Part shown: in pieces, positions 1-35,308 of the stretch
Layout: the number at the start of each line of letters is the position of its first letter
Position numbering within the stretch: position 1 is the stretch's first letter
DNA from: Patescibacteria group bacterium
Lineage (GTDB): Bacteria > Patescibacteriota > Patescibacteriia > 2-12-FULL-60-25
NCBI GenBank assembly: GCA_018061755.1
Contig: JAGOTP010000002.1
Coordinates: 1 to 35,308 of the forward strand
Reading direction: 5' to 3'
Length of the DNA: 35,308 bases
The notes under the pieces: generated by a model
Database searches by the model: none
Told to the model about the DNA's origin: nothing
What the model saw: the letters and a program-made list of their open reading frames with translations, nothing else
Position numbers and translations under genes: made by a program

Positions 1-1152
1 AGCGTTTTTCCCTACCCGCCGTTCCCATTGTGTGTATTCATCGAAACTTTCTTTGCTTGCCTCCGTCAGAATCTCCCCATTCGCAAGAAACATCGGTCCC
101 GCACCAAGCGCTTGTTGCGGTATACACCTTAAACTTTGTAGAACGTTCGCCACCAACTTTCCAATATACAAACTCCCATCTTTACACACAACAAACGTAC
201 TTCGATCCTTACGCTCCAAATAGCTCTTACCGTTGACAATCGCCACATCTTCTAACGCTCCCCAAGGCCATTCGACGTTAAAATAGGAACCGTTGATCGC
301 CGCTAGCGCTCCAGATTCTTTCGCAAGCGCTGATACAGGCTGGTAGACGAATTCATTACGTACCTTATCCGTTTTTGGATCTTTCGCGGGATTGAACGAG
401 CGACGTGGCAAGATCGGACGAATAGCTGTATCACCACCTGTCTTTACTTGGACAACATAGATATCCGTATCCAAATCGCGCCAATGTGTCAGTTTAGCTT
501 CCTTGCTGATGGTTCGTTCATCCTTGGTTTCTTGATCTGTTCCGCCCTGCTTCTCCCAGTCCAAGAAACGCCAGACGGAAAAAACAGCGTCTTCGCGCAA
601 CAAAGGCGCAGCCGGCAAGAGTTTTTGAGAACTTCGGAAAAGCAGCTTCAAGCGATCGGCCGCGATCATAGCCCCTTGGCGATTACTTGTGACTTCAGCC
701 AGATCCAGCGGATCAACATAGTCGACCGGCTTGGTCTGCAATTGTTGAAAGGCAAAAGAGCGACGACGAAGAGCGAAGAGCTGTTGCATCGCTTCATCAC
801 GTCGTACACGATCAGGTGAAATGGTCGCTGTCGGCACACCAGCTCCTGCTAAACAGGTTTGAATATTATCCTTCGTCCAATATTCATTAGGCGTTGAACC
901 GAGCTCTGGACAGGCATCACTCGTACGCAAAAACATCAAAAGAAAGAACCAATCCTCTGGACTGATGCGCGTGCCATATCCGAAGGTATTCGGCGTCAGT
1001 GTTTTGATCCAACCACGTTCCAAACCAGACGTAATCGCTTCGTATTCGAATGTTTTAGTTGTAACGTCATTTAACCCTTCTGCTTGCACTGAAGTAGAAG
1101 TGAGTTGCCAAAAGAAGGCCGTAATGATCAGGATCTTGAAAAAATGGTTCAT
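1..1152 (-). CDS. Exported phosphodiester glycosidase-type (NAGPA/DUF2233) protein, C-terminus cut by window edge
   Basis: The frame is open from the ATG at 1152 to base 1 (384 codons, no stop), so the gene runs off the left edge. Residues 1-24 form a signal peptide ending near VQA-EG. Residues about 60-140 look like weak SLH-type segments (ISPEDWFFLLMFLR, then RRDEAMQQLFALRR), which in other proteins bind cell-wall polymers. From about residue 230 the sequence resembles the phosphodiester glycosidase family (NAGPA domain, PF09992): AAINGSYFN at 285-293 and GAGPMFLANGE at 350-360 fit the family's glycine- and Asn-rich core. The family hydrolyses sugar phosphodiesters or related exopolysaccharide linkages; the substrate here is unknown. 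It lies 64 bases downstream of the peptidoglycan-binding protein gene on the same strand, so a shared transcript is possible. No clear Shine-Dalgarno sequence is visible. The domain call is fairly sure, the SLH part tentative. Confidence 0.72.
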   Translation of the reverse strand, partial: MNHFFKILIITAFFWQLTSTSVQAEGLNDVTTKTFEYEAITSGLERGWIKTLTPNTFGYGTRISPEDWFFLLMFLRTSDACPELGSTPNEYWTKDNIQTCLAGAGVPTATISPDRVRRDEAMQQLFALRRRSFAFQQLQTKPVDYVDPLDLAEVTSNRQGAMIAADRLKLLFRSSQKLLPAAPLLREDAVFSVWRFLDWEKQGGTDQETKDERTISKEAKLTHWRDLDTDIYVVQVKTGGDTAIRPILPRRSFNPAKDPKTDKVRNEFVYQPVSALAKESGALAAINGSYFNVEWPWGALEDVAIVNGKSYLERKDRSTFVVCKDGSLYIGKLVANVLQSLRCIPQQALGAGPMFLANGEILTEASKESFDEYTQWERRVGKNA

Positions 1153-1216
1153 GAGAAAAGCGTTATGATGAACAACGACAATGAAGCGCTCTCCGAACCA
1201 ACCATTCTCTAGACGT

Positions 1217-2044
1217 TTACGTGCCGTTCAACGCAGTACGCGTCTTTGGACCGATCAGTCCAGCTCCCGGACTCGTTTTGGTCGAGATAAGTTTACGCTC
1301 TAACTGAACTTTGATAACAGCTTGCTCGGTAAGCTGACCGAAATAGCCGGTTGCATTGTCTTGCTGCAAATAGCCTCTACTCACCAACCAGGCCTGAAGG
1401 GTCTTGACCTGATCGTTCTTCATGCCACGTTTCAAGGTCCGTGTAAGTCCAAGCGAAGGTAGTTTTGGTGACGTAGTGGCAAGCTTTGGCGCCGGTAGCG
1501 AATCAGGCGTCGGAGGTGGCGTTGGTTCAACGATCACGGCCGTCGTGGATGGTACATGAACCGTTAAAGCCGCTGCACTTAACGTAAGCGTCTTTTCGTT
1601 AGAGGGGGTTTGAGCTAGAGGTTTGAGCGTTTTTGTCGCCGTCAGAAAAGCTGTTCGAGCACGGGTCAACGTTTTCTGAAAAGACTTCTTGGCCGCGCTC
1701 ACACCAAACGCTCCAAAACCACAATAAGGCTCTTGCATAGCCTGCCAACCGAATTCAATATCTTGAACGTAAGTGTCGTAGGCCGTTTTCACTCGAGCAT
1801 CAACTGCTCCGGTCGCATCTTTCCACTTCAGCACATCTTTTTCGGCTAGCACCAAACCATCGGTGTACATCTTTTTGAAATCAGCAGTAATACAACGCGA
1901 GACAGGGTCCTGAATCGTTATCTTCTCATCTTTATAGGTCTTCTTCGGATTATATAAATCGAGCTTGGCCGCATCAGCGGTCAAAGGGGCAAAAACCGCT
2001 ACACTCAGCAGCGCGAGCCAGAAAGATCGTGAAGAAAGAGTCAT
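1217..2044 (-). CDS. Secreted peptidoglycan-binding domain protein
   Basis: This is a 275-aa exported protein. Residues 1-26 (MTLSSRSFWLALLSVAVFAP onward, cut near ADA-A) are a signal peptide. Residues 27-150 are a mostly helical region of unknown family with two cysteines (51 and 108). Residues 170-200 are a Pro/Thr-rich linker. Residues 203-272 match the PG_binding_1 fold (LKRGMKNDQVKTLQAWL, then GYFGQLTEQAVIKVQ, then GLIGPKTRTAL), which binds peptidoglycan stems. A longer frame reaches a TTG at 2083, but that would put a 13-residue charged stretch before the signal peptide; ATG 2044 (or 2059) is preferred, with GAGAG about 5 bases upstream of 2044. A wall-associated role fits the amidase and the exported neighbour. 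The enzymatic partner, if any, is not apparent. Confidence 0.82.
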   Translation of the reverse strand: MTLSSRSFWLALLSVAVFAPLTADAAKLDLYNPKKTYKDEKITIQDPVSRCITADFKKMYTDGLVLAEKDVLKWKDATGAVDARVKTAYDTYVQDIEFGWQAMQEPYCGFGAFGVSAAKKSFQKTLTRARTAFLTATKTLKPLAQTPSNEKTLTLSAAALTVHVPSTTAVIVEPTPPPTPDSLPAPKLATTSPKLPSLGLTRTLKRGMKNDQVKTLQAWLVSRGYLQQDNATGYFGQLTEQAVIKVQLERKLISTKTSPGAGLIGPKTRTALNGT

Positions 2045-2091
2045 AGCACTCTCTATCATGCCAGGTCTTACCAAGACATGCAAAAGCCTCT

Positions 2092-2125
2092 AAAACAAAA
2101 GAGCGCTCACCAAGGGGCCGTGAGC
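2092..2125 (-). terminator. Rho-independent terminator after the GC-rich gene
   Basis: A 6-bp GC-rich stem, GCTCAC/GTGAGC (arms 2105-2110 and 2120-2125), is followed on the minus strand by a T-rich run (bases 2104 down to 2092). It sits about 75 bases past the stop at 2201 and just before the peptidoglycan-binding gene. Confidence 0.6.
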
Positions 2126-2132
2126 TTGTTCG

Positions 2133-2176
2133 ACCGGACGTTCCGGTGGAACCGTGTTTGCCGAAGGCAAGACACG
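2133..2176. repeat. Two further tandem hairpins upstream of the terminator
   Basis: Arms 2133-2138/2142-2147 form a perfect 6-bp ACCGGA/TCCGGT stem with a 3-base loop. Arms 2153-2162/2166-2176 form a 10-bp stem with one bulged G (CGTGT+TTGCC against GGCAA+ACACG, GAA loop). Neither is followed by a T-run. Together with the terminator at 2105-2125 they make three consecutive hairpins in a 117-bp 3' region. They may protect the mRNA 3' end or be remnants of an inserted segment. Confidence 0.5.
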
Positions 2177-2200
2177 TCGACTCTTTCGGCGCGGGGAGCG

Positions 2201-2812
2201 CTAGGGGGCGGGAGTGGAAGGGGCGGGCGTCGGGCTGAGGAGCCAGTCGGGCGGCTTGATCTGAGCTCCGCAGCAGAGGTCGATGAACGCGGCCGTTGCC
2301 ACGGGCTTGTGCGTGTCCTGGAAGGACGGAAGCTCTTCGAGGCGAGCGCAGGGCGCAAGCCGGAGGCAGCCCAGACACGCCTCGAGATGGATTCGCCGCA
2401 GCCGACCGGGGAGAACCGCCAAGGCTTGCTGGTAGAACCCGCGAGCGAAGTAGAGCTGACCGGCGCGGAACGCCGTGAGCAGCTCTTCACCCGTGACCGG
2501 CTTCTGGCCGTCTTCGATCAGAGGCATCGATGAGGCTTGTTCGGCCACGACAGCGAGAAACACCTCGATCGTGACGTAAGCCGGAACATTGTTCGGAAGT
2601 CGCTGCGCGAGCGCCACCGGATCATCGGAGAGTTTCGGGACGTAGAGTCCTCGCGCGACCTTCCACAGATCCGTAAGGCACGCCTGCAGCTTGCCCGGAT
2701 GAGGAGCTCCGCCCTTCATGCGATACTCGGCGTAGTGAGCCTCCTCCCAGTACCACCGCGCGCTTTTCAGGAGATCATCTTCGACTCGAGGCGCTTCTGC
2801 GGGTTCCTCCAT
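2201..2812 (-). CDS. GC-rich gene for a 203-aa protein of unknown function
   Basis: I do not recognise the family. The ATG at 2812 is chosen because AAGGAGG (2819-2825) lies exactly 6 bases upstream; a longer GTG-started frame to 2860 would cover this ribosome binding site. The protein is soluble, with no signal peptide or membrane helix. Residues 10-140 look largely helical (LLKSARWYWEEAHYAEYR, then EELLTAFRAGQLYFARGFYQ), loosely recalling HEPN- or TPR-like helical bundles. The C-terminal part has five cysteines (146, 149, 155, 180, 181), including a CLGC pair that could bind metal. The tail is SPTPAPSTPAP. Base composition differs from the neighbours: hand counts of 60-base lines starting at 2221, 2281, 2401 and 2581 gave 72, 63, 65 and 62% G+C, against 42-48% in two lines of the ABC gene. 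Own promoter, strong RBS and terminator suggest a self-contained, perhaps acquired, gene. Confidence 0.68.
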   Translation of the reverse strand: MEEPAEAPRVEDDLLKSARWYWEEAHYAEYRMKGGAPHPGKLQACLTDLWKVARGLYVPKLSDDPVALAQRLPNNVPAYVTIEVFLAVVAEQASSMPLIEDGQKPVTGEELLTAFRAGQLYFARGFYQQALAVLPGRLRRIHLEACLGCLRLAPCARLEELPSFQDTHKPVATAAFIDLCCGAQIKPPDWLLSPTPAPSTPAP

Positions 2813-2818
2813 GGGAAT

Positions 2819-2825
2819 CCTCCTT
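2819..2825 (-). promoter_or_regulatory. Consensus Shine-Dalgarno sequence deciding the start at 2812
   Basis: AAGGAGG on the minus strand, 6 bases before ATG 2812. It is the strongest ribosome binding site in the window; most other genes here have weak or no SD. A 5-bp GCGGC/GCCGC hairpin (2834-2848) lies just upstream in the leader. Confidence 0.8.
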
Positions 2826-2894
2826 GTGAATACGCGGCTTTTGGCCGCAACACGCTCCACTCACAACCCCGAAAGGCATAGAGCAGAACTATAA

Positions 2895-2923
2895 ACTATC
2901 GCTCAACTGAACGAAAAAGTCAA
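2895..2923 (-). promoter_or_regulatory. Sigma-70-type promoter of the GC-rich gene
   Basis: TTGACT (2918-2923) and GATAGT (2895-2900) are separated by 17 bases on the minus strand. They match the -35 consensus at 5 of 6 positions and the -10 at 4 of 6. The leader to ATG 2812 would be about 75 bases. Confidence 0.55.
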
Positions 2924-2940
2924 TCATCTAAAGCTGTTGG

Positions 2941-3348
2941 TTAGCTTTTTGTGGCTAGAACTACAACAGAAATAATTCGGAATAAAACAAAGACCACAAT
3001 GGCTGCGACTGCAAAAAAACCCGCTATTCCCCAGCGTTGAATCGGCGCATCCACCAGCGCCTGCTTTGGCTTAGCTGGATCATATAAAACAGGGCATTTG
3101 ACCCCTACTGCCCAACCCTCTTTTCCACGGATCATTTTGACCGGAAAACGATAGTTTTTTCCATCTTCAGCCCGAAATTCAACGATGGGCGTAACTCCCT
3201 CATTACTCGCATCCATCGCGACCACCACCCCCTCTGTCCGGCGACCTGATTTCTGTAAACGCCAAGCAACCAAGGCTTTTCCCAAGGCGGCCAACAAGAG
3301 GATTCCTGAAAGTACAGGTGACCAGGTAACAAGCTGTTCTAGTAGCAT
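2941..3348 (-). CDS. DUF3592 family membrane protein
   Basis: This 135-aa protein has one membrane helix near each end (about residues 10-30 and 104-130). Between them is a small soluble domain reading TEGVVVAMDAS, then TPIVEFRAEDGKNYRF, then VGVKCPVLYDPAKPKQALVD. That order is typical of DUF3592, a family of membrane proteins with an extracytoplasmic beta domain and no established function. It starts 20 bases after the stop of the ABC exporter gene on the same strand, so the two are probably co-transcribed. It ends just before the promoter of the next gene. No signal peptide distinct from helix 1 is seen. Confidence 0.8.
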   Translation of the reverse strand: MLLEQLVTWSPVLSGILLLAALGKALVAWRLQKSGRRTEGVVVAMDASNEGVTPIVEFRAEDGKNYRFPVKMIRGKEGWAVGVKCPVLYDPAKPKQALVDAPIQRWGIAGFFAVAAIVVFVLFRIISVVVLATKS

Positions 3349-3368
3349 GATTCCATCCTAGCACATCC

Positions 3369-5210
3369 TCAAACGACGGGTGATTTGATCTTGGTTGGCT
3401 CTTGGAAAAAGCCGCCAATCTGCAGATTCCAGAGTTTTTTGTACAATCCCTCTTGCCGCAAAAGCTCAGTGTGCGTTCCAACATCAACTACCCGCCCCTT
3501 ATCCATAATCACGATCCGATCCATGGACATGATGGTCGACAGACGATGGGCAATCACAATCGTTGTTTTATTTTTCATGAGTGTCCGCAAGGCGTCCTGA
3601 ATCAAGCCTTCTGATTCCGAATCAAGACTCGACGTGGCTTCATCTAAAACGAGAATTGGGGCATCTTTCAAAATGGCGCGGGCAATCGCCACACGTTGAC
3701 GCTCGCCACCAGATAATTTCACTCCGCGTTCACCAACAAAGGTATCGTAGCACTGCGGGAGCTTTTGAATGAATTCATGACAATGGGCTAACTTAGCCGC
3801 TTTGATCACGTCTTTCTCGGTCGCGCCAGGACAGCCGTAGCGGATATTATCGAGCAATGAGCGATGGAAGAGAATCGGCTCCTGCGGAACAAGGGCGATC
3901 TCTGAACGAAGCGAATCTTGTGTCACACTTGTCAGATCCTGGCCATCGATTTGAATCGATCCTTTCGTCACATCGTAGAAGCGAAAGAGCAGCTTAACAA
4001 CTGTAGATTTCCCCGCACCGGATGAACCAACCAACGCGATCTTTTCACCAGGTTGAATACTAAGATCAAATCCGTTCAAAACAGATGCCGCCCCATAAGA
4101 AAAATCAACTTGATTGAATGTTACTGTCCCTTTGCTAACGCGTAGCGCCTTCGCCCCACGCGCATCTTTGACTTCATACGACTGATCTAAAATATCGACC
4201 ATTTCCGTTGCATCAGCAAATGCCGAATAATACTGACGGATCATGCGCGCAAAATCGAGCACTTTGGTATACAAAATCGTAAAGTAACTTTGGAACAGGA
4301 CAACGTCACCAGCGCTTAACTTGCCTTCGCTCCAATAGGTCAAAGCGAGCCACAGCACTCCACCTTGCATCGCGATCAGGATGAAGGCCTGGATGCCGTA
4401 ATTCCTGGTATGCGCTGTCCATGAACGCAAGCGCAGATCTCGCAAATGGCCTGACTCACGCTCAAAGGTAGCCGCTTCACGTTTGCCAGCTGAAAATAAT
4501 TTGATGGTGAGAACATTCGACAACGCATCCGATAAAAAGCCAACACACTTTGAATCCTGTTCGGCTCGCTCTACATCATTCCGTACCTTCCACTTTGAAT
4601 AGAGGTAGTTATAGGCAGCCATGGCAAAGATCCAGATCAAGACGATCGTACCGATCAACCAATGACGTCGAAACAGCACGATCAGGATTCCCACAAAAGC
4701 GATGAGGATGGGCAACAATTTTTGGTGTGTTACATCCATGATTTCTTCGAAGGCTTTTGCGATACGTGTGACTCTTCGCACCAATGCACCGCTGAAATTG
4801 TTCTGGAAAAACTGATAAGAATGCCCCAGAAGGTAAGCAAAACTTGATTGTTCTAAATCAGCCATGACACGTGGCTGAAGCGTGACGAAGATGTACATGA
4901 GTACCCGATTGTTTAGAAACACCAGCAAGTTGGCACCGACAAACAAGAACAGAATCGGCTTGAGAGTTTGCAGCGCTGCGGGACTTGGCAGACCGTTCGC
5001 CAATCCATCAAACAGAAGCTTCGCAATATAGGGAACTCCAACCGTAAATACCGTTTCGGTCAGGATCGTACCAAGCAAAATAAACACGACTGACCAACGA
5101 TACTTCTTTAGATGACGAAAAAAGATCCGCAAGACCGGCTTGATCACAAACGGCCGTGTTGAGGGTTTTTTAGACGCTGGAACAGTAGACATCTTTGAAA
5201 GAACGGACAT
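3369..5210 (-). CDS. ABC exporter, fused membrane and ATPase domains
   Basis: A 613-aa half-transporter of the MsbA/MDR type. The N-terminal half (about 35-330) has six hydrophobic segments; the C-terminal half (from about 360) is the nucleotide-binding domain. Seen directly are Walker A GSSGAGKS (395-402), the Q-loop PQEP (442-445), the signature LSGGERQ (499-505), Walker B ILVLDE (519-524), the D-loop SSLD and the switch histidine H555 (VIAHRLST). It should work as a homodimer that flips or exports a lipid, peptide or drug; the substrate cannot be read from sequence. The frame stays open to a GTG at 5267, next to the divergent amidase gene. I prefer ATG 5210 (MSVLSK), which has GGAGG just upstream at an unusually short distance; ATG 5219 is also possible. 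The N-terminal 25 residues are basic and Ser/Pro-rich. Confidence 0.93.
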   Translation of the reverse strand: MSVLSKMSTVPASKKPSTRPFVIKPVLRIFFRHLKKYRWSVVFILLGTILTETVFTVGVPYIAKLLFDGLANGLPSPAALQTLKPILFLFVGANLLVFLNNRVLMYIFVTLQPRVMADLEQSSFAYLLGHSYQFFQNNFSGALVRRVTRIAKAFEEIMDVTHQKLLPILIAFVGILIVLFRRHWLIGTIVLIWIFAMAAYNYLYSKWKVRNDVERAEQDSKCVGFLSDALSNVLTIKLFSAGKREAATFERESGHLRDLRLRSWTAHTRNYGIQAFILIAMQGGVLWLALTYWSEGKLSAGDVVLFQSYFTILYTKVLDFARMIRQYYSAFADATEMVDILDQSYEVKDARGAKALRVSKGTVTFNQVDFSYGAASVLNGFDLSIQPGEKIALVGSSGAGKSTVVKLLFRFYDVTKGSIQIDGQDLTSVTQDSLRSEIALVPQEPILFHRSLLDNIRYGCPGATEKDVIKAAKLAHCHEFIQKLPQCYDTFVGERGVKLSGGERQRVAIARAILKDAPILVLDEATSSLDSESEGLIQDALRTLMKNKTTIVIAHRLSTIMSMDRIVIMDKGRVVDVGTHTELLRQEGLYKKLWNLQIGGFFQEPTKIKSPVV

Positions 5211-5267
5211 GGCCTCCATTCTACAAGAAATGAACCAAAGCCGCAGCCTGAGTCGTAGTCTGATCAC

Positions 5268-6053
5268 ATGCGTTCTGCCTTCTTCCGACTGTGGCCTGTT
5301 TTTTTAGGGATTTTTGCTATTACCTCTACCATCATCGCTTATCAGCTAGTCACCGAACCAACAATCAGCGAAGAGGAGTTCGCACTCCTGGGGGAAGGCT
5401 TGCAGGTCAATGACTTACTTCCAGCCATCTATGAACCACCCGTCCAAACCTGGATTCGACCGCCTGGACCGTTACGCGTTGGCCTCCAAGCCGGGCACTG
5501 GAAAAATGGAGAGTTACCTGATGAATTACAGAATTTACGGGAACGAGGGGGCGGAACACGGGGCGGTGGGAAGTATGAATGGGAAGTCAATTTGGAAATC
5601 GCGGAGAAAACAGCCGCCTTGCTTAAGAAGCAAGGCATTCAGGTCGACATTCTACCCGCCACGATTCCGCCCGACTATTGGGCTGACGCTTTCATCGCGA
5701 TTCACGCTGACGGCAGCACCGATTCTCGCGTATCCGGCTTCAAGGTAGCTGCTCCTTGGCGCGACCGAAGCGGAAACGGAGCACGACTCGCTGGTCTGAT
5801 CGAAAGCAGTTACGCATCCTCCACCAATTTACGTATCGATCCAAATGTCACGCCTAACATGCGTGGCTACTACGCTTTCAACTGGCGCCGCTATCAGCAC
5901 TCTCTCCACCCCATGACGAGCGCCGTGATTCTAGAAACTGGCTTCCTCACCAATCCTTCCGATCAACGTCTCATCATCCATAATCAGGAACGTTCGGCTC
6001 AAGCGATCACAGAGGCAGTACTTGCCTTCCTTTCCAGAGAAGAACCGTCATAA
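5268..6053 (+). CDS. N-acetylmuramoyl-L-alanine amidase (Amidase_3), membrane-anchored
   Basis: This 261-aa protein cleaves the amide bond between MurNAc and L-Ala in peptidoglycan. An N-terminal hydrophobic helix (residues 5-26) serves as uncleaved anchor or signal peptide. The catalytic domain covers about 70-257: GLQAGHWKNG carries zinc ligand H77, EWEVNLEIA the zinc ligand E106, IAIHADGS the zinc ligand H146, and ILETGFLTNP the catalytic E223. All four expected residues are present. A Gly-rich loop (RGGGTRGGGKYE) lies before E106. It is divergent from the ABC exporter with only about 57 bases between the preferred starts, so the two promoters must be compact or overlapping. The phosphatidyltransferase gene follows after 50 bases on the same strand. 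A role in wall turnover or daughter-cell separation is likely. Confidence 0.92.
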   Translation: MRSAFFRLWPVFLGIFAITSTIIAYQLVTEPTISEEEFALLGEGLQVNDLLPAIYEPPVQTWIRPPGPLRVGLQAGHWKNGELPDELQNLRERGGGTRGGGKYEWEVNLEIAEKTAALLKKQGIQVDILPATIPPDYWADAFIAIHADGSTDSRVSGFKVAAPWRDRSGNGARLAGLIESSYASSTNLRIDPNVTPNMRGYYAFNWRRYQHSLHPMTSAVILETGFLTNPSDQRLIIHNQERSAQAITEAVLAFLSREEPS

Positions 6054-6103
6054 CTCGACGAATAGTAGACCTGTGGTACGCTGAGTGAACCCATATTTCC
6101 CCT

Positions 6104-6778
6104 ATGCCCAGCGTCTCCTCGATCGACGACCAAGCCAAAGTAGGCAGCTCACTTTTGGCGAAGCTCGAAAAACGCTTCATTCATTTCGCCGTCCCCAAGC
6201 TCCCCGCCTGGCTTCGTTCAACCCATTTAACGCTCGCCTCACTCCCCATCAGTCTTGGCATTATTTTCTTTAGCTACTTGGGACGTTTCGAGACGAACTG
6301 GTTGTGGGTGGTAAGTTTCTTAATTTTTGGACAATGGCTAACGGATTCTCTCGATGGAGCGCTTGGTCGCTATCGTAAAGAAGGTCTCATCAAGTGGGGC
6401 TATTACATGGATCACCTATTAGATTATTTCTTCCTGTGTTCTGTCTTGATCGGGTATTCGCTGCAAACGAATAACGAATACCCCATTCTCCAGTTTTTTG
6501 TTCTGGCTTTGTGTGGCGGCTTCATGGTCAACTCCTTCCTAGCCTTTGGTGCAACGCAACAGTTTAAACTCGTACACTTAGGCATCAGTCCAACAGAACT
6601 CCGGATTCTCTTCATCGTGATCAACACACTCATCATCATCTTTGGCAAAACCTATATCGCTCCAGCACTCCCGTTCGTACTCGCCTTTTGTTTCATCGGG
6701 TTATGCGTCGTCGTATATCACACACAGCGAGAACTTTGGCAGAGGGATATGGAAGAAAAACAGAAGTCGCTCCGCTGA
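6104..6778 (+). CDS. CDP-alcohol phosphatidyltransferase
   Basis: This 224-aa integral membrane enzyme transfers a phosphatidyl or similar group from a CDP-activated donor to an alcohol acceptor. The family motif D-x2-D-G-x2-A-R-x8-G-x3-D-x3-D is seen as D81, D84, G85, R89, G99, D103, D107; the usual Ala before Arg is Gly88. Several hydrophobic segments follow (about 108-128, 132-150, 165-185, 187-207). The first 40 residues are amphipathic and basic. The acceptor (glycerol phosphate, inositol, serine or other) cannot be assigned, so no gene symbol is given. Start ATG 6104 has no Shine-Dalgarno sequence. It faces the DUF1361 gene tail to tail, with 20 bases between the stops and no obvious hairpin. 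Confidence 0.88.
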   Translation: MPSVSSIDDQAKVGSSLLAKLEKRFIHFAVPKLPAWLRSTHLTLASLPISLGIIFFSYLGRFETNWLWVVSFLIFGQWLTDSLDGALGRYRKEGLIKWGYYMDHLLDYFFLCSVLIGYSLQTNNEYPILQFFVLALCGGFMVNSFLAFGATQQFKLVHLGISPTELRILFIVINTLIIIFGKTYIAPALPFVLAFCFIGLCVVVYHTQRELWQRDMEEKQKSLR

Positions 6779-6798
6779 TTCGTTCATAAGTAGCTCGT

Positions 6799-7479
6799 TT
6801 AGGAACGTGCTTTTTCCCCTTTCCACAATCTGACGATGAGGTAGATAGCGATCAAAAATCCAGCGTAAAGAGCGGTAAATCCCCAAGTTCTAGGATGACT
6901 CAGCGGATCCGTAAGGCGTACGACTAAATCGTTCAATAAGACGCCTGGACGATGAAAAATATCCCAAGAATTCCAACGCAAGAAACGACCGAGATACATC
7001 CCGAATCCTGCGAGCAGTAATGAAATAAGAGAAAGCGCAGTCGCATACATCGGCTTCATGTGCTGACGCCAGACCTTCTCCATGAGAAATAATGAAACAA
7101 ACCCCAATAACAAACCATTCAACGTGAAGGTCAACAACATCACCACGTCATACCCAAGTGGTGCAATCACCCATTCGCTCAAACGAGCCAGATGTCCCAA
7201 ATCGGTCAAAATGTAGGGGGAATTAGGGAAGAACAAAAGCCACAGGAGGGCTGGTAACCAAATCAATTTCCAGGCGGATGGTGGCTTCTCTGTATGCGTC
7301 ACAAGCCAAGCGCAGACGACTGGAATCCAAGCAAGAAACAGGTTCCAAACCAAAAAGAGATAGGTAGAACGATCCGTATAGAGAATGCGTGTACACAAAA
7401 GCCCGATCGCAAAGAGCGACGCGATCACCAGAGATAACCCAATACGACGATCAAGCGAGGTTAAGGGAAGAAAACGCAT
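6799..7479 (-). CDS. DUF1361 family integral membrane protein
   Basis: This 226-aa protein has about six hydrophobic segments. It shows the hallmarks I associate with DUF1361: FLVWNLFLAWIP near residue 45, LWLLFFPNSPYILTDLGHL near 80-97 and GRFLRWNSWD near 162-172. The function of the family is unknown. The gene follows that of the predicted queuosine-precursor transporter on the same strand after a 79-base gap. A possible -10 (TATATT, plus-strand 7493-7498) lies close to ATG 7479, without a good -35, so a near-leaderless transcript is possible. No soluble catalytic domain is visible. Confidence 0.85.
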   Translation of the reverse strand: MRFLPLTSLDRRIGLSLVIASLFAIGLLCTRILYTDRSTYLFLVWNLFLAWIPVVCAWLVTHTEKPPSAWKLIWLPALLWLLFFPNSPYILTDLGHLARLSEWVIAPLGYDVVMLLTFTLNGLLLGFVSLFLMEKVWRQHMKPMYATALSLISLLLAGFGMYLGRFLRWNSWDIFHRPGVLLNDLVVRLTDPLSHPRTWGFTALYAGFLIAIYLIVRLWKGEKARS

Positions 7480-7558
7480 ACAGATTCATTTTAATATAGC
7501 GAGAAGAAGACGGGAAAGACAGATCACACTCGTTGAGAAGCATCCGCTCCAACACACG

Positions 7559-8224
7559 TTAAAGAACAAATGGATTAAAATTGGTCGTGTGGTCAAAATA
7601 GTCTTCTTGCTCGACCTGTTTTAAACGCTTGATCACGTAGTACGTGACAGGAGTGCAGATAGTTTCAATTATTACCTTGAGGCACCAGCTGGACAAGATG
7701 GATGAGAGAAGTAAAGAGCTGGGCAGGACTCCCGCTAACGCTATTAAATAAAACAAGATGGTGTTTATCCCCTCTCCCGCAATCGTTGAACCGATCGTAC
7801 GCATCCAGAGATGTTTGCCGTGCGTCAAAATTTTCATCTTGGCCATGATATAGTCGTTTACCATTCCGCCCATCCAGACCGCTAGCCATCCACCGACAAG
7901 GACTCGTGGAACTGAACTAAGAACTCGTTCATAGGCAGCTCCGTCGGGAAAACCTATCGCTGCGGGAGCGTAGGCCGCGAGCTGATAGAGCAGCCCCGCT
8001 AACACTGAGACCAGGAGCACAGTCCAGACGATGCGCCGCGATTGAGCAAAACCGTAAACCTCGGTCACAATATCGGAAAACAGATACGTGAAGGGAAAAT
8101 ACAGAATAGTTACAGAAAAGGTGAACATCCCGAATTGTACGATCTTCCCGGCTGTCACGTCAGACACCAGTTGAAACATGATATACAAAGCCGTGATCAA
8201 TCCGAGATATTTATAGTTTTTCAT
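7559..8224 (-). CDS. Queuosine precursor transporter family (YhhQ/VUT) membrane protein
   Basis: This 221-aa protein has about six membrane helices. Recognisable family sequence includes FQLVSDVTAGKIVQ at the N-terminus, LFSDIVTEVYGFAQSRRIVW in the first third, MVNDYIMAKMK, and RTIGSTIAGEGINTILFY. The family (PF02592) imports 7-cyano-7-deazaguanine or 7-aminomethyl-7-deazaguanine for tRNA queuosine salvage in characterised members. That use here is an inference; no tgt or queuosine gene is in the window. The gene is divergent from the TrmB-like regulator; its ATG at 8224 has no clear Shine-Dalgarno, and TATACA about 12 bases upstream may serve as -10. Confidence 0.85.
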   Translation of the reverse strand: MKNYKYLGLITALYIMFQLVSDVTAGKIVQFGMFTFSVTILYFPFTYLFSDIVTEVYGFAQSRRIVWTVLLVSVLAGLLYQLAAYAPAAIGFPDGAAYERVLSSVPRVLVGGWLAVWMGGMVNDYIMAKMKILTHGKHLWMRTIGSTIAGEGINTILFYLIALAGVLPSSLLLSSILSSWCLKVIIETICTPVTYYVIKRLKQVEQEDYFDHTTNFNPFVL

Positions 8225-8238
8225 GGTCTCATGTATAG

Positions 8239-8267
8239 TTGACTTTGTTTCATTTTAAAAACATAGA
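8239..8267 (+). promoter_or_regulatory. Promoter of the TrmB-like regulator gene
   Basis: TTGACT (8239-8244, 5 of 6 to consensus) and CATAGA (8262-8267, 3 of 6) are 17 bases apart. The -35 coincides with the TTG that would otherwise be the first possible start codon, which argues for the downstream ATG at 8299. Confidence 0.45.
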
Positions 8268-8298
8268 TCTGAACGTATTTGCTCTATTTAGAGATAAA

Positions 8299-9066
8299 AT
8301 GTATATTTTTGTTGTGAAAAACAACAATATTGACCTCTCACTCATCAGCGCGCTCTCACAGGTTGGGCTCGATCAGAAGCAGGCCGCTACCTACGTAGCT
8401 CTTTTGGAACTTGGACAAGCACCGGCCAGTCGTATCGCTGAAAAAACGTGCATCAATCGTTCCGTTACGTACCAGATTCTCAATGAACTGATCGCTATGG
8501 GCCATGTAAAGGAACATGAAAAAACTAGCGTGCGACGCTTCATCGCTCTAGATCCGCAACATCTATTTGAATCAGCCAGAGCAAACTTTGAGAATTTCCG
8601 CTTCCTACTCCCTCTATTACGCAATCTTCATTCTTCGCATGAGGCAGGTGCAGCCATACAGATCCTGGAAGGAAAGACTGCCATTTCAACCTTCTTTCAA
8701 ACACTGGATACACAAGAAGCGCGCTGTTTCATTTCATCATTTTCTGATATGGAACGCGTCTTTCCTGAGGAGTTATACCGCTGGAACCGACGTTCGGCAC
8801 GCATCAAGAAACCCGCCCCTACCAAACGCCTATTGGCTGATGATGAGGCGGGACGGGCGTATGCTCAGTCATGCGCATCTCTACCATCCCAGGAATTTCG
8901 CTTCCTTCCTTCTCGATCTCATTTCAACATGGACGTTTGTCTCACAAAAAATACACTCGCCTTTATATCATTTCAGCCGTTAAGTGCAGTCGTTATAAAA
9001 TTACCGGCCATGATCGCATCTGCCAAAACACTCTTTAACCTGCTCTGGCAACAGGCTAAGTGCTAG
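8299..9066 (+). CDS. TrmB-like winged-helix transcriptional regulator
   Basis: This 255-aa protein (from ATG 8299) has an N-terminal winged helix-turn-helix at about residues 14-85: ALSQVGLDQKQAATYVALLE, then APASRIAEKTCINRSVTYQI as the HTH proper, then a wing that includes TSVRRFIALDP. This pattern is that of the TrmB family, which controls sugar uptake or central metabolism in other organisms. The C-terminal part (about 110-255) resembles the effector domain of such regulators but has no assignable ligand. A TTG-started frame from 8239 would overlap the predicted promoter, hence the later start, with TAGAG a few bases upstream. A 7-bp perfect inverted repeat lies over codons 4-10. The divergent queuosine-type transporter and the downstream LysE-type gene are candidate targets. 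The wHTH call is secure, the family assignment fairly so. Confidence 0.82.
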   Translation: MYIFVVKNNNIDLSLISALSQVGLDQKQAATYVALLELGQAPASRIAEKTCINRSVTYQILNELIAMGHVKEHEKTSVRRFIALDPQHLFESARANFENFRFLLPLLRNLHSSHEAGAAIQILEGKTAISTFFQTLDTQEARCFISSFSDMERVFPEELYRWNRRSARIKKPAPTKRLLADDEAGRAYAQSCASLPSQEFRFLPSRSHFNMDVCLTKNTLAFISFQPLSAVVIKLPAMIASAKTLFNLLWQQAKC

Positions 9067-9117
9067 ACCGTTATCGATGTGAACTTCTGATATTCCTTCC
9101 CACCCCACGTATCAGCT

Positions 9118-9759
9118 ATGATAGATCACATGTATCTGCCTATCTTCCTCAAGGGGCTAGTCATTGGATTTATCGTGGCGGCTCCGGTCGGACCGATTGG
9201 CGCGCTGTGTATTCGTCGAACGTTGCAACGGGGCAAGAAATCAGGACTGATGACAGGCCTAGGCGCGGCCTTGGCTGACAGTTTGTACGGCTGTATCGCC
9301 GCATTCGGTGTCACAACCGTTTCCTTTTTTCTCACAGAACATCGTTTTTGGTTCCGTTTAATCGGAAGTCTGTTTCTCGTCTATCTCGGCATCCGCACCT
9401 TCCGCAGCACTATTTCACTCCAAAAACTTCCTTCTCGGCTCGAAGATTTAGTCGGAGATGTCGCTTCAAGCTTTGTCTTGATGCTGGCCAATCCGATCGC
9501 CATTCTTGTCTTTGGTGCGATTTTTACAGAATTTGGTTTAGATAATCTTCGCCTGAACGAGCAGAGCGGCGTCTTGATGGTTATAGGCATCTTCCTGGGA
9601 TCAATGGTTTGGTGGCTGACACTTTGCACGATCGTAGAACGTCTTCAAGCCCATATCACTCCACGCACTCTGCGCATCGTGAACATAATCGCTGGCTCAG
9701 TTATTATCGCCTTCGCTGCCGGTGGTTTTTTCCGTGTGATTCAGATGCTCGCGCATTAA
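9118..9759 (+). CDS. LysE/RhtB-type amino-acid exporter
   Basis: This 213-aa protein has about six membrane helices. The N-terminal stretch FLKGLVIGFIVAAPVGPIGA followed by LCIRRTLQRGKKSGLMTGLGAALAD matches the conserved start of the LysE/RhtB superfamily (APVGP and GxGAAxAD). Further hydrophobic segments lie at about 72-95, 115-140, 150-172 and 185-208. Members export amino acids or small metabolites by proton exchange; the substrate cannot be predicted. It begins 51 bases after the regulator on the same strand, so control by that regulator is possible. ATG 9118 is used; ATG 9130 is an alternative. Neither has a Shine-Dalgarno sequence. Confidence 0.9.
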   Translation: MIDHMYLPIFLKGLVIGFIVAAPVGPIGALCIRRTLQRGKKSGLMTGLGAALADSLYGCIAAFGVTTVSFFLTEHRFWFRLIGSLFLVYLGIRTFRSTISLQKLPSRLEDLVGDVASSFVLMLANPIAILVFGAIFTEFGLDNLRLNEQSGVLMVIGIFLGSMVWWLTLCTIVERLQAHITPRTLRIVNIIAGSVIIAFAAGGFFRVIQMLAH

Positions 9760-9786
9760 AGGCATTCGCTCTATACTTGCTTCAGT

Positions 9787-10590
9787 ATGTACAAACTTTC
9801 TTCGTTCCTGATTGCAGTCACATTCGTACTTACCCCTTTTAGCCAAATCTTCGCCGCAAGTGATGCCTCACAGTTTCAGACCAGTTTCAATTTCACACAC
9901 CTAGGGAAGGATGGAACATTCGCCGTTTACTGCTCAGGTACGTTGGTACCAACAGACACTGGCGGAGAAAGTGACCAGATCACGCCCGTCTGTGACGGTC
10001 AATCATCGCTTGAAGTCAGCTGGAACAACGAAACTACACACTACACGCTCGACACACGCTTACCGAGCGGAACGAACGTCGTTAGCTACTCACGGCCACA
10101 AGACGCTGGAGTGATCTGGTACTCACCACGCGTAATCAATGGAACACAAAAGAAATTCCTGGTTATCCAGAACAACACTTGGGAAAATCTCTATGGCGGA
10201 GTCGGTGGCGCTCCGTCGGCTACGACTTTGATCTACGATTTTACAGCGCAGAAATTCTCACAGCTTGTGAATCCCTCCGGTCGGAAGCTCATCTGGAACA
10301 AGGCGGGAACACGTGCGCTCTTTGTCGACCTGAGCTGTGGTGGAGCTGGTTGTGACGCCACCTCTGCTATCAAAGGCTTAACATTGACCTCCAAACAAGC
10401 AACAACGCTCACAAAGATGAAAGCCGCCTTCGAAGGCGACTGGTCACAAGCCCTTACAAGTCCAACCTTCGATCTATCAGAAAAATTTCTACCAACCTGG
10501 AAACGATTACGTTGGGTCACCGACCAGGTCTTCGAAGCAACTTACGTCACTGCTGACGGAAAGATAAAAACCGTACGAGGAACATTTTAA
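9787..10590 (+). CDS. Secreted protein of unknown function
   Basis: I do not recognise the family of this 267-aa protein. Residues 1-23 form a clear signal peptide (MYKLSSFLIAVTFVLTPFSQ onward, cut after IFA-A). The mature part is beta-rich, with alternating hydrophobic and Thr/Ser residues and three or four Asn-Gly/Asp-Gly turns. Four cysteines (in VYCSG, PVCDG and LSCGGAGC) could form two disulfides. The pattern TTLIYDFTAQKFSQL, then RKLIWNKAGTRALFVDLSC, recalls beta-propeller blades, but no full propeller is evident. A TATACT box about 10 bases before the ATG could be a -10 giving a near-leaderless mRNA. The gene ends at a strong bidirectional terminator. Confidence 0.72.
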   Translation: MYKLSSFLIAVTFVLTPFSQIFAASDASQFQTSFNFTHLGKDGTFAVYCSGTLVPTDTGGESDQITPVCDGQSSLEVSWNNETTHYTLDTRLPSGTNVVSYSRPQDAGVIWYSPRVINGTQKKFLVIQNNTWENLYGGVGGAPSATTLIYDFTAQKFSQLVNPSGRKLIWNKAGTRALFVDLSCGGAGCDATSAIKGLTLTSKQATTLTKMKAAFEGDWSQALTSPTFDLSEKFLPTWKRLRWVTDQVFEATYVTADGKIKTVRGTF

Positions 10591-10593
10591 TGG

Positions 10594-10629
10594 AAATCAA
10601 AAACAGACCTGACGGTCTGTTTTTGATTT
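10594..10629. terminator. Bidirectional terminator, 16-bp perfect inverted repeat
   Basis: Arms 10594-10609 and 10614-10629 are perfectly complementary around a TGAC loop. The stem has a CAGACC/GGTCTG core flanked by A5/T5, so it yields a U-tract on either strand. It lies between the convergent stops at 10590 (plus) and 10640 (minus), and so ends both the secreted-protein unit and the long minus-strand train. Confidence 0.9.
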
Positions 10630-10639
10630 ATCCCTTCTT

Positions 10640-12070
10640 CTAGAGTTTACGCACCTCCACCAAATTTACATTCCCCGATTCTCCCAACGGTTCTCCAGCC
10701 ACCAGAATGATTTCATCACCTGGTTTTACCAAACCATCCTTCAGAACCGCCGCGCATGACTTTTCAATTAAATCCCCCATCTTGCGACAAGCAGGAATAT
10801 GCACGGGAATAACACCTCGTGACAAAGCCAATTGTCGAACGACACGATCGCTTGGAGAGGCAGCGTAGATTGGTACGTTTGGCCGTTCACGTGATACCAA
10901 ACGGGCGGCTTGGCCAGAGAGAGTCGCTACTAAAATCGCTTTGGCGTTTCTCGCACGAGAGAGCAGAACAGAAATATTCGTCATTGCTTCCTGAGTTGAA
11001 GCCGTCACATGGAGATGGGCCTCGCCCGAATCAAGCAACGCTTGCTCAACCTCGCAGATCGTTGACGACATGGTTGTCACCGCCTCGACCGGAAAGGCGC
11101 CGGTCGCTGTTTCACCAGATAACATCGTCGCATCCGTCTCATCAATCACGGCATTGGCTACATCGGACACTTCCGCGCGTGTTGCCCGTGGATTACGGAT
11201 CATCGAATCCAACATCTGGGTTGCCACGATCACCGGCTTTGCCGCCTCCAAACAGGCTTGAATCAAGCGTTTTTGAACCAAAGGAACTTTTGACGCGGCA
11301 ATTTCGATTCCCAAATCTCCGCGTGCGACCATGATGGCATCTGTTTCGGCTACGATTTCCTCCATCGCTTCCACCGCTTCTGGCTTTTCAACTTTAGCGA
11401 TGATCTTGAGTGGCGCATCCGGCGTCACACCTGTCTCGCGCTCAAAACGTTGGATCAAACGACGCAATTCACGCAAATCTTCGGCCGAACGAACAAAGGA
11501 CAAGGCCACCCAATCAACTCCTTGCTCCACTCCAAAACGCAGATCATCACGATCCTTATCGCTGATGGCCGAAATACTGGTCTTCGTTTCAGGCAAATTC
11601 AAACCCTTGTGTGACGTAAGCGGCCCACCTTGTGTGACTTTGCATAAAACATCCTGTCCACGGACTTTTAGCACCTCCACAGACAATAACCCGTCATCCA
11701 ACAAGATCTGCTGACCTGGTCGTACATCTTTGTGCAACAAAGGATAGGTGACAGGAATTTTTTCTGGCAACTTGGCTTTACCGGTTGTAAAAATGATATC
11801 CTTACCCGTTTTGAGCATAACACCTTCCTTAGGCAAGTCACCGACGCGAATCTTTGGACCTTGAAGATCTTGTAAAATCGCGAGTGGCTGACCAGTAGCT
11901 TTGGAAGCCTTACGGATCAAACGGATCAACTCAGCATGATCATCGTGGGTGCCGTGGGAAAAATTCAGACGGCAGACGTTCATGCCCGCTTCCACCAATT
12001 CAACCAATCGCTCAAAAGTATGACTCGAAGGACCAATCGTACAGACAATCTTGGTGTGTTTGTGGATCAT
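10640..12070 (-). CDS. pyk: Pyruvate kinase
   Basis: This 476-aa enzyme converts phosphoenolpyruvate and ADP to pyruvate and ATP, the last step of glycolysis. The catalytic barrel starts at residue 1 (HTKIVCTIGPSSHTFERLVE) and includes CRLNFSHG (33-40, nucleotide-site residues R34, N36 and S38), IIAKVEKPE with the catalytic lysine K226, ARGDLGIEI (249-257, metal and substrate ligands) and TQMLDSM (284-290). The B domain lies at about 70-170; the C-terminal domain runs from about 345. Length is normal for short bacterial forms without the extra C-terminal PEP-utiliser domain. It is the last gene of the minus-strand train, 18 bases after the HtrA gene, and ends at the bidirectional terminator. 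The start ATG 12070 has no good Shine-Dalgarno. Confidence 0.97.
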   Translation of the reverse strand: MIHKHTKIVCTIGPSSHTFERLVELVEAGMNVCRLNFSHGTHDDHAELIRLIRKASKATGQPLAILQDLQGPKIRVGDLPKEGVMLKTGKDIIFTTGKAKLPEKIPVTYPLLHKDVRPGQQILLDDGLLSVEVLKVRGQDVLCKVTQGGPLTSHKGLNLPETKTSISAISDKDRDDLRFGVEQGVDWVALSFVRSAEDLRELRRLIQRFERETGVTPDAPLKIIAKVEKPEAVEAMEEIVAETDAIMVARGDLGIEIAASKVPLVQKRLIQACLEAAKPVIVATQMLDSMIRNPRATRAEVSDVANAVIDETDATMLSGETATGAFPVEAVTTMSSTICEVEQALLDSGEAHLHVTASTQEAMTNISVLLSRARNAKAILVATLSGQAARLVSRERPNVPIYAASPSDRVVRQLALSRGVIPVHIPACRKMGDLIEKSCAAVLKDGLVKPGDEIILVAGEPLGESGNVNLVEVRKL

Positions 12071-12088
12071 AGAATATAAATGGAAGAT

Positions 12089-13321
12089 TTACTGACGCTC
12101 TTCTAATTTCAACCGCAACTTCTGCTCTTTACCATTTCGTAGAAGAGTAAGTTCGACTTCATCGCCTGGAGCAAAACGTGTCACTTGTGCGGACAAAGAA
12201 TGCATTTCATCGAGCTTTTGGCCGTTGATGGCCAAAATGACATCTCGCTCCTTAAGACCCGCTTTTTCAGCGGGAGAACCAGGAATGATCGCGGGTTCAT
12301 TTGCGGTTCGACCACGCTCGATAAAGACCCCATAGCTCTGGGCCAGACCTTTCTCTTTTGCCAAGTCTTTATCGACCCGCACATAGCGCACCCCGATCCA
12401 AGGCCGCACGATCTTTCCGGTTCGCTTTACGCTTTCAACCGCCTGCTTAGCAACATTGATCGGTAAGGCGAACCCGAGCGACTGAGCGTCCTCGGAAATG
12501 GCCGTATTCATCCCAATGACATTGCCTTCGAGATCGAGCAACGGCCCACCAGAATTTCCTGGATTAATCGCCGCGTCCGTCTGGAGCGCACCTTCGATGA
12601 TTTCGGTTCGCAATCCGCTACCGGCCACCAAACGACGATTTACGCCAGAAATAATGCCTTTTGTCACCGTATTCTGAAATTCGGCCAAAGCATTTCCAAT
12701 CGCGATCACCGTTTGTCCGATCTGGATCTGATCACTGTCGCCTAATGTGACAAATGGAAAATCTCGTCCTTCAATTTTTAGAACCGCCAAATCAAGCGAC
12801 GGATCGAGCGCCAAAACACGGCCTGCGAATTCACGACCATCCTGAAGCAGCACGCTGTATTCCGCCTTCTTATCATCCACCACATGACGATTGGTGATGA
12901 TGTAACCATCATCCGTCACGAGAAACCCCGAACCACCTCCAACACGTAAACGCTGAGGAGGTGTATCGCTCGTGGTAGTTGGAACTCGCGTCGAAGTGGC
13001 ACGAGGCAGACTAAAGAATCGGTCGTTGAACAGATCGCTAAAAAAATCATCAGGCGTGCGTTCCGTCAGCTCCTTTGTAATCACAATGGAGACAACTGCC
13101 GGTGAAGCACGACGAACCACATCGATTGTTTGCAATTCATCCTGACGCAAGAGTGACAGCGTCGTGGTCGAATTTCCCAATAAACGATCCAAAGCAGACG
13201 GAGCTGGATCTATGATCGCGTAGGGACGCTGTGCGCCATAACGGAGTACGGCTGCGCCTCCTAAAGCACCGGCCGCAATCGAAGCCAAAAGATAGGCTGC
13301 GAGCCAACGAGGTACAGGCAT
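12089..13321 (-). CDS. HtrA/DegP-like serine protease (S1C) with one PDZ domain
   Basis: This 410-aa envelope protease has a single N-terminal membrane anchor (residues 5-28). The chymotrypsin-like domain covers about 62-300 with the full catalytic triad: H146 in TNRHVV, D177 in SLDLAVLK, S257 in GNSGGPL. Residues 85-125 are a Ser/Thr/Pro-rich loop (the LA-loop region). One PDZ domain follows (about 310-405: RPWIGVRYVR, then PGSPAEKAGLKERDVILAIN). In characterised relatives it degrades or refolds misfolded extracytoplasmic proteins. In this window it would face the very large cysteine-rich surface proteins encoded upstream in the same train, which is a plausible but unproven client set. It begins 15 bases after nrdR and is followed by pyk after 18 bases. 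Confidence 0.94.
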   Translation of the reverse strand: MPVPRWLAAYLLASIAAGALGGAAVLRYGAQRPYAIIDPAPSALDRLLGNSTTTLSLLRQDELQTIDVVRRASPAVVSIVITKELTERTPDDFFSDLFNDRFFSLPRATSTRVPTTTSDTPPQRLRVGGGSGFLVTDDGYIITNRHVVDDKKAEYSVLLQDGREFAGRVLALDPSLDLAVLKIEGRDFPFVTLGDSDQIQIGQTVIAIGNALAEFQNTVTKGIISGVNRRLVAGSGLRTEIIEGALQTDAAINPGNSGGPLLDLEGNVIGMNTAISEDAQSLGFALPINVAKQAVESVKRTGKIVRPWIGVRYVRVDKDLAKEKGLAQSYGVFIERGRTANEPAIIPGSPAEKAGLKERDVILAINGQKLDEMHSLSAQVTRFAPGDEVELTLLRNGKEQKLRLKLEERQ

Positions 13322-13336
13322 AATGGCTTTAGTGTA

Positions 13337-13834
13337 TCACGATTTGGTCTTGTTCTTCTTTTCGGTTTTGAGACGCTCACTTTCGGAACGAATCAGATCT
13401 GACAATTCATCACGAAAGGTTTTTACATCTTCGAACGAACGATAGACCGAGGCAAAACGAATATACGCAACCTTATCAAACGTCTTTAAACGATCCATGA
13501 CGATCTCTCCGATGTCAGCACTCGTGATTTCACTCGATTTACGACGCTGGATATCACGCTCAATCGATTGGATGAGTGTGCGAAATTCGGCATCGATATG
13601 CTGACGCTTTTCCAGCGCTCGTCGTAGACCACGCTCCATCTTTTCACGTGAATAGCCCTCACGATGCCCGTCACGTTTCACAACCGTAATATCCAAAAGC
13701 TCAATTTCCTCCAACGTCGAAAAACGATACTCGCAGGTATCGCAGGATCGACGGCGACGAATCGAGGTTCCGTCAGGCGACAAACGAGAATCGACCACTT
13801 TCGTATCGATGTGGCCACAGACCGGACAGTGCAT
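13337..13834 (-). CDS. nrdR: Transcriptional repressor NrdR
   Basis: This 165-aa protein represses ribonucleotide reductase genes in response to ATP/dATP. It has a zinc ribbon at the N-terminus (C3 and C6 in MHCPVC, C31 and C34 in RRRRSCDTCEYRF) and an ATP-cone domain at about 50-140 (VVKRDGHREGYSREKMERGL, later KVAYIRFASVYRSF). The last 20 residues are a Lys/Glu-rich tail (RLKTEKKNKTKS). No nrd gene is present in this window, so its targets lie elsewhere; NrdR boxes were not found near the promoters here. It starts 35 bases after ftsZ and precedes the HtrA gene by 15 bases, so co-transcription is likely. Confidence 0.96.
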   Translation of the reverse strand: MHCPVCGHIDTKVVDSRLSPDGTSIRRRRSCDTCEYRFSTLEEIELLDITVVKRDGHREGYSREKMERGLRRALEKRQHIDAEFRTLIQSIERDIQRRKSSEITSADIGEIVMDRLKTFDKVAYIRFASVYRSFEDVKTFRDELSDLIRSESERLKTEKKNKTKS

Positions 13835-13869
13835 ACAACAAAGAACGCGAATGAAAAAGCACCGATCGG

Positions 13870-15336
13870 CTACATCAACTTCTTGCGAATAAAGGCTGGG
13901 ATATCCAAATCTTCTTCGTCAGGCGGAGCCGTTGGTGACTGAGCTGGAGCCGTTGGCTTCAACGTCTGGGAAGGAACCGGGCGTTGATTTTGAGCGGTAT
14001 ATGCTGGAGGTGACACGTGCGGCTGACGAGCGGCTGGGGCAGGAGCGACCGGTTTACGATAAGCCTCTGGAGCTGGCTCTTCTTGATAGTCAGGCTGAGC
14101 AACCGGCTGCGGTTGGACGACGGGCTGAGGAGCGGGATTTTGCTGATAATTCACGCCAGGGTACGTCGATTGATAGCCAGAGTTTTGTTGCGGCTGAGAA
14201 GCAGACTGCTGATAGCTTGGCTGAGCAGGCTGAACCGGAGTTGGCACAGTACCCGTTGAACGAGGTGTATTCTGAAAAGCGTATTTTTCCAGTGGTTCAG
14301 GCGGAGGCGTATTCGCAATCGTGCCGGTACGAGGCTGGATCGTGCCTGAATTCAAAATTGTCTTTGGTTTAGGAGCTCCCGGACGCGTGTCAAAACCCGT
14401 CGCAACAACCGTCACCTTGATCTCATCCTTCATGCTCTCATCGATGATGGCACCGAAGATGACCTTCGCTTGAGGATCAGCCGACTGCGTGATGACCTTA
14501 GCCGCTTCAGACACTTCGTACATTCCCAAGTTGGAACCACCTGTAATCGTGAAAAGGATACCTTTGGCACCGTCGATCGAGACCTCAAGCAAAGGCGAAG
14601 CAACAGCTGCCTTAGCTGCATCAGCCGCACGGTTATCACCATGTCCGCGACCAATACCCATCAGAGCCGAACCACGATTCAACATGACCGACCGGACATC
14701 GGCGAAGTCGACGTTGATCAATCCAGGGACAGTGATCAATTCTGAAATACCTTGAACACCTTGGCGCAAAACATCATCCACGATCTCAAAAGCCTCAACC
14801 AAGGACGTTTTGCGATCAATGATCTGCAAAATACGATCGTTTGGGATAGCAACGATCGTGTCGACTTGATTGGCTAATTTTTCGTAGGCGGCATCAGCAA
14901 TCATGCGACGCTGTGCACCTTCAAATCCAAAAGGACGTGTGACGACCGCGACCGTGAGGACTCCCAATTCTTTGGCGATGCTCGCGATAAAAGGCGAAGC
15001 ACCGGATCCCGTTCCACCACCCAGCCCACAAGTAATGAAAACCATGTCGGCTCCCTTCAACATTTCACGAATTTCGTTGGCGCTCTCCTCAGCAGCATGC
15101 AAACCGACCTCAGGATCAGCACCGGCACCCAAGCCACGCGTCATAGTCTTACCAATGTGCAACTTGTTCGCAGCCTGTGAGTACTGCAAGGCCTGTATAT
15201 CCGTATTCATCGCGATGAACTCAACTCCTCGAATTTTCGAAGCAATCATGCGATTGACCGAGGATCCACCGGATCCCCCAACGCCAATCACCTTGATACT
15301 TGCCAGCGCTTCAATTTCGGGTTTGATCTCGGCCAT
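13870..15336 (-). CDS. ftsZ: Cell division protein FtsZ
   Basis: This 488-aa tubulin-like GTPase forms the Z ring. The GTP-binding core includes [18 protein letters not shown] (14-31) and the signature GGGTGSG (106-112). The T7 synergy loop [11 protein letters not shown] carries N208, D210 and D213. The globular core ends near residue 320. A long Pro/Gln-rich linker (about 325-470, with many QP, PQ and PAP repeats) leads to the conserved C-terminal peptide [12 protein letters not shown], which docks FtsA and other partners. The linker is long compared with the roughly 50-100 residues common elsewhere. The ATG at 15336 is preferred over a TTG two codons upstream. ftsA lies 113 bases upstream with a probable promoter in the gap, so ftsZ can be expressed apart from the train above it. 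Confidence 0.98.
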
Positions 15337-15400
15337 ACGCAATGTCTACAAGGAGTGTTCAAAAATGGCTCAATAAAGAGAAGTTTCAAGTGTCTCTGCC

Positions 15401-15429
15401 ACCATACTCATCCAACCAGTTAGGGTCAA
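15401..15429 (-). promoter_or_regulatory. Internal promoter for ftsZ
   Basis: TTGACC (15424-15429) and TATGGT (15401-15406) are 17 bases apart on the minus strand, in the ftsA-ftsZ gap. The leader to the ftsZ ATG would be about 60 bases. The gap shows no terminator. Confidence 0.55.
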
Positions 15430-15449
15430 GAGATAAACGGAAGATAAAA

Positions 15450-16724
15450 CTAGGGCAAGAAGGATTTGAAGATGCGCTTCAATGGCTCACTCAAGCGCTT
15501 GAAGGCTTCCCCGCCCTTGGCAGCGTAACTTGAACCACCCTTGGTTGCGACACCGGCATCTTCCCGTTCGGCGTTATATCCCCAGAGAATCAAGCCGACA
15601 GCGGTTGAAAAGGCTGGATCCTGAACGATCTCAGTCAAGGGAGTGATGATACCGACTGGCGTGCCAATTGAAACCGGCAAACGCAGCACCTGACGAGCGA
15701 TTTCCGTCATTCCGCCTAACTTCACACCTCCACCGGTCAAGATAGCTCCGGCTGGAAGCATACCGCTGCGATCAATTTTCTTGAGTTCTTTTTCGACTTT
15801 CTCAAAGATTTCTTCGGCGCGAGCTTCCGCAATGTCTGAAACAAACCGACGAGATACAATCTCGGCATGGTCGCCACCCAATTCACGCAAATCAATTTCT
15901 TCGAAGCGGTTCGCCGATTCAGCGTGGGCGCTCGCGAAGTGTCGCTTGATGTGCTCTGCCAATTCAAGTGAGGTACGCAAACCAATCGCCAAATCAGACG
16001 TGATGTGATCAGCGCCAATCGGGAAAATGGCCGCATGCAACAAATCCCCCTCTTCGAAGACAGCGACGCTCGTCGTGCCAGCACCAACGTTAATTACGAC
16101 CGTCCCAACATCACGTTGACGCGATGTTGTTACAGCTTCCGCTGATGCGAGTGGCGCAAAGACCAATTCACGAACCTCTAAACCTGTTCGAAAGGCTGCC
16201 TTTGTAATGTTTCGAACATGCGACGAGAAGCCTTGAATAATATGCGCTTCCGCCTCAAGTCTGATGCCCTGCATGCCGACTGGGTCTTTGATCCCTGTTT
16301 GACCATCAACGCTGAACGTTTTCGGCAAAATGTGAATAATTTCCTGGTTCGCCGGATTCACGATCGAACGAGCCGCTTCGAGCGCTCGATGGACGTCTTC
16401 TTCGCGAATCTCGCCTTCTGGACGGGAAACACCAATCACGCCTTTGGCGGATTGGATCGTTAGGTGCACCCCACCAATCGAGAGATAGACTTCCGACACC
16501 GGTAGACCAATCTGACGTTCAATCTGCTCCAAAGAAGCTGAAATAGAACTGACAACATCTTCGAGTGAGTTGACGGCTCCTTTTGAGATTCCTTGGGAAG
16601 GCACTTCGACCGCTCCAATAATACTCAAAACCTCGCGCTTGTCCTGACCCATGGAGACCTGACCAACCGCTAAACGGATGGCTGAACTTCCAAGATCAAC
16701 ACCAACAATGAGGTGATCTTTCAT
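15450..16724 (-). CDS. ftsA: Cell division protein FtsA
   Basis: This 424-aa actin-like ATPase tethers FtsZ to the membrane. The N-terminus MKDHLIVGVDLGSSAIRLAV is the phosphate-1 region. The 1C/SHS2 subdomain begins near residue 75 (SEVYLSIGGVHLTIQSAKG). Later motifs GTVVINVGAGTTSVAVFEEG (phosphate-2) and AGAILTGGGVKLGGM (adenosine site) are intact. The C-terminal KRLSEPLKRIFKSFLP is the amphipathic membrane-targeting helix. ATG 16724 shares an ATGA with the stop of dgkA, giving a 4-base overlap and probable translational coupling; the frame extends to a GTG at 16766, which would overlap dgkA more and does not fit the FtsA N-terminus. Confidence 0.97.
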   Translation of the reverse strand: MKDHLIVGVDLGSSAIRLAVGQVSMGQDKREVLSIIGAVEVPSQGISKGAVNSLEDVVSSISASLEQIERQIGLPVSEVYLSIGGVHLTIQSAKGVIGVSRPEGEIREEDVHRALEAARSIVNPANQEIIHILPKTFSVDGQTGIKDPVGMQGIRLEAEAHIIQGFSSHVRNITKAAFRTGLEVRELVFAPLASAEAVTTSRQRDVGTVVINVGAGTTSVAVFEEGDLLHAAIFPIGADHITSDLAIGLRTSLELAEHIKRHFASAHAESANRFEEIDLRELGGDHAEIVSRRFVSDIAEARAEEIFEKVEKELKKIDRSGMLPAGAILTGGGVKLGGMTEIARQVLRLPVSIGTPVGIITPLTEIVQDPAFSTAVGLILWGYNAEREDAGVATKGGSSYAAKGGEAFKRLSEPLKRIFKSFLP

Positions 16725-17095
16725 ACGCGCGCGAGAAAAGTGGTCATGTAAGGCCAAAAGATACACACACCCACGACTACTGCTACCACCGAGGCAATCA
16801 ATACCGCTCCAGCCATCACATCCTTCACATCTCCAGCGTACTCGTTCAGGCGCGGTTTTAACAGGTCAAGCAAGCGTTCGACCGCACTGTTGAGCAATTC
16901 TAGCACTAGGACGGATGCAGACACAATAAGAATAATCAAGCGACGCTCCCATGTGAGACCCATGACAATCGCCAAGGTGTTAATAAAGAGCGCGCAGAGA
17001 CACTGAATGCGAAAATTTTGCTCCGTACGATAGACGGAAAAGATACCACGGACTGCGTGCCGCACGCTTCGGAAAAAGCGGAAAAGGCTAAACAT
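16721..17095 (-). CDS. dgkA: Diacylglycerol/undecaprenol kinase (DgkA family)
   Basis: This 124-aa membrane kinase has three hydrophobic helices (about 32-47, 52-70 and 95-118). The DgkA signature LELLNSAVERLLDL (about 65-78, with catalytic and metal-binding glutamates E66 and E73) and the following DVKDVMAGAV (89-98) are intact, and RTEQNFRIQ (23-31) is the conserved N-terminal segment. In Gram-positive relatives this family phosphorylates undecaprenol, feeding the wall-lipid carrier pool; in proteobacteria it acts on diacylglycerol. The neighbourhood of ftsA and ybeY is the usual one for this family. It overlaps the end of ybeY by 8 bases and ftsA by 4. Confidence 0.95.
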   Translation of the reverse strand: MFSLFRFFRSVRHAVRGIFSVYRTEQNFRIQCLCALFINTLAIVMGLTWERRLIILIVSASVLVLELLNSAVERLLDLLKPRLNEYAGDVKDVMAGAVLIASVVAVVVGVCIFWPYMTTFLARV

Positions 17096-17537
17096 AGCTC
17101 ATCAAACCTTCAATCATTCGTTCCTGTAAACCGAACATGCGCAGCTCTTCTTCTTCGGTCGCATGATCGTAGCCAGCCAAATGCAAGACTCCGTGGATGA
17201 CGAGACGGGCCAGTTCTTCTTGGAGTGGCAAGCTACGGCGTTTAGCCTCTGTCTTGGCGTAGGTCGGACAGATGATGACATCTCCCCAAGCGGTACTCGC
17301 CTTTTGTACCTCTTCCGGCAAGGCACCTTCACGGACTGAAAAAGACAAAACGTCCGTTGGACGATCTTTGCCACGATAGCGTTTATTCAAGTTTTGGATT
17401 TTGGCGGGTGTGACGAAAGACAAGGAAACATTGCATGATCGTTTGATACGCAAGGCGCGCGACAGCAATTCAGCCAGATGCGTCAGATCCGTCTGTGTGA
17501 GCTCACGAGGAAGTTGTGTGACGAGAAAGCGGATCAT
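17088..17537 (-). CDS. ybeY: Endoribonuclease YbeY (16S rRNA maturation/quality control)
   Basis: This 149-aa metalloprotein carries the family's zinc motif H-x3-H-x5-H: H115, H119 and H125 in VIHGVLHLAGYDH. Conserved NKRYRGKDRPTDVLSFSV (about 51-68) precedes it. YbeY acts in 16S rRNA 3'-end processing and ribosome quality control. The start overlaps the stop of the upstream FN3/TSP3 membrane-protein gene as ATGA (17534-17537), and its own end overlaps dgkA by 8 bases. The ybeY-dgkA pairing is common among bacteria; its coupling here to a surface-protein gene is less usual. Confidence 0.96.
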   Translation of the reverse strand: MIRFLVTQLPRELTQTDLTHLAELLSRALRIKRSCNVSLSFVTPAKIQNLNKRYRGKDRPTDVLSFSVREGALPEEVQKASTAWGDVIICPTYAKTEAKRRSLPLQEELARLVIHGVLHLAGYDHATEEEELRMFGLQERMIEGLMSYV

Positions 17538-18985
17538 GGTTGGGATGGAGTGCTGGTAGCTAGTACGGTGCTGGAAGAAGGGGTCGTTTCTGAAGCAAAC
17601 GGATTCGGAGGAAGATCAGTCGCTGAAGTTGTTGTCGTAGCCGCCGCTTCTTGAATCGTCGATTCAGCGACAGGTGCCAAAACTTCTGTGGAACTGGTCG
17701 GAAGATTCAGAAGCGAGCCTGGGCCGGAATTAGCTGGTGTCAGCGTGGTTGGAATAACAGCGGCTCCATTCAGACTGAGGGAGTTTAGCATCATTTCGAG
17801 GGTCGTGCGGAAATTCAGGAAGGGCTGATCGCGCAGATCGTAGACGATATGGAAGACGGCGTCACCCCAGGAGAGCCATGCTTGCATACGATCGGGACCA
17901 TAGACACCGCGCAAACCACCTTTCGTCGTGAACTCTCCCAAGGTATCGACTGGTTGGTTGATGCGTGCAGCGACCCACGTTGCGAGATCTTGCTTAGAAG
18001 GATTGGCTTCAACCGAGATCACAAAACGCTCACCACGGCCCGTCTCAAGATTAAACTTGCTGGCATCCGTTGCATCAACAGAGGACGTCCAAGGGGCGGG
18101 CAGATACATCACCCAACCATTTGGCGAAGTGAATGACTTCACCAAACCAGATTCGAGCAACTTCCCTGGAGCAGCCGTAGCTGGGTTATACAGATGAAAG
18201 ACTTCGTTCCCGTCCAAGAAACGATCACCGTCGCTATCAGGGCGTTGAGCGTTAGTCCCATACACCGTCTCTTCAACATCCGTTAAGCCATCGGAGTCGG
18301 TATCAAGGCCGCCTGGAGGGAAGGTTGGTTTTGGAGCTTCTGGCGTTGGCAAAGCTGGAATAGTAGCCATCGCTTCGTTCGAAGGGGCGGACTCACCACC
18401 AGCGCCAACTGCGATCACACGATAGGCGTAGGTCAAATTCGGCTGCACTGTGACATCAATGAAGGCGGTGCTGTTGGCAGGCAGGGTCGTAATGCGATTA
18501 AAAACCGCTGTCTCATCTTTCGCATCCCGCCGTTCAATGTGGTAGCCCTGTTCGTTCGCAGCCGCATCCGTCCAAGCTAAAGACGCTGCACCCTGACCAC
18601 CTAATACCGTAAGCTCACCGGGAGCAAGCGGAATCGGTTCAACGGCAACCGGCAAAACCACCGCAGGAGCAGGCTTGCGGAACAAAGTCGCACGATTGAA
18701 ATAGACAAAGCCACCAATACTCAAGAGGATCACTCCCACTACCACACCGATCATGGCCCAAGGTGGGCGCTTAGCTTCTGGAGGTCGGATCAGAGCGGAC
18801 TTAGCAGGAACGGGTACAGGTGCTGGCGGCGGAGCTTGCGCTGCCGCGTCACGTTCAGCAGAAGTCAGCGCCTTCAACTTCAAGGCAACGCCATAAAACT
18901 GCTCTGGAATCGTAATGATTTCAGGCATTTTTTTGCCAGGAACGGCAGGGGCGGCGGCGGATGAGGCGGAAGGTGCAAACGACAT
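17534..18985 (-). CDS. Single-pass membrane protein with fibronectin III and TSP3 calcium repeats
   Basis: This 483-aa protein is oriented N-in by its features. Residues 1-75 are cytoplasmic and Ala/Pro-rich, with the peptide MPEIITIPEQFYG at 20-32. A membrane helix spans about 77-97. A fibronectin type III domain lies at about 118-209 (ELTVLGGQGAASLAWTDAAA, then YAYRVIAVGAGGESAPSNEA). Two TSP3-type calcium motifs follow (DTDSDGLTDVEE and DSDGDRFLDGNE, 228-262). Residues 275-405 form a globular domain of unknown family, and the tail (405-483) is Ser/Thr/Pro-rich. ATG 18985 is preferred over a TTG at 18994. It ends in an ATGA overlap with ybeY and starts 16 bases after the next TSP3 gene upstream. 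A calcium-stabilised surface adaptor is my inference. Confidence 0.85.
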   Translation of the reverse strand: MSFAPSASSAAAPAVPGKKMPEIITIPEQFYGVALKLKALTSAERDAAAQAPPPAPVPVPAKSALIRPPEAKRPPWAMIGVVVGVILLSIGGFVYFNRATLFRKPAPAVVLPVAVEPIPLAPGELTVLGGQGAASLAWTDAAANEQGYHIERRDAKDETAVFNRITTLPANSTAFIDVTVQPNLTYAYRVIAVGAGGESAPSNEAMATIPALPTPEAPKPTFPPGGLDTDSDGLTDVEETVYGTNAQRPDSDGDRFLDGNEVFHLYNPATAAPGKLLESGLVKSFTSPNGWVMYLPAPWTSSVDATDASKFNLETGRGERFVISVEANPSKQDLATWVAARINQPVDTLGEFTTKGGLRGVYGPDRMQAWLSWGDAVFHIVYDLRDQPFLNFRTTLEMMLNSLSLNGAAVIPTTLTPANSGPGSLLNLPTSSTEVLAPVAESTIQEAAATTTTSATDLPPNPFASETTPSSSTVLATSTPSQP

Positions 18986-19001
18986 ACAGAGCAAGAGCTA
19001 C

Positions 19002-19931
19002 CTACACGGTACAAGCTGGATTGGCGCAGCGTCCCGGACCAAGTGGATTATACCCTTTCTGAATTTCTACGCTATCCGGAAAGCCATCGCCATCAGTATC
19101 TGGCACGAGCGGATTGGTACGGTATTTTAAGACTTCATCTCCATCGTTCAAGCCGTCGCCATCTGTGTCAGCCACCATGAAATTTGTTCCCAACTCCCCT
19201 TCTCTTGCATCAGACAGCGCATCACTATCTTCATCGACGGTTGGTGGGGTGGTTGGCTCAGCGACCATGCCGGTGTCAGTACTCGGTTGAACCGTACCGG
19301 TGTCCGTCGGAGTAGGCGTAGGAGCAGCATTTGGATCAATCGTCGTTGGAGGTGGAATATTTGTTCCTTCGGGTGGCGTTACGACTGGTTTCGATGGAAT
19401 CATCTCAGGCTCTTCCAGGGGCTGGGTTCCTGGGATGGGTTCATCCAGAGATTCGTCAGATGGGCTGATGGTATCAAAATCAGAGGTTGTCGAAGTAGAA
19501 ACCGTTGGCAAGGTTTCCATAACTTCCTGCGCGGGACGACGAATGGCAAAAAACCAAACACCGCTCGCGATCAAACCCAAACCAACGATGACCGCTAAAG
19601 CGATCAAGACATAATGTAAAACGGGTGGATGATGCGGCTCAAGTGGAGAGGGCGATGACGACATAGGAGCAACGGGCGATGGAACGCTCGCCATCGGTCG
19701 AGAGACCACTTGAGGGGCAGCTGCAGCCTGAGAGATAGGCGCGGGAATAGGAGCTGGGACTGGTGGATTTCGATCCACTCCAGAAAACATATCATCTGCC
19801 GCCGAAGGCAGACTCGAAGGAGCCGACGAGATAGGCGGCATCGCCTGGATTGGTGGAGGTTGAACGGGAGGCACGGAACCCGAGGCAGGAACATCTTGGA
19901 GGGGGAGATTGGCGGGGGTTTGAAGGTCCAT
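19002..19931 (-). CDS. Single-pass membrane protein with TSP3 repeats and C-terminal cysteine pair
   Basis: This 309-aa protein has a Pro/Ala/Ser-rich N-terminal region (1-104), one membrane helix (about 105-131) and an acidic, Thr/Pro-rich spacer (135-232). A TSP3 calcium-binding region follows (233-292: DEDSDALSDAREGELGTN, DTDGDGLNDGDEV, DTDGDGFPDSVEI). It ends in GYNPLGPGRCANPACTV with cysteines C302 and C307. The neighbouring 208-aa protein ends in almost the same way, so the two are paralogues. TSP3 repeats bind calcium and form rigid rods in other proteins. The gene lies 14 bases after the 208-aa gene and 16 bases before the FN3/TSP3 gene, so all three should be on one transcript. No enzymatic domain is seen. 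Confidence 0.85.
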   Translation of the reverse strand: MDLQTPANLPLQDVPASGSVPPVQPPPIQAMPPISSAPSSLPSAADDMFSGVDRNPPVPAPIPAPISQAAAAPQVVSRPMASVPSPVAPMSSSPSPLEPHHPPVLHYVLIALAVIVGLGLIASGVWFFAIRRPAQEVMETLPTVSTSTTSDFDTISPSDESLDEPIPGTQPLEEPEMIPSKPVVTPPEGTNIPPPTTIDPNAAPTPTPTDTGTVQPSTDTGMVAEPTTPPTVDEDSDALSDAREGELGTNFMVADTDGDGLNDGDEVLKYRTNPLVPDTDGDGFPDSVEIQKGYNPLGPGRCANPACTV

Positions 19932-19945
19932 AGAGGGAAAACGTA

Positions 19946-20572
19946 TTAACGTCGACAGTCAGCACGAGCGCAGCGTCCGGATCCTAGAGGATTGTACCCG
20001 TTTTTCGTTTCTTCTGCATCACTGAATCCATCCCCATCCGTGTCCGCCTTCTGCGGATCCGTACCGTAGGCCGATTCGTCAGAATCGATGATGCCATCTG
20101 CGTCCTGATCGAGTGGAGCGGGAGGCGTCGGCGGAGCTTCGGGAACAGGTTCCGGCGCGGATTGCTCTGGCTCAGAACGAGCGGGGAAGGCCAAAGGGTC
20201 AGTCCCCGCTCGAACTTCATCTTCATCCGAAGCTCCATCCCCGTCGGTATCACGCAAGAGCGGGTCCGTACCGAGTGAAGCTTCATTGGCATCCGATAGT
20301 CCATCCCCATCACGATCCTCTGAACCGTTTACGCCAAGGAAATCTCCTTCATTCGTACCCGAAGTTGAATCCAGCGTATTCACCCTCCCCTGATTATTCA
20401 CTACAGATCCATTTGAGGAAGCAACGGGAAGGGGTAATACATTTGAGAAGTCATCAGAATCCACATCTGCCGTCGCTCGAACGCGCAAAAATACGACCAG
20501 ACCAATCAGGAGCAAGGAGCTCAGAATAGCTCCGAACAAGATGCGCGCACGAGGCGAAGAGAGAAAGGACAT
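19946..20572 (-). CDS. Small membrane-anchored TSP3-repeat protein with C-terminal cysteine pair
   Basis: This 208-aa protein has a short basic N-terminus, a membrane helix or signal anchor at 11-30 and a low-complexity spacer to about 84. Two TSP3 blocks follow: 86-125 (DRDGDGLSDANE, DTDGDGASDEDE) and 155-196 (DQDADGIIDSDE, DTDGDGFSDAEE), each with a GTDP turn. A Pro/Glu-rich linker (130-153) separates them. The end, NGYNPLGSGRCARADCRR, has cysteines C201 and C206 and matches the end of the 309-aa neighbour. The gene starts 32 bases after the giant surface protein gene. It is likely extracellular and calcium-binding; a partner role for the giant protein is inference from position only. Confidence 0.85.
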   Translation of the reverse strand: MSFLSSPRARILFGAILSSLLLIGLVVFLRVRATADVDSDDFSNVLPLPVASSNGSVVNNQGRVNTLDSTSGTNEGDFLGVNGSEDRDGDGLSDANEASLGTDPLLRDTDGDGASDEDEVRAGTDPLAFPARSEPEQSAPEPVPEAPPTPPAPLDQDADGIIDSDESAYGTDPQKADTDGDGFSDAEETKNGYNPLGSGRCARADCRR

Positions 20573-20604
20573 AGAGAGCAGTGCCGAGCAAACAATCGAC
20601 GAGG

Positions 20605-23600
20605 TTAACGTGCAGCTGGCCCGATTGGTGCCACATCCCAGTTGATGCTATCCGCGGTCGGACCCGTATCCCAACGTCCGAAGGCCATCCAACTCGTTGA
20701 TTCATCCCCTGGCCAAGCCGGACCAGGCAAGTTTCGTCGTTCTGAGGTTTCTCCTGGAATTGGATCGTTTCCACACAACAAGGCCTGTGCTGGATCATTC
20801 TTCACATCGATCACTCCATCACTCGCTTGCTGCTGGAAGACGAGCCAGAACTTTCCCTGACAACGTGGACTGCTTTGAGTTGGAGGCTGGACCTTGTAGA
20901 CGCGAGACTGGGTCACAATCCAGACCGTGCTGCTCGTCTGACGATAGTACTCATGCGATGGGCTCATCCCACGACCGACCGCCGAACGTTGATCCACTAA
21001 GAAGTAGCTGAAGTTGCCCGGTGGACGAATCGCTCCGATCGACCAACGATAGCGCGTGGCCTGAGGTGAATTGGCGACCTGATAACAGACTCCGGCAGCA
21101 CCGCTCGAACAGAACAGGCGGGCGTGAGGATACTCTGCCAAGTTTGGGTTACCTTGAGCTTCTGAACCAGCCAAATCTCCTCCATTTTCACGAATATCGC
21201 GATAACACGGCTGACCATCAACCCAACCTGGAACTCGTAAGGCACTACAACGATCATCTTGGTTCCAAGTTCGTGCTCCACGATTGAAACGGTAAGCACG
21301 CGATGGAGGAAGGATCAAATGGGAGAGCAAATAACGTTGATCGTTATTTTGTAGGTTGCCATACCAGGCATGCACCACCAATGTTTCGTCACGACTCACT
21401 TTTGGCAGTAAGAAGACTTTTCCTGGACGATCTGAACTCTGAATTCCCTGACGTTCGAAGGTTGGTGGGCTGAAGAGGTTCGATTCGTACATCCAGTAAC
21501 CTCCGTTCAAAGCTTCATTATCAGTGGTAGCTGGATTATCGCGTGTGAATTCAACGTAGATGCGATAGCCGCCACAAGCTGCATTACTATTCAAGCCCGT
21601 GAAGGTGAATTGACCTTGTTCGTTCGTAGTTTGCGTCGTGATGCGCCGGCCGTTCTGAAGCAACGTTACTGTTGCGCCAGCCACCACACGATCTGGATAG
21701 ACCGCATCGCGTACCACGGCTGTGATACTGCCCGTTCCGCCCGTTGCAGCACAAGTCTGACAGCCAGCAAAACCACACATGCGACCACACGTGATGATGT
21801 CACGGATTGGTCGAGATTGGTCACAACGCGCGACCGCTTCAGCCGCAGCGACTTCAATCTGTTCCGTACGAGCCGGATCGGCGACGTCCGTACAACGCAC
21901 ACGTTCAGCGAAGTCGAAACCCAAACCGCTACAGGTAAGCGCACTCGCGTCTTGGACGCCACCCGCTCGACCGAAGTCGGCTCCGTCACACTGCTCCGCT
22001 CCATCCAATTCATTGTTGCCACAGAAACCACCAGAAGAAGCCGTCATGCGACACTGGTTGGTACAAGCTGCACAAGTCGCCCCGTATTCCGCCGTATCAC
22101 ATCCGCGGCCATTATTTGTACCGAAGTCACACTCTTCAGCGCCAGTCTGGATAATGGCATCGCCACAGACGTTGGCCTGACAGCGGTTAGTACAAGCGTC
22201 GTTATCGTTGCGATTGGCGTCATCACAGACTTCACCCGTATCAAGTACACCATCCCCACAGAAATTCGCTGGGCGACAAGCTGACCAGGCCGTCCATTTA
22301 CATTGGTTCGCAACCGGTTCACCGGCTGGCATGGTACAGGTACGCGTGCGACGAGTTGGATACATGATACAGCGGTAGGTCGTGCCACACACACCTGAGG
22401 TACAACTGTCTTGGCCCTGAGGACAGGTACAATCCGCTCGATCGCGCAGACCACCAGCACATTGACCAACTTTAATTCCTGTACAGCTCCGGTCTGCTGC
22501 ATTACGAGCACATAAATCACTTCCGCTAATTGGGCCAAGCGCACAGTCACGTCCTTGGTTCGTCGGATCACAAGCTTCACCGATTCTTCCCGCTGAACAA
22601 ACTGCTGAGGTCGTTGTTTCTGGATTGTTGCTATCGCATTGCTCGACTGGACCGCCATCACCGATGGATTGTGTCTGCACGACGCCATCTCCACAATGTG
22701 GAGCCAGTGAACGACAGTCCGTTCCACAAGTATTCCCGAGCACGCAACGAGCTCCGCCCGCATCACGCGTATCGCAGTAGTTCCCGTTATTCGTCCCCAA
22801 ATCACAGGTTTCACCCGCGCTTAGCTGTTCATCGCCACAGACTGAGGCAAATCCATTACAGGTACGGTTACAATGACCATAGGTTCCATTCAAAGCACCA
22901 TCGTCACAGGTTTCACCTGTTTCAATGCGACCGTTGCCACAGACTACATTCGGCTGACAAGCTGCGCCTGGTTGATCAACGTACCCGCTACAATCAGAGC
23001 GACAGATCTGCTGACGACGACCCGTGTTTTCGATGCCACCAACGGCACAAACAGTACGCTGCGTTTGACCAGGCTCACAACGTTCACCTGTTCCAACAAT
23101 TCCGTCACCACAGATGCCGCCTAATCCCATAGCTCTCCCCGTACACACATTGCCGAAGCGCAATTGGCCACCTTGTGGGGTACAGGTTCCGGTCGAAAGA
23201 ACTGTTCGACGATCAGGGCCAAGGTTTACACAATCGGAATCCTGACGACAGACACGACCATCACTCGCGCCTTCGGACACACAACGGCGTGTTTCCGGCA
23301 GAATCGACGGTGTATATTGTTCGATCGGTAAATATTCAAGCTCTGTTCCAAGCTCATAACGGCTGCCTCGATCGACCGAACGGTACTGATAGAGACGAGA
23401 TACGCTGCGTGGATTACTTGGCTCAAGGACTGGACAGCGATAGGTGCTGTTTACTGCGTTCCAACAAGTACTTGGATCAAAGCCTTCAACAGCCACACAG
23501 CGGTCATTATTTCCTCCACAATCCGAGTCCTCCATACAAGCCTGACGCGAGCTCAAACACTGACCACAAGACACGTGGACGTTCAATGGATCTTCCGGAA

Positions 23601-26600
23601 GCGGCTTGCCGACGGCTGTTGCCAAAACGGATTGCCAACTTGGCCAACGACTGGTCACAAAGGTCTGCAGGAACGTTCCACCGCTTAACTGCGGGTACTG
23701 ACCATCACGCCGTTTCGCGCCCTCTAATTCAGCTGCCATGTATTGCAAGTCCGCAATACGTTTCAAGTCACGCTGGAGCTTATCTTTGGCGCTAGCACAA
23801 TAGCCGCGAGAATCGTAACGGACACATTCCCAATCAGCCGTACAATTCACGATCTGGTTGGTACCCGAACGACGGAAGACATCGCCTGTCTGCGTTCTAC
23901 ACACGTTATCTGCGTCACGCAGCAAGTTAGTGTTGAAGGTGAAGTTATCTACCAATTGCTCAAAAATCTGACGTGTTTCAACCTGCGCATCCGGGTTATG
24001 CGATAAGACGTAAATGTCTGTCGAGAGATTTCCTTCCAGCAAGTTCACGTTGGTTGAAGCGATGTAGAGCGTCGAACCATCGCGAATCGCTTCGTAGCCA
24101 TCAACGGTCGCTGACTGAGGAGTTCCAGCAAAGCCTTGTGACTGATACCAATCCTTAGGCGACAAGTGGAGCGGATTCGCCATGACACGCAAACCGATGG
24201 CATCCGAGCGGAAGGCTGGACGGCTAAACGAGAAGATATACTGACGCTTCACGCCACGGGCGACATCAGATGGGTTGTCGTCCAGACGATTCACAAGCAG
24301 TTCCGGCAAGTCATCGCTCGGACCAGGTGTTTTCGCATCCAAACAGTACATCGTCGCGAAGTGATAATCGCTATCCTCGAAGCGTGGTGGTCGGCCTGGC
24401 AAGTTACCCGGTGGGACCCATGGGTTATCACACAAGATAACCGTCGAGAGCAAAGATGTGCTCTGCGTCGTACCAACCGTCGAAGGCGTCTTTACACGAT
24501 CTGCCGTAATCGTGACGCCAGTCGCAATCAGCGATGTGCCACGCAGATTCTGTGCCGTGGTTGTTGCAATCGCAATCTGAGGCGTCGATGGTGAACCAGC
24601 GACCGTCAAAATATTCGGGCGAGACGACACCCAATCGCGCCAGATCCAGCTGTACAAACCTGGGATCGGAGACAGTGGAACAACCTCTTCACGATGGAAA
24701 GACACGGCTCGACCTACATAGCGGTGTGCTTCACGGGATTTATAGAACACGGTTGGATGCTCGACATTCGTATCATTCAAGCGTAATTCGTCGATCGTAC
24801 ACACACGCTCACCGGTCGTGAAACGCCACGTGATATTTCCATCCGCGTAGATGCCATTCGCTCCACGTAAACCGCGACGAGTGGACGAAACGGTTGCGTC
24901 ACGGATGGCAGGATCACCCAATAGGATCACTTGATATTCGGTATTTCCTTGCAAGGCCTCATCCAGCAAGAAAGCTGCCGTTGTTCGACCCGCTTCTTCG
25001 TTCGTTTCAAAGACAACCGTTCCCTTGGCAGTTCCGACACACCATGGACCATCCGCAGCGGAAGCTGGCAAGAAGAGGGCTTTGATACGAGCCACGATCG
25101 AACGAAGTGGTGTACTCCAGTTAAAGGCTGTTGGGCGAGCTGCATCCAAACGAGTTGTTCCTGTTGGACAAGCTTCGGTCGTTGACTGGGAAGAGATCAA
25201 GAAATTTCCGCGCACGCTTCCCTCATTCATCAATTGATTGAATTCAGCAGAAATCAAGACGTTGCGACAAACATCGGTCGCGCCCGCTCGTGGATACGGC
25301 GTGGCACGTGGTCGAACCGCACAACAACCACCGCTCGTGAGACCCGTTCCTGGCGCACGACATTCGGCCTCTCGCTGGTAATTACATTGAACACCATAGA
25401 TCGCCGTTCCATTACGACCCTGATACGTCGCTCCGATATTCGACGACATACGTCCATTATTCCCGGTCAATTCTGCTGGCGTCGGTTCACGTAAGCCCAC
25501 GATTTCAAAGAGCTGACGGTTGGTAATCTCTGAACGCAGACCTTCTGCACCCGTTTCGCGGGCTACAGCTGGTGCTTCACATTGTTCACCCGTACCAACT
25601 ACACGATCTCCACACAATGATGGATCTGGATGAGCTGGGCTCGAACCCGACAAGAGACAGCGTGCCGTACAGCCAGGCTGACCATCACATTCTTCACCCG
25701 CTTCCATGCGGCTATTACCACAGCATTCAGCATCACTAACGCGCTGACAACGATTCGTTCCTTGGTTCAGACAGGTATTCACATCGCACAAGGCCGAAAA
25801 ACGCGTACCTGCGTAACAGCGTAAGGCGCCACCGACCATGCGACAGTATTGTGAATCCGCACGGCCTGGTGTCTGCATTTCACATGATTCACCCGGTTCG
25901 ATGCGTCCGTTTCCACACAAGCGACGTTCGGCACTTGAGGAACCAGCGTGCAAACACTGTGCCGTACAACCCGGAGCTCGACCACTTGATGTGTAGTCAC
26001 AAGTTTCTCCATCCGACAGATCACCGTTGCCACAAGTCGCACCACCCGCTTGCGAACCTAGAGCCTGACAACGATCGCTACAGCCACGACGCTCAACCAC
26101 CTGACAGGAACCACCTACGCCACAGCTGCCTGGAGCACTCGTACATTCCTGTCCCGGCGTTGCTCCACCGACACAGACACGACCCGTATCACACTGCTCA
26201 CCGCGCTGAATCGAACCATTACCACAGGTTCCCGCTGGCGAGTCCGTCAGTCGACGAACCGGATTCCAGAGACAGCTAGATGAACATTCACCCGCTACGC
26301 CGTTGCTCTCTCCGTTATCACACTCCTCTGCTTCTTGTGCTCCCGCTGGAAGCAATGAACAGTTCTCAGCGAAGCGCGTCACACAATCCAGATCACCAAC
26401 GGCACAAGCTCGTGTCGGATCTGAACGACGATGACAGTAGTTCACGTCAGTTGTTTCAACCGTGCGATTTCCACAGACCGCCGTTCGTCCAAAGACTCCA
26501 TTCGATCCGGCGTTCAAACACTGACTGGTACAAAATTCAGGTAAACGATCCGCCAACGAAACACTTTCACGAAGAGCGCCCAAACGCACGAAATCAGCAA

Positions 26601-29600
26601 CACGAGCATCAGAAGTCGTCCAGCTGGTACTGCGTTCTGAAACCAACATCTGACCATCACGACTACAGGTATCAGGCGCGCTGATCGGATTTGCGATAAA
26701 GAGCTGACGCATGCCAAACATGGCCTCATATTTTTCACTTGGAGCCACATCGACACGAGCGGCGGAACAATAGGCGTCATTGCCAGTCTTGATACGAAAT
26801 TTCCAAGAGAAACCGACAGGATCAGAGCTATTCAAACCCGTCAGCGGCAATCGACCGTAGGTTGAACGCAGACCGTCTAATCCACCAAGAATCGTCGCGA
26901 TGTAGAATTTTCCAGGCTCAAGCTGGCTCACACGAATCGTTTCACCCGTCGCTGGGTCACGTGCAGGAGTCGTTGCTTCAAGCTTCATCATCGTATCCGT
27001 CGCGAAAGTTCCCGGCGGTGTCAGGATATCGATGATCGCTTCCGAAAGATCGAGCGTACGATCAAATTCACGACACGCCTCATTGGTACAACGCTTGATC
27101 TGGATATTTGGTTGACGACGACCAGCGATCGTTCGCGTCAAACTTACACGATCCATGCTGACATTGAAGCGCGCCCAGACAGCGGCGTTGACACAGGCGT
27201 CATTACAGTTTGGCGCGTACGAGATCACCCGTGGCGGCGTCAGACGAACCGTCAATTGACCAGATCCACGAACTGGAACTGGCGGCGTTGGACGGGCTAG
27301 TTCTGCCACGATCAAAACTGGGTCACGATCGGTTGCGCCCAGACCCGTAACAGTACTACTCGAACTTTGCGAAGAGTTGTTTGGAACAACCGAGGCACGA
27401 CCAGCATCAGACACGCTCCAGTTCCAACCCATCGTGTCCGGATTAAGCTGGACACACATATCTTCGGCTCTTGGACTAACGGTATAGTCATCCTTACTCA
27501 AGCCCAACTGATCCATGACGTAGGTTGATGGAGAAACCGAGACAGAACGAGCGGCACACAAATCAGAGCCTTCTCTGGTTCGGAAACGATAGGCATAGGC
27601 ATTGCCACGACCGTACTGTTCGGCATTTTCAAGCATGGCACGACTACCATCCGCACTCGTCGAACGAATCCCTGTCGTCAAAATAATCTGGTACGTCGCA
27701 TTCGGTGCCCACACACCACCCGTTGGTGTGAAGACGAAGTGGTCTTGAACTGAACCAGTGAAGAAGTTGATCGCTCCTTCAACACGTTCTGGGGTTCCGG
27801 AAGAACATGGGTCGCCCGTTACACCCGTACAACGACGAACCAAGACATTCGTCGTATTCACCGTTGCACGCTCGATATGCATGTTGAAGCGTACAACCGC
27901 CTGCGCGTTCACACAGGTCGAGAGGCTACGTGGGCTAGGTGACGGCGGATCTTCGTTGGTACATTCTTCGACAACTCGCGGCGTTTGATACAAACGACCG
28001 GTCGACGTTCTCCAAGCAAAGGTGCTCGTCGTAGCTCCAAGTGCCGCACACACTCCACCGACGGCACAACTTCCATCCGGACAACAAGCCAAGGACGGAC
28101 CACAGATGCCTGGACTCGTAAGACAGCTTGCGACCGAGAAAAAGGCATCGTTCGAAACCTGTCCGCCGACCGCAACCCGCACCGCTCCCGACCCAGCTCC
28201 CGCTGGAACACGGGTTCGGATCTCCCCTTCGCGCCAACTCTCACTCCCCAAAATACCGGCTGGACGTGGACTGGTTGAGGTTGCTCCCGCAAACGTCACG
28301 GCTCCAACACTTGAACCGAAACGCTCACCCAAAATCGTGACACCCGTTCCAATCGGACCTGCAATCGGTTGAATGGCGCAAATCCCCGGACCTGGCGCAC
28401 CGTCGATAACCGTAAACGCTACACGATTACTCTGGGTAATTCCATCACGCTGCACGTAAATCTCGTAACGACCAGCTCGCACCGGCTGCTCTTCACCCAA
28501 CCCTCCACGCAAGATAGCTGGAACCTTGATCATGACTGCTGCGTCCGACCAGAAATTGCTACCACATTGTGCAGGAAAACGAACATCCGCCTCACCTAAG
28601 GCGTTAGTCACTGGATTGCGGAAAAAGACTTTACCTGCCGAACCAAAGTTGCGGCCAAGTAACGTCACATAAGAACCAACCGTACCCGTCGTTGGACGTA
28701 GTTGATCGATTGCTGGCGGACTCGTAATGACACGGTCCGCAAAGCTAAAGGAAACTGGATTGGATTCGAGATCACCAACTCTCGCTCGAACCGCATATCC
28801 ACCCGGCGGAACCAAAGGAGCGGTCAAATCCACAGCCGTTGGACGCCAAGCCGTCACCGATACATCTTGATCATTGAAATATAAACGACCTGTTGTATTC
28901 CCCAAGTTCACACCTGCCAGCGACAAACGAGCTCGATCTCCGACTGTTCCCGAACCTGGACGAATCGCACACAAACCAGGGCGTGCGATTCCGTTCACAC
29001 GGAAATCGGTCAAGCGTGGACCACGTTCATCGTTACTCACATCAGACATGCCGTTCGTTCCATGAAATACCTGGAGAGAGCTGGTCGTCGCACCTTCTGG
29101 AACAGCTACGATGATTTGGGTTGGCGACCAAAAGGAACTTCCCGCCGCACACGCCGCTGGCGCCGTCGCCGGTCGGCCAGCAAACAAGACACGACCTGTG
29201 GTTGTTCCAAAGTTCGCCCCCGTGATCGTCACGTACGTCCCTGGTCGACCATCCGTCGGACTAAACGAACCAATGATCGGCTGCTCAACACAGCGACCAG
29301 ACAGACAAATACCACCTGCACAATCAACGCCACGACTACAAACCGCTCCGACACAGCCGCCTCCGCCCAATCCTCCACAATCAACCCCTGTTTCACCACG
29401 AGCTCGACAAACTCCGCCTTCGCACAATCCGCTTAGACATCCGCCTCCGCTCGTACAAGCTCCTCCGATACAGGCTGGCTGCCCAGGTCGTCCACAACCA
29501 ACTTCTGCTCCAACAGGCGCGGCACGACACAAACCTCCTTCACACAATCCACTCAAACAGCCAGCTCCACTGGTACAAGCTCCACCGACACAAGCACGCT

Positions 29601-30783
29601 GGCCAGCGCCTCCGCAGCCAACCTCTGGCACACCCGTATCCTGCACTCCATTGAAATAGCTTCTTGGACGGACAGCCACCGTTACAGCCGTGGTCGTCAC
29701 ACTATTCGAATCGATATCCCAGACATGAGCCTCGATACGATGCGTGCCCGTTGTCGCTCCACGCGTATCCCAGACCACCGTCGCGTCATGCAACGTCGGC
29801 GTTGTACTCGCCGTTGTGGCATCACGTCCGATCCGACGCCCATCAACAAAGACATCCGTCAACGAAATCCCGCCGTCATCAGACGAACGAACCGTCACGC
29901 GAACCGAATCGCCCAGAGGAATTCCCTGACCATCCAGCGGCGTCGTAATCGACGAAACTGGCGGATTTACGTCAACCAGATTTCCCGTCTTGAAACGAAC
30001 TTCGCAAGCTGGCACATTCTGACCACAGGCAATTGTCAAACCAGAACGGGAACGCAAGCTGCGAGCAACTTTAGCGATGTATTCTGTATCTTGAGCAAAA
30101 CACTTGCGACCCGCATTTGGCGCTGGACAGGCTGCCGATGGAACGAACGTCACCAATCCCTCAGAAATACTCAAAGCACCTTCCACGACTTGGTTATCCG
30201 AAGCTCGTACAACCGTGATCGAACTCGTCGCCGTTGAAGGCATGATGTCGCGCGTAAACAAGAAGCGGACTTCTACGTTACGAATACGGACCGGGCCACT
30301 CGGCATGATCGAACGAACCTGGAAGCCGAGAGAGCCACCAGCAGCGCCCAATTCACCCCCTAGAGAGCCGCCATCGCTCGTGCTCGCGATCTGACCGCCT
30401 CCTCCGGTCGCATCCATGAGCTTATTCAGAATAAACGTCACAAATCCCCAGGAACAAACGATGATAATCAAACCAATAATGGCATTTCGGATGGTTTTCT
30501 GGGCCTTTTCTACTTTTTCCGCATCCCCACCAGCCGTCATCCACAAGAAACCCGCGTATAAGACCAAACACAAGAGAATCGTCCCAAGTGTCCCTAGAAA
30601 AATATTGATGACGCGAGCCGCGATGATCCGCGGATCGGCATTCCCCAGCTGAGCCGCCTCGCCTACCTCCGCGAAGGCAGCGTTATCGACCTGCGCCAGA
30701 GCTGTATGGCTTTGCAGGAAGAACAATCCCCCGCCGAGGGCGAGGATCATTCCGGAGAGACAGAGAAGGCGACGAAGGTTCAT
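20605..30783 (-). CDS. Giant (3392 aa) T4SS-pilin-hairpin surface protein with IPT/TIG, Ig-like and DUF4215 cysteine-rich modules
   Basis: Domain order by residue: signal peptide 1-30; two-helix T4SS-pilin/VirB2-like hairpin about 55-122 (INIFLGTLGTILLCLVLYAG, then basic loop GGDAEKVEKAQKTIRN, then AIIGLIIIVC); SbsA-like Ig 158-267; Ig-like 272-372; three short Cys-rich repeats 388-500; four IPT/TIG domains 502-884; three Ig5 plus Big-like modules (951-1162, 1184-1398, 1825-2097); DUF4215 arrays 1520-1740 and 2558-2935; a pseudopilin-head-like segment 2330-2486; and a carboxypeptidase-regulatory/CnaB-like domain about 3016-3066. Residues 3067-3392 are unassigned. I count about 165 cysteines. 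It is probably surface-exposed and membrane-anchored by the hairpin, with an adhesive or structural role. Its ATG overlaps the stop of the 641-aa gene as ATGA. The frame is unbroken over 10 kb. Domain names are by eye; the hairpin, IPT and DUF4215 calls are the firmest. Confidence 0.9.
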   Translation of the reverse strand: MNLRRLLCLSGMILALGGGLFFLQSHTALAQVDNAAFAEVGEAAQLGNADPRIIAARVINIFLGTLGTILLCLVLYAGFLWMTAGGDAEKVEKAQKTIRNAIIGLIIIVCSWGFVTFILNKLMDATGGGGQIASTSDGGSLGGELGAAGGSLGFQVRSIMPSGPVRIRNVEVRFLFTRDIMPSTATSSITVVRASDNQVVEGALSISEGLVTFVPSAACPAPNAGRKCFAQDTEYIAKVARSLRSRSGLTIACGQNVPACEVRFKTGNLVDVNPPVSSITTPLDGQGIPLGDSVRVTVRSSDDGGISLTDVFVDGRRIGRDATTASTTPTLHDATVVWDTRGATTGTHRIEAHVWDIDSNSVTTTAVTVAVRPRSYFNGVQDTGVPEVGCGGAGQRACVGGACTSGAGCLSGLCEGGLCRAAPVGAEVGCGRPGQPACIGGACTSGGGCLSGLCEGGVCRARGETGVDCGGLGGGGCVGAVCSRGVDCAGGICLSGRCVEQPIIGSFSPTDGRPGTYVTITGANFGTTTGRVLFAGRPATAPAACAAGSSFWSPTQIIVAVPEGATTSSLQVFHGTNGMSDVSNDERGPRLTDFRVNGIARPGLCAIRPGSGTVGDRARLSLAGVNLGNTTGRLYFNDQDVSVTAWRPTAVDLTAPLVPPGGYAVRARVGDLESNPVSFSFADRVITSPPAIDQLRPTTGTVGSYVTLLGRNFGSAGKVFFRNPVTNALGEADVRFPAQCGSNFWSDAAVMIKVPAILRGGLGEEQPVRAGRYEIYVQRDGITQSNRVAFTVIDGAPGPGICAIQPIAGPIGTGVTILGERFGSSVGAVTFAGATSTSPRPAGILGSESWREGEIRTRVPAGAGSGAVRVAVGGQVSNDAFFSVASCLTSPGICGPSLACCPDGSCAVGGVCAALGATTSTFAWRTSTGRLYQTPRVVEECTNEDPPSPSPRSLSTCVNAQAVVRFNMHIERATVNTTNVLVRRCTGVTGDPCSSGTPERVEGAINFFTGSVQDHFVFTPTGGVWAPNATYQIILTTGIRSTSADGSRAMLENAEQYGRGNAYAYRFRTREGSDLCAARSVSVSPSTYVMDQLGLSKDDYTVSPRAEDMCVQLNPDTMGWNWSVSDAGRASVVPNNSSQSSSSTVTGLGATDRDPVLIVAELARPTPPVPVRGSGQLTVRLTPPRVISYAPNCNDACVNAAVWARFNVSMDRVSLTRTIAGRRQPNIQIKRCTNEACREFDRTLDLSEAIIDILTPPGTFATDTMMKLEATTPARDPATGETIRVSQLEPGKFYIATILGGLDGLRSTYGRLPLTGLNSSDPVGFSWKFRIKTGNDAYCSAARVDVAPSEKYEAMFGMRQLFIANPISAPDTCSRDGQMLVSERSTSWTTSDARVADFVRLGALRESVSLADRLPEFCTSQCLNAGSNGVFGRTAVCGNRTVETTDVNYCHRRSDPTRACAVGDLDCVTRFAENCSLLPAGAQEAEECDNGESNGVAGECSSSCLWNPVRRLTDSPAGTCGNGSIQRGEQCDTGRVCVGGATPGQECTSAPGSCGVGGSCQVVERRGCSDRCQALGSQAGGATCGNGDLSDGETCDYTSSGRAPGCTAQCLHAGSSSAERRLCGNGRIEPGESCEMQTPGRADSQYCRMVGGALRCYAGTRFSALCDVNTCLNQGTNRCQRVSDAECCGNSRMEAGEECDGQPGCTARCLLSGSSPAHPDPSLCGDRVVGTGEQCEAPAVARETGAEGLRSEITNRQLFEIVGLREPTPAELTGNNGRMSSNIGATYQGRNGTAIYGVQCNYQREAECRAPGTGLTSGGCCAVRPRATPYPRAGATDVCRNVLISAEFNQLMNEGSVRGNFLISSQSTTEACPTGTTRLDAARPTAFNWSTPLRSIVARIKALFLPASAADGPWCVGTAKGTVVFETNEEAGRTTAAFLLDEALQGNTEYQVILLGDPAIRDATVSSTRRGLRGANGIYADGNITWRFTTGERVCTIDELRLNDTNVEHPTVFYKSREAHRYVGRAVSFHREEVVPLSPIPGLYSWIWRDWVSSRPNILTVAGSPSTPQIAIATTTAQNLRGTSLIATGVTITADRVKTPSTVGTTQSTSLLSTVILCDNPWVPPGNLPGRPPRFEDSDYHFATMYCLDAKTPGPSDDLPELLVNRLDDNPSDVARGVKRQYIFSFSRPAFRSDAIGLRVMANPLHLSPKDWYQSQGFAGTPQSATVDGYEAIRDGSTLYIASTNVNLLEGNLSTDIYVLSHNPDAQVETRQIFEQLVDNFTFNTNLLRDADNVCRTQTGDVFRRSGTNQIVNCTADWECVRYDSRGYCASAKDKLQRDLKRIADLQYMAAELEGAKRRDGQYPQLSGGTFLQTFVTSRWPSWQSVLATAVGKPLPEDPLNVHVSCGQCLSSRQACMEDSDCGGNNDRCVAVEGFDPSTCWNAVNSTYRCPVLEPSNPRSVSRLYQYRSVDRGSRYELGTELEYLPIEQYTPSILPETRRCVSEGASDGRVCRQDSDCVNLGPDRRTVLSTGTCTPQGGQLRFGNVCTGRAMGLGGICGDGIVGTGERCEPGQTQRTVCAVGGIENTGRRQQICRSDCSGYVDQPGAACQPNVVCGNGRIETGETCDDGALNGTYGHCNRTCNGFASVCGDEQLSAGETCDLGTNNGNYCDTRDAGGARCVLGNTCGTDCRSLAPHCGDGVVQTQSIGDGGPVEQCDSNNPETTTSAVCSAGRIGEACDPTNQGRDCALGPISGSDLCARNAADRSCTGIKVGQCAGGLRDRADCTCPQGQDSCTSGVCGTTYRCIMYPTRRTRTCTMPAGEPVANQCKWTAWSACRPANFCGDGVLDTGEVCDDANRNDNDACTNRCQANVCGDAIIQTGAEECDFGTNNGRGCDTAEYGATCAACTNQCRMTASSGGFCGNNELDGAEQCDGADFGRAGGVQDASALTCSGLGFDFAERVRCTDVADPARTEQIEVAAAEAVARCDQSRPIRDIITCGRMCGFAGCQTCAATGGTGSITAVVRDAVYPDRVVAGATVTLLQNGRRITTQTTNEQGQFTFTGLNSNAACGGYRIYVEFTRDNPATTDNEALNGGYWMYESNLFSPPTFERQGIQSSDRPGKVFLLPKVSRDETLVVHAWYGNLQNNDQRYLLSHLILPPSRAYRFNRGARTWNQDDRCSALRVPGWVDGQPCYRDIRENGGDLAGSEAQGNPNLAEYPHARLFCSSGAAGVCYQVANSPQATRYRWSIGAIRPPGNFSYFLVDQRSAVGRGMSPSHEYYRQTSSTVWIVTQSRVYKVQPPTQSSPRCQGKFWLVFQQQASDGVIDVKNDPAQALLCGNDPIPGETSERRNLPGPAWPGDESTSWMAFGRWDTGPTADSINWDVAPIGPAAR
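21979..23112 (-). repeat. Second DUF4215-type cysteine-rich array within the giant gene
   Basis: Residues 2558-2935 hold seven units of the form CG(D/N)G-x-(I/V)-x-x-GE-x-CD: CGDGIVGTGERCE (2558), CGNGRIETGETCDDG (2615), CGDEQLSAGETCDLG (2650), CGDGVVQTQ...EQCD (2697), CGDGVLDTGEVCDDA (2842), CGDAIIQTGAEECD (2873) and CGNNELDGAEQCDG (2921). Spacing is irregular, and extra Cys-rich inserts lie at 2729-2840. The family is known from myxobacterial and other large extracellular proteins. Confidence 0.8.
23326..23796 (-). other. Putative pseudopilin (type IV pilin/GspG-like) head domain inside the giant protein
   Basis: Residues 2330-2486 read RDLKRIADLQYMAAELEGAKRRDGQYP (split for length as RDLKRIADLQYMAAELEGAK plus RRDGQYP), then WPSWQSVLATAVGKPLPEDPLN and later YQYRSVDRGSRYELGTELEY. 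This is the order found in the globular half of pseudopilins: R-x4-RxxDL-x-helix, G-x-YP, LPxDPxN, Y-x-Y and YEL-x-x-xLE. The hydrophobic N-terminal pilin helix is absent. A cysteine-rich insert (2406-2450) interrupts it. Confidence 0.5.
25564..26226 (-). repeat. First DUF4215-type cysteine-rich array within the giant gene
   Basis: Residues 1520-1740 hold five units: CGNGSIQRGEQCDTG (1520), CGNGDLSDGETCDY (1584), CGNGRIEPGESCEM (1623), CGNSRMEAGEECDG (1688) and CGDRVVGTGEQCEA (1724). A degenerate unit (CGNRTVETT) precedes them at 1437. Units diverge freely between the fixed Cys, Gly and Glu positions. Confidence 0.8.
28132..29280 (-). repeat. Four tandem IPT/TIG domains within the giant gene
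   Basis: Residues 502-884 contain four Ig-like IPT/TIG units, each starting with a P-x-(I/L)-x-x-(I/F)-x-P-x-x-G pattern and a G-x-x-F/L-G turn: SFSPTDGRPGTYVTITGANF, CAIRPGSGTVGDRARLSLAG, QLRPTTGTVGSYVTLLGRNF and CAIQPIAGPIGTGVTILGER. Units are about 80-100 residues each. These domains are common in adhesins and receptor ectodomains. Confidence 0.85.
29284..29622 (-). repeat. Three tandem ~40-residue cysteine-rich repeats within the giant gene
   Basis: Residues 388-427, 428-467 and 468-500. Units 1 and 2 are nearly identical (both have GGACTSG, GCLSGLCEGG and CRA); unit 3 is diverged (CVGAVCSRGVDCAGGICLSG). Each has six or seven cysteines, so knottin- or EGF-like disulfide folding is likely. 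Codons of units 1 and 2 differ at many synonymous sites, so the duplication is not recent. Confidence 0.85.
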
Positions 30784-32705
30784 GACCGTGGGGTAGTTGG
30801 GTAAGGACAGGCAGTGGCACGAGGTGTAGCAACACCTTCAACGAAACAGCAATTCGGTCGATCGGCGGTTCCACGACACTCACGCGTCGTGTTATCTGAA
30901 GCCGTCGGACTGAAGCAGTTTTGATAGATGTTCTGCACTCCCGAACCGATTGTTGGATAGTATTCCGGGTTGAAACGAGCTGTAGCGGCGGCGTAAATAC
31001 GATGATCGATCAAGATTCGGCTAGAAGACGGCGCTTGGCCAGGCATGGCTGGCTCGTTTCCTACTAAGTTCAACATACGCGGACGGAACCAAAAGGTATC
31101 CGACGGCGGTTCGTTGGTTGATAGTTTGATATTTCCAGAGTTGACTGTCGAAGCCTGCAACAAACTGTTGAAATCAGCACTTGGCGATTCATTGACTGGG
31201 ATCAAGCCTGTTTCCGGCGCTGGACTGAAGCCACGCACAAACGGCGCACTCCGATCAGGATCAGTCAGGGTCGTGAATGGGTAAGCGTAGTTATCAGCCG
31301 TCGGACCCTGGGCACGACTATTGCCGTTTCCATCCAAAGAGTTGCTAGCCGCATCAACCAAGCCGTCATACAAGCCACGAATAATCGCTGCCTGCGAGCT
31401 GCTCGAAGATTCAAGTGTAGCCGCTCGTGCCGTTACGTTGATAGCCGCATCCGAAGGCAGACAGAAGATCTGACGTCCACAACTATTCACTCCACACGCT
31501 AAATTGGTCGTAAATTCAACCGTGCTATAGGCGTTCGACATGCGGAATTCACCCGCCGGTCGTCCAACCGCTCCGCCCGCCAGCGGTCGAGCCGTTATCT
31601 CAATATTATTGAACCCAGCTCCACCATCTCGTACCAAGCCAGCCGCACTGGTTGGATCCATCGGTTCATTGAAGTTCAATTGCACAATCACATTCGGCGC
31701 ATAACGCCCACCTGCCACCGGAATGGCGCTCAAGACTCTGGGAGGAGTCAGATCAATGCTCGTCGACACTTGAAAAGCCCAGCGATAGCCAGACGAACGA
31801 CGACCTTGGAATACGGGCTGACCATCTTCCAGGCGCAACCCCGTAGCACCACCCGTCAATTCGACGGTATAGTCCTGCGGCTCAGCCGAACTGCCAAGAT
31901 AATCAACGGGTCGCATGACGAACGTCAGTCGATCCGGCGTGAAACGCACACGCACCTGGTCAGTCGTAAGCGCCCGCGTGCGCCCTTCTGACGTGCGATA
32001 AATGCGAATGTTATCGGTATTCAAGCCAATACGCGTACTAGTCGCTACATCATCACTCAAATCTTCTGGCGTCTCGTGATCATCATAGTCTCGAATGAAC
32101 GAGTTGATCTTCACCGGTTGAGCAAAGGTCACGATAATCGCCGTGTTGCGTGGCACATCACGTGAAGCTGGCATTGGATAGACATCGCGAATGATTTCGC
32201 CCAACGCACCCGACCGATCAGGGAAGCCACTCAAACCGATTGAGTCGCCACCATTTCCACCCAAAAACCCATCTTCCGTTGCGATCCCGCCTAATTGACG
32301 CATGATAAATGCGACAATTGCAAAGGAGGATACAAAAATAATCAATCCGATGACAGCGTTGCGAATCGTGTCTTTAGCTGTTTGCGTCTGCTTCGCGTCC
32401 CCACCAGCCGTCATCCACAAATAACCTGCGTACAAAATATAGCCAAGCAAAACAATGCCCAATAAGCCGAAAATCACGTTGATAATTCGGCCAATCAAGA
32501 CAAACAAATCTACCGATCCATCGACGCCAGCCGCAGTTGCGACTTCGGTCAAAGGAGCAGCCGCGTCGGGGGCAGATTGCGCGAGGACAGCCGCGGGAAC
32601 CGTCCAAAATAGCGCGCAGACGAACACAGCCGCCAAGAACGCCCGCACGAAAAAACGTGTAGGTATCATGGCGGCTGTGGCGCTCCTGCGACCTTTCTCA
32701 AGCAT
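30780..32705 (-). CDS. T4SS-pilin-hairpin protein with SbsA-like Ig domains (641 aa)
   Basis: The start of this protein is built like that of the giant protein downstream. It has a signal peptide (about 13-42), then a two-helix hairpin at about 66-140 (RIINVIFGLLGIVLLGYILY, AGYLWMTAGGDAK, NAVIGLIIFVSSFAIVAFIM) that closely matches the giant's. Extracellular Ig-like units of the SbsA type follow at about 171-315, 322-478 and 488-580. The end is Cys-rich (CFSPTASDNTTREC, NCCFVEGVATPR) and stops at PYPTTPRS, just where the giant's corresponding segment runs into another Ig domain. ATG 32705 is used; ATG 32669 (MIPTRFF) would give a cleaner signal peptide. It follows yqeY by 32 bases and overlaps the giant gene by 4. 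The T4SS-pilin-type domain is known from many CPR proteins; the function of such fusions is not established. Confidence 0.88.
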   Translation of the reverse strand: MLEKGRRSATAAMIPTRFFVRAFLAAVFVCALFWTVPAAVLAQSAPDAAAPLTEVATAAGVDGSVDLFVLIGRIINVIFGLLGIVLLGYILYAGYLWMTAGGDAKQTQTAKDTIRNAVIGLIIFVSSFAIVAFIMRQLGGIATEDGFLGGNGGDSIGLSGFPDRSGALGEIIRDVYPMPASRDVPRNTAIIVTFAQPVKINSFIRDYDDHETPEDLSDDVATSTRIGLNTDNIRIYRTSEGRTRALTTDQVRVRFTPDRLTFVMRPVDYLGSSAEPQDYTVELTGGATGLRLEDGQPVFQGRRSSGYRWAFQVSTSIDLTPPRVLSAIPVAGGRYAPNVIVQLNFNEPMDPTSAAGLVRDGGAGFNNIEITARPLAGGAVGRPAGEFRMSNAYSTVEFTTNLACGVNSCGRQIFCLPSDAAINVTARAATLESSSSSQAAIIRGLYDGLVDAASNSLDGNGNSRAQGPTADNYAYPFTTLTDPDRSAPFVRGFSPAPETGLIPVNESPSADFNSLLQASTVNSGNIKLSTNEPPSDTFWFRPRMLNLVGNEPAMPGQAPSSSRILIDHRIYAAATARFNPEYYPTIGSGVQNIYQNCFSPTASDNTTRECRGTADRPNCCFVEGVATPRATACPYPTTPRS

Positions 32706-32737
32706 GGGAAAGAAAGATGTAGGGATTCAAAGGGACA

Positions 32738-33175
32738 CTAGGGGTGAAAATAACTTTCGACGAAAGGACGCACATCTTTGGCATCAGCTCTTCCATTGAC
32801 CGCTTTCATGGCCACTCCCATCGCACGACCCACTTCCTTGATCTCTGAAGCCTCAAGCGCCTGATAGACGATCTTGCGGAGTTCTTCAGAGGACATGGGT
32901 GGGGGCAGGTAACGGGCAATTAAGTCGATCTCTTTCTGCTGACGTTCCACCAAATCTTGTCGACCAGCCGAGGAAAAATCAGACAACGCATCTTGGTACT
33001 GTTTGATCATGACGCGGAGCACCTGTTCGGTTTCCGCTTGATCAAGGCCGTGACCAAGATCAATCTGCTTGTTTTTCAAAGAGGTTCGGACCAAGCGAAG
33101 AACGGACAGAGCCAGTTCGTCTTTAGCCTTCATCGCCTCTTTGAAATCAGCTTCAATCTGCTCAAGAGTAGTCAT
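32738..33175 (-). CDS. yqeY: GatB/YqeY domain protein
   Basis: This 145-aa protein is the stand-alone YqeY form of the domain that in GatB binds tRNA. The sequence shows MTTLEQIEADFKEAMKAKDE at the start, LSVLRLVRTSLKNKQID, then the C-terminal part with RYLPPPMSSEELRKIV and MGVAMKAVNGRADAKDV. The size is normal. Its role is unsettled; coupling to translation is suggested by the common rpsU-yqeY gene pair, which is present here with 3 bases between them. No own ribosome binding site is visible, so translation may depend on rpsU. Confidence 0.95.
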   Translation of the reverse strand: MTTLEQIEADFKEAMKAKDELALSVLRLVRTSLKNKQIDLGHGLDQAETEQVLRVMIKQYQDALSDFSSAGRQDLVERQQKEIDLIARYLPPPMSSEELRKIVYQALEASEIKEVGRAMGVAMKAVNGRADAKDVRPFVESYFHP

Positions 33176-33178
33176 CGT

Positions 33179-33427
33179 TTACGTTTTACGGTGTGAAGGG
33201 CGACGAGCGTCTTCTTGGACCTGACCGGTCTTCAAAAGATACTCAAGTTTGCTGCGCTTCGTAACACGATACAAGGCACTTTCGCGACGGCGGTTCTCAT
33301 TGACAGCCTTAGCGTGGAAGCGACGACGTTTGACTTCGATATTCTTTCCACTTTCCTGATGACGACGTTGAAAACGACGCAACAGGGCGTCAAACGCTTC
33401 ACCTTTCTTACGTTTTACTTCGGACAT
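33179..33427 (-). CDS. rpsU: Ribosomal protein bS21
   Basis: This 82-aa, very basic protein of the small ribosomal subunit binds near the 3' end of 16S rRNA at the platform. The core GEAFDALLRRFQRRHQESG, then EVKRRRFHAK, then ENRRRESALYR, is recognisable. At 82 residues it is slightly longer than many bS21 proteins (about 58-71), with a basic C-terminal tail (EDARRPSHRKT). ATG 33427 has a good Shine-Dalgarno, AAAGGAG (33436-33442), 8 bases upstream. It is the first gene after the promoter at 33491-33519 and so leads the long minus-strand train. Confidence 0.95.
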   Translation of the reverse strand: MSEVKRKKGEAFDALLRRFQRRHQESGKNIEVKRRRFHAKAVNENRRRESALYRVTKRSKLEYLLKTGQVQEDARRPSHRKT

Positions 33428-33455
33428 AAGACACGCTCCTTTCTAATATGAGGAT

Positions 33456-33481
33456 CATCGTGGCTAAAACGCCACCTGATG
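33456..33481 (-). promoter_or_regulatory. Leader hairpin upstream of rpsU
   Basis: CATCGTGGC (33456-33464) pairs with GCCAC-ct-GATG (33471-33481): a 9-bp stem with a 2-base bulge and a 6-base loop, in the short leader between promoter and ribosome binding site. It has no T-run and so is not a terminator. It could be a ribosomal-protein leader element. Confidence 0.4.
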
Positions 33482-33490
33482 TCATGAAGC

Positions 33491-33519
33491 ATCCTACGCG
33501 AGAAACGCTAGATCGTCAA
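33491..33519 (-). promoter_or_regulatory. Promoter of the rpsU-yqeY-surface-protein train
   Basis: TTGACG (33514-33519, 5 of 6) and TAGGAT (33491-33496, 4 of 6) are 17 bases apart on the minus strand, right after the hisS terminator. It would drive a transcript reaching at least ftsA. Confidence 0.65.
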
Positions 33520-33535
33520 CGCGCGGCTATCCACA

Positions 33536-33562
33536 AAAAATCCCTTTATGAAAGGGATTTTT
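33536..33562 (-). terminator. Rho-independent terminator overlapping the end of hisS
   Basis: A 12-bp perfect inverted repeat, AAAAATCCCTTT/AAAGGGATTTTT, with a 3-base loop and flanking U-run. The hisS stop codon (33546-33548) lies inside the stem, so the last codons are part of the terminator. Confidence 0.85.
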
Positions 33563-34952
33563 CGTTCAACTTGTCCAAATTGGCCTGGAATTTCTTACGC
33601 ATCTCAGACACAGCTTTTTTGGCGTCAATGACTTCCTGGGTACCTGAGTCCATGTCGCGGACGAGCAACGTTCCATCCAAGACCTCTTTTTGTCCGATAA
33701 GAAGTGCGTAGCGAGCACCACGACGGTTAGCAACTTCCATCTGAGACTTGAGAGATGTTTTCGCAAACGACTCCCCGACCGCGATACCGGCCTGACGGAA
33801 CTCCTCAAACAAGGCCAAAGCGCGCTTCTTTCCCATCTCCCCTAATTGCGCGATGAAGACATCCGCCTTGCGAACCTGGCTCGCGAGGGTTGGATCCTTT
33901 TCCTTCAAGCGCGACACAATACGATCGAGACCGAGACCGAAACCAGCGGCTGGGGTTGGACGACCACCGAGCTGTTCAACCAAGTCATCGTAGCGGCCAC
34001 CGCCACCCAAGGCAGACTGAGCCAGCTCTTGGTCATCGCTTGAGGCATACCATTCGAAAACGGTCTTGGTGTAGTAGTCGAGACCACGAACCAGGTAAGG
34101 ATCAAGCTCGTACGGGACACCAACCTCATCTAGGTATTCCAAGACACGCATGAAGTGCGCTTTCGACTCTTCGTCCAACCAGTCAACGATCTGAGGAGCC
34201 TCAGCCTTAAGCTCCTTCATGTGGTCCTCTTTTGAATCAAGGAGGCGCAAAGGATTCTTCAACAAACGCTTTTTGTCTTCTTCTGTGAGGACGTTACGCT
34301 TGGAACGGAAATAAGCAACCAAAGCGTTTTTGTAATTCGTGCGTGATTCAGGCGAGCCTAAGGAGTTGATTTTCACCACTGGATCCAATCCCAGTTCTTT
34401 CAAAATCGCGTGGGAAATTACAATCAATTGAGCATCAATGATCGCATCTCCTTCGCCCAAACATTCGAAGCCACCCTGGAAGTGCTGACGGAAACGACCG
34501 GCCTGAGGGCGCTCGTAGCGGAACATCGGTCCGGTGTACCACAACTTCACTGGTTGAGGCTGGTTCAACATGCCGTGCTGAATGTAAGCACGCACAGCTG
34601 AGGCGGTGCCTTCAGGACGCAAAGCGACATGTTCACCGCCCTGGGTTTCCCAGCTGAACATCTCTTTCTCAACAATATCCGTCACTTTACCCACACCACG
34701 GACGAAGAGCGACTGTTCTTCGATCAAAGGGGTATCAATACGATCAAAACCATAGGCCGTGGCTACACGATCATAGGCATCGTAGATTTTCTTCCAGTAA
34801 GGCTGATCGGCAGGCAAAAGATCGCGCATGCCGCGCACGAGCGAAACTGGCTGGAGTGCTTTTTTGCTTGGCGCCGCTTCAGGGGCAGGCTTGTTCGTCA
34901 TCTCGGCCGGCTTTTTCAAAGAGTCGGCTTTGGGTTTGGAGGGAGTTGGCAT
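33546..34952 (-). CDS. hisS: Histidyl-tRNA synthetase
   Basis: This 468-aa class II synthetase charges tRNA-His. Seen are VRGMRDLLPADQPYW (start of the catalytic core, about 39-53), motif 2 GPMFRYERPQAGRFRQHFQG, the histidine-specific LVRGLDYYTKTVFEW, GGGGRYDDL, and motif 3 AAGFGLGLDRI. The anticodon-binding domain is C-terminal (from about 370). The first 37 residues (Lys/Pro/Ala-rich, MPTPSKPKADSLKKPAEMTN onward) are an extension that most bacterial HisRS lack; a second ATG at residue 18 could be the true start. It follows the signal peptidase gene by 42 bases, and its stop sits within a terminator. Confidence 0.97.
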   Translation of the reverse strand: MPTPSKPKADSLKKPAEMTNKPAPEAAPSKKALQPVSLVRGMRDLLPADQPYWKKIYDAYDRVATAYGFDRIDTPLIEEQSLFVRGVGKVTDIVEKEMFSWETQGGEHVALRPEGTASAVRAYIQHGMLNQPQPVKLWYTGPMFRYERPQAGRFRQHFQGGFECLGEGDAIIDAQLIVISHAILKELGLDPVVKINSLGSPESRTNYKNALVAYFRSKRNVLTEEDKKRLLKNPLRLLDSKEDHMKELKAEAPQIVDWLDEESKAHFMRVLEYLDEVGVPYELDPYLVRGLDYYTKTVFEWYASSDDQELAQSALGGGGRYDDLVEQLGGRPTPAAGFGLGLDRIVSRLKEKDPTLASQVRKADVFIAQLGEMGKKRALALFEEFRQAGIAVGESFAKTSLKSQMEVANRRGARYALLIGQKEVLDGTLLVRDMDSGTQEVIDAKKAVSEMRKKFQANLDKLNEKSLS

Positions 34953-34994
34953 AGAGGGGAAACAGCGTTTTAAAGATGTCTGAGAATAGTCTGA

Positions 34995-35308
34995 CTAGGG
35001 GCTGGTTGTCGAGGCGGTCGTTGTACTGGCACCAGTGGCTGGGCTTGGATACTCGAAGGACTGGAAAAGCTTCCAACGATCCACCGGATAGCCACGAAGG
35101 AGTACCCGACCGACAATATGCGAGCGTTCGACCGGACCAAAAATACGAGAATCAAGACTGGCTGGACGATTATCACCCATCAAATAATATTCGCCCGCCT
35201 TGAGTGGAACGATCTGGCGACTGCTGGTAAAAACACCATCGATGTAGCCTGTTTCATCTAGGAAAAAGCCATTCGGATACTCTTTGTTATAGATACGGAT
35301 CTTGCCAT
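34995..35308 (-). CDS. lepB: Signal peptidase I, C-terminal part (cut by right window edge)
   Basis: Only the last 104 codons are in the window; the frame is open to base 35308. The sequence EYYLMMGDNRPASLDSRIFG (about 42-61 of the visible part) is the conserved box of type I signal peptidases (GDN-x3-S-x-DSR-x-G), followed by PVERSHIVGRVLLRGYPV. The catalytic serine and lysine, and the membrane anchor, are upstream of the edge and cannot be checked. The tail is Ser/Thr/Ala-rich (PATGASTTTASTTSP). It removes signal peptides from exported proteins, of which the window encodes at least six. It precedes hisS on the same strand. Confidence 0.93.
   Translation of the reverse strand, partial: GKIRIYNKEYPNGFFLDETGYIDGVFTSSRQIVPLKAGEYYLMGDNRPASLDSRIFGPVERSHIVGRVLLRGYPVDRWKLFQSFEYPSPATGASTTTASTTSP

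Follow-up and report, generated by a model that had tools for sequence, protein, structure and literature searches.

Two neighbouring genes on the minus strand of the window, the 35,308-nt stretch of DNA analysed here, encode a 641-aa protein and a giant of 3392 aa, both beginning with a signal peptide and a hairpin of T4SS pilin ancestry, and this gene pair is conserved across class ABY1, whose members are tiny bacteria of a parasitic type. A pilin part of a second kind, a type IV (T4P) pilin head recognised by its sequence pattern, sits within the giant. The pair occupies 34% of the window, matching the third or so estimated in an earlier note on this DNA, and ~1% of the 1.15 Mb assembly. 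The pilin ancestry and the anchoring of both proteins are well supported.

Architecture of the gene pair

The open reading frames and the hydropathy profiles agree with the earlier description of two genes overlapping by ATGA, each encoding a signal peptide and a two-helix hairpin (Table 1). A hydropathy scan identified exactly three hydrophobic segments in each protein, corresponding to the signal peptide, TM1 and TM2, with no later membrane segment after TM2 in either. The signal peptide ends in AQ in both proteins (LAQ in the 641-aa protein), and a charged loop lies between the two membrane helices in both, as indicated by hydropathy and, for the giant, by AlphaFold2. The core common to the hairpins reads LYAGFLWMTAGGDA in the giant and LYAGYLWMTAGGDA in the 641-aa protein.

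Table 1. Features of the gene pair, with coordinates on the window
Feature	Position	Strand	Description
641-aa pilin-fusion protein G1	30780..32705	-	Signal peptide, hairpin ~50-140, Gly-rich linker, Ig-like ectodomain (Big_5), conserved Cys
PF18895 pilin module of 641-aa protein, residues 50-150	32256..32558	-	
ATGA overlap, 641-aa stop and giant start	30780..30783	-	
Giant, 3392 aa	20605..30783	-	Signal peptide, complete mature-pilin module, Gly linker, Ig-like/TIG/Big_5/Cys-rich modules
Giant pilin module, residues 35-134	30382..30681	-	PF18895 match at 63-118
Giant residues ~150-372	29668..30336	-	Gly linker end and two Ig-like domains, the second Big_7 at 275-352; confidently modelled
Giant residues ~502-1044	27652..29280	-	IPT/TIG repeats and Big_5 (949-1044)
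Giant class-specific module, residues 2130-2460	23404..24396	-	First part weakly PsbP/LpqN/DcrB-like
Embedded type IV prepilin head domain, giant residues 2331-2407	23563..23793	-	Without prepilin signal
Giant Cys-rich myxo_disulf repeat / DUF4215 region	22177..22263	-	Best stretch residues 2841-2869

Both proteins are longer than a short stand-alone VirB2-like pilin, extending beyond the pilin domain by ~500 residues in the 641-aa protein and ~3270 in the giant, and Pfam and NCBIfam bear out the earlier reading of these extensions as Ig-like and Cys-rich modules. Apart from T4SS_pilin, the Pfam domains above cut-off are Big_5 in the 641-aa protein and TIG, Big_5 and Big_7 in the giant, with CarboxypepD_reg and DUF4215 found below threshold in the latter. 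NCBIfam identifies Cys-rich myxo_disulf repeats in the giant, whose total Cys count is 167.

Pilin hairpins and the embedded type IV pilin head

PF18895 (T4SS_pilin) matches the giant with 34.3 bits and the 641-aa protein with 32.8 bits, both above the curated cut-off of 26.6, in line with the T4SS-pilin-type domains proposed earlier. Of the two profiles that the earlier note had named for checking the hairpins, PF18895 is matched by both, whereas the hairpin of the giant gave no match to PF04956 (VirB2/TrbC); this profile is matched by 12 of 21 relatives, with a best value of 7e-6, and neither full-length protein matches it at E<=0.01. The curated cut-off of 40 for NF045849 (Mbov_0395 family pilin-like conjugal transfer protein) was missed, with 30.1 and 34.0 bits. 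Among solved structures, no pilin was matched in a profile search with the hairpin. A structure search with the N-terminal model of the giant yielded Ig-domain proteins for the most part and gave no information on the hairpin.

The AlphaFold2 model of giant residues 30-372 (61 sequences, mean pLDDT 89) exhibits two helices at ~51-82 and ~88-127, followed by a disordered Gly-rich linker at ~129-149 and Ig-like domains. Stand-alone pilins of the same and related genomes align nearly gap-free, over their full mature length, with giant residues 35-124, and several of them end in an ATxG-like tail like the one preceding the giant's Gly linker. Judged from this alignment, the hairpin of the giant corresponds to an entire pilin and is more than a loosely similar anchor. 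Over residues 30-372 in 61 orthologues, five of the eight invariant columns fall in the hairpin (I59, G78, G86, A94 and G104), and these positions are likewise unchanged throughout a set of 21 sequences, most of them stand-alone pilins, so the hairpin is not a chance resemblance. The hairpin is also the best-conserved part of the N-terminal 340 residues sampled in these orthologues, with a mean pairwise identity of 0.51 compared with 0.31-0.34 for the Ig-like domains that follow.

Phylogenetic trees place the family-level giant hairpins in one clade (0.988) and most partner hairpins in others, among stand-alone pilins. The core noted earlier as shared by the two proteins is a feature of the pilin family; within its own genome the hairpin of the 641-aa protein is 52% identical to a stand-alone pilin and 46% identical to that of the giant. 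This placement bears on the reading that one pilin-anchored gene was recently duplicated in tandem to give the pair, with a shared core of no functional meaning, for which the adjacency of the genes, their similar N-termini and the 46% identity between hairpins could be cited. The trees speak against it, since in most of the class the two hairpins fall in separate clades, each nested with different stand-alone pilins; in addition, the two ectodomains differ in architecture and the pair is class-wide. On the evidence of the trees, the duplication reading is largely refuted and would be very improbable.

The earlier domain reading of the giant held for the pilin, Ig-like and Cys-rich parts but missed the type IV pilin head. 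Residues 2331-2407 bear the pattern RDxxRxxD...G.YP...W...P.DP.N, and outside the class the head profile matches mostly short proteins starting with the type IV prepilin signal GFTLIE, with one exception (L143) in which tandem heads occur in a longer protein. The giant has neither the prepilin (class III) signal nor the N-terminal T4P helix, carrying instead a Sec-type signal peptide with the head placed internally, and the head is therefore read as a domain rather than as a mark of a T4P subunit. A T4P pilin head thus sits within a protein headed by a T4SS pilin. A profile search found no solved pilin structure for the embedded head, and the PsbP/LpqN/DcrB-like resemblance of the part preceding it, at E 3e-3 or worse, is not significant alone.

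Conservation across class ABY1

A scan of public genomes yielded 505 relatives, of which 80 were retained, mostly Ca. Uhrbacteria with some Magasanikbacteria, Falkowbacteria and Buchananbacteria; these lean to close relatives because they were chosen by similarity to the 641-aa partner. The closest public matches are Ca. Uhrbacteria (ABY1), which supports the CPR setting suggested earlier. The giant follows the 641-aa gene directly, or after one pilin-sized gene, in 75 of the 76 loci with downstream sequence, the sole exception being L091. The order hisS-S21-yqeY-641-giant is fixed, with hisS-S21-yqeY preceding the pair in nearly all loci with upstream sequence, and ftsA/ftsZ lie further along beyond the pair in the family genomes.

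The giant-specific module (residues 2130-2460) was detected in 167 of 191 sampled class genomes at E<1e-10, and 110 of the 191 have a strong match (E<1e-20) to the partner's ectodomain. Neither was found at full length in the sampled Patescibacteria of other classes, where matches cover only generic Ig-like or T4P-head parts. The coupled pair that the earlier note had suggested seeking in CPR genomes is conserved across the class, and its hairpins match a pilin family rather than generic anchors only.

The giant could alternatively be mainly a structural envelope protein, spanning the cell wall or surface layer and tied to growth and division, rather than an adhesin; its place near ftsA/ftsZ would then reflect such a function. 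Its near-universal presence in the class is compatible with such a role, as are the gene order kept between hisS-S21-yqeY and ftsA, with the pair inside it, in the family genomes examined and the abundance of Ig-like and Cys-rich modules, which are typical of stiff rods outside the cell. A Pfam search, however, detected no peptidoglycan-binding or surface-layer domain in the giant, and the neighbourhood by itself says little, given that hisS, S21 and yqeY have no function in common. An envelope role is considered improbable.

Several further observations concern the locus and the module. Between the giant and ftsA, the conserved stretch at window positions 16721-20572 encodes TSP3-repeat proteins (208 and 309 aa), a 486-aa fn3 protein, and proteins of 149 and 124 aa. 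In L060, L087, L106, L109 and other public loci, 15 of them in one clade, the yqeY upstream of the pair reads through into a signal-peptide-like segment and a degenerate pilin-like hairpin, ~250 aa in all, while L096 has a separate 127-aa pilin-like gene upstream of the pair instead of the read-through. The largest relative read through without N is 5756 aa (G391); a frame of 14,266 aa in another relative (G002) was rejected as a run of N, not protein. One genome (G031, L024:13006-19501) has two more genes with a module of the giant's 2175-2448 type, one of 1566 aa and one cut by a sequence end, neither of which is matched by the hairpin profile.

A possible pilin-derived base and its relation to known systems

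The fusion of a pilin to a large protein, regarded as unusual in the earlier note, is real, yet six further pilin fusions occur in the same genome, on contigs C12, C24 and C6. The pair lies on C7 and the pilin array on C12, and VirB4 is located on C9/C13, so that the pair is not beside virB4. The VirB4_CagE match, with a PrgI-like gene adjoining, has an E of 1e-26 and falls below that model's curated cut-off. The VirB4 pieces at the ends of C9 and C13 (L034, L035), with a ComF-like gene beside, overlap in sequence and are therefore probably one gene split by the assembly. VirB4 occurs in 181 of 191 class genomes, and its co-occurrence with the giant is uninformative because both are near-universal. 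The single-contig, 96% complete genome G409 contains the giant module and the partner ectodomain, while VirB4 was not found there at E<=1e-20.

These data bear on whether the hairpin was recruited solely as a membrane anchor, holding the large ectodomains at the surface as monomers with no pilus-like assembly. Such a reading is a serious contender, somewhat short of an even chance: neither protein has another membrane segment, hairpins of the same genome bear very different ectodomains on either side, with 88%-identical hairpins on dissimilar C-termini, the pair does not adjoin VirB4, and G409 has the pair with VirB4 undetected. Against it, a hairpin serving only as an anchor would not have to retain the full length of a mature pilin and the invariant Gly/Ala positions of stand-alone pilins, or to match the stand-alone pilins of its own genome.

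The two hairpins of one genome are closer to each other than to any sampled orthologue in G037 (0.79), L069 (0.73) and L110 (0.65), and G391 resembles these; such clear matching is limited to ~4 of 64 genomes plus G391, with few close relatives of those sampled. In G037, a stand-alone array pilin ~190 kb away falls in the same cluster as the hairpins of the pair, and a pilin-sized gene stands between the 641-aa gene and the giant in L044, L045, L054, L061 and L068. The same-genome matches, the array pilin of G037 and the intervening genes hint at co-assembly and are suggestive only, as the genomes are few, local sampling is thin and recent gene copying would look alike.

A pilin-derived base or pilus, in which the hairpins would assemble with each other and/or with stand-alone pilins and hold one or a few giants for host contact, is the favoured reading and is given roughly even chances. 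Both proteins would be exported by Sec with removal of the signal peptide, and the complete T4SS-pilin hairpin would enter the cytoplasmic membrane, with the charged loop predicted inside and the long C-terminal ectodomain outside. The hairpins would probably then join each other and/or the cell's stand-alone T4SS pilins, and one or a few giants, on this base or pilus, would reach out to the host cell. The giant is presumably only a minor, tip or base subunit, since a 3270-residue ectodomain on every pilus subunit would be unpackable. Pilins of the F pilus have both termini on the outside and the loop towards the lumen (PMC5018250), which makes fusion of a C-terminal ectodomain geometrically possible. 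The PF18895 scores, the full-length pilin alignment, the nesting in the trees, the shared Gly/Ala invariants and the presence of VirB4 in the genome count for a pilin-derived base, and the separation of the pair from the C12 array and VirB4, the PF04956 non-match, the solved-structure search that matched no pilin, the small number of genomes with matching hairpins and G409 count against it. More tentatively, and rather unlikely in this full form, the 641-aa protein, the giant and stand-alone T4SS pilins may form a hybrid ABY1 attachment organelle, a membrane base or pilus tip displaying a several-thousand-residue fibre with a type IV pilin head and binding hosts near the secretion channel.

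The Saccharibacterium Ca. S. epibionticum cannot grow as an epibiont without its T4SS pilins (PMC10633639), and the pair links ABY1 to the pilin family implicated in that genetically tested organism. It is a near-universal, class-specific candidate for host attachment or use in ABY1 that keeps a fixed place in the genome. It also suggests that giant proteins can have a pilin as their base.

T4SS pilin arrays are already known, while no description of the coupled giant pair was found in the literature searched on CPR pilin fusions and giant surface proteins, mostly open-access texts. PMC12102498 reports Patescibacterial VirB2 arrays of 2-11 genes, and T4SS_pilin/VirB2-like arrays (PMC12102498, PMC10633639) share hairpin family, signal peptide, topology and phylum with the pair. 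Array pilins are described as small and often near virB4, in contrast to the 641- and 3392-aa proteins encoded away from the array by yqeY (and ftsA in family genomes), and the passages of PMC12102498 consulted contain no mention of a pilin-ectodomain fusion. The VirB2/TraA/TrbC conjugative pilins (PF04956; F pilus, PMC5018250) have, like the pair, two membrane helices, a charged cytoplasmic loop and outward termini, but PF04956 does not match the hairpin of the giant, and the pair differs from them in size and in the attached ectodomain. The GFTLIE prepilins of Patescibacteria share the head pattern RDxxRxxD...YP...W...P.DP.N with giant residues 2331-2407, whereas the giant, Sec-exported and T4SS-pilin-headed, bears this head mid-protein without prepilin signal or T4P helix. 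The PrgB-type MPF-FATA adhesins of Gram-positive conjugation resemble the giant only as an idea, a large surface protein for donor-recipient contact, with no sequence relation shown, and according to PMC12102498 were not detected in Patescibacteria. In Ca. Yanofskyibacterium / Minisyncoccus, highly expressed T4SS-pilin-domain and Ig-like proteins are proposed to act in host contact (PMC10936435); like the pair, these are surface proteins of Patescibacteria that contain T4SS-pilin or Ig-like domains, but they belong to Paceibacteria, with pilin and Ig-like proteins under different gene numbers and no class-wide coupled giant pair described there.

The pilin array of the same genome (G000) contains both stand-alone and fused members. 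On C12 (L009:4026-11874), its six genes encode proteins of 131, 155, 305, 477, 693 and 773 aa, the last three Cys-rich with the hairpin mid-protein or at the C-terminus, and a homologous substrate-binding-protein gene lies beside each array locus examined. The 88%-identical hairpins belong to the proteins on C24 (L010:6196-7800) and C6 (L011:4719-7151), one of which has a C39-like peptidase domain.
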